NCBI GenBank assembly: GCA_028817435.1
Contig: JAPPPQ010000017.1
Span: 310,001-374,000 of the forward strand
Origin: Deltaproteobacteria bacterium
GTDB lineage: Bacteria > Myxococcota_A > UBA9160 > UBA6930
Direction of reading: 5' to 3'
DNA length: 64,000 nt
The translations under genes were made by a program, and so were the position numbers. Positions 1-64,000 of the stretch are shown here, one piece after another. The notes under the pieces were generated by a model that saw only the letters and a program-made list of their open reading frames with translations, did not search any database and was not told the DNA's origin. The first letter of the stretch is position 1; every line of letters begins with the position of its first letter.

Positions 1-115
1 ACAAAAAAGCGTCCCGGGGGCCGGGCGCGGCGGGGCCGAAGCCCACGGCGTCAAAGCCGAGTGCCGCGCCGAGGCTGCGAAGCTCATCGGCCAGAGACAG
101 CGCGCCCCGGGACAT
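1..115 (-). CDS. queG: Epoxyqueuosine reductase QueG, N-terminal fragment (cut by window edge)
   Basis: On the minus strand an ATG at 115 opens a frame that runs off the left edge, giving only about 38 residues. The visible part contains LADELRSLGAALGFDAVGFG, which resembles the N-terminus of QueG, the B12- and Fe-S-dependent reductase of the last step of queuosine synthesis. None of the catalytic or cluster motifs lies inside the window, so the call rests on this N-terminal similarity alone. It is divergent from the small peptide gene starting at 173, and the two share a 57-base promoter region. Another protein with a similar N-terminal helix cannot be excluded. Confidence 0.55.
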   Translation of the reverse strand, partial: MSRGALSLADELRSLGAALGFDAVGFGPAAPGPRDAFL

Positions 116-133
116 CTGCCAATCATACGCAGC

Positions 134-164
134 TTGTGGCAGGCGCGGGGGGGCGTGCTATACG
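134..164 (+). promoter_or_regulatory. Predicted promoter of the PqqA-like peptide gene
   Basis: TTGTGG (134-139) and an extended -10 element TGC-TATACG (-10 at 159-164) are separated by 19 bases. Only 8 bases lie between the -10 and the ATG at 173, so transcription should begin about two bases before the start codon. The same 8-base distance is seen at two of the array promoters near 22.0 and 22.4 kb. No ribosome-binding site lies in between. The -35 element is a weak match. Confidence 0.45.
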
Positions 165-172
165 CAGGGGCC

Positions 173-310
173 ATGGACGCAGACGCAATCGCCCGGGAGG
201 GCGCAGGGGAAGAGCGCGCGGGGGCTGCCTGGCAGACTCCCACGGCCGAGATGATCTCGCTCTCCTGCGAGCTCTCCGCCTACGCGCCGGACGACGAGCC
301 GCTCTTCTAG
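173..310 (+). CDS. PqqA-like small peptide (candidate RiPP precursor)
   Basis: This 45-residue frame carries the layout of pyrroloquinoline quinone precursor peptides: W20, P23, L30, E33 and Y37, with the E-x3-Y spacing of the Glu and Tyr that PqqE/PqqD cross-link in PqqA. The core reads EMISLSCELSAYA. Aligned without gaps to the known W-T-K-P-...-E-V-T-M-Y type of PqqA, it keeps Trp, Pro, Leu, Glu and Tyr. It differs in having a long acidic/Ala-rich leader (residues 1-19) and a C-terminal extension, APDDEPLF. No pqqB-E genes are in the window, but pqqA copies away from the main operon are known. It has no Shine-Dalgarno and a promoter whose start point would make the mRNA leaderless. It could still be a chance frame. 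Confidence 0.55.
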   Translation: MDADAIAREGAGEERAGAAWQTPTAEMISLSCELSAYAPDDEPLF

Positions 311-342
311 AGAGCACCGCGCCAGCGCGGCTCGGCGAATCT

Positions 343-360
343 CACCGGCGCAGGCCGGTG
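343..360 (+). terminator. Perfect 7-bp hairpin after the PqqA-like gene
   Basis: CACCGGC (343-349) pairs perfectly with GCCGGTG (354-360) around the tetraloop GCAG, 33 bases after the peptide stop codon and 43 bases before the next gene. There is no U-tract, so it may be a pausing or mRNA-stabilising hairpin rather than a true intrinsic terminator. The remaining bases between 311 and 403 show nothing else. Confidence 0.35.
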
Positions 361-403
361 TGCGGGGCGTTGTGTCTGCATCTCCTGAACGGGGCGAACA
401 GGC

Positions 404-1105
404 GTGAAGTTCTGGCGGCGGTTTTATCAGGGCTTGCAGCGCTACTTCGTGGCGGGGCTGCTGGCCTTTGCGCCCATTGGCATCACCCTCTGGGCTACGG
501 GCTTCATCGTCCGCTGGCTCGACAACCTGCTGCTGCCGCGCCTGCTCAACTCTCTGGAATTCGTGCTGCGCAAAGAAGACCTGCCGGATTTGCCGCTGGT
601 GGGCGCGCTGTTCACGCTGCTGGTCATTTTGCTGCTGGGTGTGGTGGCCCGGCACCTGTTTGGCTGGGAGATGGTGCGCATTACCGAACGGCTGCTGCGG
701 CGCGTGCCGGTGGCGCGCAACATCTACGCGGCGGCGCGGCAGCTTCTCGATTCGGTCATGCGCTCCGATCAACAGAGCGCTTTTCGCCGGGTGGTGCGCT
801 TTGAGTATCCGCGGCGCGGCGTCTATGCCATCGCCTTCACCACCGGGCCGGTGCGGGGCATTGTGCCGGGGCCGGAGGCCCGCAACCTGGTGAATGTCTT
901 CGTGCCCACCACGCCCAATCCCACTTCGGGCTTTTATCTGCTGGTGCCCGAGGAAGACCTCACCCCGGTGGATATCAGCGTGGAGCAGGCATTCAAGCTG
1001 GTTATGTCGGCGGGGCTGCTTGTGCCGGACGGCGAGGCGCAGCAAAAGCCCCGCGCGCTGCAGCCCGGCGCACCCGCGGCCCTGCCCGCACCGGCGGAGC
1101 ACTGA
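404..1105 (+). CDS. DUF502 family membrane protein
   Basis: The 233-residue protein matches DUF502, a conserved inner-membrane family of unknown function. Two hydrophobic segments are visible at about residues 12-33 and 64-86, the first containing the family-like LLAFAPIGITLW. A soluble domain follows with VARNIYAAARQLLDSV and FTTGPVRGIVPGPEA, both typical of the family. The start is GTG with only a weak purine stretch upstream. The TGA stop overlaps the ATG of the wax-ester synthase by one base (TGATG), so the two are probably cotranscribed and translationally coupled. Its job is not known. Confidence 0.85.
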   Translation: MKFWRRFYQGLQRYFVAGLLAFAPIGITLWATGFIVRWLDNLLLPRLLNSLEFVLRKEDLPDLPLVGALFTLLVILLLGVVARHLFGWEMVRITERLLRRVPVARNIYAAARQLLDSVMRSDQQSAFRRVVRFEYPRRGVYAIAFTTGPVRGIVPGPEARNLVNVFVPTTPNPTSGFYLLVPEEDLTPVDISVEQAFKLVMSAGLLVPDGEAQQKPRALQPGAPAALPAPAEH

Positions 1106-2748
1106 TGGCGCGCAACTACGAACCCCTCACCGCTCTCGACAACTCCTTCCTGCTGCTGGAGCGCCCCAACGCCTGTATGCATGTGGCCTCCACGGCCATT
1201 CACGATGCGCGGCCGCTGCGCAACGCAGAGGGCGGCATTGACCTGCCGCGCATTCGCCGCGCCATTGCCGGCGTGCTGCACCGCATTCCGCGCTACCGGC
1301 AAAAGCTGGCCTTTGTGCCCATTGACCGCTCTCCCGTGTGGGTGGACGACGAGGGCTTCAACCTCGATTACCACATTCGCCACACCAGCCTGCCGCGCCC
1401 CGGCGACGAGCGGCAGATCAAGCAGCTTTCGGCCCGGGTCATGGCGCAGCGCCTGGACCGCGCGCGCCCGCTCTGGGAGCTGTGGGTGGTGGAGGGGCTG
1501 GCCGGCGACCGCCTCGCCCTCATCAGCAAGACGCACCACTGCATGATAGACGGCGTGTCCGGCGTGGATTTGCTGAATGTGATTTTGTCGCCCCACCCCA
1601 CCGCCGAGATTGTGGAAGCGCCGCCCTTTGCGCCGCGCCCCGCGCCTTCGCCGCTGGAACTGCTGCGCGGAGAACTGCAGCGCCGCACCGCGCGGGGGCT
1701 GCTGGCCTTCCGCAATGCGCGCGCGCTGCTGGGCGAAGCGCGGGATGCGCGGCGCGAAATTCTGGTGCGGCTGCGGGCGGCGGCCGAAACCGTCGGCATT
1801 GCGCTGCGCCCGGCCTCGGCAACGCCGCTGAATCAAAGCGTCGGCCCCCACCGCCGCTTCGATTGGTGGTCGCTGCCGCTGGCCGATCTGAAGCTCGTGC
1901 GCCGCCGCCTGGGCGGCTCGCTCAACGATGTGGTGCTGACCGTGGTCACCGGCGCAGTGCGGCGCTTCTTCGAGTATCGGCGCGTGGATGTGACGGGCCT
2001 GGACTTCCGCGTGATGGCGCCGGTGAGCGTCCGCAAAACCGACGAGCGCGGCGCGCTGGGCAACCGCGTCTCGGCCTGGTTCGTGCCGCTGCCGCTGGCC
2101 GAGCCCGACCCCGCGCTGCAGTTGCGCGCCATTTCGGGGAACACCGCCGAGCTGAAGGAATCGCAGAGCGCCGTCGGCGCAGAATTGCTCACCCAGGTGG
2201 CGGATTGGACTCCCACCACGCTGCTTTCGCTGGGCGCGCGCAATTTGACGCGGCTGCAATCCTTCAACCTGGTGGTGACCAATGTGCCCGGCCCCCAGGC
2301 GCCGCTGTTTCTGCTCGGCTCGCACATGAAAGAGTGCTACCCGATGGTGCCGATTATGGAGGGCCTCGGACTCGGCATCGCCCTGTTCAGTTACGACGGC
2401 AAGCTGTGCTGGGGCTTCAACGCCGATTACGAGCTGGTCCCCGATTTGGATCGCTTCGTCACCTTCACCCGCGAGTCTTTCGCAGACCTGCTCGCCGCCA
2501 GTGGCGAGCCCCCCGCCCTTGCCGAAGAGCCGCCCGCCCCCGCCGCGCCCGAGCCGGCAACGCCAGCACCGCCCACGCCGACTGCACCGGAGCCGACAAC
2601 GCCTCCGCCGCGCGCCCCCGCGCCTTTTGCGCCCGCGCCCACGCCCGCACCGGCACCTGCGCCCGCGCCCGCGCCCGCGCGGGAGAACGAGTCCACAGAC
2701 GAGAGCGCGACGGGCTATTCGCCGGAGAGCAAGCCCGGCCAGTTTTGA
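1105..2748 (+). CDS. Wax ester synthase / diacylglycerol acyltransferase (WS/DGAT)
   Basis: This bifunctional acyltransferase makes wax esters or triacylglycerol from acyl-CoA and a fatty alcohol or diacylglycerol. The catalytic HHxxxDG motif is seen as HHCMIDG at residues 144-150. The N-terminal MARNYEPLTALDNSFL, the NVPGP motif and the C-terminal YDGKLCWGFNADYE are all family signatures. Residues from about 465 to 547 form a Pro/Ala/Thr-rich tail with a run of alternating Pro and Ala, absent from the typical 450-480 residue enzymes, so this one is longer than usual. The tail runs 34 bases into the convergent YHS gene. Storage-lipid synthesis is the likely role. Confidence 0.92.
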   Translation: MARNYEPLTALDNSFLLLERPNACMHVASTAIHDARPLRNAEGGIDLPRIRRAIAGVLHRIPRYRQKLAFVPIDRSPVWVDDEGFNLDYHIRHTSLPRPGDERQIKQLSARVMAQRLDRARPLWELWVVEGLAGDRLALISKTHHCMIDGVSGVDLLNVILSPHPTAEIVEAPPFAPRPAPSPLELLRGELQRRTARGLLAFRNARALLGEARDARREILVRLRAAAETVGIALRPASATPLNQSVGPHRRFDWWSLPLADLKLVRRRLGGSLNDVVLTVVTGAVRRFFEYRRVDVTGLDFRVMAPVSVRKTDERGALGNRVSAWFVPLPLAEPDPALQLRAISGNTAELKESQSAVGAELLTQVADWTPTTLLSLGARNLTRLQSFNLVVTNVPGPQAPLFLLGSHMKECYPMVPIMEGLGLGIALFSYDGKLCWGFNADYELVPDLDRFVTFTRESFADLLAASGEPPALAEEPPAPAAPEPATPAPPTPTAPEPTTPPPRAPAPFAPAPTPAPAPAPAPAPARENESTDESATGYSPESKPGQF

Positions 2749-3167
2749 TCGGCCTGCTCGATAAATTCGCCCTGCTGCTTCGACCAGCGCGCGCGCACTT
2801 CTTTGTCGTAATTCAGGTAGAGGCGATCTTCCACAATGCTCCACGCTTCGGGATCAATCTTCGCCGTGTAGCCATGGGCCACGGCGTAGGCGCAATAGCC
2901 GCCATAGCGCGGCGCATAGCGCTCGGGCTCGGCCAAAAAGCGCTGGCGATTTGCGGCGCTGGCAAAGCGCCAGCTCGCGCCGTTCCAGTCCGCGGCGAAT
3001 TTGCGCGAACCCTCGACAAAGCGGCCCTCGCTGAAATAGGCCACCGGGTCCGCACCCCCAATCGCCACGCCAAACAGACTCTTGTTCACCGGCTCAAGGG
3101 CCCGCGCCCCGGCCACCGCAGTGAATGCCAGTGCCAGTGCCAGAACAAACGCAACGCGCTTTTGCAT
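2715..3167 (-). CDS. YHS domain-containing exported protein
   Basis: A 150-residue protein with an N-terminal signal peptide (about residues 1-23, ending ARALE) and a YHS domain: DPVAYFSEGRFVEGS, then a run of aromatic and basic residues through APRYGGYCAYAVAHG. YHS domains are small and often linked to metal or copper handling; the two YGGYCAYA cysteine/aromatic positions fit that. I chose the ATG at 3167 because AAGGAGG stands just upstream. A longer frame reaches 3635 but lacks a ribosome-binding site and covers the amt start. The 3' end overlaps the convergent WS/DGAT gene by 34 bases. Substrate unknown. Confidence 0.82.
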   Translation of the reverse strand: MQKRVAFVLALALAFTAVAGARALEPVNKSLFGVAIGGADPVAYFSEGRFVEGSRKFAADWNGASWRFASAANRQRFLAEPERYAPRYGGYCAYAVAHGYTAKIDPEAWSIVEDRLYLNYDKEVRARWSKQQGEFIEQADQNWPGLLSGE

Positions 3168-3468
3168 GACTTGCCTCCTTGTTTCTTTCGCCGCCATTCT
3201 TTCGCCACCGGCGCGAAAAATCTCGCGCCGCCCCGGCGGCGGGCGTGAGAATACACCGCCCCACTGCGCGGCGCGCCCGCCCGCCCGGCCCGGCCGCGTC
3301 CAAATGCAAAGCGGCGGCGAATCCCATCCAGCCCTGCCCCGGCCCGAGTGCGCAGATTTCGGCACATTCCGGGAAAATTTAGCGCGCCGCCGGGGGCAAA
3401 AGCCCTTGCATATGCGCGCATTCTTCTGCCAGCATTGCGCCGTTCGTCGGCGAATGGAGGACACCCCC
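3168..3468. other. Divergent intergenic region between YHS gene and amt
   Basis: This 301-base gap separates two divergent genes and should carry both promoters. Ribosome-binding sites are clear at each end (AAGGAGG for the YHS gene, GGAGG at about 3457-3461 for amt). No convincing sigma-70 promoter was found. A sigma-54-like GG...GC element near 3390-3410 has the wrong spacing (11 rather than 10 bases between the GG and GC pairs). Confidence 0.6.
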
Positions 3469-5235
<1,767 letters not shown>

Positions 5236-5266
5236 GGCGCGAGCGAAAAGGCAGGAGGAGACGGAA

Positions 5267-6715
5267 ATGGCAATTTGGAGCCTGCTCGGTTGGATCGCCG
5301 GGGGCGCCGCGCTGATTCTGGCCGCCGGCTTTGGCTTGTTCCGCTGGCTCTATGTGCGCGTTCCCGCCAACCTGGCCTTCATCCGCACCGGGCTGGGCGG
5401 CAGCAAGCCCGTGGCCGATGCCGGCGCTTTTGTGCTGCCCATCGTGCACAACATCCAGTGGCTCTCGCTGGAAACTTTCAAGATTGAAATTTTGCGCGAC
5501 AAGCGCGAGGCGTTCATTACCCGCGACCGCTATCGCGTGGACATCGGGGCGGAATTCTATGTGAAGATTCTCCCCGAGCCGGCCATGATCGAAGCGGCGA
5601 GCCGCTCGCTGGGCGACCGCAGCTTCAGTTCCGAGGGCATTCTGGGCCTGCTGGGCGAAAAGCTCATCTCGGCCATGCGCAGCGTGGTGGCCGAAATGGA
5701 GCTCGTCGCCCTGCACGAGAACCGGCGCGGCTTCGCGCAGTTTGTGCTGGAAACCGTCAGCGAGCCGCTGGCGCAAAACGGCCTGGGCGTGGAGGATGTG
5801 GCGATCTTCCACCTGGACCAGACCGACAAGACGCACCTGGATCCCAGCAACATTTTCGACGCCGAGGGCCTGCGCCAGATTACCGCCCAGACCAGCGTGC
5901 GCAGCCAGGAGCGCAACGAGATTGAGCGCACCACCGAGGTGGAGATCAAGCGCAAGGATGTGGAGGCGGTGCGCCTGAAGCTCGACCTGGACCGCGAGCA
6001 GGCATTTGCCGAAGCCGAACAGCGCCGCCAGATTGACGCCTTCCGCTTCGACCAGCAGCGCGAGACCCGGGAATCGGAACTGCAAAACGAGGTGCGGGTG
6101 ATTGAGGGCGAGCGCGACCGCGAACTGGCGAACATCGAGCGCCAGCGCGCCATTGAGTCCGCCCAGCAGCAGCGCCTGGAGACCCAGGCTGAGCGCGAGC
6201 GCGCCGAGCAGGCCGTGCGCACGGTGAGCGAGACCGCGGCCGCCGAGCGCGCCAAGCAGGTGGCGCTGATCCGCGCCGCCCACGAGCTGGAGGTGGCCGG
6301 CCAGCGCGTCGGCGCCATGGAGCGCATGGCCGAAGGCCGGCTGCGCAAGGGCGAGGCCAAGGCCAAGGTGCGCGAGCTGTTGCGCCGGGCCGAGAACCTC
6401 ACCGAGCCCAAGCTGATCTATCGCCAGGTGGCCATGCAGCTCATTGAGAAGATGCCCGAAATCGCCCGCGAGTTGATGGAGCCCGCGCGCCACATCGACT
6501 CCATCCGCGTGCTCGATGTGAACGGCCTGGGCGGCGGCGGGGAATCCGGCGATGGCGACGGCGACCCGGTGCGCCGCGTGTATTCCGCCCTGCTGGGAAC
6601 CGGCGCGGCCCTGCCCCTGCTGAAAGAGCTGCTGAGCTACGCCGGCGAATCCGGCATGCTCGACACCCTCGGCGAGCACCTGCCCGGCCTCTCCCGCAAG
6701 AAGCCGAAGGACTAA
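5267..6715 (+). CDS. Flotillin / YqiK-like SPFH membrane protein
   Basis: The 482-residue protein has one N-terminal membrane helix (residues 5-25), an SPFH domain beginning RVPANLAFIRTGLGGSKPV, and a long charged coiled coil rich in Glu, Arg, Gln and Ala (roughly residues 200-400). This is the flotillin/YqiK layout; such proteins scaffold membrane microdomains. The ATG at 5267 follows AGGAGGAG. It lies 31 bases downstream of amt and could share its transcript. A C-terminal segment (LLSYAGESGMLDTLGEHL) follows a Gly/Asp-rich linker. There is no adjacent NfeD-type partner; that gene sits with the slipin near 14-15 kb. Confidence 0.88.
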   Translation: MAIWSLLGWIAGGAALILAAGFGLFRWLYVRVPANLAFIRTGLGGSKPVADAGAFVLPIVHNIQWLSLETFKIEILRDKREAFITRDRYRVDIGAEFYVKILPEPAMIEAASRSLGDRSFSSEGILGLLGEKLISAMRSVVAEMELVALHENRRGFAQFVLETVSEPLAQNGLGVEDVAIFHLDQTDKTHLDPSNIFDAEGLRQITAQTSVRSQERNEIERTTEVEIKRKDVEAVRLKLDLDREQAFAEAEQRRQIDAFRFDQQRETRESELQNEVRVIEGERDRELANIERQRAIESAQQQRLETQAERERAEQAVRTVSETAAAERAKQVALIRAAHELEVAGQRVGAMERMAEGRLRKGEAKAKVRELLRRAENLTEPKLIYRQVAMQLIEKMPEIARELMEPARHIDSIRVLDVNGLGGGGESGDGDGDPVRRVYSALLGTGAALPLLKELLSYAGESGMLDTLGEHLPGLSRKKPKD

Positions 6716-6754
6716 TTTGACCCCGGCGCGGGAGCGTGGCAGGCTCTGCCTCGC

Positions 6755-6830
6755 GCGCGAGTAGCTCAGTTGGTAGAGCATCGGCTTCCCAAGCCGAGGG
6801 TCGCGGGTTCGAATCCCGTCTCGCGCTCCA
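6755..6830 (+). tRNA. tRNA-Gly (anticodon CCC)
   Basis: A complete 76-base cloverleaf with encoded CCA. The acceptor stem GCGCGAG pairs with CTCGCGC, the D arm is TAGCTCAGTTGGTAGAGCA, the anticodon stem TCGGC/GCCGA holds loop TTCCCAA with CCC at 6788-6790, and the T loop is TTCGAAT. It reads GGG codons. Its last base (6830) abuts the stop codon of convergent aroQ (6831). Confidence 0.97.
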
Positions 6831-7274
6831 TCAGCCGCGCAGATGGGCGAGCAGGGCTTCCAGGGCTAGGCGGTAGCTCTGCGGGCCGAAGCCGCAGACG
6901 ACGCCGGCGGCAATATCCGAGATGAGCGAGCGGCGGCGGAATTCTTCGCGCGCAAAGACATTGGAGAGATGCACCTCTACCACGGGCAGGGCCGCGGCCA
7001 GCAGGGCATCGCGCAGCGCCACGCTGGTGTGGGTGAAGCCGCCGGGGTTGATGAGAATGCCATCGGCCTGGTCCGGCGCGCGCTGAATGCGGTCTATGAG
7101 CGCGCCTTCGTGATTGGACTGGAAGCACTGCACTTGCGCGCCGGCCTGGCTGCCCTGGGTTTGCAGGGCGGCGTCAATTTCGGCCAGGCTGTGGCGGCCG
7201 TAAAGGCCCGGCTCGCGCTGGCCGAGCAGGTTGAGGTTGGGGCCGTGCAGCACCAGCACGCGGGCGGCATTCAT
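6831..7274 (-). CDS. aroQ: 3-dehydroquinate dehydratase, type II
   Basis: Third step of the shikimate pathway: 3-dehydroquinate to 3-dehydroshikimate. At 147 residues it has normal type II length. Motifs: [16 protein letters not shown] at the N-terminus with the active-site loop and Tyr, [22 protein letters not shown], and [14 protein letters not shown] with the catalytic His region. It is the last gene of aroK-aroB-aroQ on the minus strand, 24 bases after aroB. Its stop codon directly touches the 3' end of the opposite-strand tRNA-Gly. Confidence 0.96.
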
Positions 7275-7298
7275 TGGGGCAGTGTAGCGATTTTGGAT

Positions 7299-8486
7299 TC
7301 AGCGGCGGCGCGCGGGGTAGAATTGCGCGGGGCGCAGGGGGAGAAGCTCGGCGCGGCCAATCTCGCGCAAAACGACGCAGCGAATCTGCGCGCCGCTGCG
7401 CTTTTTGTCGGAAGCAATGGCGCGCAAATAATGCGCGCGGGGGTGGGCGGGAAGCTGGGTGGGCAGGCCGAAGCGCCCGAGCAGATCTGCCAGCCGGGCG
7501 CGGGTGCCGGAGGGGCACAGGCCCAGGGACTCGCTGAGGGCGGCGGCGTGCACCATGCCCATGGCGACGGCTTCGCCGTGCAAAACGCGGTAGCCCGAAA
7601 GCGCCTCCACTGCATGGCCCAGGGTGTGGCCGAAGTTGAGCAGGGCGCGGGGGCCGGCCTCGCGCTCGTCTTTGGCCACTACCGAGGCTTTGATGCGGCA
7701 GTTGCGCGCCAGCACGGGAAGCAGCGTTTGGGGATCGCCTGCCAGCAGGCGCTCGGCGCTGCGCTCCAGCCGGGCAAAGAGAGCGGCATCGCAAATGGCG
7801 GCGTGCTTCACAATCTCTGCCCAGCCGGCGCGAAGCTGGCGCGGGGGCAGGGTCTGCAGGGTGGCGGCGTCCATCCACACCAGGCGGGGCTGGTGAAATG
7901 CGCCGACCAGGTTTTTGCCGCCCGCCTTGTTGTTTCCGAGCGGAAGGTTCACGCCGGTCTTGCCGCCCACGCTGGCATCGGCCATGGCCAGCAAGGTGGT
8001 GGGAACCTGCACCAGCGGCAGGCCGCGCAGCAGGGTGGCGGCAACGAAGCCGGCCAGATCGCCCACCACGCCGCCGCCCAGCGCTACCACGGCGCTGCTG
8101 CGCTCGGCTTCGGCGTTGAGCATTTGCTCGTAGAGGCGGCGCGCGGAGGCGAGGCTCTTGTTGCGCTCGCCGTCCGGGGCCGCAATGCGCCGGACGCGCA
8201 ATCCCGCGGCGCGCAGAGAGCGGGCGGCCCGCGCGCCGTAATGGCGCTCTACCGGCGGCGGCGCCACCAGCATGGCGCTGCGGCACTGCGGCAACCGCGC
8301 GCGCAGGGCTGCGCCAAGGGCAGACAGGGTGCCGAAGCCCAGCACGATGTCGTAGCTGCGCGGCCCCAGGCCGACGCGAACGCGGCGCAGAGACTGCGCG
8401 GGCCGGGCCTTGGCGGGCCGGGTGCTCTGTGCGCGGGCGGGCTGGGCGCGGGGCGAGCTCAACGGGGGGCTTTCTATTGCACCCAC
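7299..8486 (-). CDS. aroB: 3-dehydroquinate synthase
   Basis: Converts DAHP to 3-dehydroquinate using NAD and a divalent metal. Visible motifs are ALGGGVVGDLAGFVAAT, VPTTLLAMADASVGGKTGVN with the nucleotide/substrate lysine, and the zinc-binding NFGHTLGHAVE. The 395-residue protein has an Ala/Pro/Arg-rich N-terminal extension of about 30 residues before the conserved part (RVGLGPRSYDIVLG), so translation may start further in. As called, its start overlaps the aroK stop by 13 bases, indicating an operon. Confidence 0.95.
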   Translation of the reverse strand: MGAIESPPLSSPRAQPARAQSTRPAKARPAQSLRRVRVGLGPRSYDIVLGFGTLSALGAALRARLPQCRSAMLVAPPPVERHYGARAARSLRAAGLRVRRIAAPDGERNKSLASARRLYEQMLNAEAERSSAVVALGGGVVGDLAGFVAATLLRGLPLVQVPTTLLAMADASVGGKTGVNLPLGNNKAGGKNLVGAFHQPRLVWMDAATLQTLPPRQLRAGWAEIVKHAAICDAALFARLERSAERLLAGDPQTLLPVLARNCRIKASVVAKDEREAGPRALLNFGHTLGHAVEALSGYRVLHGEAVAMGMVHAAALSESLGLCPSGTRARLADLLGRFGLPTQLPAHPRAHYLRAIASDKKRSGAQIRCVVLREIGRAELLPLRPAQFYPARRR

Positions 8487-9121
8487 TGCGCAATTTCCTC
8501 CGCCAGCGATTCGGGGCTGCGGTCGTCGGTATCCACGATGAGATCACTGCGCATATACAACGGTTCGCGCTCGGCCAAAAGTTGCGCCAACCACACACGA
8601 ACCTGATCCGGTGAAGTGCTATCCGCGTCTTTAATCAGCGGGCGATGCCTTGCCAACCGCTCCACTTGCTTGCGACTCTTTGCCTGCTCTCGTCGCTCAT
8701 TCCGTTTTACGGGCGCCAGTCGCACCAGCAACCTTTTCATCCTTTCCAGCCGGTTTGGCTGATAGGCGGCATCAACCCATCTTCGCGCCAGAGTTTCCGG
8801 CCGGGCGCGCAAATAAATCACCAAACCGTTCTTGCGAAGGCGATTCGCCCCCTCCCAAAGAAGCGCGCCGCCACCGAGAGCAACCACCGCTTTGCGCCCC
8901 GCAACAGAAGTGATTGCGTCGCGCTCAAAGCGGCGAAAGGTCGGTTCGCCCCTCTTCTCGAAAATCTCATCAATTCCCATGCGAGCCTTGGCTTCTACTA
9001 TGCCATCGGTGTCCTGAAACTCAACCTTCAGGAGATCGGCGAGCTGTTTGCCCACCGTGGACTTCCCCGCCCCCATCATTCCGACGAGCCACACGGTTTC
9101 GCCACTCATTGGCCGCAGCAT
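8474..9121 (-). CDS. aroK: Shikimate kinase with enlarged basic lid insertion
   Basis: Phosphorylates shikimate at the 3-hydroxyl. The P-loop VGMMGAGKSTVGKQLA is near the N-terminus, followed by FQDTDGIVE (Mg/shikimate Asp), FEKRGEPTFRRFE and ALGGGALL. The family is usually about 170 residues; this one has 215 because of a basic insertion of some 25-30 residues in the lid region between RRWVDAA and HRPLI, rich in Arg, Lys and Glu. By eye its DNA is less GC-rich than aroB and ribF. An internal ATG (MSGETVW) four codons in is an alternative start. First gene of the aro operon. Confidence 0.93.
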   Translation of the reverse strand: MLRPMSGETVWLVGMMGAGKSTVGKQLADLLKVEFQDTDGIVEAKARMGIDEIFEKRGEPTFRRFERDAITSVAGRKAVVALGGGALLWEGANRLRKNGLVIYLRARPETLARRWVDAAYQPNRLERMKRLLVRLAPVKRNERREQAKSRKQVERLARHRPLIKDADSTSPDQVRVWLAQLLAEREPLYMRSDLIVDTDDRSPESLAEEIAQWVQ

Positions 9122-9150
9122 AGCAAATGCAAAATTCGCAGGCCCCTGCC

Positions 9151-10101
9151 CTACTCAATGCCCAGCTTGGCGCGGGCCTGGTCGGCGTCGGCCTGGATTT
9201 GGCGCTGCAACTCTGCAACGCCGGGGAAGCGGCGCTCGGGGCGCAGGGCGTGCTCGAAGCTCAGATCCACGCGGCGGCCGTAGGCGTCGGCGCCGAAGCC
9301 GAAGAGATGCGCTTCGGCGCGCAGTTCTTCTGCGCCGCCGAAGGTGGGGCGCAGGCCCACATTGGTTACAGCGCCGAAGCGGCTGCCTTTGGGCGGCGCG
9401 CCGTCGTCCAGAAACTCTGCGAAGCCCGCATAAACGCCGCGGGCGGGGAGCAGTTCGCTTTCGGGATCGAGGTTGAGGGTAGGAAAGCCCAGCCCGCGGC
9501 CGCGCTGCTGGCCCCGGGCCACGCGCCCGCGCACAATGTAGGGGCGGCCCAGCAGTGCGCGGGCCTCTTCCACGCGAGATTCGGCCAGCAGTTGGCGAAT
9601 GCGCGTCGAGTTCACATCGCGGGAGCCCAGCTTCACCTCGGGAATGATGGTGACGGCGAAGCCCAGGTGCGGCCCCAGTTCGGTAAGGGTGCGCATGGAG
9701 CCGGCGCGGTCGCGGCCGTAGCGGAAGTCGTAGCCCACATACATCTCCACGGGGGCGATGCGCCGGTGAATCACCTCGCGCACAAAGCGCTCCGCGGGCA
9801 GCGCGGCAAAGCTGCGGTCGAAGGGCTCGACAATCACCACATCCAGGCCCGCGGCCGCAAAGTGCTCCAGCTTCTGCTCCAGAGTGAGCAGCAGATGCAG
9901 CGGGCGTTCGGGCTGCAGCACCCGGCGCGGATGCGGCTCGAAGGTGTAGGCGGCGGAAGCTCCGCGCAGCGCTTTGGCCCGGGAGGTGACCGTGCGCACG
10001 ATGGACTGATGGCCGAGATGCAGGCCATCGAAGTTTCCCGCCGTCAACACGCAGCGTTCCAGCGGCCCGCCCAGGGCCGCGCTGCCATGCACTACGCGCA
10101 C
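9151..10101 (-). CDS. ribF: Bifunctional riboflavin kinase / FAD synthetase
   Basis: Converts riboflavin to FMN and FAD. The N-terminal adenylyltransferase part has TAGNFDGLHLGHQSIV and VGYDFRYGRDRAGS, then VNSTRIRQLL; the C-terminal flavokinase part has RPYIVRGRVARGQQRGRGLG, FPTLNL and GVYAGF. At 316 residues it is of usual length. Start is GTG preceded by a G-rich Shine-Dalgarno. Only 16 bases separate it from the divergent lptG start. Confidence 0.95.
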   Translation of the reverse strand: MRVVHGSAALGGPLERCVLTAGNFDGLHLGHQSIVRTVTSRAKALRGASAAYTFEPHPRRVLQPERPLHLLLTLEQKLEHFAAAGLDVVIVEPFDRSFAALPAERFVREVIHRRIAPVEMYVGYDFRYGRDRAGSMRTLTELGPHLGFAVTIIPEVKLGSRDVNSTRIRQLLAESRVEEARALLGRPYIVRGRVARGQQRGRGLGFPTLNLDPESELLPARGVYAGFAEFLDDGAPPKGSRFGAVTNVGLRPTFGGAEELRAEAHLFGFGADAYGRRVDLSFEHALRPERRFPGVAELQRQIQADADQARAKLGIE

Positions 10102-10117
10102 TCGCTACACTCCCCCC

Positions 10118-11191
10118 GTGAAAACCCTGTGGAGATATTACGCGGCCCGCTTCCTGTGGGCCTTCTTCGCCTCGCTGTTCATTCTCGCTCTCCTGGTGCT
10201 CGCCGTCGATACGCTACTGCATTTGGGCGAGGTGCTGGCCGATGGCGCCACGCCGGGCGATGCCGCGCTGCTGATGATCGAGCGCAGTGCGGCAGATTAC
10301 CTGGGCTATCTGCTGCCCGCGGCGGCTTTTTGCGGCACATTTTTGGCGGTTTCCTCGGCGGCGCGGGCGCAGGAGGTCATGGCGCTGCGGGCGGGGGGCA
10401 TTTCGCCGCTGCGCGCCTTTGCGCCGATTCTGCTGCTCTCGCTGGGGGTGGCGGGGGCGGCGCTGTGGCTGGGCGAAACGCTGGGCGTGCGCGCCGCCGC
10501 CCGTCTGGCAGAGCGCGAGGGCCTTGGCGTGGATCGCCTGGTGCTGCGCTCGGGCGCGGTCTGGTATCACGCCGGGCGGCTTATTTACCGGGGCCACGGC
10601 GGCGATGCCGAGGGCGGGCGGCTGCGGGATGCGCTGCTGCTGGAGCGCGGCGAAAATGGGCGGCTGCTGCGCAGCATTCACGCGGCAACCGCCACGCGCC
10701 TGGACGCCGAGCGCTGGCTGCTGGAAGACGCCGTGCTGCGCCGCTTCAATCCCAAGTTTCCCGAAGCGCCGCCCACGCTGCGGCGCGAAGCGCGCCTGGA
10801 GTTGCGGCTGCCCGCCACGCGCGAAACCGGGCTCGATCCCCGTGAACTGGCCGCCCTGCCCCTCGCCACTTTGCACAACTACGCCGCCAGGCACGGCGCA
10901 AGCGGCGGCGGCGTGGCGCGCGCCGTGCTGCACGCGCGGCTCTCTGCGCCCGCTGCCGCGCCCATTTTCGCGCTGTTTGCGCTGTCGCTGGCGCTGGCTG
11001 TGGAGCGCACGCGCAGCAGCGCCATGCCTGCCCTGCAGGGCATTGCCATTTTGCTGGCCTTTTTGATGCTGCGCGAATATGGCGGCGGCATTGCGCTGCG
11101 CATTGAGGCGCTGGCTGTGGCGCTGCCCTGGCTGCTGGTGCTGCTGTTCTTCGGCTGGGGAGCGCTGCGGCTGGCGCGTGCGCCCCGCTGA
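10118..11191 (+). CDS. lptG: LptF/LptG-family LPS export permease
   Basis: An inner-membrane permease of the type that, with LptB, extracts LPS and feeds the LptCA bridge. The 357-residue protein has three hydrophobic segments in the N-terminal third (about 10-30, 60-85, 95-115), a periplasmic beta-jellyroll-like domain, and three more near the C-terminus, as in YjgP/YjgQ. The AQEVMALRAGGISPLRAFAP motif is typical of the coupling region. LptF and LptG are hard to tell apart from sequence alone, and no partner lies beside it. Start is GTG at 10118; a possible -10 (TACACT, 10106-10111) sits only 6 bases upstream. Confidence 0.85.
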   Translation: MKTLWRYYAARFLWAFFASLFILALLVLAVDTLLHLGEVLADGATPGDAALLMIERSAADYLGYLLPAAAFCGTFLAVSSAARAQEVMALRAGGISPLRAFAPILLLSLGVAGAALWLGETLGVRAAARLAEREGLGVDRLVLRSGAVWYHAGRLIYRGHGGDAEGGRLRDALLLERGENGRLLRSIHAATATRLDAERWLLEDAVLRRFNPKFPEAPPTLRREARLELRLPATRETGLDPRELAALPLATLHNYAARHGASGGGVARAVLHARLSAPAAAPIFALFALSLALAVERTRSSAMPALQGIAILLAFLMLREYGGGIALRIEALAVALPWLLVLLFFGWGALRLARAPR

Positions 11192-11200
11192 ATTTTGCTG

Positions 11201-12085
11201 CTAGCGCTGCGCCGCGTTTTCGCCGCCGCTCTGAAAGAGCCGGAAGAATTCGTGGTCGGGAGAGAGCAGCAGCGTGGTGCGCTCTCCCAAGGTGCGCTGG
11301 TAGGCTTCCAATCCGCGCAGCAATTCGAAAAAGCCGGGATCGCTGCCATAGGCTTCGGCGTAAATGCGCGCCGCCCCGGCATCGCCTTCGCCCTGCAATT
11401 GCGCGGCGTCGCGGCGGGCTTCGGCCACAATTACCCGCGCCTGCCGATCTGCCGCGGCGCGGATAATGCGGGCGCGCTCGTCGCCCTCGGCGCGGTTGCG
11501 CCGGGCCAGGCGCTCGCGCTCGGCGCGCATCCGCGCGTGCACATTCGCCTCTGCGCCGCGCGGCAATTCCGTGCGATTAATGCGCACATCGCCCACCTGC
11601 ACGCCGAAGCGCGCCACCGCCGCCGCGCTCTTTGCGGTAATCTCCTCCATCACCTCAATGCGCGCGCCTTCCAGCACATCGCGCAGCGTCCGCTGGCCAA
11701 TCACTTCGCGCACCTTGCCGCGCACCTCCTGGTCAATCTGCGTTTCGGCCTCGCTGCGGCCAGTGGGAAAGGACTTGTAAAAGAGCAGCGGCTCGGAAAT
11801 GCGCCAGACAATGTAGTTGTCCACCACCACGCGCTCTCGGTCCTGGGTCTGGATTTCGCGGGCCTCGGCGCTCAGATGGTGAAAGCGGCCGTCGAAGCGA
11901 AGCTGCCGGGTAATGGGAAAAGAAAAGGCGATGCCGGGCTCGGTAACCACCAGCCGGGGCTCGCCGAGCAACAGCGCAATGCGCTGCTCGCCCTCCCAAT
12001 TGACGATCAGCGGCCCGTAGCCGAAGGCGCTGGAAACTGCGGCCAGCGCCAGCAGCAACAGCACTGCGCCCATGCCGCGCTTCAC
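11201..12085 (-). CDS. hflC: HflC, SPFH modulator of FtsH protease
   Basis: HflC and HflK form a large periplasmic cage around the FtsH protease. One N-terminal membrane anchor (about residues 5-22) is followed by an SPFH domain (GPLIVNWEGEQRIALLLGEP, SFPITRQLRFDGR, QTQDRERVVVDNYIVWRIS) and a charged coiled coil with the family's ARMRAERERLARRNRAEGDE. At 294 residues it is of normal length. Its ATG overlaps the hflK stop by four bases. It is convergent with lptG. Confidence 0.94.
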   Translation of the reverse strand: MKRGMGAVLLLLALAAVSSAFGYGPLIVNWEGEQRIALLLGEPRLVVTEPGIAFSFPITRQLRFDGRFHHLSAEAREIQTQDRERVVVDNYIVWRISEPLLFYKSFPTGRSEAETQIDQEVRGKVREVIGQRTLRDVLEGARIEVMEEITAKSAAAVARFGVQVGDVRINRTELPRGAEANVHARMRAERERLARRNRAEGDERARIIRAAADRQARVIVAEARRDAAQLQGEGDAGAARIYAEAYGSDPGFFELLRGLEAYQRTLGERTTLLLSPDHEFFRLFQSGGENAAQR

Positions 12086-13041
12086 TGCGCCCCGCCCTGC
12101 GCCGCGCCGCGCGGGCCAATCTGCAAATGGGGCAACAGCGCAGCGGTGCCGGGTTCAATGATCACTTTCTCCGCCGCGGGCAACACGGCCTCCATGGTTT
12201 CCAGATAAAGGCGCTTGCGGGTGACCGCGGGAGCGCGGCGGTATTCGGCGGCCAACGCCAAAAAGCGCTGGGCCTCGCCCCGGGCCTCCACCACAATCGC
12301 ATCGTGGTAGGCGGCGGCGGCAGAGCGCAGTTCCGCCGCCTCGGCCCGCGCGCCGGGCAGCACCTCGTTCGCGTAGCCCTCGGCCTCGTTTTCCATGCGA
12401 ATGCTGTCCTGGTTGGCGGCAATTACATCGTCGAATGCCTCGCGCACCGGATCCGGCGGCTGCACCTCTTGCAGCTCTACGCTGGTGACCGAGAGTCCCG
12501 CGTTGTAGCCGCGCAAAATCTGCTGCAGGCGCGCCGCGGCCTGCTCTGCCACTGCGCCGCGCTGTTCGGAGAGCACGCCGTCAATGGTGTTGTGGCCCAC
12601 GACCTCGCGCATGGCGGCCTGTGCGCCGTCGCGCAACAGCGCCACGGGATCGGCTACGCGGTAACTAGCGTGGAAAGGATCGCCAATGCGGTATTGCACG
12701 AAGAATTCCACCAGCACGATGTTGTTGTCGCTGGTCTGCATGGCCGTTTCGGCGGCAAGGGCGCTTTTCGGCTCGGCGTCAATGTCGCCGAACTCTTCGC
12801 GGTGACTCACGCCCACATTCACCACCTTGCGCCGCTCCAAAGGCGGCGGCAGGTGAAAGTGCAGCCCTTCGCGCAGCTCGGTGCGCTGGTAGGAGCCGAG
12901 GCGCAGCACCACGGCGGCCTCGCCGGGGCTCAGCGTGTAGAGGCCGGCCAGCAGCCACAGCCCGGCCAGGCCCGCCGCCGCCAGCAGCAGCACGCCAATG
13001 CGCAGGCGGCGGAGGGCGGCCCGAATGCCGCCGAACGCCAT
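12082..13041 (-). CDS. hflK: HflK, SPFH modulator of FtsH protease
   Basis: Partner of HflC. The N-terminus has a basic stretch and a membrane helix (about residues 14-36), then GLYTLSPGEAAVVLRLGSYQ, GLHFHLPPPLERRKVVNVG and NIVLVEFFVQYRI, all HflK signatures, and a coiled coil. At 319 residues it lacks the Gly-rich N-terminal region of enterobacterial HflK (about 420). It lies 3 bases after the slipin gene in the minus-strand operon coaBC-nfeD-slipin-hflK-hflC. Confidence 0.93.
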   Translation of the reverse strand: MAFGGIRAALRRLRIGVLLLAAAGLAGLWLLAGLYTLSPGEAAVVLRLGSYQRTELREGLHFHLPPPLERRKVVNVGVSHREEFGDIDAEPKSALAAETAMQTSDNNIVLVEFFVQYRIGDPFHASYRVADPVALLRDGAQAAMREVVGHNTIDGVLSEQRGAVAEQAAARLQQILRGYNAGLSVTSVELQEVQPPDPVREAFDDVIAANQDSIRMENEAEGYANEVLPGARAEAAELRSAAAAYHDAIVVEARGEAQRFLALAAEYRRAPAVTRKRLYLETMEAVLPAAEKVIIEPGTAALLPHLQIGPRGAAQGGAQ

Positions 13042-13044
13042 GGC

Positions 13045-13836
13045 TCAGGACTCCGGCGACTCCGGGCCACGCTCAATGGCCGCAGGCGCGGCCCCGCCCG
13101 CCATCTCGTAGAAGGGGCGCAGGATGTCAATGGGAATGGGGAAGACGATGGAGCTGCTGTGCTCGGTGGCGATTTCCGAAAGCGTCTGCAGATAGCGGAG
13201 CTGCAGCGCCGCCGGCTCCCGGGCCAGCACCCGCGAGGCGTCAAAGAGGCGCTCGGCGGCCTGGGCCTCGCCTTCGGCGTGGATGATCTTCGAGCGCTTC
13301 TCGCGCTCGGCTTCGGCCTGCTTCGCCATGGCGCGCTGCATATCCGGCGGCAAATCTATCTGCTTCACCTCGACGGCGCGCACCTTGATGCCCCAGGGCT
13401 CCGTCTGGTCGTCAATGATGGACTGCAGTTGGCGGTTGATGGCGTCGCGCTCGGCCAGCAATTCGTCCAGCTCGGCCTGACCGCAGACGCTGCGCAGCGT
13501 GGTCTGCGAGAGCTGCGAGGTTCCGTAGAGGTAGTTCTCCACCTGGATCACGGCCTTTTCGGGGTGCATGACGCGGAAATAGATCACGGCGTTCACCTTC
13601 ACCGACACATTGTCGCGGGTAATCACCTCCTGCGGCGGCACATCCATCACAATCTCGCGCAGGCTCACCTTGACGAGGCGATCCACCACGGGAATGACCC
13701 AGCGGAAGCCGGCCTCTTTGACGGCGACATAGCGCCCCAGCCGGAACACCACGCCGCGCTCGTATTCCTGCAGAATGCGAACGCCTGCGATGAAGAATGT
13801 GGCCAGCACCACAACCAGAATCAACGGAGCCGACAT
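13045..13836 (-). CDS. Slipin / stomatin-like SPFH protein
   Basis: A 263-residue stomatin homologue: N-terminal membrane helix (about residues 3-20), then [37 protein letters not shown] and the highly conserved [19 protein letters not shown], ending in a coiled coil ([20 protein letters not shown]). Slipins are commonly encoded next to NfeD, which is cited as their protease/partner, and that is the case here: nfeD ends 19 bases upstream. Confidence 0.94.
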
Positions 13837-13855
13837 TGCTTCCTCCCCTGCGGGC

Positions 13856-15262
13856 CTAGCCCGCGCGTTTGACCGTGAGCCGCAACCCGTCCCGGGCCAC
13901 GGACACGCCCTCTACCTGAACGCCGGCGGGAATTTCCTCGTCGGCGCGTGCGTTCCAGTATTCGCCGCGGATGAAAACCTTGCCCTCCGGCTGCAGCGCC
14001 GTGGCCGACACGCCGCGCATGCCCACCAGCTCGTGCGAGCCGGATTGCTGCCGCGCCCGCCGCGTGCGGCCCAGCGATACCGCCACCATGCCGGTGCATA
14101 TTCCCAAACCGGCCACGGCGGGCAGCAGCACCGACCAGAAGTCTATGCGCAAATCGGAAAGCTCCGGACGGTCGAAGAGCATGAACCCTCCCAGCAGCAG
14201 CGAGCCCAGCCCCAGCGCCAGCAACACCCCGAAGCTCGGCACAAAAGCCTCGGCAATGAGCAGCCCTGCCCCCACTAAACACAAAATGACGCCGGTCCAC
14301 GAGAACGGCAGCGCCTCAATGGCAATAAGCGCCAGCACCAGACAAATTGCGCCGGTTACACCGGGCACCACCAGCCCCGGCTGATTGAATTCCAGATAGA
14401 GCAGCGCCAGCCCGGCCAGCATGAGCAGCGCCGCAATGTTGGGGTTGAAAATTACCTGGAAGACGCGCGAAATGGCGTCCATTTCAATTTCGCGCACCGG
14501 CTGCCCGCGCAGCGCCAGCTTCACCGGGCCGCCGGCGACTTCCACCTGCCGCCCTTCGAGCTTTTTGAGCAGGTCAAAGCGGTCTTCGGCCACCAGATCT
14601 ATCACGCGCAGTTCCAGCGCCTCTTCGGCGGTGGCGGCAATGCTTTCGCGCACCGCGCGGGAGGCCCAGGCGACATTGCGCCCGCGCTGCTTCGCCACGG
14701 ATTCGATGTAAGAAGCCAGCAGATTCTCCGCCTTTTCCATGCCGTAATCTGTGGGCTGCTCTTTGCCGTCTTCGTCGCGGCCGGGGCGGGGGTTTGCGCC
14801 GGGCATGACCGGGTGCGCCGCGCCAATGGTGGTGCCCGGCGCCATGGCCGCCACATGGCCCGCAATGGTAATGAAGGTTCCCGCCGAGCCCGCCCACGCG
14901 CCGCGCGGCGCCACAAAGACCACCACCGGCACCTGCGAGTTCAGCATGGCCTGAATGATCAGCTTGGTATCGTTGACAATGCCGCCGGGCGTATCCAGCT
15001 CGAAGAGCAAAATGGCCGCGCGCATTTCCTCGGCCTCGTCAATGGCCTCGACGATGTGCGCCGCCGACGCCGCGTTGATGACGCCATCCACGCGCACCCG
15101 CGCCACCGGCCCGCTGCGGACGGGAAGCTCCGCCGAATCTCCGGGCGCGGCCGGCGCGGCCGCGGCAGCCGCCGCTTCCGCGTCCGGCTGCGGAAGCGCC
15201 GCCCAGGCGAGAGTGGGCGCGGCGCAGAGCCACAGCAGCGCAAAGGCGGCGGCGCGGCTCAC
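13856..15262 (-). CDS. nfeD: NfeD-family membrane serine protease (long form)
   Basis: Long NfeD proteins join a ClpP-fold serine protease domain to membrane helices and a soluble OB-fold NfeD domain. Here residues 1-22 form a signal peptide, [17 protein letters not shown] and [16 protein letters not shown] (nucleophile Ser in AGSAG) mark the protease, several hydrophobic segments follow (about 270-385), and the C-terminal [20 protein letters not shown] is the NfeD domain. Start is GTG at 15262, which overlaps the coaBC stop as GTGA; a longer reading frame extends antisense through coaBC and is not real. With the slipin next to it, a membrane-protein quality-control role is likely. Confidence 0.92.
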
Positions 15263-16491
15263 AGCCCCGGCTCCCGCAGCTTCTCCACCCGATCCCACAA
15301 ATGCGCGGCGACCTCGGCTTTGGGGAGCCGCGGCAATTCCTCCGCGCCGCCCGCGGCGTCCAGCAGCACCACGGCGTTTTCGTCGGATTCGAAGCCGCCG
15401 CCCGGCTGGCGAATGTCGTTGGCTACCAGCAAATCGCAGCCCTTGCGGGCCAGCTTGCGCCGGGCCGCGGCCAGCAAATCGCGGCTCTCGGCGGCGAAGC
15501 CCACCACAATGGGCACCGGCGGCGCGCCCGGCGCTGCCGCGGGCCGCGCGGCGCAAAGCTCGGCCAGAATGTCGGGATTGCGCAGCAACTCGATATGCAG
15601 CCCGGCGTCCTCCGCCAGCTCTTCTTTCTTGATCTTGTGAGACTGCGGGCGCGCGGGGCGGAAATCTGCCACCGCGGCGCTCATTACCACCACGGCCGCG
15701 CCGGGCGCTTCCGCGCGCACCGCCTCGCGCATCTCCAAAGCCGATTCCACATCTACCCGCCGCACCCCGGCCGGCGTGGGGAGCGCGCAGGGCGCGGCTA
15801 CCAGCACCACCTCTGCGCCGCGCCGGGCCGCCTCTGCGGCTACGGCAAAGCCCATCTTGCCAGAGGAGCGGTTGGCCAGGACGCGCACCGCATCCAGGCG
15901 CTCCCGGGTGCCGCCCGCGGTAACCAGCACGCGCGCACCGGCCAGACTGCGGGTGCCGAGCAGCAGCGCCGCCTGCGCCGCCAGCGCGCCCGGCTCGCTC
16001 ATGCGCCCGCTGCCCTGCCAGCCGCAGGCCAGCTCGCCGCTTTCCGGCCCGGCAAAGCGCACCCCGCGCTCCCGCAGCAGCGCCACATTGGCTTGGGTGG
16101 CGGGGTGCTCCCACATATTCACATTCATCGCCGGGGCGGCCAGCAGCGGCGCGCGGGTAGCCAGCAGCACCGCAGTGGGCAAATCGCCGGCGTGCCCCCC
16201 CGCCATGCGCGCCAGCAAATCTGCGCTGGCCGGGGCAATCAGCACCAGCTCGGCCCAATCTGCCAGCTCAATGTGCCCAATCTGCCCCTCTTCCCCGGCG
16301 CTGAGCAGCGAGCGGCACACCGGCTGGCCGGTGAGGCTCTGCAGCACCAGCGGCGAAACAAAGGCCGCGGCGGCCTCGGTAAGCGCGCAGCGCACCTGGC
16401 AGCCGGCCTGCCGCAGCGCCCGAACCAACTCGGGAACCTTGTAGGCGGCGATGCCGCCGCCCACGACGAGGAGCACCCTGCGTCCGTTCAT
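15259..16491 (-). CDS. coaBC: Bifunctional phosphopantothenoylcysteine decarboxylase / phosphopantothenate-cysteine ligase
   Basis: Two consecutive CoA-biosynthesis steps. N-terminal CoaC: VLLVVGGGIAAYKVPELVRA, PAMNVNMWEHPATQ with the catalytic His, and ELACGWQGSGRM with the catalytic Cys. C-terminal CoaB: VLVTAGGTRERLDAVRVLAN, RSSGKMGFAVA and HKIKKEE. At 410 residues it is of standard length. The ATG at 16491 starts the conserved MNGRR. It heads the operon and overlaps nfeD by four bases. Confidence 0.96.
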   Translation of the reverse strand: MNGRRVLLVVGGGIAAYKVPELVRALRQAGCQVRCALTEAAAAFVSPLVLQSLTGQPVCRSLLSAGEEGQIGHIELADWAELVLIAPASADLLARMAGGHAGDLPTAVLLATRAPLLAAPAMNVNMWEHPATQANVALLRERGVRFAGPESGELACGWQGSGRMSEPGALAAQAALLLGTRSLAGARVLVTAGGTRERLDAVRVLANRSSGKMGFAVAAEAARRGAEVVLVAAPCALPTPAGVRRVDVESALEMREAVRAEAPGAAVVVMSAAVADFRPARPQSHKIKKEELAEDAGLHIELLRNPDILAELCAARPAAAPGAPPVPIVVGFAAESRDLLAAARRKLARKGCDLLVANDIRQPGGGFESDENAVVLLDAAGGAEELPRLPKAEVAAHLWDRVEKLREPGL

Positions 16492-16587
16492 TGGGGGGAT
16501 GGGACTCCCGAGCAGCGCCGGGCAAGTGCCCGGCGGGGCCGCCGAGCATACCGCCTTGCGCCCCGCGCTACAAGCTACTGTTTGCCC

Positions 16588-17892
16588 ATGCCGGCGCCCA
16601 TGCGCATTGCAGACCTGGCCCGGCCGCGCCTGCCGTGGTGGTTCGCCGCCGCCAACCGCGCCCTGCGCCCCCTGGCCCGGCGCATTCGCCGCTTTGACGC
16701 CGACGAACTGCTGGAAACCGCCCGCCGCCGCACCGGGCTCGCCGATTTCGGCCCGGAGAGCTTCCAAACGCCGTTTCGGCTGGTGGTGGAATGCCTGAAC
16801 CAGGCCGGCGACCTGAGCGCCTTCGGGCGCGTATCCCAGCGCGCGCAGTTGCTGCGCCTGCTAACACTACGCCTGCGAATCCAGGCGCAAATCCAGGCAA
16901 AACCGGAGATTTTGGCCGAGCGCATTGAGCGCCCCATCATCATTGCCGGGCTGCCCCGCAGCGGCACCACCCACCTGTTTAACCTGGCCGCCACCCACCC
17001 CGCCCTGCGCCACCTGCCTTGGTGGGAGAGCCTGGAGCCCATCCCCGGCCCCCGCGACCGGGGCGGCCCCACCCGCACGGCCCCGCGCATCCGCCGCGCC
17101 CGCCGGGGCCTGGCCTTTTTGCACGCCGTTATGCCGCTGTTCCCCGCCATGCACGAACTGGAAGCCGAAGCCCCCCACGAGGAAGTGCAGTTGCAGATGA
17201 TGGAGTTTGCCACGCAGCTTTTCGAAACCAGCCTGCACGCCCCCCGCTACGCCCACTGGCTGCGCGACACCGACCAGACGCCCCACTACCGCTACCTGAA
17301 GCGTATGCTGCAGCTCTGCCAACACCAGCGCCGCGGCCGCGGCCCCGGCGGTTCGCACAGCCCGGACGGCTCGCACAGCCCGCCGCGCTGGATCTTGAAA
17401 AGCCCGCAACACCTGGAAAACCTCCCCGCCCTGTTCGCCACCTTCCCCGACGCCCTGCTCGTCCAAACTCACCGCGACCCCACCCACATCGTCGCCTCGC
17501 TGGCCACCATGGTCACCTACGGCCTGCGCCTGGCAAAAGCCCCCGACCGCATTGACCCCGCGCGCATCGCCGCCTACTGGGCCGAGCGCATCGAAGGCTG
17601 GCTGCACCGCGCCATCGCCCACCGCCCCCATGCCCAGAGCCGCATCCTCGACATCCCCTTCCACCACTTCATGTCCAACGACACCGCCACCGCCGCCCAC
17701 CTCCTGCAATGGGCCGGCATGCCCGAGACTCCCGAGACCCGCGCCGCCCTCCACGCCCTGGCCACCCGCAACCCCCGCCACAAACACGGCCACATCACCT
17801 ACGACTACACCCAACTCGCCCTCACCCCCGCCACCCTGCGCGCCCGCTACCGCTTCTACACCGACCATTTCGATTTGCCGAGCAAGGGGTAA
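16588..17892 (+). CDS. Sulfotransferase family protein
   Basis: A PAPS-dependent sulfotransferase-type protein (434 residues). The 5'-phosphosulfate loop is seen as GLPRSGTTHLFNLA, and the 3'-phosphate segment as THRDPTHIVASLATM, with WILKSPQHLENLPALF between them. The upstream 60-130 residues are the helical cap common in bacterial and marine homologues. A Gly/Ser/His-rich insertion (GGSHSPDGSHS) lies near residue 265. The ATG at 16588 is chosen, with an alternative four codons on; the longer frame upstream is antisense to coaBC. The acceptor is unknown. It is convergent with the low-GC ATPase gene. Confidence 0.85.
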   Translation: MPAPMRIADLARPRLPWWFAAANRALRPLARRIRRFDADELLETARRRTGLADFGPESFQTPFRLVVECLNQAGDLSAFGRVSQRAQLLRLLTLRLRIQAQIQAKPEILAERIERPIIIAGLPRSGTTHLFNLAATHPALRHLPWWESLEPIPGPRDRGGPTRTAPRIRRARRGLAFLHAVMPLFPAMHELEAEAPHEEVQLQMMEFATQLFETSLHAPRYAHWLRDTDQTPHYRYLKRMLQLCQHQRRGRGPGGSHSPDGSHSPPRWILKSPQHLENLPALFATFPDALLVQTHRDPTHIVASLATMVTYGLRLAKAPDRIDPARIAAYWAERIEGWLHRAIAHRPHAQSRILDIPFHHFMSNDTATAAHLLQWAGMPETPETRAALHALATRNPRHKHGHITYDYTQLALTPATLRARYRFYTDHFDLPSKG

Positions 17893-17912
17893 GGTGGCAA
17901 AAAGGGAATATA

Positions 17913-20255
17913 TCAAGCACCACCAGCAAGCTTCATCGTGCGTTTTACATAGCTTTCCAGCTCAGCTTCATCGACCGACTCCAAATTCGGATGATGATAG
18001 TCCCTCGAGTATTCATTGATATCTGTTACCTCTTCCACGAATCGCTTGAAGTTTTCTTCGGAGCCAAACAAATCCTGACCGGCGTCAGAATCTCGGAGAC
18101 TTCCAATCATTTCCCCCAATCCCATCTGCCGGCTCTCTTGGTAAAAGAGAGGGAACAATTGCTTCAGCCGCTCTTCTAGAACAAGACGTATAGTCTTAAC
18201 AACATCCTCAGCGTCACCTTTACCATACTCAGAAAATGCCTTCAATTTCGAGCAATTCTTATTATAATTAATTTGAGTATCATCCTCAATATCCCATTCG
18301 CGAATAATCATGTTATTGGATGCCCCTGCCATCCGCAAAGCCTTACGATCTTGATTCTTGCGGTTTTCATTCTGAAAAGCATATTCATCCCAGAGCATTT
18401 TCAGGAAATTCTTATCGTGCGACAACACAATGACTTGCTCTGCCTGAAGTTTTCGAATATGCCGCTTGGTTTCGGTGATTCGAAATCGATCAAGGCTGGT
18501 AAATGGATCGTCAAATATGACGACTTTGCGTTGGATGCTATCGTCCCGCTCCAGAGCTGCGAGGAAGAAAGCAAGGGCCAGAGCGCTCTTATCTCCAGAA
18601 CTCAAAGTGTTCTTAAAACTCGGCCCAAGGGTAGTTCTCGACCTGCCCAAATCAAAAATGGTGTTGTTAATCTCAAGGCAGTATTGAAAGCTTCGCGTTT
18701 TCCCCCTGTCGCTACGCTGCGATTTCTTAATCCGAAATCCTGTTCCAAACCTTTGCAGATGTTCATTTATGGATTTCTGATACCTCGGGAAAATTTTCTC
18801 GTCATGTTCACTCAACTCTCTTCGGACGGCTTCCTTCTCCCCTTGCAATCGGTCTTTCTCTTTCAAGGCAGCTTGATAATCATTGCAAGCTTGGACAACC
18901 TCCGGATCAAACCGCTTCTTCGTGGCTTTCAGGTGCTCCAGCTCTTTCTGAATTGCGGAAGCATCGGATTCATTCCGGGCAGCAGCTTTCTTATCCATGA
19001 TATGCTTGTTAATCTGCTTCACAACCTCGTTGTAATCAGAAACAGAATTTTGCAAAGCCTCAACATCATTCACAGCGGCGCCAAATTGCAGATCCATTGA
19101 AATCGACCCAATTAGATTATTCTGCTTTTGCAAAACAAGGGCCAAGCACTGTTCTCGCAAATTGGTGTATTTCTGTTGAATATCCTGAAATGAAATCGCG
19201 GGCAAAGAAACTTGGATGGTTTCCGAGATGGTTCGTGTCCAAAAATCGAAAAGATGACGATTTTCCAAAATCGCAAACTGGGCTGAGAAAAGTGAGCCTT
19301 CGCCTATCTCAGCATCGATTTGCCGAGCAAGTTGGTCAACTTCCCGCTTAAAATCACTGTAAGCAGCGTTAAAGTAATCCTTGTACACTTCGAGCAATTC
19401 ATTCGAGTCAAGACTCTGTCCACAAAAAGGACACACTTCACTATTGGTGCCCTCGGTGTATTCGAGGCCCTGCGAAAGCCACGATTCTCCATGGTTTTCC
19501 ATTTCATGATTAGAAATATGAGATCGCACCCTCTCATGAGCGTCAGCAGAAATATCTTCCAATGCCTTACCAATCACCATCTGAAAATTGTCTGGCGAAG
19601 ATGGGATTTGTATCGTTTCAAGCAATGCATTGGATCGAATTTCACCAGATTTGTTGGCAATTGCCAATTCCTCTGCCTTTTGCTGAATCTTTTCATCAAT
19701 GTCAGCTTCTTTTTTTACCTGCATATACTCCTTTACCCCGATTCCATCCGGTGTATATTCTTTCACAACTGCTTCCTTAGCTCTTTGCTCGTTCACAGTT
19801 TCTCGAATTTGCTCATTGATATACTCAATTTTAGAAGCCAGCTCCACTCCCTTTTTGCCCACAATCACGCGGTAGAGGTTCTTCTCGTGAGAGGGCTCAA
19901 CAAAGCTACCCGAATGAATATTCTCATCTACGAATGTGGAATCGAAGATAGCGATATCCGGATATGTGGCATCGATAGCGCGATTCGGATAGATCCACTG
20001 ATTGTTCGCGAATTTGTAATCCCTGCCATTGAGACGAATATGGACAAAAGGCGAAAGGTCATTCTCCACCGGCAACGTCTTCCGCTCAATCACAAGCTCT
20101 CGCCGATTGCTCTGGAGTGACCGGAGAATGGCACAGAAAGTGGTCTTCCCTCGGCCGTTATTCCCGTGAATTAGGGTAAGCTTTTGAAAAGGCACGTCGT
20201 TGCGAGAGTTTCGGAAGCATCCGACGTTCTTGATCGCAACCACTTCGTTAATCAT
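17913..20255 (-). CDS. AAA_13-type ATPase with zinc-hook-like motif, RloC/PrrC-like layout
   Basis: A 780-residue SMC/RecF-like ATPase. Walker A GNNGRGKT is at 31-38, a CPFCGQ zinc-hook-like motif at 275-280 inside long coiled coils, an ABC-signature-like LSSGDK at 551-556, Walker B VVIFDD at 578-583 and a switch His in LSHDKNF (H613). The C-terminal ~170 residues hold R690-x3-E694 and H754/H755, similar in kind to the Arg-x3-Glu...His set of PrrC/RloC anticodon nucleases, which belong to the same Pfam group. That function is inferred, not shown. The ATG at 20255 has GGAGGG upstream. Codon use is much more AT-rich than its neighbours, which suggests transfer. No restriction-modification genes lie beside it. 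Confidence 0.82.
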   Translation of the reverse strand: MINEVVAIKNVGCFRNSRNDVPFQKLTLIHGNNGRGKTTFCAILRSLQSNRRELVIERKTLPVENDLSPFVHIRLNGRDYKFANNQWIYPNRAIDATYPDIAIFDSTFVDENIHSGSFVEPSHEKNLYRVIVGKKGVELASKIEYINEQIRETVNEQRAKEAVVKEYTPDGIGVKEYMQVKKEADIDEKIQQKAEELAIANKSGEIRSNALLETIQIPSSPDNFQMVIGKALEDISADAHERVRSHISNHEMENHGESWLSQGLEYTEGTNSEVCPFCGQSLDSNELLEVYKDYFNAAYSDFKREVDQLARQIDAEIGEGSLFSAQFAILENRHLFDFWTRTISETIQVSLPAISFQDIQQKYTNLREQCLALVLQKQNNLIGSISMDLQFGAAVNDVEALQNSVSDYNEVVKQINKHIMDKKAAARNESDASAIQKELEHLKATKKRFDPEVVQACNDYQAALKEKDRLQGEKEAVRRELSEHDEKIFPRYQKSINEHLQRFGTGFRIKKSQRSDRGKTRSFQYCLEINNTIFDLGRSRTTLGPSFKNTLSSGDKSALALAFFLAALERDDSIQRKVVIFDDPFTSLDRFRITETKRHIRKLQAEQVIVLSHDKNFLKMLWDEYAFQNENRKNQDRKALRMAGASNNMIIREWDIEDDTQINYNKNCSKLKAFSEYGKGDAEDVVKTIRLVLEERLKQLFPLFYQESRQMGLGEMIGSLRDSDAGQDLFGSEENFKRFVEEVTDINEYSRDYHHPNLESVDEAELESYVKRTMKLAGGA

Positions 20256-20579
20256 CAGCGTCCCTCCTCTGCTTTTGGCAGCTCTCTGCCGAGTAGGCAC
20301 TATACCCTAGTCTTCGCCCGGCGCCAGTGTTTTTGGCGCACCCAAGCCGCAAGCCCACAGAGCTGCCCCCCCCCCCCCGCGGGGAGCGGTTTGGCCCCTT
20401 GACAGGGGCCCATCACCCATAGCACAATGTGTTCATCGCCTCGTAGAAAGCGCCGAATTGCGGGCCACCTGCCTGTTGGGCGAGAATTCGAGGCTCATAG
20501 CCGCTTTGAGCGCGGTGGATGCCAGCGGGCAAGGCGCTGGCGCACCGCGGCGGCGCGCAAACAACAGGGGGAGAAAGCC
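20256..20579. other. Divergent intergenic region with C13 tract, promoter and hairpin
   Basis: The gap between the ATPase and lipoprotein genes. It holds a 13-base C homopolymer (20366-20378), a predicted promoter (20399-20428) and, in the transcribed leader, a perfect 7-bp hairpin GCCAGCG/CGCTGGC (20521-20541) around GGCAAGG. On the minus strand TATAGT (20304-20299) could be the -10 of the ATPase gene, with only a poor -35. Confidence 0.6.
20399..20428 (+). promoter_or_regulatory. Predicted sigma-70 promoter of the lipoprotein gene
   Basis: A perfect TTGACA (20399-20404) is followed after 18 bases by CACAAT (20423-20428), a 4/6 match to the -10 consensus. Transcription would start near 20435 and give a leader of about 145 bases before the ATG at 20580. 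The 18-base spacer matches the array promoters downstream. The C13 tract ends 20 bases upstream of the -35. Confidence 0.5.
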
Positions 20580-21623
20580 ATGCAGACTCGGGCGGCGGTA
20601 GGGGTGATTGCGGCGGCGCTGGTGGCGCTGCTGCTCGGCGGCTGCGCCAGTGGGGGCGGCCTGTTCCGTGACCGCGGCGACCGCGCCGAAGCCGCGCGCC
20701 TGCTGCTGCAGCGCGAAGCCGACAAGGAGCGCGCGCTGCGCGAAGCCGAAGCCGAGGCCGAAGCGGCCCGCAGGGAGAAAGACGAGCGCGCCGAAAAGGC
20801 ACAGCGCGAAGCCGACGAAGACGCCGAACGCCGCAAGCGCGAAGAGGCGGCCGATGCCGAGCAGGAGCGCCGCCACCGGCGCGAACTGAAAGAGGCCGAA
20901 CACGACGCCAAGATTCGGGAGCTTCACAAGGGCAGCGCCGCGCCCCCGCCCGAAGTCGAGCGCTATCTAATCGCCATAGAGAAAGCCGCCGCCGCCGTCA
21001 CCGAGTGGGCGCATGAATTGAGTTATTGCGCCCACAGCAGCGAAACAAGCAAGCAGTTTGACGAGTGCTACGAAGAACAACGCGTGCACAGGCTTGAATT
21101 GAAAGCCAATGCAGCGTATTCGGATGCTGAGGAGGCGTTTGATTTGTTTCCCGCCAATATTCGGGGCATTCTCGATGAGGGGATAGATGATTGGGGGGCG
21201 GTAATCGACGCCAGACAGAGGGCGAAGCTAGGAGGATTTATACTATATGAATTCGAGCGCGGCCGCCCTACCTTCTACGACTCGCTAGTAGCTGGTGGCG
21301 TCGTCCGTCCCCCTGACCGCACCGAAGAGTCGCGCATGGAGGCAGCGCGCCGTTGGGCCGATCTCGCTGTTGGTGTAGCCGTGGCACAACGCGCCGTGGA
21401 GGCAAGGGGCCGCGCCGCCGTAGAGGCAAACCCGGCCGCATTCACGGTGGCCGGGGCTACGAGCGCGGCGGCGCAAAACGCGCAACCGGCGGAAGCGCCG
21501 CAGCGCGCAGACTCGAACTGTTACGACGGAACAATGATGCTGATCCGGCCGAATGAAACGCTGCGCGATTTTGACGCGCGCTGCGGCCCGCGCTCCCCAA
21601 CGCGCGCCGATGCCGCTCGATAA
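20580..21623 (+). CDS. Lipoprotein with long charged coiled coil, function unknown
   Basis: Residues 1-22 form a lipoprotein signal with lipobox LGGC (Cys22). A strongly charged Ala/Glu/Arg/Lys region follows (about 30-125), which should be a long coiled coil, and then a more globular part with several Cys (YCAHSSETSKQFDECYEEQR) and a helix-rich C-terminus. I do not recognise the family. The ATG at 20580 is preceded by AGGGGGAG; an upstream in-frame ATG at 20427 lies inside the predicted -10 element and cannot be used from that promoter. It is followed after 26 bases by the first of four coiled-coil paralogues, so a shared cell-envelope role is possible. Confidence 0.75.
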   Translation: MQTRAAVGVIAAALVALLLGGCASGGGLFRDRGDRAEAARLLLQREADKERALREAEAEAEAARREKDERAEKAQREADEDAERRKREEAADAEQERRHRRELKEAEHDAKIRELHKGSAAPPPEVERYLIAIEKAAAAVTEWAHELSYCAHSSETSKQFDECYEEQRVHRLELKANAAYSDAEEAFDLFPANIRGILDEGIDDWGAVIDARQRAKLGGFILYEFERGRPTFYDSLVAGGVVRPPDRTEESRMEAARRWADLAVGVAVAQRAVEARGRAAVEANPAAFTVAGATSAAAQNAQPAEAPQRADSNCYDGTMMLIRPNETLRDFDARCGPRSPTRADAAR

Positions 21624-21649
21624 CCGCAGCGCCGCCGCGCGCCTAGCTC

Positions 21650-21925
21650 TTGGCGCATTGGTCGGGGCTCGTCATTACTTTGCTGGGAGTCGTCGCCGCC
21701 GCTGCCCTTGCGGCCGCCGTCGCCTTCGGGGCTTGGCTCGGTAGCAGCATGGGGCAGGCGCGGGAAGACATCGTGCAGCTTCGCGGCGCGGCGGCGCACA
21801 ACACCTCGAGCATTCGGCGCATTGAGGCCCGCCTTGACTCGATGGATGCACGGCTCGACGATATGCAAGTCTCGCTCGCTGTGCTGGTAGAGCGCAGCGG
21901 TGGCGAAGCCACCCCGCGCCAGTAG
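21650..21925 (+). CDS. Array paralogue 1: small membrane-anchored coiled-coil protein
   Basis: About 91 residues: a hydrophobic helix (residues 7-31), then REDIVQLRGAAAHNTSSIRR, heptads of the RLDSMDARLDDMQ kind, and a C-terminal VLVERSGGEATPRQ shared with the next copies. The start is uncertain; TTG at 21650 is the most upstream usable codon and no good ribosome-binding site is visible. Unlike copies 2-4 it lacks its own promoter copy and follows the lipoprotein gene by 26 bases, so it is probably cotranscribed with it. Single-pass orientation and partners are unknown. Confidence 0.6.
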   Translation: MAHWSGLVITLLGVVAAAALAAAVAFGAWLGSSMGQAREDIVQLRGAAAHNTSSIRRIEARLDSMDARLDDMQVSLAVLVERSGGEATPRQ

Positions 21926-22049
21926 CCCCACCACCACCGAGCAGCTACGGCCCTCCCCTCTTCCCCCGGCATGGGCCGTGAAACGCCCCACAACCGGCCT
22001 TAGAGGCGAATTTGACAGCTTGGCCGCGCCGGTGGTATGGTGCGCGGCT
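21926..22049 (+). repeat. Array spacer repeat, copy 1
   Basis: The 124-base spacer between paralogues 1 and 2, repeated almost unchanged at 22353-22473 and 22792-22912. It contains the inverted repeat ACGGCCC/GGGCCGT (21947-21979), which flanks a pyrimidine-rich stretch and may act as a terminator or processing site although no U-tract follows, then the repeated promoter. Duplication of gene plus spacer explains the array. Confidence 0.8.
22012..22041 (+). promoter_or_regulatory. Array promoter of paralogue 2 (predicted leaderless)
   Basis: Perfect -35 TTGACA (22012-22017), 18-base spacer, -10 TATGGT (22036-22041), then 8 bases to the ATG at 22050. The expected start point lies about two bases before the ATG, so the mRNA should have no leader. 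The 8 bases contain no Shine-Dalgarno. Confidence 0.65.
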
Positions 22050-22352
22050 ATGGCGGAGGCGGCTTCCACAATCGCAGCGCCCGGCGTGGCGCGGGTCCGG
22101 GTCCAAGAGATTTTGCTGGGGGTTGCCGCAACCGCCGTTCTCGCTGGCATCCTCACATTCTGGGCCTGGCTCGCAATCAGCATGGTGCAGCTTCGTGAAG
22201 AGATGGCGCGCAACACTGAGAGTATTGTGCAGCTTCGCGGAGAGGTGGCGCGCAACACTGCGAGCATCGAGCGCAACACAGAGAGCATTCGGCGCGTCGA
22301 AGCTCTTCTACTGGCAGAGCGTGGCGGCGGCGCAACCGCCCCGCGCCAGTAG
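22050..22352 (+). CDS. Array paralogue 2: small membrane-anchored coiled-coil protein
   Basis: 100 residues. N-terminal MAEAASTIAAPGVARVRVQ, a membrane helix (about 20-42), then coiled-coil heptads of the ARNTESI / ERNTESI type and the shared C-terminus LLLAERGGGATAPRQ. The start at 22050 is fixed by near identity of this N-terminus to copy 3 and by the promoter just upstream. Family unknown; by architecture it resembles small membrane-tethered coiled-coil proteins that oligomerise. Confidence 0.75.
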   Translation: MAEAASTIAAPGVARVRVQEILLGVAATAVLAGILTFWAWLAISMVQLREEMARNTESIVQLRGEVARNTASIERNTESIRRVEALLLAERGGGATAPRQ

Positions 22353-22473
22353 CCCCACCACCGAGCAGCTACGGCCCTCCCCACTTCCCCCGGCAGGGGC
22401 CGTTACACGCCCCGCAACCGGGCTTAGAGGCGAATTTGACAATTTGGCCGCGCCGGTGGTATAGTGCGCGGCT
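22353..22473 (+). repeat. Array spacer repeat, copy 2
   Basis: The 121-base copy of the array spacer. The inverted repeat ACGGCCC (22371-22377)/GGGCCGT (22397-22403) is perfect over 7 bp. The repeated promoter lies at its 3' end. Confidence 0.8.
22436..22465 (+). promoter_or_regulatory. Array promoter of paralogue 3 (predicted leaderless)
   Basis: TTGACA (22436-22441), 18 bases, TATAGT (22460-22465, 5/6 match to consensus), 8 bases, ATG at 22474. This is the strongest promoter match in the array and leaves no room for a ribosome-binding site in the mRNA. Confidence 0.7.
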
Positions 22474-22791
22474 ATGGCGGAGGCAGCCTCCACATTCAAG
22501 GTGCCCGGCGTGGCGCGCGTCCGGGTCCAAGAGATTTTGTTGGGGGCCGCCCTTGCGGCCGTCCTCACATTTTGGGGCTGGCTCGCCGTCAGTGTGGTGC
22601 AGCTTCGTGAAGAGGTAGCGCGCAACTCCGAAAACATCGCGCGCAACACCGAGAGCATTCGGCGCATTGAGGCCCGCCTTGACTCGATGGATTCCCGGCT
22701 CAATGCCATGCAAGACTCGCTCGCTGCCATGCAAAGCTCGCTCGCCGTGCTGGTCGAACGCAGCGGCGGCGAAACCGCCCCACGCCAGTAG
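22474..22791 (+). CDS. Array paralogue 3: small membrane-anchored coiled-coil protein
   Basis: 105 residues: MAEAASTFKVPGVARVRVQE, a membrane helix (about 20-40), then VVQLREEVARNSENIARNTE and RIEARLDSMDSRLNAMQDSL heptads, ending VLVERSGGETAPRQ. Its front resembles copy 2 and its back copy 1, which suggests recombination between units. Same promoter and spacer as copy 2. Confidence 0.75.
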   Translation: MAEAASTFKVPGVARVRVQEILLGAALAAVLTFWGWLAVSVVQLREEVARNSENIARNTESIRRIEARLDSMDSRLNAMQDSLAAMQSSLAVLVERSGGETAPRQ

Positions 22792-22912
22792 CCCCACTAC
22801 CGAGCAGCTACGGCCTCCCCTCTTCCCCTGGCAGGGGCCGTGAAATGCCCTGCAAACGGCCTTAGAGGCGAATTTGGCAATTTGGCCGCGCCGGTGGTAT
22901 GGTGCGCGGCCG
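22792..22912 (+). repeat. Array spacer repeat, copy 3
   Basis: The 121-base copy before paralogue 4. The inverted repeat is shortened to ACGGCC (22810-22815)/GGCCGT (22836-22841), and the inner CCCC-TGGCA-GGGG can also form a small hairpin. Confidence 0.8.
22874..22903 (+). promoter_or_regulatory. Array promoter of paralogue 4
   Basis: TTGGCA (22874-22879), 18 bases, TATGGT (22898-22903), then 9 bases to the ATG at 22913. The -35 has one change from the other copies (TTGACA to TTGGCA) and the downstream gap is one base longer, so this copy may be weaker but would still give a near-leaderless mRNA. Confidence 0.6.
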
Positions 22913-23278
22913 ATGTCGCAGGCAATCTCCACAGCCGAAACGCCCGGCGCGGAGCGAGTCCGTTTCCGATTCCAGACCCAGGATGTTTTGCTGGTTATGC
23001 TGGGAGTCATCGCCGCCGCCGCCCCGGCAGCCGCCGTCGGATTTGGGGCTTGGCTCGGAAACAGCATGGTGCAGGTGCGGGAAGACATCGTGCACCTTCG
23101 CAGCGCGGTAGCGCACAACGCCGAGGCAATCGCGCGCAATGCCGAGGCAATCGCTCACAACGCCGAGGCAATCGCGCACAACGCCGAGGCAATTGAGCGC
23201 AACGCCGAGAGCCTGAAGCGCATTGAGGCACTGTTGCTGGCCGAGCGCAACGGCGGCGAAGCCGCCCCGCGCCGGTAG
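22913..23278 (+). CDS. Array paralogue 4: small membrane-anchored coiled-coil protein with perfect heptads
   Basis: 121 residues: MSQAISTAETPGAERVRFRF, a membrane helix (about 25-50), SMVQVREDIVHLRSAV, then five consecutive seven-residue repeats of the type AHNAEAI, and LKRIEALLLAERNGGEAAPRR. The heptads are encoded by 21-base direct repeats. Asn at a regular heptad position suggests a defined oligomeric coiled coil. It is the last copy; the convergent AlbA-type gene ends 65 bases downstream. Confidence 0.75.
   Translation: MSQAISTAETPGAERVRFRFQTQDVLLVMLGVIAAAAPAAAVGFGAWLGNSMVQVREDIVHLRSAVAHNAEAIARNAEAIAHNAEAIAHNAEAIERNAESLKRIEALLLAERNGGEAAPRR
23111..23215 (+). repeat. Five tandem 21-bp coding repeats (heptad-encoding)
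   Basis: Units start at 23111, 23132, 23153, 23174 and 23195; the first reads GCGCACAACGCCGAGGCAAT plus C. Each encodes one heptad (AHNAEAI, ARNAEAI, AHNAEAI, AHNAEAI, ERNAESL). Units 1, 3 and 4 are nearly identical at DNA level, so copy number could change by slippage without shifting the frame. Confidence 0.9.
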
Positions 23279-23343
23279 CCCCACCACCTCCGGGCAGCAG
23301 CGCCACCGGCACGGCAATTGAGGCGGCTGTGCGGCAATTCTGG

Positions 23344-24567
23344 CTACTTCCAGAGCCGCACGATGAAGCGGTCGTCATCTTCAATCAGGTCGGGCTCTTT
23401 GCCGTTGTGTTCGCGCATTGCCTCGATGATTCTGCGGCGGACGCCCATGCCCCGGTGCTCAATGTAGTCGTAATCGCGCAGGATGTTTTTCAGCAGCTCG
23501 TTTCGGGTGGCGCGAATGCCCTCCTTCATTTTCGAGACAGTCACGCCATTTGGAAGCCTGCCGGGGGAAATCACTTCCAGGCGATCCCGATACAGGGAAA
23601 CCTCAATGTCGGTTCCGCGAATCGTGTAATCGCGGTGCACCACGGCATTTACAATGGCTTCACGCACAGCGTCCAATGGCAAAGAGGTCTTTCGCACGCG
23701 CTGTGCGCTCTCCAGCCAGGCACTGCTCCCCATATTGCGTTTCACAAAGTCCACACAGAGGTCTATGACGCCCTTTTCCAAAAAAGCCCCTGCCTTCGAT
23801 TTGCTGGAAATCAAAGGGCCTCGAATCACTTCCTCGTCCACCGTGTTGTAATCCTTGTCCATTCCCGGAAACGCCGTCGCCGTAATGCCAGACTGGGGCA
23901 GCCTGCGGTTCGGTGCGTTTCCAAAGAGCAAAAGCCCTCCCACCGTGGCAAAAACACGCCCTCCCAATTCCTTTAGAAAATCAAGATTCAGCAAAATTCG
24001 CTGCCAACTCTCCAAATCTTCCACATCCGGTGCGTCTCGATTGAGCATTATGAGAAAGTAGTTTTCCAGAAGATTCAAATTCAGATCTTCCAATCGAGTG
24101 TCGGGAACAGGATTGAGATCGAATTGCAGCAAATTAGAAGACTGATAGAGGCGCATCTCCTGCTCTCGCGTGGCTTCCCGGGATGTAGTCCCAATGCGAA
24201 CGAAAGTCACCCACGATGCCCCTCGCTTGGCCTTGTAGGGCTTGTCCGGCGCATCCGCAGGCAAACGGATAACGCCAATGGTCTTGTCCGGATCGTCCAG
24301 CTTGATGGCCTGCCAAACGAGAATTGCCGGGGGTTGCAGGTTGTTCTGGGCGATGTTCATCACCCATTCCTCTGCCTCTTTTGTCGGCCGCACAAGGCCA
24401 GCAATGCTCCCATTGTCTTCGACACCGAGCAGAATGTGGCCGCCCTCAAGGTTCAGCAATGCGGCCATCTCGCTGGCAAGCTTGTCCTGGTGCACATCGT
24501 CCCGCTTGAATTCCACTTCGGAATTCTCGCCGTTTCGAATCAGTTCTTGCAAATCTGCGCGGTTCAC
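23344..24567 (-). CDS. AlbA_2/Schlafen-type DNA-binding and GHKL ATPase-like protein
   Basis: 407 residues with the common two-part layout: an N-terminal AlbA_2 domain (NSEVEFKRDDVHQDKLASEM, LLNLEGGHILLGVEDNG) and a C-terminal HATPase-like part (DAVREAIVNAVVHRDYTIRG with the N-box Asn, then DRLEVISPGRLPNG). Such proteins are annotated as putative transcriptional regulators or ATP-binding proteins and are frequent in accessory and defence regions. Start is GTG at 24567, 7 bases after the coaD stop, so it may ride on the rsmD-coaD transcript. It is more AT-rich than coaD, consistent with acquisition. Role unknown. Confidence 0.82.
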   Translation of the reverse strand: MNRADLQELIRNGENSEVEFKRDDVHQDKLASEMAALLNLEGGHILLGVEDNGSIAGLVRPTKEAEEWVMNIAQNNLQPPAILVWQAIKLDDPDKTIGVIRLPADAPDKPYKAKRGASWVTFVRIGTTSREATREQEMRLYQSSNLLQFDLNPVPDTRLEDLNLNLLENYFLIMLNRDAPDVEDLESWQRILLNLDFLKELGGRVFATVGGLLLFGNAPNRRLPQSGITATAFPGMDKDYNTVDEEVIRGPLISSKSKAGAFLEKGVIDLCVDFVKRNMGSSAWLESAQRVRKTSLPLDAVREAIVNAVVHRDYTIRGTDIEVSLYRDRLEVISPGRLPNGVTVSKMKEGIRATRNELLKNILRDYDYIEHRGMGVRRRIIEAMREHNGKEPDLIEDDDRFIVRLWK

Positions 24568-24574
24568 AAAATGC

Positions 24575-25069
24575 TCACTTCGGGGCGAATTTGCGGTGGA
24601 GGTGGCGGGCTACGGAGGGGGGGACCCACTCGGAGACATCGCGGCCGAAGCGGGCGAGTTCGCGGAGGCGGGAAGAGCTGACATAGAAGTATTGCTGGCT
24701 GGTCATGAGGAACAGGGTTTCGATATCGGGGCGCATATGGCGGTTCATCAGCGCCATTTCAAACTCGTATTCGAAGTCGGCGTTGGCGCGCAGGCCGCGG
24801 ATGATGGTGCGCGCGCCAATCTGGTGGGCGTAATCCACCACCAGGCCGTCAAACTCCACCACGCGCACGCCGGCGTCACCGGCCAGCGCCTCGCGCAGCA
24901 TTTCGATGCGCTCGGCCACGCTGAAGGTGCCGCTCTTGCCCACATTGCGCGCCACGGCCACGGCCAGCTCGGGAAACACGCGCCGCGCCCGGTGCACCAA
25001 ATCCAGGTGGCCGTTGGTTACGGGGTCAAAGCTGGCGGGAAACAGGGCCAGGCCGGGCTGCTCACTCAT
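24575..25069 (-). CDS. coaD: Phosphopantetheine adenylyltransferase
   Basis: Penultimate step of CoA synthesis: 4'-phosphopantetheine plus ATP to dephospho-CoA. Motifs: FPASFDPVTNGHLDLVHRA with the nucleotidyltransferase GHxD, GLRANADFEYEFEMA, and YFYVSSSRLRELA. 164 residues, standard. The ATG at 25069 lies inside the end of rsmD (8-base overlap), a frequent rsmD-coaD arrangement. Confidence 0.96.
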   Translation of the reverse strand: MSEQPGLALFPASFDPVTNGHLDLVHRARRVFPELAVAVARNVGKSGTFSVAERIEMLREALAGDAGVRVVEFDGLVVDYAHQIGARTIIRGLRANADFEYEFEMALMNRHMRPDIETLFLMTSQQYFYVSSSRLRELARFGRDVSEWVPPSVARHLHRKFAPK

Positions 25070-25616
25070 AACAGAGCAGCAGAGTATCGCCGTAGCGGCG
25101 CTCTTGCACCACGGCCAGGCCGGGCGCGGGACCGGGGGGCGCGCGGTGCGGCGCTTCCAGCACCAGTTTGCCGCCGGGGGCCAGCAGCGGCGCGGCGGCG
25201 GCCAGCAGGCGCTGCGCCAGCCCGGCGGCGGTCTGCGCTTTGGCATAGGGGGGATCGGCCAGCACCAGCTCGAAGCGCGCGCCCTGCCCCACAAGCTGGC
25301 GCAGGGCGGCAAGGGCCTCGCGCTGCCACACCCGCGCGGCCCCGGTCAAATCCAGCGCCGCCAGGTTGGCGCGCAGCCGGGCCGCGGCCCGGGCCGATTT
25401 CTCCACAAACAGCGCACAGGCCGCACCCCGGGAGAGCGCCTCTATGCCCAGCGCCCCGCTCCCGGCGCACAAATCCAGCGCCCGCGCGCCCGCAATGCCG
25501 CCCCGCGCCGCAAGCGCCCCAAACAGCGCCTCGCGCACGCGCTCTGCGGTGGGCCGCACGGCCCCCCCAGGCGCGGCTATGCGCCGCCCCCGCAAACTTC
25601 CGCCGGTAATGCGCAT
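25062..25616 (-). CDS. rsmD: 16S rRNA (guanine966-N2)-methyltransferase RsmD
   Basis: Methylates G966 of 16S rRNA with SAM. MRITGGSLRGRRIAAP is the typical N-terminus, DLCAGSGALGIEALSRGA the SAM-binding motif I and ADPPYAK the catalytic DPPY motif. 184 residues. Operon with coaD. The 66 bases before it, up to the PBP4 stop at 25683, show nothing notable. Confidence 0.95.
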   Translation of the reverse strand: MRITGGSLRGRRIAAPGGAVRPTAERVREALFGALAARGGIAGARALDLCAGSGALGIEALSRGAACALFVEKSARAAARLRANLAALDLTGAARVWQREALAALRQLVGQGARFELVLADPPYAKAQTAAGLAQRLLAAAAPLLAPGGKLVLEAPHRAPPGPAPGLAVVQERRYGDTLLLCYE

Positions 25617-25682
25617 ATCTCCCCCCGCCCACGCCGCCGTCTGACGCTGGTCTGCCGCCGCTTGCCGCCTTGCCGCCGTGCC

Positions 25683-27299
25683 TCAGCGCGCTCCGGCCAG
25701 GGCTTCGGCGAAGCGATCCATGGCGCGGGCGGCTTCCAGGTCGCCGTTTTTGAAGCCGTTGGCCAGGATGGCGAAGACGACATCCCGCCCGCCGCTCTCG
25801 CCTGCGCCGGGGGCGATGCGGGCGAAGCCGGCCAGCGCGCTTACGCCTTCCAGACTGCCGGTTTTGGCGCGCAGGCGCTGAGAGGCGGCCAGGGCGCGCT
25901 CGCGCAGGGTGCCATCGCTGGCGGCCATGGGCAGCGCGGCCAGCAGCTCCGGGCCAATGCCGAAGCGCGCATCTGCCGCGCGCAGCACGGCCACCAAAGT
26001 TTGCGCCGAAACGCGGTTTTTGCGCGAGAGGCCGGAGCCGTCGCGCAGCCGCGCGCCTTGCAGCGGCACGCCCAGCGCCAGCAGCCTCGCCCGCAGCGCC
26101 CGCAGCCCCCGCTCCCAGTTCCCCTGCGCGCCCGGCACATTGCCCCGCGCATTGCCCGGAGCGCCCTGCGCGCCCGCTGCTTCCCCCGGCGCGCCGGCAA
26201 CGGCGAGAGATTTGAGCAGCGACTCGGTCATCATGTTGTTGCTGTATTTGAGGGCCAGCTCAACACTGCGCCGCAGCGGAAAGCCCTCGAAATCCAGCAG
26301 CAGCGCCGCAGACGCCGGGGCCGCGCCGCGCCGCACGCGGCCCGCAACGCGAATGCCGTTGGCTTCGAGCTGCCAGCGCAGCACGGCCCCGGCGTAGCCC
26401 AGCGGATTGCCGACGCTGCGCCACACCTGCTTCGGCTCGCCGCCAAGGGCCACGCTGCCGCCCACCATCACCCGCTCAAAGCCCACCCCGGCGCGGCGAG
26501 AGACGCTGACGGCGCTGCGCGCCCCGCGCCGCGCCGTGCGCGCCGCGTTTTCCAGCCGCAAATAGGGGATGGGCGGATCCACTCGCACCACGGCGGGCGC
26601 GCCCGGCGCGGGGCCGGGCGCAGCCACCACACGAAATGCGCCGTAGTTGGCGCTCAGCGCGCCCACCGGCGCGTGATAGGCCCGGGCCGAAACCGGCTGC
26701 CAGTCCGGCAGCCAGCGCGCGCCGTCAAAGTGCGAGTCGTCCAGCAGCACATCGCCCTCTATATGAGATACCCCCAGCGCGCGCAGGTCGGCGGCGAGCC
26801 GCCACCACTGCTCGGAGGTAAGGCTGGCATCGCCCCCGCCGCGCACAAACAGCGCGGCGACGCGCCCGTTGGCATCCGGCGGCGCGGGCGCGCGCACCTG
26901 GGTGATAAAGCGGTGGGCCGGGCCGAAGGCGTCCAGCGCCGCCAGCGCCACCAGCAGCTTTTGCGCCGAGGCGGGCACCAGCGCCCGCGAAGGCGAGCGC
27001 GAAAAGCGCAGCGCCCCGCTGCCCCGCTCCACCACCAGCACCGAGAGCGAAGCGCCCCGGAAGCCGCGCGCTGCCAGCGCAGACTCCAGCCCCGCCCTCC
27101 AGCGCTCCCAATCCAGCGCCGCAGCGCCGGTGCCAGCGCCAGCGGGCGATTCAGCACCGCCGGGCGCTGCGGCGCGGCCGGCGCTTGCGCCGCGCCCGGC
27201 CTCCGCAGCGCCGGCCAGCGCCAGTGCGCCGCACAGCGCAATCGCCAGCGTCCAGCCGCCGGGGCCGCGCGCCCCGCCCCCCCGCCGGTATCCAGCCAC
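25683..27299 (-). CDS. dacB: D-alanyl-D-alanine carboxypeptidase/endopeptidase (PBP4 family)
   Basis: Periplasmic peptidoglycan hydrolase of the DacB type. The serine active site is ALVPASAQKLLVALA (SxxK), followed by KYSNNMMTESLLK (SxN) and RLRAKTGSLEGVSALAG (KTG). A signal peptide (TLAIALCGALALAGAAEA) sits near the N-terminus. I place the start at GTG 27299; a TTG a few codons upstream is also possible. An Ala/Gly-rich low-complexity insertion (GAPGEAAGAQGAPGNARG) lies after the SxN motif. It is divergent from the SpmAB-like gene. Confidence 0.9.
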   Translation of the reverse strand: MAGYRRGGGARGPGGWTLAIALCGALALAGAAEAGRGASAGRAAAPGGAESPAGAGTGAAALDWERWRAGLESALAARGFRGASLSVLVVERGSGALRFSRSPSRALVPASAQKLLVALAALDAFGPAHRFITQVRAPAPPDANGRVAALFVRGGGDASLTSEQWWRLAADLRALGVSHIEGDVLLDDSHFDGARWLPDWQPVSARAYHAPVGALSANYGAFRVVAAPGPAPGAPAVVRVDPPIPYLRLENAARTARRGARSAVSVSRRAGVGFERVMVGGSVALGGEPKQVWRSVGNPLGYAGAVLRWQLEANGIRVAGRVRRGAAPASAALLLDFEGFPLRRSVELALKYSNNMMTESLLKSLAVAGAPGEAAGAQGAPGNARGNVPGAQGNWERGLRALRARLLALGVPLQGARLRDGSGLSRKNRVSAQTLVAVLRAADARFGIGPELLAALPMAASDGTLRERALAASQRLRAKTGSLEGVSALAGFARIAPGAGESGGRDVVFAILANGFKNGDLEAARAMDRFAEALAGAR

Positions 27300-27401
27300 G
27301 CGCAGACTCTTGCGAATTTCCCGCAAGTTTCCCGCGCCGCGCGTTTGACGCGGGGCAATTGATTGGGGAATCTGCAGGGCACTCGCACGCAGGGGGGGCG
27401 C

Positions 27402-28754
27402 GTGCTCAACGGCTTTTGGATCGCCCTGGTGCTCGGGGCAGTGGTGGTGGGTGCGTGGAGCGGCCAAATGCAGGCCGTCTCCGGGGCGGCCCTGGCTTCC
27501 GCCAAATCCGCCATTCAGCTGGTGATTGGGCTGACCGGCGCGATGATGCTGTTTTTGGGGCTGGTGCGCATTGCGGCGCGGGGCGGGCTGTTGCGCGCCA
27601 TTGCCCGGGCGCTGCGCCCGCTGCTGCTGCGGCTGTTTCCCGATGTGCCGCCGGACCACCCGGCCATGGGCGCCATGATCATGAACTTCGCCGCCAATAT
27701 GCTGGGCCTCGGCAACGCCGCCACGCCCTTCGGCATCAAGGCCATGGCCGAACTGGAGCGCCTGAACACCCGGCGCGGCTCGGCCACCAATGCCATGGCG
27801 CTGTTTCTCGCCATCAACACCTCTTCCATCGTGCTCATGGCCCCCACCGGCACCGTCGCCCTGCGCGCCGCCGCCGGCTCCGAAGCGCCCTTTGCCATTT
27901 GGCTGCCCACCCTGTTTGCCACGCTCTGCTCCACCTGCGTGGCCGTGTTCACCTGCCTCGTCCTGCAGCGCCTGCCCTGGTTCGCGCCCCGCGCGGCGCT
28001 GGTGGTGCCGGGTGCAGTAGATAAGAAAGTTTCTCTGAATGGCGGAGAAAGTCCCGGAAATGAAGTGGAATTGCCCGATGGTTTCGATGCACTGGAGGCC
28101 CCCGCGCCGGGCCGACGCTGGCGGGATTGGCGCAGTTGGCTGGTGGTGGCGGTGCTGGCGGCGCTGGCCGTGCCGTTGGCTCTGCAGCTCGCAGAGGCGG
28201 CCGCGGCGGGCGAGCTTTGGCCCGCGCTGCGCGACCAGGTAGCGAGTCACTGGCTGCTGCCCCTGCTCATTGCCGGGCTGGTGCTGATTGGCCTGTGGGG
28301 CGGCGCGCCCATTTACGAGGCGATGATTGAGGGCGCAAAAGAAGGGCTGGGCGTGGCGCTGCGCATTGCGCCCTACCTGCTCGCCATACTGGTCGCCGTG
28401 GGAATGTTCCGCGCCTCCGGCGCGCTGGCGCTGGTGGTGGGCGCGCTGGATCCCGCCACCTCGCTGCTGGGCGTCCCCGCCGAGGCGCTGCCCATGGCGT
28501 TGCTGCGCCCGCTCTCCGGCTCCGGCGCTTATGCGGTAATGGCCGAGGCGCTGCAAACCCACGGCCCCGATTCCTTCGTCGGCATGCTGGTCAGCACCCT
28601 GCAGGGCTCCACCGAAACCACCTTTTATGTGCTGGCGGTGTATCTCGGCGCGGTGGGCGTGCGGGATTCCCGCCACATTCTCCCGGCCTGCCTGGCGGGC
28701 GATTTGGCCGGCTTTATTGGCGCGGTGGCCGCCACCCACCTGTTCTTTGGCTGA
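27402..28754 (+). CDS. Nucleoside-recognition/Gate membrane protein, SpmA-SpmB fusion
   Basis: 450 residues with two Gate (nucleoside recognition) halves, as when Bacillus spore maturation proteins SpmA and SpmB are joined. The first half has AMGAMIMNFAANMLGLGNAA and LFLAINTSSIVLMAPTGT; the second has IEGAKEGLGVALRIAPYLLA and RPLSGSGAYAVMAEAL, with about eight hydrophobic segments. A hydrophilic linker runs from about 205 to 240. Start is GTG at 27402 after AGGGGGGG. In Gram-negative bacteria its transport role is unproven. It lies 4 bases upstream of amgK, so it probably belongs to the recycling operon. Confidence 0.85.
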   Translation: MLNGFWIALVLGAVVVGAWSGQMQAVSGAALASAKSAIQLVIGLTGAMMLFLGLVRIAARGGLLRAIARALRPLLLRLFPDVPPDHPAMGAMIMNFAANMLGLGNAATPFGIKAMAELERLNTRRGSATNAMALFLAINTSSIVLMAPTGTVALRAAAGSEAPFAIWLPTLFATLCSTCVAVFTCLVLQRLPWFAPRAALVVPGAVDKKVSLNGGESPGNEVELPDGFDALEAPAPGRRWRDWRSWLVVAVLAALAVPLALQLAEAAAAGELWPALRDQVASHWLLPLLIAGLVLIGLWGGAPIYEAMIEGAKEGLGVALRIAPYLLAILVAVGMFRASGALALVVGALDPATSLLGVPAEALPMALLRPLSGSGAYAVMAEALQTHGPDSFVGMLVSTLQGSTETTFYVLAVYLGAVGVRDSRHILPACLAGDLAGFIGAVAATHLFFG

Positions 28755-28758
28755 CGCC

Positions 28759-29949
28759 ATGCAGCGGGAAAGCGCGCCGCCCAGAAATGCGGAGATGCAG
28801 GCGCTGGCGGCGCAAACGGAAGCGCTGCTGGGCCTGCGGGTGCTGGGCATTGAGCCCGTTGCGGCGGGCCTTGGCACGCGGCGCTTTTACCGGCTGCGGA
28901 CGGCGGGGCATCCTCCCAGTTTGCTGGCGCGGGTAGAGGCCGAGGAAGATGCCGCCGGCCGCCCGGCGGGGGCCGCGCCGGAGCCGCCGCTGCCTCCTAT
29001 TTTGGCGCTGCTGGCCCAGGCGGGGTTGCCGGTTCCGCGCCTTTGCGGCGCGCTGCCAAAGCTCGGCGCGCTGCTGCTGGAAGACGGCGGCCCGCGCTCG
29101 CTGTGTGGACTCGCCGGCGAAAACCCCGCCAGCGCACGCGCGCGCCTCGCCGCCGTGGTGGATTGCATTCCGCGCCTGCAGCGCATTCGCGCCGAAACCG
29201 GGGATGCGGCGTGCGCCGTGGCGGCCTTCGGGCGGCGGCTCGATGCGGAGTTGCTCGCCTACAAGGCAGATCTGTTCGCCGATTGGAGCTTGCCGCTGGC
29301 GCTGGGCCGCGCGGCGACAACGGGAGAGCGCGATGCATTGCGCGGGGGCTTCGCGCAAATTGCCGCGGAATGCGCCGTGGCGCCGCTGCGCCTCGCCCAC
29401 CGCGACCTGCAGAGCCGCAATGTGCTGACTCCCGGCGGCGGTATTTTGCTGATTGATTTGCAGGGCGCGTTTATGGCGCCGCCGGAATACGATCTGGTGT
29501 GCCTGTTGCGCGATTCGTATGTGGATTGGGGCGAGGCGGTGGTGGCGGAGGAACTGGCCCGGGTGCGTCCGCAGTTGCCCGATGCGCCGGACGCCCGGAC
29601 TTTTGCGCGCCGCTTCGAGTTGCTGACCCTGGCGCGCAAGGGCAAAGATCACGCGCGCTTTCTGTCGGCGGCGGCTCAGCGCGGCGTGGCGGCCAGCGCG
29701 GGCGATTTGCAGCGCAGTGTTCGCGCATTGCAGCGCGCCGCGCAGAGTCTGCTTGCAGATGGGGCGGGCGGGCCTGCCGGCCCGGCCGGGCCGGGCGCGC
29801 GCCCCGCCCTTGCGCCGCTGCTGCGCTGGATTCTCGCCCTGCCCGAACACGCGCCGCCCTCTCAACGGCGCGCGCAACCGCCGCAACCGCCGCAGAGGCC
29901 AGGCGCGCAGGGCGCGGCGCGCCGGGGGGAGGCGGATTGCGGGCGATGA
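28759..29949 (+). CDS. amgK: N-acetylmuramate/N-acetylglucosamine 1-kinase AmgK
   Basis: An aminoglycoside-phosphotransferase-fold sugar kinase that phosphorylates MurNAc (and GlcNAc) at C1 in the bypass that recycles peptidoglycan to UDP-MurNAc. The catalytic loop is LAHRDLQSRNVL (HxDxxxxN) and the metal segment is LIDLQGAFMAPPEYDLVCLL, a close match to AmgK layout. At 396 residues it is longer than the usual ~340, mainly from a Gly/Pro/Ala-rich C-terminal tail after residue 335. It overlaps murU by four bases (ATGA), and this neighbour supports the assignment. Confidence 0.87.
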   Translation: MQRESAPPRNAEMQALAAQTEALLGLRVLGIEPVAAGLGTRRFYRLRTAGHPPSLLARVEAEEDAAGRPAGAAPEPPLPPILALLAQAGLPVPRLCGALPKLGALLLEDGGPRSLCGLAGENPASARARLAAVVDCIPRLQRIRAETGDAACAVAAFGRRLDAELLAYKADLFADWSLPLALGRAATTGERDALRGGFAQIAAECAVAPLRLAHRDLQSRNVLTPGGGILLIDLQGAFMAPPEYDLVCLLRDSYVDWGEAVVAEELARVRPQLPDAPDARTFARRFELLTLARKGKDHARFLSAAAQRGVAASAGDLQRSVRALQRAAQSLLADGAGGPAGPAGPGARPALAPLLRWILALPEHAPPSQRRAQPPQPPQRPGAQGAARRGEADCGR

Positions 29950-30932
29950 TTGTGGCGGCGGGGCTGGGGCGGCGATTGCTGCCACTTACGGCGCTGCGGC
30001 CCAAGCCCGCGCTGCCGGTGCGCGGGCTGCCGCTCATCGCCTATCCGCTGGCGCTGCTGGCCCAGGCCGGCGTGCGCGAGGTCGCCATCAACCTGCACCA
30101 CCTGCCCGATGTGTTGCGCCAGGCGGCACTGCGCTGGCGGCCCGAGGGGCTGGCGCTGCGCTTTTCGCCGGAGCCCGTGCTGCTGCAGACCGGCGGCGCC
30201 ATTGGCCGCATGGCGGATTTTTTGCGCGAGAGCGATCCCTGCCTGGTGCTGGGCGGCGACATGATTGTGGACTTTGATTTGCCCGCACTGCTGCGCGCGC
30301 ACCGGGAATCCGGCCGCGCCGTCACCGCGCTGCTGCTGGACGATCCCCGCGCCGCGCACTTCGGCAGCCTCGGCCTGGGTGCGGACGGCAGCCTGCGCCG
30401 CATTGGCGCGCGCTTCAATCTGGGCGGCGAGCGCAGCGCGGGCCTTTACACCTGGGTGAATGTGCTTTCGCCCCGCGCTTTCGAGACGCTGCCCGCGCAA
30501 GCGGCCTTCAATCACCTGGACCATTGGTGGGGGCCGTGGGCGCAGCGCGAGCCCGGCGCGGTGGGCGGCGTGGTATGGGGCGGCGCGGGAAAGCCGCGCT
30601 GCACCTGGCAGCCCGTCGGCACGCCGCCGGAATATCTGCACGCCAACCTGCACCCGGCGGCGCTTTCTTATCTGGATGCCGACGCCGCGGCGCGGCAAAA
30701 CGGCGCGCGCCTTGCGCCGCAGTGCATTATCGGCGCAGACGCAAAGTTGCCCGCCAATGCGCGATTGCACCGCGCGGTAATTTGGGATGGCGAGCAGGTG
30801 CCGCCGGGTTTTCAGGGCAGCGACGGCGTGTTTGCCGGCGGGCGCTTTCACCCCTGCTTGCCAGCGCCCGGCACTCGCGGCGAAAGCGGCGGGCGCGGCG
30901 GAAGCGGCGGGCGCAAGGAGGCTCTGCAATGA
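29946..30932 (+). CDS. murU: MurNAc-1-phosphate uridylyltransferase MurU
   Basis: Transfers UMP to MurNAc-1-phosphate to give UDP-MurNAc. MIVAAGLGRRLLPLTALRPK is the nucleotidyltransferase signature with conserved Lys, FLRESDPCLVLGGDMIVDFD carries the metal-binding Asp, and GTPPEYLHANL is typical of the family. 328 residues against ~220-250 for Pseudomonas MurU; the surplus lies mostly in the C-terminal ~70 residues, which end in a Gly/Arg-rich tail. Overlaps amgK and the MBL gene by four bases each. Confidence 0.85.
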   Translation: MIVAAGLGRRLLPLTALRPKPALPVRGLPLIAYPLALLAQAGVREVAINLHHLPDVLRQAALRWRPEGLALRFSPEPVLLQTGGAIGRMADFLRESDPCLVLGGDMIVDFDLPALLRAHRESGRAVTALLLDDPRAAHFGSLGLGADGSLRRIGARFNLGGERSAGLYTWVNVLSPRAFETLPAQAAFNHLDHWWGPWAQREPGAVGGVVWGGAGKPRCTWQPVGTPPEYLHANLHPAALSYLDADAAARQNGARLAPQCIIGADAKLPANARLHRAVIWDGEQVPPGFQGSDGVFAGGRFHPCLPAPGTRGESGGRGGSGGRKEALQ

Positions 30933-31666
30933 GCGAGTTGCTGTGCATTGGCACCGGCGACGCCTTCGGCTCGGGTGGGCGGCGGCAATCGGCGTATCTG
31001 CTGCGCAGCGGCGCGGGGGGCGTGCTGCTGGACTGCGGGCAGACCACCAACAGCGGCCTGTCCGCCCTGGGCGTTTCGCGCGGGGAGATTGAGGTGATTC
31101 TCATCTCGCACTTTCACGCCGACCACTTCGGCGGCCTGCCGCTGCTGCTCATCGCCGCCCACTACGAAGACACGCGCCGCGCGCCGCTGCGCATTGCCGG
31201 GCCGCCGGGCATCGAGGCCCGGGTGCGGGAACTGGCTCGGGCGCAGGGCCATCCGCTGGAAAAGCACGCCTTCCGCTTTCCGCTGCACTTCGAGGAACTG
31301 CCGCTTTCGAGCGAGCGGGAGATTGGCCCGGTGCAGGTGCGCGCCTTCCCCACCCACCACGCCCCCGCCTCGCTGCCCCACGGCCTGGCGCTGCGCGCCG
31401 CTGCGCTGCGCGTAGCTTATTCCGGCGATACCGGCTGGTTCGACGGCCTGCCCGCGCAGGTGGGCAGCAGCGATTTGTTTCTGTGCGAGTGCACCTTTGA
31501 GAAGCCCACCTTCGAGTATCACCTGAGCCTTGCCGAGCTGGCCCGGCACCGCCCCGCCTTCCACTGCGGGCGCTGGCTGCTCACCCACCTGGGCCAAGCC
31601 ATGCGCGCCCGCCACAGCTTCGAAGGCTTCGAGGCCGCCGACGACGGCCTGCGCCTGGCGCTGTGA
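30929..31666 (+). CDS. MBL-fold metallohydrolase (RNase Z-like)
   Basis: 245 residues with the metallo-beta-lactamase metal site: SHFHADHFGGLPLLL (HxHxDH), further His in FPTHHAPASLPHG, RVAYSGDTGWFDGL, and LLTHLGQAMRARH. The overall pattern (GTGDAFGSGGRRQSAYLL at the N-terminus, YSGDT) is RNase Z-like, but such enzymes have many substrates. Its ATG overlaps the murU stop by four bases, so it is translated with amgK-murU; a role in peptidoglycan recycling is possible but not shown. Confidence 0.85.
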   Translation: MSELLCIGTGDAFGSGGRRQSAYLLRSGAGGVLLDCGQTTNSGLSALGVSRGEIEVILISHFHADHFGGLPLLLIAAHYEDTRRAPLRIAGPPGIEARVRELARAQGHPLEKHAFRFPLHFEELPLSSEREIGPVQVRAFPTHHAPASLPHGLALRAAALRVAYSGDTGWFDGLPAQVGSSDLFLCECTFEKPTFEYHLSLAELARHRPAFHCGRWLLTHLGQAMRARHSFEGFEAADDGLRLAL

Positions 31667-31688
31667 GGCCGGCGGCGCGGGCGGCTGC

Positions 31689-32882
31689 CTAGGCGGGGGT
31701 GATTTGGCCGAGGATGCGGGGGGGGGCTTGCGCGCCTGTGGTGTGGGGGAGGTGATTCGGCAGGCCGAGCAGGGCATTGCGGCCCATCAGCGAGAAGGCC
31801 ATGGCCTCGGCGGCGGCGGCGGGGACGCCGGACTCGTCCAGGGGCCGGACGGGGGCGGCGAGCCGCGCGGACAACTGCGCCATCGAGGCGGCGTTGCGCG
31901 CGCCGCCGCCGCACACCCACACCCGCTCCACGGGAGATTGCCTCCCCGCAGCGGTGTCTGCGGTGTTTGCGGCGTCTGCGGAGTCAGCGGTATCGGGCTG
32001 CGCGGGCAAAAAATCGCGGCAGGCCCGGGCCACGGCTTCGGCGCTAAATGCGGCCAAAGTGGCGAGCAGATCGTCCAGCGGGCGCTGGCGCCAGCGCTGC
32101 GCCAGGGCCTCGGCCTCTCTCATGCCGTAGCGCTCGCGGCCCGTAGATTTGGGCGGGGGGCGGCGCAGGAAGTCGTCGTCGAGCAGCGCGGCGAGCAGCG
32201 CGGCGTCCGGTTGCCCGCGCAGCGCGCGCGCGCCGCCCTCGTCGAAGCGCTCGCCGGGGCGCAGCGCGCGCAGCACGCCATCCAGCAGCGCATTGGCCGG
32301 CCCCACATCGAAGGCCAGCACCTCCGCGGCGCGTGCGCCCCTGGGCAGCCAGGTCACATTCGCAATGCCGCCCAGGTTCAGCACCAGCCGCCCCTCGCCC
32401 GCATCGGCCAGCGCCGCATGGTGAAAAAAGGGGGCCAGCGGCGCGCCCTCCCCGCCCGCGGCCAAATCGCGGGAGCGAAAATCGCTGATGACCGGCCGCC
32501 CGCAGCGCTCGGCAATCCGCGCCGCATTGCCGATCTGCAGCGTCGCCCGCTGCTCGGGATGGTGCGCGACGGTCTGCCCGTGACTCGCCACCGCGGCCAC
32601 ATCGCCCAGCGCCACCCCGGCCCGCGCCGCCACATCCCGCGCCGCCTCGGCAAAGCGCTCGCCCAGCAGCACATCCAGCGCCGCCAGCTCTGCCAGCGCC
32701 CGCTCTCCCGCCACGCGCCCCGCCGCCAGCCCGTGCACCCTCTCCTGCAACGGCTCCGGCAGCGGCGTCTCCGCAAAGGCCAGCAGCGCAAAAGGCCGCG
32801 CCGCCTCCCCCTCCGGCCACTCCACCAACGCCGCATCCACCGCGTCCGCCGAAGTCCCCGACATCAACCCAATCACCTTCAC
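31689..32882 (-). CDS. anmK: Anhydro-N-acetylmuramic acid kinase AnmK
   Basis: Opens and phosphorylates 1,6-anhydro-MurNAc to MurNAc-6-phosphate, the entry of murein recycling. IGLMSGTSADAVDAALVEW is the diagnostic N-terminus, with VASHGQTVAHHP, SDFRSRDLAAGGEGAPLAPF, LNLGGIANVTWL and VCGGGARN. 397 residues. An Ala/Asp/Thr-rich insertion (PDTADSADAANTADTAAG) lies near residue 305. GTG start at 32882. It is convergent with amgK-murU-MBL, 22 bases apart. Confidence 0.95.
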   Translation of the reverse strand: MKVIGLMSGTSADAVDAALVEWPEGEAARPFALLAFAETPLPEPLQERVHGLAAGRVAGERALAELAALDVLLGERFAEAARDVAARAGVALGDVAAVASHGQTVAHHPEQRATLQIGNAARIAERCGRPVISDFRSRDLAAGGEGAPLAPFFHHAALADAGEGRLVLNLGGIANVTWLPRGARAAEVLAFDVGPANALLDGVLRALRPGERFDEGGARALRGQPDAALLAALLDDDFLRRPPPKSTGRERYGMREAEALAQRWRQRPLDDLLATLAAFSAEAVARACRDFLPAQPDTADSADAANTADTAAGRQSPVERVWVCGGGARNAASMAQLSARLAAPVRPLDESGVPAAAAEAMAFSLMGRNALLGLPNHLPHTTGAQAPPRILGQITPA

Positions 32883-32937
32883 CCACCCATCCCCCCGCCC
32901 CGGTTGGTGTGCGGCGGGCCAGCGTAGCGGAGGCGCG

Positions 32938-32966
32938 TTGACACAACGGGCGGCGGCGGGGAGAAT
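32938..32966 (+). promoter_or_regulatory. Predicted promoter of the small membrane protein and PD-(D/E)XK gene
   Basis: Perfect TTGACA (32938-32943), 17-base spacer, GAGAAT (32961-32966, 4/6). The start point near 32973 gives a leader of about 48 bases before GTG 33021. It lies between divergent anmK and the small membrane protein. Confidence 0.5.
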
Positions 32967-33020
32967 GCCCCTTTCGCGCAGACGGCCCCGTCCCCTGCCG
33001 GCCTGCCCCGGGAGAGCGCT

Positions 33021-33263
33021 GTGAATGGATCCTCACGATTTCAGGGCGTGCTGATCTGCTTGGCCGCCGCCGGGCTGGGCGCTGTGTTTCTGGGCGGCCT
33101 GCTGCGGGGCGAGTGGTGGGCGGTGGCCATTCCGGTGGGGCTGCTGCTGGCCTTCGTGCTCGGCCTCACCTTCTGGGTAGGCTGGACCATCGCCACCATC
33201 CGCGTCGAGCCGGAGCCGGACATGGAAGAGGCAGGAGGGGACAATGAGCAATTCGACAACTGA
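33021..33263 (+). CDS. Small two-helix membrane protein
   Basis: 80 residues with two hydrophobic segments (about 9-28 and 33-58), FWVGWTIATIRVEPEPDMEE at the inner end, and an acidic C-terminus. Start is GTG with GGGAGAG upstream. GC-rich like the backbone. The family is not recognised. Its last codons overlap the start of the next gene by 20 bases and contain that gene's Shine-Dalgarno. Confidence 0.7.
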   Translation: MNGSSRFQGVLICLAAAGLGAVFLGGLLRGEWWAVAIPVGLLLAFVLGLTFWVGWTIATIRVEPEPDMEEAGGDNEQFDN

Positions 33264-34167
33264 GCCGCAGGCGACCATTGCACCGCAGGCATCTACTGCT
33301 CTGAGATACGAGAAGGCGAAGCCTTTGTCATTGAAGAGCCATCCGCAATTCGATGAGTACTGGCTCCAAGCGCGCATCGCCGAAGACCCGTCGCTGCTCG
33401 GCCTCGGGCCACTCGAATTGATACAGCGGGAGCGTCGACAGCCCGGGGCTGGAAGGTTGGATCTCCTCCTGAGAGGAGCGGACGGCAAGCAATTCTACGA
33501 AGTCGAAATCCAACTCGGAAAGTCGGACGAGAAGCACATTATCCGAACGGTTGAATACTGGGATAACGAATGCAAACGCTATCCACAATTTGAACACACT
33601 GCTGTTCTCGTTGCCGAAGACATTACGAGTCGTTTTCTCAATGTTGTCTCGCTCTTCAATGGGCCTATTCCTATCGTTGCCATTCAATTGAATGCTATTG
33701 AGATAAATGGTGTCATTTCTCTGGTTTTCACCAAAGTTCTGAACCAAGTGACATTGGGAGGAATAGATGACACAATTGAAGAAAAGTCAGATCGAGGCCA
33801 TTGGGAAAATAAGGCCAGCAGGGCGACCATGCAAATGGTAGATCAGTGCCTCCAGATAATTCGAGAATTCTCGAAAAACACGGATCTCAACTACACCAAA
33901 TTCTACATAGGTTTGTCTCGTAACGGAAAAATTGACAATTTCGCGCAACTGGTACCACAAAGGAAGGATACTCTCTTGAGGATTAAGATTGAGCCTTCGA
34001 AGGACATCAATGCAGAATTGGATAGCGGAAATATGAACTATGAAGAACTCACTGATAGCCGAGCGAATCTCGGATACAGATATCAGATTCGTTTCACCAG
34101 TAGTGAAGAAATCAATCAAAATCGGGGCATTCTCAAAGATCTGCTCGCAAAAGCCGGAGATGCGTAA
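33244..34167 (+). CDS. PD-(D/E)XK nuclease-like protein, low GC
   Basis: 307 residues. RLDLLLRGADGKQFYEVEIQ gives D73 and E86-x-E88-x-Q90, with K93 close by, in a beta-hairpin spacing that resembles the D...ExK core of PD-(D/E)XK nucleases. The N-terminus LELIQRERRQPGAG also fits nuclease-type proteins of this length annotated as hypothetical. The motif is not perfect, so activity is uncertain. Codon use is clearly AT-richer than both neighbours, suggesting acquisition. The ATG at 33244 follows AGGAGGGG located inside the preceding gene, indicating translational coupling. Confidence 0.72.
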   Translation: MSNSTTEPQATIAPQASTALRYEKAKPLSLKSHPQFDEYWLQARIAEDPSLLGLGPLELIQRERRQPGAGRLDLLLRGADGKQFYEVEIQLGKSDEKHIIRTVEYWDNECKRYPQFEHTAVLVAEDITSRFLNVVSLFNGPIPIVAIQLNAIEINGVISLVFTKVLNQVTLGGIDDTIEEKSDRGHWENKASRATMQMVDQCLQIIREFSKNTDLNYTKFYIGLSRNGKIDNFAQLVPQRKDTLLRIKIEPSKDINAELDSGNMNYEELTDSRANLGYRYQIRFTSSEEINQNRGILKDLLAKAGDA

Positions 34168-34174
34168 TACGAAA

Positions 34175-35440
34175 ATGCGCATTGCTCTACTCACATACCG
34201 CGGGAATATGTATTGCGGGGGGCAGGGGATTTATGCGGCGTATCTGGCGCGGGAGTGGCGGCGGGCGGGGCACGAGGTGCATGTGATTGCGGGGCCGCCG
34301 CTGCCGGCGCTGCCGGCGGAGGTGCCGCTGCACATTGTGCCGAATGCCAACATCTTTGGCGCGCCGCTGCGCCGGTGGGCGGCGGCGGGGGGGGATGCGC
34401 GGCGGCTGCTGGCGCCGCTGGGGCTGTGGGAGCTCGGCGTTTCGCGCATTGGGGTGTTTCCCGAGATGCAGACCTTTGGGCTGCGGCTGCTGATGCGCTG
34501 GAAGCGGCTGCAGCAGCGGCACCGCTTCGATGTGGTCTTCGACAATCAGTGCCTCAGTTGGGGATTGCTCGGCATCCGCAAATGCGGCGTGCCGGTGGTA
34601 TCGGTAATTCACCATCCGCTGCACCTGGACCGCGAGGCCGATTTCGCAGTGGACCGGCGGCTCGGCAAGCGCCTGAAGCGGACGCTCTACTTTCCGCTGT
34701 TCATGCAGCAGCGGGTTGCGCCGCGCCTGGATCGCATTGTCACGGTGAGCGAGGCTTCGCGCCTTGAGATTGAGCGCTGCTTCGGGATTCCCGCCAAGCG
34801 GGTTGCGGTGGTGCCGAACGGCACCGACGGCGAGCTGTTCCGCCCCCACCCGGATGTCGCCAAGCAGACAGAGCTGATTTTTGTGGGGCGCACCGAGGAC
34901 CGCAAGAAGGGCATCGGCACGCTGCTGGAAGCGCTGGCGCTGCTGCCCGGCCCGGTGCGCCTGAAGATTGTAGATGGCCGCATTCCCGCGGACGGGCTGG
35001 TGCCGCAACTGCTGCGCAGGCACGGACTCGAAAAGCGCGTGGTGCTGCAGCAGCGCTTTCTGGAACCGGCGGAGCTTTCGCGCGAGTATGCAACCGGGCG
35101 CGTGGCGGTGGTGCCCTCTTTTTTCGAGGGCTTTGGTTTTCCCGCCAGCGAGGCCATGGCCTGCGGCCTGCCGGTGGTGGCGAATGCGGCGGGCGCGCTG
35201 CCCGAGGTGGTGGGCGCCGACGGCGAGGCCGGGCGGCTGGTGCCGCCGCGCAATCCGCGCGCGCTGGCGGCGGCCATCGCCGAAATTCTCGCCGAGCCCG
35301 GGCGCGCCGCGCGCATGGGCGCACTGGCGCGGCGGCGCGTCACCCGGCTGTTCCGCTGGGAGCAGGCCGCCGCCCGGCTCATCTCTGTGTTCGAGGAGGA
35401 AACTTCGCGTGCTGCTCACCGTCGATCTCGCGCGGCTTAA
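34175..35440 (+). CDS. Glycosyltransferase family 4 (GT4), first paralogue
   Basis: A retaining GT-B enzyme of 421 residues from the ATG at 34175 (an ATG five codons earlier at 34160 is also possible). N-terminal LLTYRGNMYCGGQGIYAAYL is shared with the paralogue at 36113. The C-terminal donor domain has AVVPSFFEGFGFPASEAMAC and GLPVVANAAGALPEV, the GT4 EX7E region. Sugar and acceptor are unknown. It is followed by a methyltransferase that overlaps it by 32 bases, so the three genes form an operon for an envelope glycan or small glycoconjugate. Confidence 0.9.
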   Translation: MRIALLTYRGNMYCGGQGIYAAYLAREWRRAGHEVHVIAGPPLPALPAEVPLHIVPNANIFGAPLRRWAAAGGDARRLLAPLGLWELGVSRIGVFPEMQTFGLRLLMRWKRLQQRHRFDVVFDNQCLSWGLLGIRKCGVPVVSVIHHPLHLDREADFAVDRRLGKRLKRTLYFPLFMQQRVAPRLDRIVTVSEASRLEIERCFGIPAKRVAVVPNGTDGELFRPHPDVAKQTELIFVGRTEDRKKGIGTLLEALALLPGPVRLKIVDGRIPADGLVPQLLRRHGLEKRVVLQQRFLEPAELSREYATGRVAVVPSFFEGFGFPASEAMACGLPVVANAAGALPEVVGADGEAGRLVPPRNPRALAAAIAEILAEPGRAARMGALARRRVTRLFRWEQAAARLISVFEEETSRAAHRRSRAA

Positions 35441-36113
35441 GCTGCGCCCCGGCGACCGGCTGCTCGACGCCGGTTGCGGCGAGGGGCGTCACTGCTTCGG
35501 CGCACTGGCCCAGGGCGCGCGGGTGGTGGGGCTCGATCTCGATATCGAATCGCTGCGCCCGCATCTCGGCCGATTGCGCGCCGAAGCCCGGTCGCAGGGC
35601 GCGGCGGGCGACTTCCTGCAGGGAGACGCATTGCACCTGCCCTTCCGCGACGGCGCATTCGACGCCGCAATTTGCGCCGAGGTGATGGAGCATGTGCACG
35701 ATTACGAGGGCGCGGCCCGCGAGCTGGCGCGGGTGCTGCGCCCCGGCGGGCGGCTGGCGGTGACCATCCCCAGCGCCACCAGCGAACACATTTACCTGCG
35801 CCTGGGCGATGAATATTTCGAGAGTCCCGGCGGCCACATCCGCATCTTCCGGCCCCGCGAGCTGGCGCGCACGCTGCGCGCCGCCGGACTGCGCAACGCG
35901 GGCTGCGGATTCGCCCACGCCCTGCACACGCCCTACTGGGCGCTGCGCTCGCTGGTGGGGCTGCGCCGCGCCGACGACAGTTGGCTGGTGCGCCGCTTTC
36001 ACCGCGCCCTGGTGCGCGCCGCGGGCTCCCGCGCCATGGATCGCCTGGAAAAGCACCTGCTCAACTACATCTGCCCGAAGTCGGTGATTCTCTACGCCTG
36101 GAAGCCTTTGTAA
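35409..36113 (+). CDS. Class I SAM-dependent methyltransferase (glycan-linked)
   Basis: 234 residues with SAM motif I RLLDAGCGEGRHCFGALAQG, acidic motif II VVGLDLDIESL and motif IV ICAEVMEHVHDYEGAARELA, a Methyltransf_11-type protein. GTG start at 35409 is preceded by GAGGAGGAAAC, a strong ribosome-binding site inside the glycosyltransferase gene. It overlaps the next gene by one base (TAATG). Between two GT4 genes it probably methylates a sugar or a lipid-linked intermediate. Confidence 0.85.
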   Translation: MLLTVDLARLKLRPGDRLLDAGCGEGRHCFGALAQGARVVGLDLDIESLRPHLGRLRAEARSQGAAGDFLQGDALHLPFRDGAFDAAICAEVMEHVHDYEGAARELARVLRPGGRLAVTIPSATSEHIYLRLGDEYFESPGGHIRIFRPRELARTLRAAGLRNAGCGFAHALHTPYWALRSLVGLRRADDSWLVRRFHRALVRAAGSRAMDRLEKHLLNYICPKSVILYAWKPL

Positions 36114-37387
36114 TGGCGCGCCCGCTGCGCATTTGCTTCGTCGCCTACCGCGGCAATATGCAGTGCGGCGGACAGGGCATTTACCTGTGGTTTCTGGCGC
36201 GGGAACTCGCGCGGCAGGGGCACGCGGTGGATGTGATCGTCGGCCCGCCCTACCCCGACCCCATGCCCTTTGCCGGCCGCGTGATCCGCGTGCAGAATCA
36301 AATGTTCTGGGCCAAGTGGTTTTTGCGCGATGCAGCGCAGATGCTGCCGCGCCCACAGCCGCTGCGCGCCCTGCTGCCACTTACTTTCTACGAGCTCGCC
36401 GCCAGCCGGCTGGGCTTTTTGCCCGAGCCTTTCGCCTTTAGCCTGCGCGCGCTGGCCGCAATTCGCCGCGCCATGCAGGGCGGGCGGCGCTACGACCTGG
36501 TGCACGATGTGCAGTGCCTGGGCTACGGGCTGCTCGCGCTGCGCGCCCTGGGCCTGCCGGTGGTGACCACCGTGCATCACCCGCTGACCGTGGATCGCCG
36601 CGCCTCTTTTGTGCGAGACCAGAATCTGCGCGACCGCATTGGCACCATGCTCTTTTATCCCATCGGTATGCAGTCTTTTGTGGCGCGGCGGTTGGACCGC
36701 GTGCTGACGAGCTCCGAGGCCAGCGCCGCAGATTTGCAGCGCGATTTCGGGATTCGCCCGGAGCGCATTGCGCGGGTGGCGAACGGACTCGATACCGGAA
36801 TTTTCTCCCCCGATCCGGCTGCGCCCCGCGCCCATGACGAGTTGCTGTGCGTGGGCCGCGCCTCAGATCCCAACAAGGGCGTGCATACCCTGCTGCGCGC
36901 GCTGGCGCTGTTGCCGCAGCGGGTGACTCTCACCCTGGTGGATTCGCCGCGCAGCGAAGCGCGGCGCTGGGCTGCAGAACTCGGCTGCGGCGAGCGGCTG
37001 CACCTGGCGGGCCATGTATCGCAGGACGAACTGGTGCGGCTCTACCGCCGCGCCGCGCTGGTGGTGGTGCCCTCGCGCCACGAAGGCTTCGGCCTGCCCG
37101 CCGCCGAGGCCATGGCCTGCGGCGCGCCGGTGGTAGCCACCCGCGCCGGCGCGCTGCCCGAGTTGCTGCGCGTGGGCGGCGGCGGCGTTTTGGCCGAACG
37201 CGACTGCCCCGAATCTCTGGCGCGGCAAATCGCGGGCCTGCTCGAAGCCCCCGAACGGCGCGCCGAACTGGGCGCACAGGGCCGCGCGGGCATTGCCCGC
37301 GCCTACGGCTGGCCCCGCATCGCCGCCCGCACCGCCGCCGAATACCGCGCCGTCCTACACGCCCGCACAGCCGCCGCCGCCGCCTAG
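36113..37387 (+). CDS. Glycosyltransferase family 4 (GT4), second paralogue
   Basis: 424 residues, paralogous to the gene at 34175: FVAYRGNMQCGGQGIYLWFL, HHPLTVDRRASF near the middle (HHPLHLDREADF in the first), and VVPSRHEGFGLPAAEAMACG with GAPVVATRAGALPE at the donor site. It is the third gene of GT-MT-GT. Its 3' end overlaps the convergent methyltransferase by four bases. Substrate unknown. Confidence 0.9.
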   Translation: MARPLRICFVAYRGNMQCGGQGIYLWFLARELARQGHAVDVIVGPPYPDPMPFAGRVIRVQNQMFWAKWFLRDAAQMLPRPQPLRALLPLTFYELAASRLGFLPEPFAFSLRALAAIRRAMQGGRRYDLVHDVQCLGYGLLALRALGLPVVTTVHHPLTVDRRASFVRDQNLRDRIGTMLFYPIGMQSFVARRLDRVLTSSEASAADLQRDFGIRPERIARVANGLDTGIFSPDPAAPRAHDELLCVGRASDPNKGVHTLLRALALLPQRVTLTLVDSPRSEARRWAAELGCGERLHLAGHVSQDELVRLYRRAALVVVPSRHEGFGLPAAEAMACGAPVVATRAGALPELLRVGGGGVLAERDCPESLARQIAGLLEAPERRAELGAQGRAGIARAYGWPRIAARTAAEYRAVLHARTAAAAA

Positions 37388-38190
37388 CGGGGGCAACCGG
37401 ACAGAATGATCACATCGGCGAGGCGGGGGAAGCGGCGCGCCAGGGCGTCAAGGCTGCGCAGGGCGCGGGTGGCCAGGGGGGCGGGCATGGCGGCGGCGGC
37501 GCGGCTCCAGGTGGAGAGGCCCCAGGCGAGGGAGATGCCGAGAAAAGAGAGCGCTTCCAGGTGGCGGCCCGCCTGTTCGCGCATCAGGTCGAAATCGAAG
37601 CGGGTGAAGTGGTCGGCGGGGACATCGTAGGGGCGGCGGCCGCGGCGCGGCGGGCGGCGCAAAAAGCCCTCGCGCCAGCCATCTGCCGCGCGGGCCAAGC
37701 GGCAGGCCAGCGATTCGAAGTTGGCGATGGCCAGCACCACGCGCCCGCCCGGCTTCACCACCCGCGCCATTTCGCCCACCGCCGCCAGCGGGCGGTCGAA
37801 ATGGTCCAGTGCGCCTTTGCAAAATGCGGCGTCGAAGCTGTCGTCCGCAAAGGGCAGCGCATCCGCAAAGCCGCGCACCCAGTGCGGCGCGGCGCGCGGC
37901 CCGGTGGAGTTGGCAACGCCGACGGCGCTGGAGGATTCGCCGGCTGCGAGCAGGGCGCAGGCGGTCATGCGCGCGGAGGGCTCTGCGCCCACTGCCAGCG
38001 CGCCGGTTTCGCAAAGCGCGCGGGTGTCCTGCCCCATTCCGCTGGCCACATCCAGAATGCGGCGGCCGGGGCCGGGATGCAGCGCGGCCAAAGTGGCCTC
38101 GGTCATGCGCGCAAAGAGAAAGGCGCTGTCCCGCGTGGTTCCCGTGGGAATCACATCGCTCATATCGCGGTCCAGGTCGACGACGCGCAC
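37384..38190 (-). CDS. Class I SAM-dependent methyltransferase
   Basis: 268 residues with motif I RRILDVASGMGQDTRALCE, GFADALPFADDSFDAAFCKG and a C-terminal hydrophobic part. It is not close to the neighbouring methyltransferase and lies on the opposite strand, 7 bases after the CoxE-like gene, so it may be expressed with moxR-coxE instead. GTG 38190 is the first start; ATG 38163 (MSDVIPTG) is an alternative. Substrate not predicted. Confidence 0.78.
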   Translation of the reverse strand: MRVVDLDRDMSDVIPTGTTRDSAFLFARMTEATLAALHPGPGRRILDVASGMGQDTRALCETGALAVGAEPSARMTACALLAAGESSSAVGVANSTGPRAAPHWVRGFADALPFADDSFDAAFCKGALDHFDRPLAAVGEMARVVKPGGRVVLAIANFESLACRLARAADGWREGFLRRPPRRGRRPYDVPADHFTRFDFDLMREQAGRHLEALSFLGISLAWGLSTWSRAAAAMPAPLATRALRSLDALARRFPRLADVIILSGCPR

Positions 38191-38197
38191 GCCCTGC

Positions 38198-39616
38198 TCA
38201 GAGAATCAGCCGGTCCACCACGCGGCTCAACTGCTTCATGTTGCGGCACTCCTCGGCAATATCAATGTGGGGCAGGTATTTGTCCATGACGCTGTCGCCG
38301 AAGCCCCAGGCGCTGGGGCTCTCGGGGTTCAGCCAGACGACATCCTTGGCCTTGTTGTGCATATCGCGCAGGCACCAGGCGCGGGGATCGTTGTAGTTGT
38401 TGCGGGCGTCGCCGAGCACCAGCACGGTGGTCTTGTTGTCCAGCGAAGCCAGGAAGTTCTGCCAAAAGTAGTGAAAGGCGTGGCCGAAGTTGGAGCGGGT
38501 ATAGACATTGATCACATCGCCGCCATCCAGCGCCTTCTCAATGGCGGCGTTGATATCCTTCTCCTTGAAGACAGGTGTCACCTCGCCGAGCTGCGAGACA
38601 AAGACGAAAGAGCGGATCTTCGTGAAGCACTCCTGCAGCGAATACATGAATTGCAGCATGAAGCGCGACACATTGGCCACAGAGCTCGACACATCGCAGA
38701 GAATCACCAGCTTCGGGCGCTCCTTGCGGCGCTCCCTGAAAATCAGCTCGAAGGGCACGCCGCCGTGGCCGGCGTTGCGCCGCAGCATGGTGTGCAAATC
38801 CAGCTTGCCCCGCTTCAAGCGGCGGCGGCGAATCGAAAGCACATTCTTGATGCGCTGGGCCAGGCGGTTCACCACCTCGCGCATGCGGCGAATCTCGTCC
38901 TCGCTCAAATTGTAGAAGCTCTTTTCCAGCAGGCTCTCGCGCCGGAATTTCTCCATGTAATCGAAATTCTGCTGCTGCAGTTGCCGCTCGGTGTAGTTGC
39001 GGACGCTCTTGCGCAGCGCCTCCAGAAACTTGTCCACCAGCTCCAGCAGCGCGTCGGCCTGCGCGTCGGAGAGGCCGGATTCGCGCAACTGCTGCGCCAG
39101 GCCGCGCAGTTGCTCCCCCGCATCCTCCGCGCCGAGCTGCTCCATGCTGCGGCGCGTGAAGAAGCCGAGCTGCAGCATATTCTCAATGCGCTCCACACCG
39201 GCCTGCTCCGCCGCCTGGCGAATCAACTGCTCAATGCGGTTCAAATCCTGGCTCAGCAGCGCCTGGGCCAGTTCCGAAAGGTCCAGTTCTCCCGGCGGCA
39301 GTTGCGAAACGCCTTCGGCGACGGCGCGCATCAGCGCGTCCAGGTCGAGATCGCCTGCGCCTTCTCCGGCGGCCTGGTCAAAAGAGGAGCGCAGGCTGTC
39401 GTAGAAGGCCGACCAGTAGAGATCGAAGAGCTGGTCGAAGGAGGGAATGTCCTCTGAGCGCTTCACCATGGTGGCGCGCAGGGCGTCCCGGAACACCTCG
39501 CGGTCTGCAAGGGAAAGCTCGTCAATGGCGACGAAGGCGTCCAGGGATTCCGCCACCGATACGCGAACCCCGCTCTTGCGCAGCAGGTTCGTGAATTCGA
39601 TGATGCGGCGCTGCAT
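38198..39616 (-). CDS. CoxE-like VWA domain protein
   Basis: 472 residues. A long helical N-terminal region with RRIIEFTNLLRKSGVRVSVA is followed by a von Willebrand A domain with MIDAS-like LVILCDVSSSVANVSRFML and, later, VLGDARNNYNDP. This matches the CoxE/VWA partner of MoxR AAA ATPases, which act together as chaperones for metal-cofactor or complex assembly. It overlaps moxR by one base (TGATG). The target is not apparent; no carbon-monoxide dehydrogenase genes are in the window. Confidence 0.88.
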   Translation of the reverse strand: MQRRIIEFTNLLRKSGVRVSVAESLDAFVAIDELSLADREVFRDALRATMVKRSEDIPSFDQLFDLYWSAFYDSLRSSFDQAAGEGAGDLDLDALMRAVAEGVSQLPPGELDLSELAQALLSQDLNRIEQLIRQAAEQAGVERIENMLQLGFFTRRSMEQLGAEDAGEQLRGLAQQLRESGLSDAQADALLELVDKFLEALRKSVRNYTERQLQQQNFDYMEKFRRESLLEKSFYNLSEDEIRRMREVVNRLAQRIKNVLSIRRRRLKRGKLDLHTMLRRNAGHGGVPFELIFRERRKERPKLVILCDVSSSVANVSRFMLQFMYSLQECFTKIRSFVFVSQLGEVTPVFKEKDINAAIEKALDGGDVINVYTRSNFGHAFHYFWQNFLASLDNKTTVLVLGDARNNYNDPRAWCLRDMHNKAKDVVWLNPESPSAWGFGDSVMDKYLPHIDIAEECRNMKQLSRVVDRLIL

Positions 39617-40617
39617 CAGTGCAACACGCCCTTTCGGGGCGGCGCGCCCTGCCCCGTTGCCGGGCCTGCGGCAGGCGTTTGCGGAGTCTGCGGCGGCGCC
39701 TCTTCGCTCTTGCGCGCGAGCAGCGCCCCAAGCTCGCTGCCGGCCTTCTTCACATCGCCCTCATACTTGAGAATCACATTGAGGGTCTGGTTCACCAGGT
39801 CCTCGTTCAACTCGCTGGCGTTCAGCGCCAGCAGGGCGCGGGCCCAGTCGAGGGTCTCGGCAATGGAAGGGGTCTTCTTGAGGTCGAGCTTGCGCAGGCG
39901 GTGCATCATGCCCACCAGATCTTCCGCCAGCCGCTGCTCAATGCCCGGCACCTTGGCCTCCAGAATGCGCGTTTCCAGCGCTTCTTCGGGGAAGTCAATG
40001 TAGAGGTGCAAGCAGCGGCGCTTCAGCGCGTCGCTCATCTCCCGGGCGTCGTTGGAGGTGAGGAACACGAAGGGCCGGTGGCGCGCATGGATGGTGCCCA
40101 CCTCGGGAACCGTCACCTGGAAATCCGAGAGCACCTCTAGCAGAAATGCCTCGAACTCCGGATCGCTCTTGTCCACTTCGTCTATCAACAGCAGGCTCGG
40201 CTGCTCGGCCTGAATGGCGCGCATGAGCGGGCGCGGCACGATGAAGCGGTCCGAAAAGAACACGCTGTCCTCCCGCCCCACGCGCTCGGCGGCATCCCGC
40301 AGCGAGGTGGCGCCGGCCATGGCCTCGGCGAACTTCTCCTTCAAAATCTGCGTGTAGAGAAGCTGCTTCGAGTATTCCCACTCGTAGAGGGCCTTGGCCT
40401 CGTCGAGTCCCTCGTAGCACTGCAGGCGAATCAGCGGGCGGCCGGTAGCCAGGCCCACCACTTTGGCGAGCTCGGTCTTGCCCACCCCCGCCGGGCCTTC
40501 CACCAGCACGGGCTTTTCCAGCTTGGTGGCCAGATAGACCACCGTGCCGATGTTCTTGCCGCAGATGTAATGCTGCTCTCCCAGCGCCTCAACCACTTGC
40601 TCAACGGAATCGAACAT
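39616..40617 (-). CDS. MoxR-family AAA+ ATPase (CoxD-like)
   Basis: 333 residues with Walker A VEGPAGVGKTELAKVVGLA, Walker B SLLLIDEVDKSDPEFEAFLL and sensor SNDAREMSDALKRR. N-terminal QHYICGKNIGTVVYLATKLE is typical of the CoxD/MoxR group paired with VWA proteins. A Pro/Gln/Ala-rich tail ends it. It forms a two-gene unit with the CoxE-like gene. Confidence 0.92.
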   Translation of the reverse strand: MFDSVEQVVEALGEQHYICGKNIGTVVYLATKLEKPVLVEGPAGVGKTELAKVVGLATGRPLIRLQCYEGLDEAKALYEWEYSKQLLYTQILKEKFAEAMAGATSLRDAAERVGREDSVFFSDRFIVPRPLMRAIQAEQPSLLLIDEVDKSDPEFEAFLLEVLSDFQVTVPEVGTIHARHRPFVFLTSNDAREMSDALKRRCLHLYIDFPEEALETRILEAKVPGIEQRLAEDLVGMMHRLRKLDLKKTPSIAETLDWARALLALNASELNEDLVNQTLNVILKYEGDVKKAGSELGALLARKSEEAPPQTPQTPAAGPATGQGAPPRKGVLH

Positions 40618-40653
40618 CGGCTCTCCCGGTTTTTTGCCCGCCCAGTTGGGGGG

Positions 40654-41943
40654 CTAGCTCATGAAGTGCAGAACATGCCCGAGCTTCTCCTTTTTGGTGC
40701 GGAGATACTCGAGGTTCTTCTCATTGGGCTCAATCTCCAGCGGCACCCGCTCGACGATCTGCAGCCCGTAGCCCTCAATGCCGGCGCGCTTGCCCGGATT
40801 GTTGGTAATGATGCGCATTTTGCGCACGCCCAAATCGTGGAGAATCTGCGCGCCCACGCCATAATCGCGCAGGTCGGCGGCGAAGCCCAGCCGCTCGTTG
40901 GCCTGCACGGTGTCGAGTCCCTCGGAATCCTGCAGCCCGTAGGCGCGAATCTTGTTTTTGAGGCCGATGCCGCGCCCCTCCTGCCGCATATACAAAATTA
41001 CGCCCTGGCCGGCGCTTTCGATCATGCGCATGGCGGCGTGCAGTTGCTCGCCGCAATCGCAGCGCATGGAGCCGAAGGCGTCGCCGCTGAGGCATTCGCT
41101 GTGCACCCGCACCAGCACCTCGTCGTTCTCGCCAATTTCGCCCTTCACCAGGGCGATGTGGTCCACGCGGTCAATATCGTTTTCATACACAATGGCGCGC
41201 AGCTCGCCGCCGTGGCGGGTGGGCAGCAGCGCTTCGCTGGCAAGGCGCACCAGCTTTTCCTTGCGCAGCCGGTATTCGATCAAATCGGCAATGGTGACAA
41301 TCTTGAGATCGTGGCGGCGGGCGAAGTGCAGCAGATCCGGCATACGCGCCATGCTGCCGTCGTCGTTCATAATCTCGCAAATTACCGCGGCCGGCTGCAG
41401 CCCGGCCAGCCGCGCCAAATCTACGGAGCCTTCGGTCTGTCCCGCGCGGCGCAGCACGCCGCCTTCGCGCGCGCGCAGCGGAAACACATGGCCGGGGCGC
41501 GCAATGTCCCGGGGCCGCGCATCTCTGGCAATGGCGGTGCGGATGGTATGGGCGCGGTCGTGGGCCGAAATGCCGGTGGTCACGCCCTCTCGCGCCTCGA
41601 TGGAAACCGTGAAGGCGGTGCCGAAGCCGGCCGTGTTCTCAGAGTCCGGCACCATCATGCCGAGGTGCAGGCGGCGCAGTTGCTCTTCGCACATCGGCAG
41701 GCAAATCAGCCCGCGCCCGTGCATGGCCATGAAGTTGATGGCCTCCGGCGTCACCGCCTCGGCGGCCATGCACAGGTCGCCCTCGTTCTCGCGGTCCTCG
41801 TCATCTACCAGCACCACCATGCGGCCGGCGCGAATCTCCGAGAGCGCCTGCTCAATGCCCACCAGCACATCGCCCCCCGCCGCGGCCTGGGGCGAGCCGG
41901 CCTGCGGGCCGCGCGCGGCATCCGTTGCAGCGAAATCATTCAT
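40654..41943 (-). CDS. ribBA: Bifunctional DHBP synthase / GTP cyclohydrolase II
   Basis: Supplies both precursors of riboflavin. N-terminal Rib[30 protein letters not shown] and THDRAHT-like [14 protein letters not shown]-terminal Rib[21 protein letters not shown] with the zinc Cys, and [20 protein letters not shown]. 429 residues. The RibA half looks intact, unlike some RibBA proteins where it is degraded. Lies 36 bases upstream (in window coordinates) of the moxR start, on the same strand. Confidence 0.95.
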
Positions 41944-41955
41944 CGGCGGGGGATT

Positions 41956-42954
41956 CTATCGGCGCGCCGGTGGGCCGTCAACGCGGGCGAGCAGCTCGGC
42001 GGCGGCGGCGGCGGGGGTGGTCTGCCGGGCCGCAACGGCTGCTTCCAGGCGCGCAATCTGCTCTGCCACGCCGTCGGCTTGCAAAAAGGCGCGCTCCAGG
42101 CCCTCGCGCAGCAGGGTCCACAACCACTCCCGATCCTGGCGGCGGCGCTGCTCTGCAAAAGCGCCGCTCTGCTGCGCGGCGGCGTGGTGCTCCTGCACGC
42201 ACTGCCAAAACTCCGCCACGCCCTCGCCCGTGTGAGCGCTGGCCGCCAGCACCCGGGGCCGCCAGCCGGCGTCCCGCCCAGGCAGCAATGCCAGGGCGCG
42301 CTCAAACTCGGCCCGGGCGCGCAGCGCCAGCGCCTGCTGCTCGCCGTCGGCCTTGTTCACCACCAGCGCGTCGGCCAGCTCCAGCGCGCCCTTCTTCAGG
42401 CCCTGCAGCTCGTCGCCTGCGCCGGGCTGCAACAGCACGGCGAAAAAATCCACCATGGAGCGCACCGCGGCCTCGCTTTGGCCTATGCCCACGGTTTCGA
42501 CAATGACCACCTGGAAGCCCGCCGCCTCGCAGAGCAGCAGCGCCTCGCGGGTGCGGTGAGCCACGCCGCCCAGCACGCCGCCCGATGGCGAGGGGCGAAT
42601 GAAGGCGCGCTCCGAGCGCGCCAGCCGCTCCATGCGCGTCTTGTCGCCGAGAATGCTGCCGCCGGAAACCGGGCTGCTGGGATCTACCGCCAGCACCGCC
42701 ACGCGGTTGCCCGCTTCAATCAAGCGCAGGCCCAGCGCTTCGATAAAGCTGCTCTTGCCCACCCCCGGCGGGCCGGAAAGGCCCACGCGCAGCGCGCCGC
42801 CGGTCTGCGCCGCAAGCCCGTCGAGAATCTCCCGGCCCAGCGCCTGGCGATCCGCCCGCGCGCTTTCCACCAGGGTAATGGCGCGGGCAATGGCGCGGCG
42901 CTCGCCCCGGCGAATGCGGGCGCGGAAATCTCCGGCGCGGTCCGCCCCCGGCAC
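41956..42954 (-). CDS. meaB: MeaB-like GTPase chaperone of methylmalonyl-CoA mutase
   Basis: A G3E GTPase that loads and protects the B12 cofactor of the mutase. Walker [20 protein letters not shown], then [37 protein letters not shown] and the NKAD guanine motif. 332 residues from GTG 42954, four bases after the mcm stop; a longer frame upstream is antisense-free but overlaps mcm and has no homology. Adjacent to mcm, as in most bacteria. Confidence 0.93.
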
Positions 42955-42958
42955 CGGG

Positions 42959-45100
42959 CTACCCGCCCCGGCTGCGAAGCGCCCCAATGACGCGCTGCAC
43001 CGCCTCGGGAATCGGCGTGCCCGGGCCGAACACCGCGGCCACCCCCCGCTCGTGCAAAAACTCGTGATCGCGGGGCGGCACAATGCCGCCCACCACCACC
43101 GCCACATCTGCCGCGCCGCGCACCCGCAGCGCCTCCACCAACAGCGGCACCAGCGTCCGGTGGCCTGCGGCCTGGCTCGAAACCCCCACCACATGCACAT
43201 CGGCGTCGGCGGCCTGTTGCGCCGCCTCTTCGGGAGTCTGAAACAGCGGCCCCACATCCACATCGAAGCCGAAATCTGCAAAAGCCGTGGCAATGACCTT
43301 GAGGCCGCGGTCGTGGCCGTCCTGCCCCAGCTTCACCGCCAGCATACGCGGACGGCGGCCTTCGGCCGCGGCGAAGCTCTGCACCGCCTCCCGCGCCGCG
43401 GCAAAGTCCCCATCGCCTTCCTTGTAGGCGCCGGCATAGACTCCCGATACCGAGCGCAGCTCGGCGCGGTGGCGCGGCCAGACCTTTTCCATCGCCGAGG
43501 AAATCTCGCCCACGCTGGCACGGGCGCGGGCGGCCGCCACCGCGGCCTGCAGCAAATTGCCCCGGCCCGAGGCGGCGGTTTCGGTAATGCGCGCCAGCGC
43601 GCGCTCCACCGCCGCCGCATCGCGGCCCGCGCGAATCTGCGCCAGCCGCTGCGATTGCGATTCGCGCACCGCGCTGTTGTCAATGTCGCGCACCGGCAAT
43701 TCCGCCTCGCGCTCCAGCCGGTATTTGTTCACGCCCACAATCACATCCTCACCGCTGTCAACCCGCGCCTGCCGCCGCGCCGCCGCCTCTTCAATGCGCA
43801 GCTTCGGCATCCCGGCCATCACCGCCTTGGTCATGCCGCCCAGCGATTCCACCTCGTCAATCAACTCGTTGGCCGAGTGCGCCACGCTGTGGGTGAGCGA
43901 TTCCATGAAGTAAGAGCCGCCCCAGGGATCCACCACCGCCGGGATTCCCGATTCCTCCTGCAAAATAAGCTGGGTGTTGCGGGCCACGCGGGCGGCTTCG
44001 TCGGTGGGCAGCGAAACGGCCTCGTCGTAGCCGTTGGTGTGCAGCGACTGGGTGCCGCCGAACACCGCCGCCATGGCCTCAATGGTGGTGCGCACAATGT
44101 TGTTCATCGGATCCTGCTCGGTAAGGCTGGCCCCCGAAGTCTGGCAGTGGGTGCGCAGCATCATCCCGCGCGGACTCTTCGGTGCAAACTCCTGCTGCAT
44201 CCGCTCCGCCCAAATGCGCCGCGCAGCGCGCATTTTGGCAATCTCCAGGTAGAAATTCATACCGATGCACCAGAAGAAAGACAGCCGCCCCGCAAACTGG
44301 TCCACCGAAAGCCCCTTCGAGAGCGCCGCGCGCACATATTCCAGGCCGTCGGCAATGGTGAAAGCCAGCTCCTGCACCGTCGTCGCCCCGGCCTCTTGCA
44401 TATGGTAACCGCTGATGGAAATGGAATTGAACTTTGGCATATGATTTGCGGTGTATTCAATTACATCCGCCACCAGGCGCATACTGGGCTCCGGCGGATA
44501 AATGTAGGTGTTGCGGACCATGAACTCTTTGAGAATATCGTTCTGAATGGTGCCCGAGAGCTTCTCCGCGGGAACGCCCTGCTCCTCTGCCGCCACGATG
44601 AATCCCGCCAGCACCGGAATCACCGCGCCGTTCATAGTCATCGAAACGCTGACGCCGGAGAGATCAATGCCCTGAAACAGGCGCTTCATATCCTCCACAG
44701 AGTCAATAGCCACCCCCGCCTTCCCCACATCGCCCGCCACCCGCGGGTGGTCGCTGTCGTAGCCCCGGTGGGTAGCCAGGTCGAAAGCCACCGAAAGCCC
44801 CTGCTGCCCCGCGGCCAGATTGGCCCGGAAGAAGGCGTTGGACTCTTCGGCCGTGGAAAACCCCGCATACTGCCGCAGCGTCCAGGGCCGGTTGGCAAAC
44901 ATGGTAGCCCGCGGCCCGCGCAAAAACGGAAAAAGCCCCGGCAGCGTGTCGAGCCCGTCAAGGTCTTCCAAATCCCGCGCCGTATACAGCGGCTTCACCC
45001 GCAGCCCATCCGGGCTCTCCCAATGCAACGCCTGCGGATCCCCGCCGCGCAGCTCCTTGGCGGCCAACTCCCGCCACTTCCCAAGATCACCCCGCCCCAA
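42959..45100 (-). CDS. mcm: Methylmalonyl-CoA mutase (catalytic plus B12 domain)
   Basis: Adenosylcobalamin-dependent mutase, methylmalonyl-CoA to succinyl-CoA. The N-terminal barrel has [37 protein letters not shown] and [20 protein letters not shown]; the C-terminal cobalamin domain has [14 protein letters not shown] (DxHxxG His ligand). 713 residues, single-subunit type. Start is TTG at 45100 with GGAGGGG upstream. Operon with meaB. Confidence 0.95.
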
Positions 45101-45215
45101 AACGCCCCTCCTCTATCCTCTGTCCGCCGCGCCAAAGCGCGCGCCGCAGCATAGCCCTCAGAGCAAGCGCCCGCAGCCCCCTGTCCGGGACGCCCCGGCT
45201 ACCACCACCTTCTAG

Positions 45216-46394
45216 CTACGGGGCACTGAATGAATCGAGCAAGATTGCAGCCGCATCTTCATTGCCTCGGGATAAGGCAATGATATAAGGCGTTTTTCCG
45301 TTGCGATCCTTCGCCCCGGCGTCCGCACCTGCAGCGAGAAGCAACTTCACGATTTCTGCTTCGCCCCCAAATGCGGCCGAATGCAGCAGCGTGACGCCGT
45401 TGCTAGTCCTCGCTTCAATATCCGCACCCGCAGCGAGAAGCAACTTCGCTGCTTCTGCTTTGCCTCTCCAGGCAGCCCAGTGTAGCGGCGTGTAGTCATC
45501 GTTATCCTTTGCCTCAATATTCGCGCCTGCAGCGAGAAGCAACTTCACGACTTCTGTTTCGCCTTTTTCTGCGGCCCCGGGCGGTGGCGTTTTGCCTTTG
45601 CCATCCTTCGCCAAAATATCCAAGAGTACAGCATCAAAAATTTCCGCTTCACTTTCCCCTGCGACCCAGTGAAGCGGCACGACGCCGTTGCCAGATCTCG
45701 CCTCAATATCCGCCCCCGCAGCGAGAAGCAACTTCACAGCTTCCGCTTCGTCTTCCCTTGCGGCTACGTGTAGAGGCGTGACGCCGCCGACGCCGTAGAC
45801 GGTCACCGCCTTCGCTTCAATATTCGCGCCTGCAGCGAGAAGCAACTTCATAACTTCCACTTCGCCTCCTTCTGCAGCCGCGTGCAGCGGTGTGGTGCCA
45901 CGGCTATTCTTCACCTCCGCATCCGCACCTGCAGCGAGAAACAATTTCACAACTTCCGCTTTGCCTTGCCTCGCAACTCCGTGCAGCGGCGTGCTGCCGA
46001 ACTGATCCTTCGCTTCGATATCCGCACCCGCAGCGAGAAGCAACTTCACGACTTCCACTCCGCCTCTCCGTGCGACCATGTGTAGAGGCATGGAGCCGTT
46101 GAAGATGCTGCCAGTAGTCTTCGCCTCAATATCCGCGCCCGTAGCGAGAAGCAACTTCACGACTTCCGCTTGACTTTCCCATGCGGCCGTGTGTAGCGGC
46201 GTGAAACCGTGACTATCCTTCGCCTCAATATCCGCGCCCGCACCGAGAAGCTCTTTGATTCGGTCCAAATCTCCAGTGCTCGCCGCGGTGTGGATATCCG
46301 CCGCCTGTGTGCAGGCGGTGGGCAAAGACACGAGCGCCGCGCCTGTGGAAAGCCATAGGGCAGTGGCCGGAATGGCAGCCAGCATGGAGCGCAT
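45216..46394 (-). CDS. Exported ankyrin-repeat protein
   Basis: 392 residues. An N-terminal hydrophobic signal sequence (about residues 1-31, ending LPTACTQA; lipoprotein processing at the Cys is possible but the lipobox is poor) is followed by about ten ankyrin repeats of the form GADIEAKDxxGxTPLHxAA, one of which (DAVLLDILAKDGKGKTPPPG) is degenerate. It should be a periplasmic or surface protein-binding scaffold. It lies between mcm and icmF on the same strand but is less GC-rich than both and unrelated to them. The repeats are also near-identical at the DNA level. Confidence 0.9.
   Translation of the reverse strand: MRSMLAAIPATALWLSTGAALVSLPTACTQAADIHTAASTGDLDRIKELLGAGADIEAKDSHGFTPLHTAAWESQAEVVKLLLATGADIEAKTTGSIFNGSMPLHMVARRGGVEVVKLLLAAGADIEAKDQFGSTPLHGVARQGKAEVVKLFLAAGADAEVKNSRGTTPLHAAAEGGEVEVMKLLLAAGANIEAKAVTVYGVGGVTPLHVAAREDEAEAVKLLLAAGADIEARSGNGVVPLHWVAGESEAEIFDAVLLDILAKDGKGKTPPPGAAEKGETEVVKLLLAAGANIEAKDNDDYTPLHWAAWRGKAEAAKLLLAAGADIEARTSNGVTLLHSAAFGGEAEIVKLLLAAGADAGAKDRNGKTPYIIALSRGNEDAAAILLDSFSAP
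45300..46250 (-). repeat. Tandem ~99-bp coding repeats of the ankyrin gene
   Basis: A segment of the form GCAGCGAGAAGCAACTTC recurs about every 99-105 bases between these limits on the plus strand, corresponding to the ankyrin LKLLLAAGA part. Similarity between units suggests expansion by duplication. Confidence 0.8.
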
Positions 46395-46448
46395 TATTCG
46401 TCCTTCTCTGGATGAGATTAGGCGTCCTGGCTTGGGTTTCGAGTTGAC

Positions 46449-49400
46449 TCACAGCGGGCGGCGGTAGCGGCCGCCTACGGCGAACAGGGCCTCGCTGATC
46501 TGGCCCAGGCTGGCGCTTTGCACGGTGTGCATGAGTTCGGCGAAGACATTGCCGCCTTCGCGGGCGGTTTGCTGCAGGCGCTGCAGGGCGGGAGGGGATT
46601 GGGTGGCGTGGCGGGTGTGGAATTCGGCGAGTTCGGCGATGCGGACGCGCTTTTCGTCGTCGCTGGCGCGCTGCAGGGATACGGGCTGCTGCTCGGGTGC
46701 GCCGGGGTTTTCGAAGGTGTTGACGCCGACCACGGGCAGTTCGCCGGAGTGCTTCTTTTGCTCGTAGTGCATACTCTCGTCCTGAATTCGGCCGCGCTGG
46801 TAGTGGGTTTCCATTGCGCCCAGCACGCCGCCGCGGCGCGAGAGCCGCTCAAACTCCTGCAGCACCGCCTCTTCCACCGCATCGCTGAGCCACTCGATGG
46901 CGTAGGAACCCTGCAGCGCGTTTTCGCTGCGCGCCATGCCGAGCTCGCGGCCAATTACCAATTGAATGGCGAGGGCGCGGCGCACGGATTCCTCCGTGGG
47001 CGTGGTCACTGCCTCGTCGTAGGCGTTGGTGTGCAGGCTGTTGCAGTTATCCTGAATGGCCACCAGCGCCTGCAGGGTGGTGCGGATGTCGTTGAAGGCC
47101 ATCTCTTGTGCGTGCAGCGAGCGGCCGGAGGTTTGGATGTGATACTTGAGCTTTTGGCTGCGCTCGGATGCGCCGTAAAGGTCGCGCAGCGCCACGGCCC
47201 AAATGCGCCGGGCTACCCGGCCAATGACGCTGTATTCGGCGTCCAGTCCGTTGGAGAAAAAGAAGGAGAAGTTTCCCGCAATGTCATCCACCTTCATGCC
47301 CCGCGCGCGCCAGGCTTCCAGGTAGGTGAAGCCGTTGGCCAGGGTGAAGGCCAGTTGGGTGATGGGGTTCGCGCCGGCTTCGGCCATGTGATAGCCGGAG
47401 ACCGAAACCGAATAGAAATTGCGCACCTGGTTGGCGACGAAGAAAGCCTGCACATCGCCCATTACCTGCAGCGAAAAATCTATGCCGAAGATGCAGGTGT
47501 TCTGCGCCTGCTCTTCCTTCAATATGTCGGCCTGCACCGTGCCGCGCACTGCGCGCAGCGTTTCGGCGCGAATCTGCGCGTAGGTCTCCGCATCTACCGC
47601 CTGCTCGCCGGGAATGCCGAGCAGGCCCAGGCCCAGGCCGTTGTGGCCCTGGGGCAATGGCCCCTGGTAGTGCGGCAGCGGCCCGCGCTCGGCTTCCACA
47701 CGCGCGCGCAGTGCATCGAGTTCGCCCCGCGCGCGCAGGTGCTTTTCCACCTGCTGGTCAATCGCCGCGTTCAGAAAGAAGGCCAGCACTGTGGGCGCGG
47801 GGCCGTTGATGGTCATGGAAACCGATGTGGCGGCATCGCAGAGATCGAAGCCCGACCACAGCTTCTTGGCATCGTCCAGGGTGCATACCGAAACCCCCGA
47901 AGTGCCCACCTTGCCGTAAATATCGGGGCGCTGCGCCGGGTCGCGCCCGTAGAGCGTCACACTGTCGAAGGCGGTGGAGAGCCGGGTGGCCGGCTGCCCC
48001 TGCGCCAGCAGGTGGAAGCGCCGGTTGCTGCGCTCGGGGCCGCCTTCGCCGGCGAACATTCGCGCCGGCTCTTCCTCGCTGCGCTTGAAGGGGAACACCC
48101 CCGCGGTGAAGGGAAAGCGCCCCGGCAAATTCTCCTGCCGCAAATAGAGCGCCAGCGCGCCCCAATCTGCGCCCTCGGGCAGCGCCACCCGGGGCAGCGG
48201 CGTTCCGGAGAGGGTCTGGAAGTGATTCGGCTGCTCGATCTCGCGCCCGCGCACCTGGTAGTGCTGCTGCGCGGCGGCGTAGCGCGCGCGGGTTTCGGGC
48301 CAGCTTTCGAGCGCCTCGTGCAGCGCGGCATCCAGGCGGGCGCGGGCGGCTTCCACGGCTGCGTCCAGCGGGCGCAGCGCATCGCCGGCCTCGCCGGCCA
48401 GGCGCTGTTGGGCGAGCTGCAGCGCCGCAAGCTCCCGGGCCGCCCCGGCCTGCTGTTGAGATTCGGCGCGGTAGCCGCGCAGGCGCTCGGCAATCTCTTC
48501 CAGGTAGCGCTCGCGCCCCGGCGGAATTAGCGCCGCGGGCTGCGCCGCGGCTTTGGGCTGCGCGGCCCCGGCGGGCTGCGCCAGGGGCGAATTGGGCGCG
48601 AGATTTGCGGCGCAATCGGCGCAGGCGGCGCGCAGTGCCTGGTAAAAGCGCGCCAGTCCGGGGTCATTCCAGCGGCTCGCCACTGTGGCGAAGACTCCGG
48701 CGGTCTCCGCCGCCTCCGGCCGGCTGCGCCGCCGCTGGCGGCGAATGTCGCGCAGTGCGTCTTCTGCGCCGCGCCGGTCGCTCTTGTTCAGCACCACCAG
48801 GTCGGCCATCTCCAGCATATTGATCTTCTCTAGCTGCGAAGGCGCGCCGAACTCCGGCGTCATCACAAACACCGAGAGATCGGCCAGGTCTGCGATTTCC
48901 GAATCGGCCTGCCCCGCCCCGGCCGTTTCCACCAGCAGCAGGTGAAAGCCCGCCGCGCGCAGCACCAGCAATCCGTCGTTGGCGGCGGCAGAAAGCGTGC
49001 GGTTGGCGCTGCGCGTAGCCAGCGAGCGGACGAAGACCTCCGGCCCCAAAGCAGCGTTCAGGCGGATGCGGTCGCCCAGCAGCGCGCCCCCGGAACGGCG
49101 GCGGGTGGGATCTACCAGCAGCAGGCCAATGCGCAGGCCGGGATGCGCCGCGCGGAAGCGCCGCAGCAGCTCGTCCACCAGGCAGGATTTGCCCGCCCCC
49201 CCGGTGCCGGTAACGCCCAGCACCAGCGGCCGCGCCTGCCCCGCCCGCGCCGCAAGCGCCGCGCGCAACGGCTGCGCGCCCTGCGGCCCGGCGCGCTCCA
49301 GGCGGGTGATCATCCGCGCCACTTCAAGCGGGTTCTCCGGCGAAAGCTGCGCCGCCTCCACCTGCGGCGGCTGCGAGGCCCGGGCCGCCCGGCATTCCTC

Positions 49401-49862
49401 GATAATCACGCCGATCATGCCTTCGAGGCCCAGCTTGCGGCCATCTGCCGGGCTGAAAATGCGCGCCACCCCGGCGGCGTGCAGCGCCTCAACTTCTGCG
49501 GGCACAATGGTGCCGCCGCCGCCCCCATAAACGCGCACATGGCCCGCGCCGCGCTCGCGCAGCCGCTGCACCAGGTAGCGGAAGAACTCCATGTGCCCGC
49601 CCTGGTAGGAGGAAACGGCGACGGCCTCGGCGTCCTCCTCGACGGCGGCTTCCGCAATCTCCTCCACCGAGCGGTCGTGGCCCAGGTGGATCACCTCTGC
49701 GCCCTGGGCCTGCAGAATGCGGCGCATGATGTTGATAGCCGCATCGTGGCCGTCAAACAGCGACGCCGCCGTAACCACGCGCACCGGCGGCGCGGCCGCC
49801 GCAGCGCCCAACGGCGCGGGCTCTTCCGCCTCCACCACTCCGGCCAGCGCTGCTTCAGCCAT
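46449..49862 (-). CDS. icmF: Fused isobutyryl-CoA mutase IcmF
   Basis: 1137 residues in one chain: N-terminal B12 domain (SLFDGHDAAINIMRR, H39), a MeaB-like G-protein domain (GVTGTGGAGKSCLVDELLR, GKS at 224-226; LVVLNKSDRRGAEDALRDI), a linker, and a mutase large domain (SVSMTINGPAPTVLAFFLNA, FYSVSVSGYHMAEAGANP, HTNAYDEAVTTPTEESVRRA). It interconverts isobutyryl- and n-butyryl-CoA and can act on pivalyl/isovaleryl-CoA. Slightly longer than the usual ~1090, with an Ala/Gln-rich linker near 440-470. ATG 49862 follows GGGAGGCGG; the longer frame upstream is not conserved. Confidence 0.95.
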   Translation of the reverse strand: MAEAALAGVVEAEEPAPLGAAAAAPPVRVVTAASLFDGHDAAINIMRRILQAQGAEVIHLGHDRSVEEIAEAAVEEDAEAVAVSSYQGGHMEFFRYLVQRLRERGAGHVRVYGGGGGTIVPAEVEALHAAGVARIFSPADGRKLGLEGMIGVIIEECRAARASQPPQVEAAQLSPENPLEVARMITRLERAGPQGAQPLRAALAARAGQARPLVLGVTGTGGAGKSCLVDELLRRFRAAHPGLRIGLLLVDPTRRRSGGALLGDRIRLNAALGPEVFVRSLATRSANRTLSAAANDGLLVLRAAGFHLLLVETAGAGQADSEIADLADLSVFVMTPEFGAPSQLEKINMLEMADLVVLNKSDRRGAEDALRDIRRQRRRSRPEAAETAGVFATVASRWNDPGLARFYQALRAACADCAANLAPNSPLAQPAGAAQPKAAAQPAALIPPGRERYLEEIAERLRGYRAESQQQAGAARELAALQLAQQRLAGEAGDALRPLDAAVEAARARLDAALHEALESWPETRARYAAAQQHYQVRGREIEQPNHFQTLSGTPLPRVALPEGADWGALALYLRQENLPGRFPFTAGVFPFKRSEEEPARMFAGEGGPERSNRRFHLLAQGQPATRLSTAFDSVTLYGRDPAQRPDIYGKVGTSGVSVCTLDDAKKLWSGFDLCDAATSVSMTINGPAPTVLAFFLNAAIDQQVEKHLRARGELDALRARVEAERGPLPHYQGPLPQGHNGLGLGLLGIPGEQAVDAETYAQIRAETLRAVRGTVQADILKEEQAQNTCIFGIDFSLQVMGDVQAFFVANQVRNFYSVSVSGYHMAEAGANPITQLAFTLANGFTYLEAWRARGMKVDDIAGNFSFFFSNGLDAEYSVIGRVARRIWAVALRDLYGASERSQKLKYHIQTSGRSLHAQEMAFNDIRTTLQALVAIQDNCNSLHTNAYDEAVTTPTEESVRRALAIQLVIGRELGMARSENALQGSYAIEWLSDAVEEAVLQEFERLSRRGGVLGAMETHYQRGRIQDESMHYEQKKHSGELPVVGVNTFENPGAPEQQPVSLQRASDDEKRVRIAELAEFHTRHATQSPPALQRLQQTAREGGNVFAELMHTVQSASLGQISEALFAVGGRYRRPL

Positions 49863-50055
49863 TTCCGCCTCCCTGGGGCCGGAACGCCCCCGCCCCTTCC
49901 TACCACGCCCGCCGGGCGCTTTCAATCGCGCGCGGCGCTTTGCAGGGCGCAAGCGAAGATATGAAGTGAAATATCGCAGCAATGGCATAGCTTTATGATG
50001 CATAGTGAAACGGCGGGGGCGGCGGCTCGGCAGAGTTGCGGCGGCAGGCGGGCGA

Positions 50056-51372
50056 ATGGCGCAGAGCACAGAGGCGGAACTGGTGCTGGCGAGCGCGTCG
50101 CCCCGGCGGCGGGCGCTGCTGAGCGCGGTGGGGGTGCCCTTTCGCGCCGTGGTGTCCGGCGCTCCGGAGCACGCGCGGCCGGGGGAAGCGCCGCCGCAAC
50201 TGGTGCAGCGGCTGGCGCTGGAAAAGGCGCAGCGGGTGCGCGAGGGGCAGCCCGGCGCGCGGCTGGTGCTGGGCGCAGATACCGTGGTGGCGCTGGGCGC
50301 GGAGTCTATCGGCAAGCCCCGCGATACGGCCCACGCAGCGCAACTGCTGGGGCGGCTGCTGGGCCGCACTCACAGCGTATGGAGCGGCGTGGCGCTGCTG
50401 GGCCCCGGCGCACAGGCGCAGCACTTCGCCGTGGAGAGCCGCGTCTCGCTGCGCGCCGCCAGCGAGGCGGAAGTGCGCGCCTATTTGGCGACGGGGGAAT
50501 CTCTGGACAAGGCGGGCGCATACGCGCTGCAGGGCGAGGGGGCGCGCTTTGTTTCGGCGCTGCGGGGCAGCAGGACCAATGTCGTGGGCCTGCCGCTGGA
50601 CGAGACTTTGGCGCTGCTCGGCAGGGCCGGAGTGGCCGAGGCCGGGCTGGGGGCGCAGGTGGGCGCGCGGCTGGCGGCGGCGCAGGCGCGCATTGCCGCC
50701 GCCGCCCGGCGCGCCGGGCGCGGGGCAGATTCGGTAGCGCTGCTGGGCGCGGCCAAGCTGCAGCCCGCGTCCCGTGTGGCCGCCGCCGCGCTGGCCGGCC
50801 TCACATTGGCCGGCGAAAACCGCGTGCAAGAGGCGCAGCGCAAGCTCCCCGAGCTGGCCCAGCGGCTCGCGCCCAGCGGCTGCGCGCCGCCGCGCTGGCA
50901 CTTCATCGGCCAATTGCAGCGCAACAAGGCGCGCTGGGCGGCGCGGCTCTTCGATTGCATCGAATCGGTGGACCGCCTGTCCCTGGCGCGGGATTTGGAC
51001 CGCCACGCCGCCGAGGCGGGCCGCCGCCTGGATATTCTGGTGCAGGTGAAACTGGGCGCTGCCGCGCAGCGGGGCGGCGTCAACCCCGATGAATTGACGG
51101 GCCTGCTGGACGGCTTGACGGCCCTTCCCCACCTGCGCATCCGCGGCCTGATGGGAATCCCCCCGGCGGGCGCAACGCCGGAGCAGACCCGCGCCGCCTT
51201 TGCCCGGCTGCGCGGGCTGCGCGACGCCGCGGGGGCCGCTGTGCTACCGGAGCTCTCCATGGGGATGTCCGCGGATTTCGAGCTGGCGATTGCGGAGGGC
51301 GCCACCATTATCCGCCTGGGGCGCGCCCTGTTCGGCGGCCGCGAAGGCGCGGCGGGGGCACAGGCGGCGTGA
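50056..51372 (+). CDS. Maf pyrophosphatase - YggS/PLPBP fusion protein
   Basis: One 438-residue frame holds two normally separate proteins. Residues 1 to ~195 are Maf ([50 protein letters not shown]), a nucleoside triphosphate pyrophosphatase acting on modified or non-canonical nucleotides. From about 205 to the end is the PLP-homeostasis protein YggS/PLPBP (SVALLGAAKLQPAS with the PLP Lys, ENRVQEAQRK, HFIGQLQRNKARW, LRIRGLMGIPP). The start at 50056 has only a weak purine stretch. The stop overlaps the proC GTG by four bases; YggS-proC adjacency is common. No stop or frameshift separates the halves. Confidence 0.88.
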   Translation: MAQSTEAELVLASASPRRRALLSAVGVPFRAVVSGAPEHARPGEAPPQLVQRLALEKAQRVREGQPGARLVLGADTVVALGAESIGKPRDTAHAAQLLGRLLGRTHSVWSGVALLGPGAQAQHFAVESRVSLRAASEAEVRAYLATGESLDKAGAYALQGEGARFVSALRGSRTNVVGLPLDETLALLGRAGVAEAGLGAQVGARLAAAQARIAAAARRAGRGADSVALLGAAKLQPASRVAAAALAGLTLAGENRVQEAQRKLPELAQRLAPSGCAPPRWHFIGQLQRNKARWAARLFDCIESVDRLSLARDLDRHAAEAGRRLDILVQVKLGAAAQRGGVNPDELTGLLDGLTALPHLRIRGLMGIPPAGATPEQTRAAFARLRGLRDAAGAAVLPELSMGMSADFELAIAEGATIIRLGRALFGGREGAAGAQAA

Positions 51373-52304
51373 GCCAGGCGGGCGTCGCACTGCGGGAAGC
51401 GCTGGGCCAGGGGCACATTGGCTTCGTGGGCGGAGGCGCCATGGGCGCGGCGCTGGCCGGCGGCGTGCTGGCCGCGGGGCTGCCCGCCGCGCAATTGCGC
51501 GTGGCCGATCCCGACCCGGCCCGGCGCGGCGCGCTGGCCGGGGAACTCGGCATCGAGACCCTTGCCGACAACAGCGCGCTGCTGGCGGCCAGCGATGTGG
51601 TGGTGCTGGCGGTGAAGCCCGGGCTGCTGCGCCCGGTGCTGGCCGCGCTACGCGGCGATCTGGCCCGGCCGCTGTGGATTTCCGTGGCGGCGGGCATTTC
51701 GCTGCAAACTTTGGGCGGCGGGTTGCCGCCGGGGGCGCGCGTGGTGCGGGCCATGCCGAACACACCGGCGCTGATTGGAGCGGGCGCTTGCGGCTTTGCG
51801 GCGGGGGCGGCCTGCGGCGCGGCAGACCGCGAGATTGCCCGCGCCCTCTTCTCCTGCGTGGGACTGGCCTGGGAGGCCCCGAGCGAAGCGCTGCTGGACG
51901 CGGTGACCGGCCTTTCGGGCAGCGGCCCCGCCTTCGCGCTGGCGCTGCTGGAAGCGCTGGCCGAGGCCGGCGCGGCCCTGGGCCTGCCCCCGGAGGCCGC
52001 CGAGCGCCTCGCAGGGCAGACTCTCCTTGGCGCCGCGCTGCTGGCGCAGCAGAGCGCGCTCTCTCCGGCGGAACTGCGGGCGCAGGTCACCTCTCCCGGC
52101 GGCACCACCGAGGCCGGTCTGGCGCGGCTGGCGGCCGGCAACTTCGCCGCCTGCGTGGGCGACGCCGTCCGCGCCGCCGCCCGGCGCTCCCAAGAGCTGG
52201 GCGAAATGGGCGCGGCGGAAGCCCCGGCGCCGGGAGCGGGCCGGGTGGCAACCGCCCCGGGAAAGGTGAATGCTCCGGCGGGAGATCGCAATGCCCATCT
52301 ATGA
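51369..52304 (+). CDS. proC: Pyrroline-5-carboxylate reductase
   Basis: Last step of proline synthesis. Rossmann motif GHIGFVGGGAMGAALAGGVL, VLAVKPGLL, VVRAMPNTPALIGAGACGF, AVTGLSGSGPAFALALLEA and QVTSPGGTTEAGLARL. 311 residues, with an Ala/Pro-rich tail of ~35 residues beyond the usual end. GTG start, GTGA overlap with the Maf-YggS gene. Confidence 0.95.
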   Translation: MSQAGVALREALGQGHIGFVGGGAMGAALAGGVLAAGLPAAQLRVADPDPARRGALAGELGIETLADNSALLAASDVVVLAVKPGLLRPVLAALRGDLARPLWISVAAGISLQTLGGGLPPGARVVRAMPNTPALIGAGACGFAAGAACGAADREIARALFSCVGLAWEAPSEALLDAVTGLSGSGPAFALALLEALAEAGAALGLPPEAAERLAGQTLLGAALLAQQSALSPAELRAQVTSPGGTTEAGLARLAAGNFAACVGDAVRAAARRSQELGEMGAAEAPAPGAGRVATAPGKVNAPAGDRNAHL

Positions 52305-52617
52305 CTACGCCTGCAAGGCCTGCGGCCACGAGTTCGAGCGCGAGCAGCGCATCCACGACGCCCCCGTCCGCAAATGCCCCGGCTGCGGAAAGCTGCAGGC
52401 GAAGCGGCTGATCTCGCGGACCTCCTTCGTGCTGAAAGGCGGCGGCTGGTTCAACGACCTCTACGCCAGCGGCAAGCCGGAGCCCAAGCCCGAGGCCAAA
52501 TCCGAAAGCGGCGGCAAGGCTGGCGACAAGGGCGGCAAGGACGGCGGCAAGGGCGCAAAAGACGGCAAGGCAAAGAGCGCCAAGGGCAAGGCCCGCGGCG
52601 GCAAAGAGGCGGCCTGA
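52291..52617 (+). CDS. FmdB-family zinc ribbon protein with basic tail
   Basis: 108 residues. MPIYDYACKACGHEFE and RKCPGCGKLQAKRLIS give a CxxC...CxxC zinc ribbon (C8, C11, C29, C32), the FmdB/CxxC_CXXC_SSSS family, often called regulatory protein without proof. From about residue 60 it carries a Lys/Gly-rich low-complexity tail (DKGGKDGGKGAKDGKAKSAK) that could bind nucleic acid. ATG 52291 follows GGGAG and overlaps proC by 14 bases. Confidence 0.9.
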   Translation: MPIYDYACKACGHEFEREQRIHDAPVRKCPGCGKLQAKRLISRTSFVLKGGGWFNDLYASGKPEPKPEAKSESGGKAGDKGGKDGGKGAKDGKAKSAKGKARGGKEAA

Positions 52618-52667
52618 GCAGCACCGGGCGCGCTCTGTTATGTTTGCGGCCAAGCAGCGGAGGCCCC

Positions 52668-53711
52668 GTGACCACAGCCGCCAGTCCTTCCCGCGCCGCC
52701 GGGCGCGCGCAGTCCCGGGAGAAAATCGGCCAGCCGGTCCAAACGCAGGGCCAAATGCGGGGCCGGACGCGCATCGAAACCAGCGTGGTGGACGGCCTCG
52801 GGCTCGCCCGGAAGCTGCGCGCCGAAATGGCAGCGCAGGTCGCCGCGCTTACCGGTTCGGCCGCCGCTGCCGAAGGGGCTGCCGCCGTGGCTGAGCGGCC
52901 GGCCGCCAGCGCCTTCCACTCGGGCGCGCGCCCGCCCTGCTTGGTCACGCTGCGCGTGGGAGAGGACCCCGCCAGCCGCGCCTATGTGGCGGGCAAGCAC
53001 CGCGCCTGCCGCCGCGCCGGCTTCACCTCGCGGAATCTCGAACTGCCGGCAAACACCTCGCAAAAGGAATTGCTGGCGCAGATTGAAGCGCTGAACCAGG
53101 ACGGCGAAGTGGACGGCATTCTGGTGCAGCTTCCGCTGCCGAAGGGGCTTGACGCCGTGGCCGCCGCCTGCGCCATTGCCGCCGAAAAGGATGTGGACGG
53201 CGTGGGGCCGGTGAACGCCGGGCGATTGCTGGTGGGCGGCGCGGGGTTGTTTCCATGCACGCCGCTCGGCATTCTCGCAATCCTCGACCACTACGGGGTG
53301 GAGCTTCGCGGCGCACACGCCGTGGTAATTGGGCGCAGCAACATCGTCGGCAAGCCCGTCTCGCTGCTGCTGCAGCGGCGCGACGCCACCGTGACCATGT
53401 GCCACTCGCGCAGCCGCAATCTGCCCGAGATTTGCCAAAGCGCCGACCTGCTGGTGGCCTGCACCGGCGTGCCGCGGCTGGTGAAGGCCGGCTGGATACA
53501 GCCCGGCGCAGCGGTGATGGATGTGGGCGCCACTTACGTAAACGGCAAATCTGGAAACCTGGAAGGCCCGGTGGGCGATGTGGATTTCGAGGCCGCCCTG
53601 GGCCGCGCCGGGCTGATTACGCCGCACCGCCGGGGCGTGGGGCCAATGACCATCACCATGCTGCTGCGCAACACTCTGGACGCCTGGTGCCAACGCATGG
53701 GCGCAGCGTAA
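52668..53711 (+). CDS. folD: Methylenetetrahydrofolate dehydrogenase / cyclohydrolase
   Basis: Interconverts 5,10-methylene-, methenyl- and 10-formyl-THF. Motifs: GEDPASRAYVAGKHRAC with catalytic Tyr and Lys, GILVQLPLPKGLD, CTPLGILAILDHYGVEL, GRSNIVGKPVSLLLQ and GVGPMTITMLLRNT. The N-terminus carries about 45 extra residues and an Ala-rich insertion near residue 65. GTG 52668 has GGAGG upstream; ATG 52755 is an alternative. It leads directly into the glycine cleavage operon. Confidence 0.94.
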   Translation: MTTAASPSRAAGRAQSREKIGQPVQTQGQMRGRTRIETSVVDGLGLARKLRAEMAAQVAALTGSAAAAEGAAAVAERPAASAFHSGARPPCLVTLRVGEDPASRAYVAGKHRACRRAGFTSRNLELPANTSQKELLAQIEALNQDGEVDGILVQLPLPKGLDAVAAACAIAAEKDVDGVGPVNAGRLLVGGAGLFPCTPLGILAILDHYGVELRGAHAVVIGRSNIVGKPVSLLLQRRDATVTMCHSRSRNLPEICQSADLLVACTGVPRLVKAGWIQPGAAVMDVGATYVNGKSGNLEGPVGDVDFEAALGRAGLITPHRRGVGPMTITMLLRNTLDAWCQRMGAA

Positions 53712-54826
53712 GCGCGCTGCTGCAGACTCCCCTTCACGCAGTCCACGAGTCTCTCGCTGCGCGGCTGGTTCCCTTTGCGGGCTTTTCCATGCCGCTGCAC
53801 TACGGGAGCATTCTGGCCGAGCACCGCGCGGTGCGCGAGCGCGCGGGGCTCTTCGATGTCTCGCATATGGGGCAGATTCACCTGGAAGGCCCCGGCGCGT
53901 GCGAGGCGCTGGAACGCCTGCTCTGTTGCCCCGTCGCCTCGCTGCGCCCCGGCCGCGTGCGCTACGGCATGCTCTGCAACGAAGCGGGCGGCGTGGTGGA
54001 CGATGTCACCCTCTACCGGCTCGATGCGGAGCGCTTCTTTTTGTGCGTGAACGCGGCGAACATCGAAAAGGACTGGCGCTGGATCGCCCGCCACTGCGGC
54101 GCGCGGCAATTTCCGCAAGTGCAATTGCAAGATCGCAGCGCAGCCACCGCGCTGCTGGCGCTGCAAGGCCCCGCCGCCGGTGAAATCATCGCCCTGCTGT
54201 TGCCCGATGCATTGCGCACGCCGCTGCGCCGCTTTCAGTGCGCCGAGCTGCGCTGGAGGGATGCGCCGCTGCTGCTCTCGCGCACCGGCTACACCGGCGC
54301 CGATGGCTTCGAGCTCTACTGCCCGGCGCAAGGCGGCGCGGCGCTGTGGCAGGCCATCCTGGAAGCCGGCGCAGCGCACGGGGTTTCGCCCTGCGGACTC
54401 GGCGCGCGCGACACCCTGCGCCTGGAAGCCGCCCTGCCCCTCTACGGCAACGAGCTCGACGACGAAACCTCGCCCCTGGAAGCGGGGCTGGGGCGCTTTG
54501 TAAAGCTCGCCGCGGGGGACTTTGTGGGGGCGGAGGCCCTCCGCGCCCAGGAGAGCCGGGGCGCGGCCAAGCGCCTGGCGGGCTTCGAGCTGCTCTCTCC
54601 CGGCGTGGCCCGCAGCGGCTGCGCCATTATCGCAGACCCGGCGCAGTCCGGCGGGGCGCAGCGGCAGCTCGGGGTGGTGACCTCGGGAGCGCCCTCCCCC
54701 AGCCTCGGAAAATCCATCGGCCTCGGCTACTTTCCGCCGGAGCTGGCAACGCACGGCAGCCGCTTCGCAGTGCTGGTGCGCGGCAGGCCGCTGGCCGCGC
54801 GCGTGGCCGCAACGCCCTTTCTCTAA
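53687..54826 (+). CDS. gcvT: Aminomethyltransferase, glycine cleavage T protein
   Basis: Transfers the aminomethyl C1 unit from lipoylated H protein to THF. LLQTPLHAVHESLAARLVPF, LFDVSHMGQIHLEGPGACEA, RTGYTGADGFELYCPA and GKSIGLGYFPPE are all GcvT hallmarks. 379 residues if started at GTG 53687, which overlaps folD by 25 bases; the conserved part starts about ten codons later. First of gcvT-H-PA-PB. Confidence 0.94.
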   Translation: MPTHGRSVSALLQTPLHAVHESLAARLVPFAGFSMPLHYGSILAEHRAVRERAGLFDVSHMGQIHLEGPGACEALERLLCCPVASLRPGRVRYGMLCNEAGGVVDDVTLYRLDAERFFLCVNAANIEKDWRWIARHCGARQFPQVQLQDRSAATALLALQGPAAGEIIALLLPDALRTPLRRFQCAELRWRDAPLLLSRTGYTGADGFELYCPAQGGAALWQAILEAGAAHGVSPCGLGARDTLRLEAALPLYGNELDDETSPLEAGLGRFVKLAAGDFVGAEALRAQESRGAAKRLAGFELLSPGVARSGCAIIADPAQSGGAQRQLGVVTSGAPSPSLGKSIGLGYFPPELATHGSRFAVLVRGRPLAARVAATPFL

Positions 54827-54848
54827 CGCCAATTACCGGGAGCCCATC

Positions 54849-55247
54849 TTGGCCGAATACCAGTTGCCGGAAACGCTGCGCTATACCCGCGAGGACGAAT
54901 GGCTGCGCCCGGCAGAGGACGGAAGCGCTGTGGTGGGCATTACCGATTACGCGCAACAGCAACTCGGCGATGTGGTGTTCGTCGAGCTTCCCGAGCCCGG
55001 CGCGGTGCTGCAGCAGGGCGAAGCCTGCGGCGCCATCGAGTCGGTGAAGACCGTCGCCGAACTCTTTGCGCCGGTGTCGGGAGAAGTGGCGCGCTGCAAC
55101 CAGGAACTGGCCCAGCGCCCCGAGGCGGTGAACGAAGACTGCTACGGCGGCGGCTGGATTCTCGCCATGGTGCCCTCGCAGCCGGCGGAACTCGACGGCC
55201 TGCTCGACGCTGCGGCCTACGCGCAACACATCGCAGACCGGGAGTAA
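54849..55247 (+). CDS. gcvH: Glycine cleavage H protein
   Basis: Lipoyl carrier of the glycine cleavage system. 132 residues with GITDYAQQQLGDVVFVELPE and the lipoylation site ESVKTVAELFAPVSGEV. TTG start at 54849 fits the family N-terminus; the ribosome-binding site CGGGAG lies about ten bases upstream. Confidence 0.96.
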   Translation: MAEYQLPETLRYTREDEWLRPAEDGSAVVGITDYAQQQLGDVVFVELPEPGAVLQQGEACGAIESVKTVAELFAPVSGEVARCNQELAQRPEAVNEDCYGGGWILAMVPSQPAELDGLLDAAAYAQHIADRE

Positions 55248-55264
55248 CCCGGCAGAGTCCGCCG

Positions 55265-56599
55265 CTGCGCTACATCCCCCACACCGACGAAGAGATCCGC
55301 TGCATGCTGCGCCGCGCGGGGTGCAGTTCGCTGGACGAGCTCTTCCAGTGCATTCCGCCGCCGCTGCGGCGGGCGGGCGCGCTGAATTTGCCCGAAGCCG
55401 GCAGCGAGCAGGAGGTGCTGGCCCGGCTCGAAGCGCTGGCCGCGCGCAACGAAAACGCCGCCGCCATGGATTGCTTCCTCGGCGCAGGCTGCTACGCGCA
55501 CTTTTTGCCGAGCGCGGTGGATGCGCTGGTCTCCCGGGCCGAGTTCACCACCAGCTACACGCCCTACCAGGCCGAGATCAGCCAGGGAACGCTGCAGGCG
55601 GTTTTCGAGTGGCAGACCATGCTCTGCGGCCTGACCGGACTTGAAGTCGCCAACGCCTCGCTCTACGACGGCGCTTCCGCCACTGCCGAGGCGGCGCTGA
55701 TGGCGCTGCGCATTACCCGCCGCCGCAAAGTGGTGGCGAGCGCCGGGCTGCATCCGCACACGCTGCAGGTGCTGCGCACTTATCTGCGCGCTCTGGGCGC
55801 AGAGCTTCGCGTGCTGCCGGCGGCGGCAGATGGACGCACGGCCGCGCCCGCCGATTTGTGTGACGACACCGCCTGTCTGGTGGTGCAGCAGCCGGGCTTT
55901 CTCGGCGTCGTCGAGGAAATTGCCCCGCTGGCGCAGGCCGCTCATGCTGCGGGCGCGCTGTGCATTGCAACGCACTCCGAAGCCCTGGCGCTGGCATTGC
56001 TGCGCGCGCCCGGCGCGCTGGGCGCAGACATTGCCTGCGGCGAAGCGCAGAGCTTCGGCGTGCCCATGAGCTTCGGCGGCCCGCACCTGGGTTTTCTGGC
56101 CGCGCGCCGCGAGTTTTTGCGGCAAATGCCGGGCCGCCTGGTGGGGCAGACCGAAGACTCCACCGGCAAGCGCGGCTTCGTGCTGACCCTGGCGACCCGG
56201 GAACAGCACATCCGCCGCGAGCGCGCGACCTCGAATGTGTGCACCAACCAGGGTCTGTGCCTGCTCATGGCCACTATCTATCTCTCGCTGCTCGGACGCC
56301 GGGGGCTGGCCGAGCTGGCGCGGCTCAACCTGGCCAAGGCCGAGTTTGCAAAATCGCTGGTGCGCCGGACCCCCGGACTCTCGCTGCCGCTCTCCGCCCC
56401 CACCTTCAACGAATTCGCCGTCGGCGTTCCCGACGCCGCCGCCGCGCTGGCGCGGGCGCGCGATGCCGGATGCATCGGCGGGCTGGATCTCGCGCCCTTC
56501 GCCCCGCAACTCGGCCCCGCGCTGTTGATCTGCACCACCGAACTGTGCAGCCGCGCCGCCATCGAGCGGCTGGTGGCCGCGCTGGCCGGCGTCCAATGA
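55265..56599 (+). CDS. gcvPA: Glycine dehydrogenase (decarboxylating) subunit 1
   Basis: N-terminal half of the split P protein. The family N-terminus RYIPHTDEEI is present only if translation begins at CTG 55265; ATG 55304 (MLRRAGCSS) would remove it and no ATG, GTG or TTG lies between the gcvH stop and this CTG in frame. CTG is therefore the likely start, a rare codon. Motifs: GAGCYAHFLPSAVDALVSRA, TSYTPYQAEISQGTLQAVFE, GEAQSFGVPMSFGGPHLGFL. 444 residues, overlapping gcvPB as ATGA. Confidence 0.93.
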   Translation: MRYIPHTDEEIRCMLRRAGCSSLDELFQCIPPPLRRAGALNLPEAGSEQEVLARLEALAARNENAAAMDCFLGAGCYAHFLPSAVDALVSRAEFTTSYTPYQAEISQGTLQAVFEWQTMLCGLTGLEVANASLYDGASATAEAALMALRITRRRKVVASAGLHPHTLQVLRTYLRALGAELRVLPAAADGRTAAPADLCDDTACLVVQQPGFLGVVEEIAPLAQAAHAAGALCIATHSEALALALLRAPGALGADIACGEAQSFGVPMSFGGPHLGFLAARREFLRQMPGRLVGQTEDSTGKRGFVLTLATREQHIRRERATSNVCTNQGLCLLMATIYLSLLGRRGLAELARLNLAKAEFAKSLVRRTPGLSLPLSAPTFNEFAVGVPDAAAALARARDAGCIGGLDLAPFAPQLGPALLICTTELCSRAAIERLVAALAGVQ

Positions 56600-58107
56600 G
56601 CGGCGCACCCCAAGGCGGCGCGGCCAACGCCGCGGGCGGTCTGGCCTACGAGGAGCCGCTGATCTTCGAGCAGAGCCGCCCCGGCCGCCGCGGCGCAGAG
56701 CTACCGCGCTGCGATGTCCCCGAGGTGGACGCCGCCGCGCTGCTGGGAGAGAACCTGCGCGAGGATCTGCCCGCCCTGCCCGAGCTCTCCGAGGTGGAGG
56801 TGGTGCGCCACTTCACGCGGCTCTCCACCTGGAACGCCGCCGTGGATCTCGGCCTCTATCCGTTGGGCTCTTGCACCATGAAATACAACCCCAAGTTGAA
56901 CGAGCGCGTGGCGCGGCTGCCGGGTTTCGCCTGGGCGCACCCGCTTTCGCCGGCGGCAGAGGTGCAGGGCCTGCTCGAACTCTGCTTCGAACTGGAGGGC
57001 TTTCTGGCCGAGATCAGCGGCATGGATTGCGTCACCCTGCAGCCCGCCGCCGGGGCGCAGGGCGAGCTGGCGGGTTTGATGATGATCCGCGCGCACTTCG
57101 AGCAGCGCGGCGAACCGCGCAGCAAGGTGCTGGTGCCCGATACCGCCCACGGCACCAATCCCGCAAGCGCCGCGCTGAACGGCTACCAGGTGCAGACCGT
57201 CGCCTCCGGCGCGGACGGCGTGCTGCACCCCGGCGCGCTCAAAGCCGCCATGGATGAGACCGTCGCCGCGCTGATGATCACCAACCCGAACACCTTGGGG
57301 CTTTTCGAAGATCACATTGCGGAGCTTTGCGAAATCGTCCACGCCCAGGGCGGGCTGGTGTATGGCGACGGCGCGAACCTGAACGCCCTGCTCGGCGTCG
57401 CAAGACCGGGAGACATGGGCCTGGATGTGATGCACATGAATCTGCACAAGACTTTTTCCACGCCTCACGGCGGCGGCGGCCCCGGCGCGGGGCCGGTGGC
57501 GGTGAAGCGCGTCCTCGCCCCCTACCTGCCCACGCCCCGGGTGCAGCGCGGCCCGGACGGGCGCTTCGCTTGGCGCGATGACGCGCCCCACTCCATCGGC
57601 CGCCTGCACGGCGGCCACGGCAATGTGGGAATGCTGCTGCGCGCCTACGCCTACATTCTCTCGCTGGGCGCGGCCGGTCTGCGGCGCTGCGCCGAAGCCG
57701 CGGTGCTGAATGCCAATTATCTGCTGGCCCGGCTGCGCGGCGCATGGCATCTGCCCTACGACCGGCCCGTCATGCACGAGTGCGTGCTCTCGGACCGCGC
57801 GCTGCAGGCCAGCGGTGTCTCCACGCTGGATGTGGCGAAGCGGCTGATTGACCACGGCTATCATCCGCCCACCATCTACTTCCCGCTCACCGTCCCCGGC
57901 GCGCTGATGATCGAACCCACCGAGAGCGAGAGCCTCGAGGGCCTGGACCGCTTTGCCGACACGCTGCTGCAGATCGCCGAAGAGGCCCGGCGCGATCCCG
58001 CGCTGCTGCACGGCGCGCCGCACCGCACGCGTCACCGGCGTCTGGACGAGACCCGCGCCGCCCGCAAGCCCGTGCTGCGCTGGACGCCACAGGAGGAGTC
58101 CGCATGA
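56596..58107 (+). CDS. gcvPB: Glycine dehydrogenase (decarboxylating) subunit 2
   Basis: C-terminal PLP-binding half of the P protein. LGSCTMKYNPKLNERVARLP, PDTAHGTNPASAALNG, VYGDGANLNALLGVARPGD and the PLP lysine in MNLHKTFSTPHGGGGPG. 503 residues. Split gcvPA/gcvPB is typical of many deep-branching and Gram-positive bacteria and of some Gram-negative ones, but not of enterobacteria. Confidence 0.96.
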   Translation: MSGAPQGGAANAAGGLAYEEPLIFEQSRPGRRGAELPRCDVPEVDAAALLGENLREDLPALPELSEVEVVRHFTRLSTWNAAVDLGLYPLGSCTMKYNPKLNERVARLPGFAWAHPLSPAAEVQGLLELCFELEGFLAEISGMDCVTLQPAAGAQGELAGLMMIRAHFEQRGEPRSKVLVPDTAHGTNPASAALNGYQVQTVASGADGVLHPGALKAAMDETVAALMITNPNTLGLFEDHIAELCEIVHAQGGLVYGDGANLNALLGVARPGDMGLDVMHMNLHKTFSTPHGGGGPGAGPVAVKRVLAPYLPTPRVQRGPDGRFAWRDDAPHSIGRLHGGHGNVGMLLRAYAYILSLGAAGLRRCAEAAVLNANYLLARLRGAWHLPYDRPVMHECVLSDRALQASGVSTLDVAKRLIDHGYHPPTIYFPLTVPGALMIEPTESESLEGLDRFADTLLQIAEEARRDPALLHGAPHRTRHRRLDETRAARKPVLRWTPQEESA

Positions 58108-59735
58108 GTGTCAACGGCAGCGCCCACTGGAACGCCGCGGGCGGCGCGCTGCTGGCGCTGCTCTGCGCCTGCAGCGGCGGCGGCGGCGGCAGCAGCGCGC
58201 CGCAACAGAATGTGCTGCAGGCTCCCGGCGCAACGCCCAGCGTCGCCCGGGAGCGCGAGGCGGGCTTCAAGGCCGACTCGGATATCCGCGCGAAACTGCG
58301 CGCCCAGGGGCGGCTGATAGACGACCCGCTGGCGCTGGGCTTTCTGAACGACCTGGGCCAGAGCCTGGTGCGCCACCTGGAGCCGCAGCCTTTCGTCTAT
58401 CGCTTCCGCATTGTGAAGGATCCCTCGCTCAACGCTTTTGCGCTGCCCGGCGGCGCCATTTACTTCAACTCGGGCACCATTCTCGAAGCCAACGATCTGG
58501 ACGAGTTGGCCGGAGTGATGGCCCACGAGATCGCCCATTCCAAGCGGCACCACTGGATGCGCCGCCAGAAGGCCACCGCGCTGCCCAGCCTGGTGACGCA
58601 GATCGTCGGCATTGGACTCGCCGCGGCGACGGGAGATGTGGCGCCGCTGGTGGTGGCCGAGGGCGTGAACCAGGCGCTGCGCCTGAAGCACACCCGCGAA
58701 TTCGAGGAAGAAGCCGACACCGTGGGCACCGCCTTCATGGTGCGCGCGGGCTACGACCCCCTCGGCATGGCCGTGTTCTTCGACCGCCTGAACTCCGGCA
58801 AGGATCGCCCCGGCTACACGCTGCCGCCCTATCTCTACAGCCACCCCCGCTCCGAAGTGCGCGCGCTGGACGCCGTGGAGCGCGCGCGCAGCACCACCAT
58901 TCCCGGCAGCGTGGATCCCAAAGTGCGAAACGGCTTCCGCCCCGCCCAGTTGCGTTTGGCGCTGTTGGTGGACCAGGGCCGCACCACTTTGCAGCCAAAT
59001 CTCCCCGCGCCAAACCGCGCGCTGGCCAATGCATCGCTGAACGAGGCCCGGCGCCTCGCCGAGTCGGGCGACGGACTCGCCGCCGCCGCTGTGCTGCAAT
59101 CTGCCGAGCGCCGCGAGCCGAACGATCCGCGCCTGCCCTTCCGGCGCGGCGAACTGCTCGCCGCCGCCGGTCACAGCGCCGACGCCATCGCCGCCTATCG
59201 CCGCGCGCTGGAACTCGATCCCAACACGGCGCTGGCCCACTACCGGCTGGCGCTGGCGCTGAAAGAGCTGGGCGAGCGGGGCGACGCCGTCTTTCACCTG
59301 GAGCAGGCGCAGGGGCGGCTGAACCGTCAGGGCGCATTGCTGCACAGTGTCGAGGCCGAACTGTTGCGGCTGATCTTTCCCGTGGTGCGCCGCGCGGGTC
59401 TGGTGGCCGGCGGTCAGGACATCCGCAACATCCCGACTTTGGTGCAGCGCAGCCGGGAGCAATTCGATGCGGATGCCGGGCGCGTGGTGTGGTGGGCCGA
59501 AATTGAGCCGCAGTGGAAAGAGCGCCGCTCTGAAATTGAAGTGCGCTGGATTGATCCCGGCGGCGCAGTGGTGGCGCAGGGCAAAGTCGCCCACGATTCC
59601 AGCAACTACACCTTCGCCGCGCTGGATCCGCCCCCCGGCGGCGAGGCGCGGCGTCTCGGCATTTGGCAGGCCGAGGCCGTTCTCGACGGCGAGCGCATCG
59701 TCCGCAAAGCATTCCGCATCACGCCGCCGGAATAA
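58104..59735 (+). CDS. M48-family metalloprotease lipoprotein with TPRs (BepA-like)
   Basis: 543 residues. Signal with possible lipobox LCAC (Cys23), zinc protease domain VMAHEIAHSKRHHWM (HExxH, H141-H145) with downstream Glu cluster FEEEAD (201-205), then TPR-like helices (AAVLQSAERREPNDPRLPFR, AIAAYRRALELDPNTALAHY). This is the BepA/YfgC layout, periplasmic quality control of outer-membrane proteins. C-terminal ~130 residues are a beta-rich domain I cannot name. ATGA overlap with gcvPB makes it part of the gcv transcript, an unexpected partnership. Confidence 0.9.
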   Translation: MSVNGSAHWNAAGGALLALLCACSGGGGGSSAPQQNVLQAPGATPSVAREREAGFKADSDIRAKLRAQGRLIDDPLALGFLNDLGQSLVRHLEPQPFVYRFRIVKDPSLNAFALPGGAIYFNSGTILEANDLDELAGVMAHEIAHSKRHHWMRRQKATALPSLVTQIVGIGLAAATGDVAPLVVAEGVNQALRLKHTREFEEEADTVGTAFMVRAGYDPLGMAVFFDRLNSGKDRPGYTLPPYLYSHPRSEVRALDAVERARSTTIPGSVDPKVRNGFRPAQLRLALLVDQGRTTLQPNLPAPNRALANASLNEARRLAESGDGLAAAAVLQSAERREPNDPRLPFRRGELLAAAGHSADAIAAYRRALELDPNTALAHYRLALALKELGERGDAVFHLEQAQGRLNRQGALLHSVEAELLRLIFPVVRRAGLVAGGQDIRNIPTLVQRSREQFDADAGRVVWWAEIEPQWKERRSEIEVRWIDPGGAVVAQGKVAHDSSNYTFAALDPPPGGEARRLGIWQAEAVLDGERIVRKAFRITPPE

Positions 59736-59753
59736 GCCGGCGGGCCACTCGGG

Positions 59754-59849
59754 CGGAAGCGGACGGGAATCGAACCCGCCGGAATTGCGTTGCTGCAATT
59801 CCCACCGGATTTGAAGTCCGGGCGAGGCGCCAGCACTCGAAACGCTTCC
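59754..59849 (-). tRNA. selC: tRNA-Sec (selenocysteine, anticodon TCA)
   Basis: A 96-base gene on the minus strand. The anticodon arm CCGGA-CTTCAAA-TCCGG (TCA at 59814-59812) matches E. coli selC in its loop. The long extra arm is a perfect 8-bp hairpin GGAATTGC/GCAATTCC (59781-59802), the T arm GCGGG-TTCGATT-CCCGT is intact, discriminator G73 is present and the acceptor GGAAGCG pairs with CGCTTCC. The eighth acceptor pair expected in bacterial tRNA-Sec is a T-C mismatch here. CCA is not encoded (GCCC follows). It lies between the M48 gene and the HPF-like gene; selA, selB and selD are not in the window. Confidence 0.93.
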
Positions 59850-59960
59850 ACCGCCGAGCATAGCCTGCTGGCGCTTGACTCTGCCGGGGCGGCGGCGCAA
59901 TTTGTCCGGTGGAGCAAAACCTCAGAACGCGGGCACGCGCCGGGCAACGGGGGAAAGCCA

Positions 59961-60305
59961 ATGAGCGACGCCATCGTCGACATTCACTTTCGGGATATGC
60001 CGGTGGATGAGGAGTTGCGCGCAGAACTGCAGAAGCGCTGCGCCGCGCTGGCCCGGGAGTTTCCCGAACTCACCCACCTGGAGCTCTCGCTGGCCCCCGA
60101 CGGCGGCGGCCACGCCGCCACGGGGCACGCCAGCGGCAAGGCCACCCAAGTGGCGAGCCACGCCAGCGGCGCAGAGCCCGGCCCATGCGCCGAGCGCCTG
60201 CTCGACAAGCTGCGCCAGCAACTGCGCCGCCACCACGACAAGCGCATCTTCAGCCACCGCCGGGAGGCCCAGCAGCGCCACCCCCGCCGCACGCCGCAGA
60301 GCTAA
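59961..60305 (+). CDS. HPF/RaiA-like ribosome-associated protein
   Basis: 114 residues. VDIHFRDMPVDEELRAELQK at the N-terminus and AERLLDKLRQQLRRHHDKRI at the C-terminus match the two ends of the short hibernation-promoting/RaiA family. The middle has a Gly/His/Ala/Ser-rich stretch (GGGHAATGHASGKATQVASH) in place of part of the usual beta-sheet. ATG 59961 follows GGGGAAAG. Likely binds the 30S decoding centre in slow growth; the weak middle lowers certainty. Convergent with rlmN by four bases. Confidence 0.75.
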   Translation: MSDAIVDIHFRDMPVDEELRAELQKRCAALAREFPELTHLELSLAPDGGGHAATGHASGKATQVASHASGAEPGPCAERLLDKLRQQLRRHHDKRIFSHRREAQQRHPRRTPQS

Positions 60306-61387
60306 CGCGGCCCGCCCGCAACGCCGGGGCGCGGCCCGCCGCGCGCGGCACTGAGGCGCGGCTCGCCGCGCGCCGCGAGCTGGCCGCAGGCGGCCTCGAT
60401 ATCTGCGCCCCGGCTGCGGCGCAAAGTAACGGTGAGTCCGCGCCGGGTGAGCTCGCCCAGAAAGCGCTCGGCGGCCTCCGGGGACGGGGGGCGATAGGGC
60501 GCATCGGGGTGCGGGTTCATGGGAATCAGATTCACTTTGGAGGGCAGGCCGCGCAGCAGTGCGGCGAGGCGGCGCGCCTCTGCGGGAGAATCGTTCACGC
60601 CGTCCATCAGCGTGTATTCGAAGAACACCGGGCGGCGGCGCGAGAGCCCCGGCAGCGCGCGCAACGCCTCCAGCAATGCCGCAATGGGATAGCGCCGGTT
60701 CAGCGGCACCAGCACATCGCGCAGTTCGTCGCGGGTGGCGTGCAGCGAAACCGCCAAATTCACGGGAGACTGCGACACCAGTTCTGCAATGCGCGGCAGC
60801 ACCCCCGCCGTGGAAACCGTGACGCGCCGGGGCGCCAGTGCGAAGGCGCGGGGATGCAACAGCGTGCGCAGCGCTTCCAGCACATTGCGCAGATTCAACA
60901 ACGGCTCGCCCATGCCCATGAAGACGACATGGGTGATGCGCCGCCCCGGCGGCAGCGCCTCGCGCATGCGGCAGAACTGATCCACAATCTCCGCCGTGCT
61001 GAGATTGCGCAGCAGGCCCATGGCGCCCGTGGCGCAAAAGGCGCAGGCCAGCGGGCAGCCCACCTGCGTGGAAACGCAGAGCGTGGTGCGCCGCCGCTCG
61101 GGAATCAGCACGGCCTCAATCAACGCGCCATCCGCAGCGCGCAACGCGCCCTTCAAAGTGCCGTCCGCCGCCTGCGCGACTCCCTCGATCTCGAGGGCGC
61201 GGGTGTGAAAACGCGCCGCCAGCGCCGAGCGCAACGGCCGCCCGAGATCGGTCATGGCGCCGAAGTCCTCCACGCCCCGGGCGTAGAGCCAGCCGGCCAG
61301 TTGCCCGGCGCGGTAACCCGGCAGCCCCTCTTGCTGCAACAGCGCGCGCAGCGATTCCGGCGCGTAATCCTTGATGTTCAGCCGCAG
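60302..61387 (-). CDS. rlmN: Dual-specificity rRNA/tRNA methyltransferase RlmN
   Basis: Radical-SAM enzyme that methylates A2503 of 23S rRNA and A37 of some tRNAs at C2. The cluster motif CPLACAFC (C111, C115, C118) is clear, with FMGMGEPLLNLRNVLEALR and VNLAVSLHATRDELRDVLVP. No ATG, GTG or TTG fits the conserved N-terminus RLNIKDYAPESL: CTG 61387 has GGAGG eight bases upstream (within trmB) and CTG 61381 overlaps the trmB stop as CTGA. A GTG at 61441 would add 18 unconserved residues. 361 residues from 61387. Confidence 0.94.
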   Translation of the reverse strand: MRLNIKDYAPESLRALLQQEGLPGYRAGQLAGWLYARGVEDFGAMTDLGRPLRSALAARFHTRALEIEGVAQAADGTLKGALRAADGALIEAVLIPERRRTTLCVSTQVGCPLACAFCATGAMGLLRNLSTAEIVDQFCRMREALPPGRRITHVVFMGMGEPLLNLRNVLEALRTLLHPRAFALAPRRVTVSTAGVLPRIAELVSQSPVNLAVSLHATRDELRDVLVPLNRRYPIAALLEALRALPGLSRRRPVFFEYTLMDGVNDSPAEARRLAALLRGLPSKVNLIPMNPHPDAPYRPPSPEAAERFLGELTRRGLTVTLRRSRGADIEAACGQLAARGEPRLSAARGGPRPGVAGGPR

Positions 61388-62028
61388 GGCGTCTTCCTCC
61401 GGTAGCGGAAGAAGTGCAGCGCCCTGCCCTCGCTGCGCCACATTTCCTCGTAGGCGGTGCGCATGCGCCCAGGCGCTTCGCGCAGAAACGGCGCGGGGGC
61501 GCAGTGGTTGTGAAGCCGCGGCTCGGCGCTGAGCACGCGGTGAATTTGCGCGGCGTATTCCGCGTGGTCGGTGGCGACCTCCAGCGCGCCGCCGGACTGC
61601 AGGCGCGTGGCGAGCTGCGCCGCAAAATCCGCCTGCAACAACCGGCGGCGATGGTGCCGCAGCTTCGGCCAGGGATCCGGGAAGTTGATCCAGAAGGCTT
61701 CGACGCTGCCGGGGCACAGCGTCTCCGCCACCACATCCTGCGCCCGGGCGCAGATCAGGCGAATGTTGCCGCCGCCTTCCAGAACGGCGATGCGCCGGGC
61801 CAGCTTCAGCGCGCGCTTCCAGGAAAGCTCAATGCCGAGATGCGCCACCTGCGGCGACTGCGCCGCCAGATGCTGCAAAAACTCGCCGCGCCCGAAGCCG
61901 ATCTCCACCACCAGGCGCAGCGGCGGCGCCAGCGGCGCAAACAGCGCCGGCCAGCCCCTCTCCCGCGCCAGCGCCAGATCCACGCGCCGGTCCGGCCCCG
62001 GCACCTCCCTGCGAATTTTGCGCGCCAA
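61378..62028 (-). CDS. trmB: tRNA (guanine46-N7)-methyltransferase
   Basis: Makes m7G46 in tRNA. VVEIGFGRGEFLQHLAAQSP (SAM motif), HLGIELSWKRALKLARRIA and WINFPDPWPKLRHHRRRLLQ are diagnostic. 216 residues from TTG 62028. It overlaps rlmN, giving an RNA-modification pair; its 3' end carries the ribosome-binding site of rlmN. Confidence 0.94.
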   Translation of the reverse strand: MARKIRREVPGPDRRVDLALARERGWPALFAPLAPPLRLVVEIGFGRGEFLQHLAAQSPQVAHLGIELSWKRALKLARRIAVLEGGGNIRLICARAQDVVAETLCPGSVEAFWINFPDPWPKLRHHRRRLLQADFAAQLATRLQSGGALEVATDHAEYAAQIHRVLSAEPRLHNHCAPAPFLREAPGRMRTAYEEMWRSEGRALHFFRYRRKTPCG

Positions 62029-62041
62029 GCCGGGCTCCGAT

Positions 62042-63691
62042 CTAGCGGAAACTCGCGCGGCGGCGGGAGAGGTAATCGAGAGTCAGAAAACTGCCGAGTT
62101 GGCCGGGCGAGGTGAAGAAGGCCCGGCCCCGGTTGATCTCTGTCATGCGCTCGACAAAACCCACCAGTTCGGGAGAATCGTCGAGCATGAAAGTGTTGAT
62201 GGTAATGCCGCGCCGGGTGAGGCGGCGCACGCTGCGCAGCGTTTCGGCCACGGCGCGGGGCGAAACGCCGCCGAAGCCCGAAGGCCACTCGACGCGCAAT
62301 TGCCCCCCGGAAAAATAGGCGGTGGGCTGACCGTCGGTAATCAGCAGCAGTTGCGGGCTCGGGCTGGGATAACGCGCGATCAATCGCTCCGCCAGCAGCA
62401 GCCCCTCTTGCAAATTGGTGAAAGGGTCGCCCATATCCCAACTGGCCAGCGGCAGCTGCCGGATGTTCAGTTCCCGCGCCCGGGTGGAGAAACCCACCAC
62501 GAAGAAATCGTCGCGGGGATAGCGCGAGCGAATCAGGTGATCGAGCGCCAGCGCAACGCGCTTGGCGGCGGGAAAGCGCCCCGCCCAGGACATGGACCAA
62601 CTCATGTCGAGCAACAGCACCGTGGTGGTCTGCGTGTTGAAATCGCTCTCGCAGACTTCGAGATCTGCGCGCTCCAGGGCGAGCGGCGCAGCCGGCGCGC
62701 GCCCGGCCCGGCCCGGCGCAGCCGACTGGGCGCGGCGCAACACGCCGTTCAGCAGCGTGCGCACGATGTGCAATTCCAAAGCGTCGCCGAATTGCCAGGG
62801 GCGGGTCTCGTCGGGGCGCGGCAATGCGACGCCGCGGCCCCGGGTATCGTGGCCGCCAGGGCGGCCGGCGCGCAGATTCGCATACACCGCGGCCAGCGCG
62901 CGTGCGCCAATGCGGCGGATGGCCCGGGGCGTGAGTTGCTGCGCGCCCTCTTCGCCCCGCAGATAACCGGCGTCGCGCAGCGCGTCGCCGAGCCCGCGCA
63001 ACAAAATGACCGATTGCGCCCCCTGCTCGGAGAGCCATTCGCGCAGCGCCTCGGGCGAAAGCGATTCGAAGTCGCCTTCGCGCAAACCGCGCGCCAGCCT
63101 TTCCAACTGCTCGAACTGCTCGCGAAGCTGCTGGGCCGTCTCGTAATCCGCCGCCTCGCCGCCGTGAAAATCTCCGCCGCGCTCGCGCAAAAATTCCTCC
63201 AGCGCGCGCAGCCGCTCCAGCTCGCCGAGCAATTCGCGGAATTCCCGCCCCGCCTCGGCGTCGGCGAAATCGTGGCCGCGAAATGCCTCGATGGCATCGG
63301 ACAAGTTGCTGTATTCGCCGTGGCGGCGCGCGAGAAAGCGGCCCAGCGCTTCGGATTCGAGTCCGTGGACCTCGCGCTGTGCGTGCTCTTCGCGCTGCAA
63401 CAGCGCCTCCAAACGCTGCGCCAAATCCGAGGCCGCGCCGCGCAGGTCGTAGCGGCCCAGCAGTTCCCGCGCCTGCTGCTGCAATTCGCGCAGCAATTCC
63501 TCCACGCCCATCACGCGGAAATCCATGCCGGCCAGCTCGAAGCCCGACTGACGCAGCCACTCCAGGGCCTCGTCCACCCCGAGCCCTTCCATCAGCAATT
63601 CCGAAAGGGCATCCAGAGCCTGCTCTGCATCCAGAGAAAACTCGGGCTGCGCGCCGTCCCAGCGGCTGTAGCGCCAGCGCTTCACCGGCAC
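62042..63691 (-). CDS. VWA domain protein paired with chelatase-type ATPase
   Basis: 549 residues. A long charged helical region (residues 10-250) is followed by a von Willebrand A domain with perfect MIDAS start VLLLDMSWSMSWAGRFPAAK and LLLITDGQPTAYFSGGQLR. GTG start three bases after the stop of the preceding gene, which looks like a magnesium-chelatase-type ATPase. Such ATPase-VWA pairs act like ChlI/ChlD or MoxR/CoxE. Its target is unknown. Confidence 0.87.
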   Translation of the reverse strand: MPVKRWRYSRWDGAQPEFSLDAEQALDALSELLMEGLGVDEALEWLRQSGFELAGMDFRVMGVEELLRELQQQARELLGRYDLRGAASDLAQRLEALLQREEHAQREVHGLESEALGRFLARRHGEYSNLSDAIEAFRGHDFADAEAGREFRELLGELERLRALEEFLRERGGDFHGGEAADYETAQQLREQFEQLERLARGLREGDFESLSPEALREWLSEQGAQSVILLRGLGDALRDAGYLRGEEGAQQLTPRAIRRIGARALAAVYANLRAGRPGGHDTRGRGVALPRPDETRPWQFGDALELHIVRTLLNGVLRRAQSAAPGRAGRAPAAPLALERADLEVCESDFNTQTTTVLLLDMSWSMSWAGRFPAAKRVALALDHLIRSRYPRDDFFVVGFSTRARELNIRQLPLASWDMGDPFTNLQEGLLLAERLIARYPSPSPQLLLITDGQPTAYFSGGQLRVEWPSGFGGVSPRAVAETLRSVRRLTRRGITINTFMLDDSPELVGFVERMTEINRGRAFFTSPGQLGSFLTLDYLSRRRASFR

Positions 63692-63694
63692 AGC

Positions 63695-64000
63695 TCAGGC
63701 GGCGTAGCGTGCGCCTGCTTCGCCATCGCTCTTGTTGAGGCGGTTTTGCAGGTGCAGCCCTTCCAGAATGAACTCAATGGCCGAAGCCAGGCGTTCGGGA
63801 GAATCGCCCCCCGCCCACTGCGCCGCCGCCTCGCGCAGGCCCGCGATGGAATCAATGCCTTCCAGGTAATCGCCGGAAGCCATGTCCTGGGAGACCTCGA
63901 TATTCCAGCCCTGGTTGAAGGATTCCACCACCGGGGCCAGCCCTTCGGCGGGCGCACAGCCATCGAAGACCACGCGAATGGCGCGGCGCATCAGGCCCCG
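63695..64000 (-). CDS. Magnesium chelatase-type (ChlI-like) AAA+ ATPase, C-terminal fragment
   Basis: Only the last ~101 residues are inside the window. RLASAIEFILEGLHLQNRLN and GDYLEGIDSIAGLREAAAQW are typical of the C-terminal helical part of ChlI-like ATPases that precede VWA genes. The frame stays open to the right edge (an internal ATG at 63991 is not the start). The AAA+ core is outside the window, so the name rests on the tail and on the VWA neighbour. Confidence 0.65.
   Translation of the reverse strand, partial: RGLMRRAIRVVFDGCAPAEGLAPVVESFNQGWNIEVSQDMASGDYLEGIDSIAGLREAAAQWAGGDSPERLASAIEFILEGLHLQNRLNKSDGEAGARYAA

Follow-up and report, generated by a model that had tools for sequence, protein, structure and literature searches.

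Four adjacent paralogous genes in the window, the 64,000-nucleotide stretch of bacterial DNA that was analysed, encode short membrane-anchored coiled-coil proteins, and three of them carry a promoter-like sequence of their own. How did such an array arise, and what could a bacterium gain from several versions of so small a protein? The best-known bacterial tandem gene families diversify surface antigens. The amplified units here are tiny membrane-anchored rods, most copies with a complete promoter, and the same design recurs in several arrays of one genome.

Layout of the array and its promoters

The array consists of three intact genes and a 5′-truncated copy on the forward strand (Table 1). 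A preliminary description of the locus had called the spacers of 121–124 bases near copies, and a 97-base core common to all three is indeed 91% identical. It had also ascribed one membrane helix and a common C-terminal tail to the products; each of the four has one hydrophobic helix, then a charged coil, then the short tail (V/A)ER-x-GG-x-x-x-PR. Its count of four adjacent genes stood as far as reading frames, spacers and repeats were concerned, but copy 1 is not equivalent to the others. This copy has neither ATG nor promoter and lacks about 20 N-terminal residues; its frame is intact, and an in-frame TAG stands just before the sole possible start (TAG CTC TTG). Because these parts are missing and homology begins only at about 21677, copy 1 is best read as a 5′-truncated remnant. 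No intrinsic terminators were found between the copies, where hairpins were weak (z −0.9 to −1.6).

Table 1. Features of the array, its neighbours and the further arrays of the genome. Positions are those of the window unless a locus or contig is named.
Feature	Position	Strand	Description
AAA_13 ATPase neighbour	17913..20300	-	Best match is candidate defence family PDC-S06 (E 2e-74)
Lipoprotein neighbour	20427..21623	+	Lipobox LLGGC, likely start 20556; charged coiled coil; no Pfam match; array membership not established
Copy 1	21650..21925	+	5′-truncated member; TTG start only; front B, back X
Spacer preceding copy 2	21926..22049	+	124 bases
Copy 2 promoter	22012..22041	+	TTGACA-18-TATGGT; −10 end 8 bases from ATG
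Copy 2	22050..22352	+	100 aa; membrane helix and heptad coiled coil with three hxxNT heptads; front A, back Y
42-base (two-heptad) direct repeats	22179..22262	+	Two head-to-tail, within copy 2
Spacer preceding copy 3	22353..22473	+	121 bases
Copy 3 promoter	22436..22465	+	TTGACA-18-TATAGT; −10 end 8 bases from ATG
Copy 3	22474..22791	+	105 aa; membrane helix and heptad coiled coil; front A, back X
Spacer preceding copy 4	22792..22912	+	121 bases
Copy 4 promoter	22874..22903	+	TTGGCA-18-TATGGT; −10 end 9 bases from ATG
Copy 4	22913..23278	+	121 aa; membrane helix and longest coil, five N-layer heptads; front B, back Y
21-base (one-heptad) direct repeats	23111..23194	+	Four head-to-tail, within copy 4; source of coil-length change
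Schlafen AlbA_2 / HATPase_c_4 neighbour	23344..24567	-	Other side of array from AAA_13
C47 array	L021 3705-5896 (C47:162203-164392)		6 copies, directly upstream of gatC/gatA; two identical
C12 array	L022 3776-5704		5 copies; one reading frame throughout, spacers multiples of three
C45 array	L063 1444-3575		5 copies; same subfamily as C30; short contig
C30 array	L064 2552-3751		3 copies; same subfamily as C45; short contig
C65 and C9 genes	L065 2461-4085 (C65); L067 2388-2720 (C9)		CCDC90/DUF1640-like, stalk length strongly varied; C65 has 3 copies
C18 array	L066 634-2098		Three tandem copies, another membrane-helix coil family; 3 kb contig; coil lengths differ
C56 cluster	L023 558-2034		Two CCDC90-like genes (C-terminal anchor) interleaved with two N-terminal-helix coil genes

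The promoters described for copies 2–4 matched exactly, and three such sites occur in the array against 0.2 expected from shuffled sequence. TG precedes the −10 element in all three, and no Shine-Dalgarno sequence lies between this element and the ATG. Only 8–9 bases separate the two, a distance that implies leaderless transcripts and not the usual 5′ leader. Among 438 genes in 830 kb of the genome (a non-random sample made up of contig C22 whole, C47 nearly whole and the array contigs), TANNNT ended 6–8 bases upstream of an in-frame ATG in 38 cases, whereas internal ATGs gave an expectation of 3.4. On this sequence signature, the organism appears to make frequent use of leaderless starts, a class to which the promoters of the array conform. 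The array promoter block had no other close match in the same 830 kb.

Recombination, coil structure and coding constraint

Sites informative across the four copies fall into two incompatible patterns. Fourteen separate copies 2 and 3 from copies 1 and 4, nearly all of them in the front of the gene, and six, all in the back, separate copies 1 and 3 from copies 2 and 4. The separation by position was significant (permutation p = 0.003), and windowed identities agree with it. Copies 1 to 4 are thus of types B-X, A-Y, A-X and B-Y, and because every front/back combination occurs, the mosaic is best explained as the product of recombination or gene conversion. The earlier suggestion that copy 3 joins the front of copy 2 to the back of copy 1 was right, and the four combinations go beyond it. 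Adjacent paralogues with incompatible site patterns along the gene, by which tandem families with recombination are recognised, are both seen in the window array. The direct repeats of whole heptads within copies 4 and 2 offer a way for coil length to change.

Heptad periodicity was present in all 22 coil tails examined from the arrays of this genome. Across these arrays, h-x-x-N-[TSGA]-x-x-h heptads numbered 26 against 1.4 in shuffles, and RhxxhE motifs 15 against 0.9, both counts including related copies that are not independent. Copies 2, 3 and 4 contain 3, 2 and 5 of the N-layer heptads, respectively; RhxxhE was found only in other arrays and in none of the window copies. N@d layers and RhxxhE are described determinants of trimerization and register (PMC4786415, PMC5940361, PMC12933892). 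Because both are trimer signals, the array proteins are likely to be parallel trimeric coiled coils; heptad periodicity, N@d and RhxxhE, which together mark such coils in sequence, are found across the arrays of the genome. For copy 1, AlphaFold predicts an unbroken helix over residues 2–84.

The frames of these genes are under coding constraint, since no stop codon was seen in 23 copies from five arrays where a neutral simulation predicted about 14. On this result we rejected a non-coding repeat with disrupted frames; homology to a known repeat of that kind was one of the outcomes that the preliminary description had named as fatal to its interpretation. Length differences were dropped as a coding test, because spacer lengths too mostly differ by multiples of three. 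dN/dS was mostly 0.2–0.9 between copies, and 0.4–0.9 for most pairs, which points to weak constraint or to constraint that diversification partly counteracts; relaxed selection also fits these values. The proposal of selection for dose or diversity was accordingly borne out in part. Coding constraint is present, and recombination among copies that are unlike in both the length and the sequence of their coils favours diversity over dose, but relaxed selection fits the dN/dS values.

Further arrays and a gammaproteobacterial copy

A search of the same 2.8 Mb genome with a profile built from several members revealed at least six further tandem clusters, with about 25 more genes for short membrane-anchored coiled-coil proteins, some of them CCDC90/DUF1640-like. 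Most of these clusters have a repeated promoter of their own design. In the C47 array, TTGACA-17-CAC(A/C)AT stands 7 bases before the ATG in all six copies, which is leaderless spacing. The C12 array, whose neighbours are cytochrome genes, has TTGAC/GT-18-CATACT with a Shine-Dalgarno sequence, clearly recognisable for three of its five copies, and two copies start with TTG/ATA instead of ATG. Nearly all copies of the C45 and C30 arrays are preceded by TTGACA with a spacer of 17–19 and a Shine-Dalgarno-like sequence, and the CCDC90-like copies of the C56 cluster by TTGACA/G-17/18-CACAAT. The C65 and C18 clusters lack per-copy promoters and look operon-like. Because promoter designs differ between arrays, it is probable that promoter–gene units formed separately in several of them. 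The view that the family arose by duplication of a promoter-bearing unit was upheld, and the genome shows such duplication again, with other promoter designs, in three or more further arrays.

Members of one array are conserved at their ends and vary in the coil. With few exceptions, the convincing small-paralogue tandem clusters of the 830 kb sample encode membrane- or lipid-anchored coils; the exceptions are low-scoring antisense or repeat-gene frames. As several arrays are on short contigs or lie at the end of a contig, the number found is probably an underestimate. No partner gene common to the array neighbourhoods was found.

Some features of the surroundings deserve mention. The arrays tend toward contig ends, and poly-C/poly-G runs at contig ends (L022 5910-5966 and the start of L024) are probably assembly artefacts. 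Between the C45 and C30 contigs another 1.9 kb is common, 96.5% identical, and within it begins the gene for a protein that is rich in repeats and probably secreted. An autotransporter beta-domain protein is encoded in the C30 neighbourhood. The C65 and C9 genes adjoin Calx-beta repeat proteins, and their flanks are 89% identical.

Outside this genome the window family is rare. Searches of 378 further genomes from the phylum and of 97 relatives gave weak coil matches only, with no relative among them, and relatives of the gammaproteobacterial genome described below likewise gave weak coil matches only. Viral contigs and phages contained no homologue, and plasmids gave a chance-level coil match. 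A match in G099 (L075) was set aside as it looks like a different coil protein. The single outside homologue lies between recA and clpP in the gammaproteobacterial MAG PNGst_C_binSS3 (L069 5925-6262); an apparent ABC-transporter gene fragment follows it. This copy is closest to copy 3, with 81% DNA identity over 360 bases, and is frameshifted by a 2-base insertion. The likeness starts within the promoter (TTGCCT-18-CATGGT) and ends at the stop codon, and sequence upstream of the −35 element is unshared. Identity between the RecA proteins of the two genomes is just 63%, which makes it likely that the cassette was transferred between distant lineages. This reading would survive misbinning of the contig, because recA itself adjoins the copy. 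No CCDC90-like genes were found in the gammaproteobacterial genome.

Known systems and competing explanations

The preliminary description knew no named system with this layout, and we found no curated family for the four window proteins in Pfam, NCBIfam, PHROGs or PADLOC, nor, in the literature, a paper on such arrays. In PADLOC, only copy 3 gave matches, coiled-coil chance matches at E 0.006. CCDC90/DUF1640 proteins (PF07798; MCUR1, CCDC90B and prokaryotic relatives) resemble the window proteins as short single-TM proteins with coiled-coil stalks, and proteins of this type, carrying the reported beta-layer motif (NLATKADL), are also tandem in this genome with varied stalk length. The C65, C56 and C9 proteins have an LATKAD motif and a C-terminal helix and match PF07798 at E about 1e-6 to 1e-4 (23–30 bits, below the cut-off of 33.5). 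However, the CCDC90/DUF1640 plan is a head, the beta-layer motif [aliphatic]-A-T-K-[polar]-[DE], a stalk and a C-terminal anchor, whereas the window proteins have an N-terminal helix, no head and no motif. With the helix at the opposite end, no head and no match to PF07798 even at E 1, the window genes were rejected as members of that family.

Recombining bacterial tandem multigene families include surface lipoprotein or antigen arrays. The window array shares with these its tandem paralogues, conserved ends, variable middle and intragenic recombination, but its units are small membrane-anchored coils, most with their own promoter and several leaderless, and a silent-cassette/expression-site layout was not seen in the arrays. 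The hxxNTxx heptads with a core asparagine recall the N@d trimers of trimeric autotransporter adhesin stalks; the window proteins, in contrast, have an N-terminal membrane helix, about 100 aa and no barrel, so that the likeness is one of core chemistry, not family. Rz-type spanins and XhlA-like phage proteins gave weak profile matches, and an N-terminal helix followed by a coil is common to the window proteins and spanins. Unlike a spanin system, the window array has no phage context and no partner spanin, and consists of tandem paralogues with their own promoters; no endolysin, holin or phage genes of a lysis cassette were recognised around it.

We consider, at about an even chance, that promoter–gene cassettes multiply and recombine to yield membrane stalks varied in length and sequence. 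Neutral or selfish amplification, in which repeat-driven recombination duplicates cassettes that decay under weak constraint with no gain in dose or diversity, is possible but not probable. It would accommodate the high dN/dS, the truncated copy 1, the weak C12 starts, the frameshifted outside copy and the absence of the family from all 378 other genomes of the phylum searched, yet the missing stop codons argue against it. Nor does it predict that nearly all convincing short-gene clusters in the 830 kb sample should be of one biochemical kind, or sit well with heptad, N@d and RhxxhE features kept in separate subfamilies. Per-copy promoters and the two identical C47 copies would suit functionally equal copies, multiplied so that more is made of a single abundant structural protein in an Lpp-like role; this is unlikely, given that most copies differ by 15–50% of residues as well as in coil length, and that mosaicism makes difference, not sameness.

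Two other explanations look to the neighbouring genes. The stalks might aid export or anchoring of giant repeat adhesins or autotransporters, in keeping with the Calx-beta repeat proteins beside the C65 and C9 genes and the autotransporter beta-domain protein near the C30 array. A precedent is a lipoprotein assisting display of the trimeric autotransporter SadA (PMC3953254). We regard this explanation as quite unlikely, as no adhesin adjoins the window array or the C47 and C12 arrays, which border gatC/gatA and cytochrome genes, respectively. A phage-derived module for lysis, with an Rz-like spanin, or for defence, as the AAA_13 and Schlafen neighbours might hint, is very unlikely: the weak PHROG Rz-like matches (E 0.001–0.006) are of a size that arises among any membrane-helix-plus-coil proteins, no lysis gene is nearby, and no phage, viral-contig or PADLOC homologue was found. 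The neighbours do match candidate defence families, and the AAA_13 and Schlafen genes flanking the array may possibly form a defence island, but other arrays adjoin housekeeping genes.

For amplification and recombination of cassettes, the origin of the array is well supported, and its function is what we infer. Each unit would be a self-contained cassette with a sigma-70-type promoter, a leaderless mRNA and a short gene whose product is a parallel trimeric stalk anchored in the membrane. The near-copy spacers support unequal recombination as the way in which these cassettes multiply, and the mosaic pattern and in-gene heptad repeats show that crossovers or gene conversion join differing membrane/front and coil/back modules and alter coil length. 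With a promoter in every cassette, fresh copies would be expressible wherever in the array they land. The cell would then keep a graded set of homotrimeric stalks of different lengths, with polar core layers at different places, and these differences would limit mixing between variants. Their most likely role, as inner membrane or envelope spacers or scaffolds assembling around partners, is the weakest step. The proposed build would be comparable to that of the CCDC90/DUF1640 stalks, likewise amplified in tandem by this genome. Against this explanation, the truncated copy 1, the TTG/ATA starts and weak promoters of C12 and the frameshifted outside homologue indicate that decay happens, C65 and C18 lack per-copy promoters, and dN/dS fits relaxed constraint.

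A bolder version, which we think doubtful, is a genome-wide combinatorial library of membrane-anchored trimeric coils, encoded by autonomous, often leaderless cassettes in several unrelated arrays, with module swapping and whole-heptad length change, and movable between distant bacteria. The closely similar gammaproteobacterial copy suggests that the cassette can cross lineages. The arrays raise the questions of what role repeated, length-graded coiled coils play in the bacterial envelope and whether bacterial CCDC90-type stalks belong to the same trade. Outside the window, at C22:239719-241432, lies a tandem lipoprotein pair with charged coils like that of the lipoprotein neighbouring the array.
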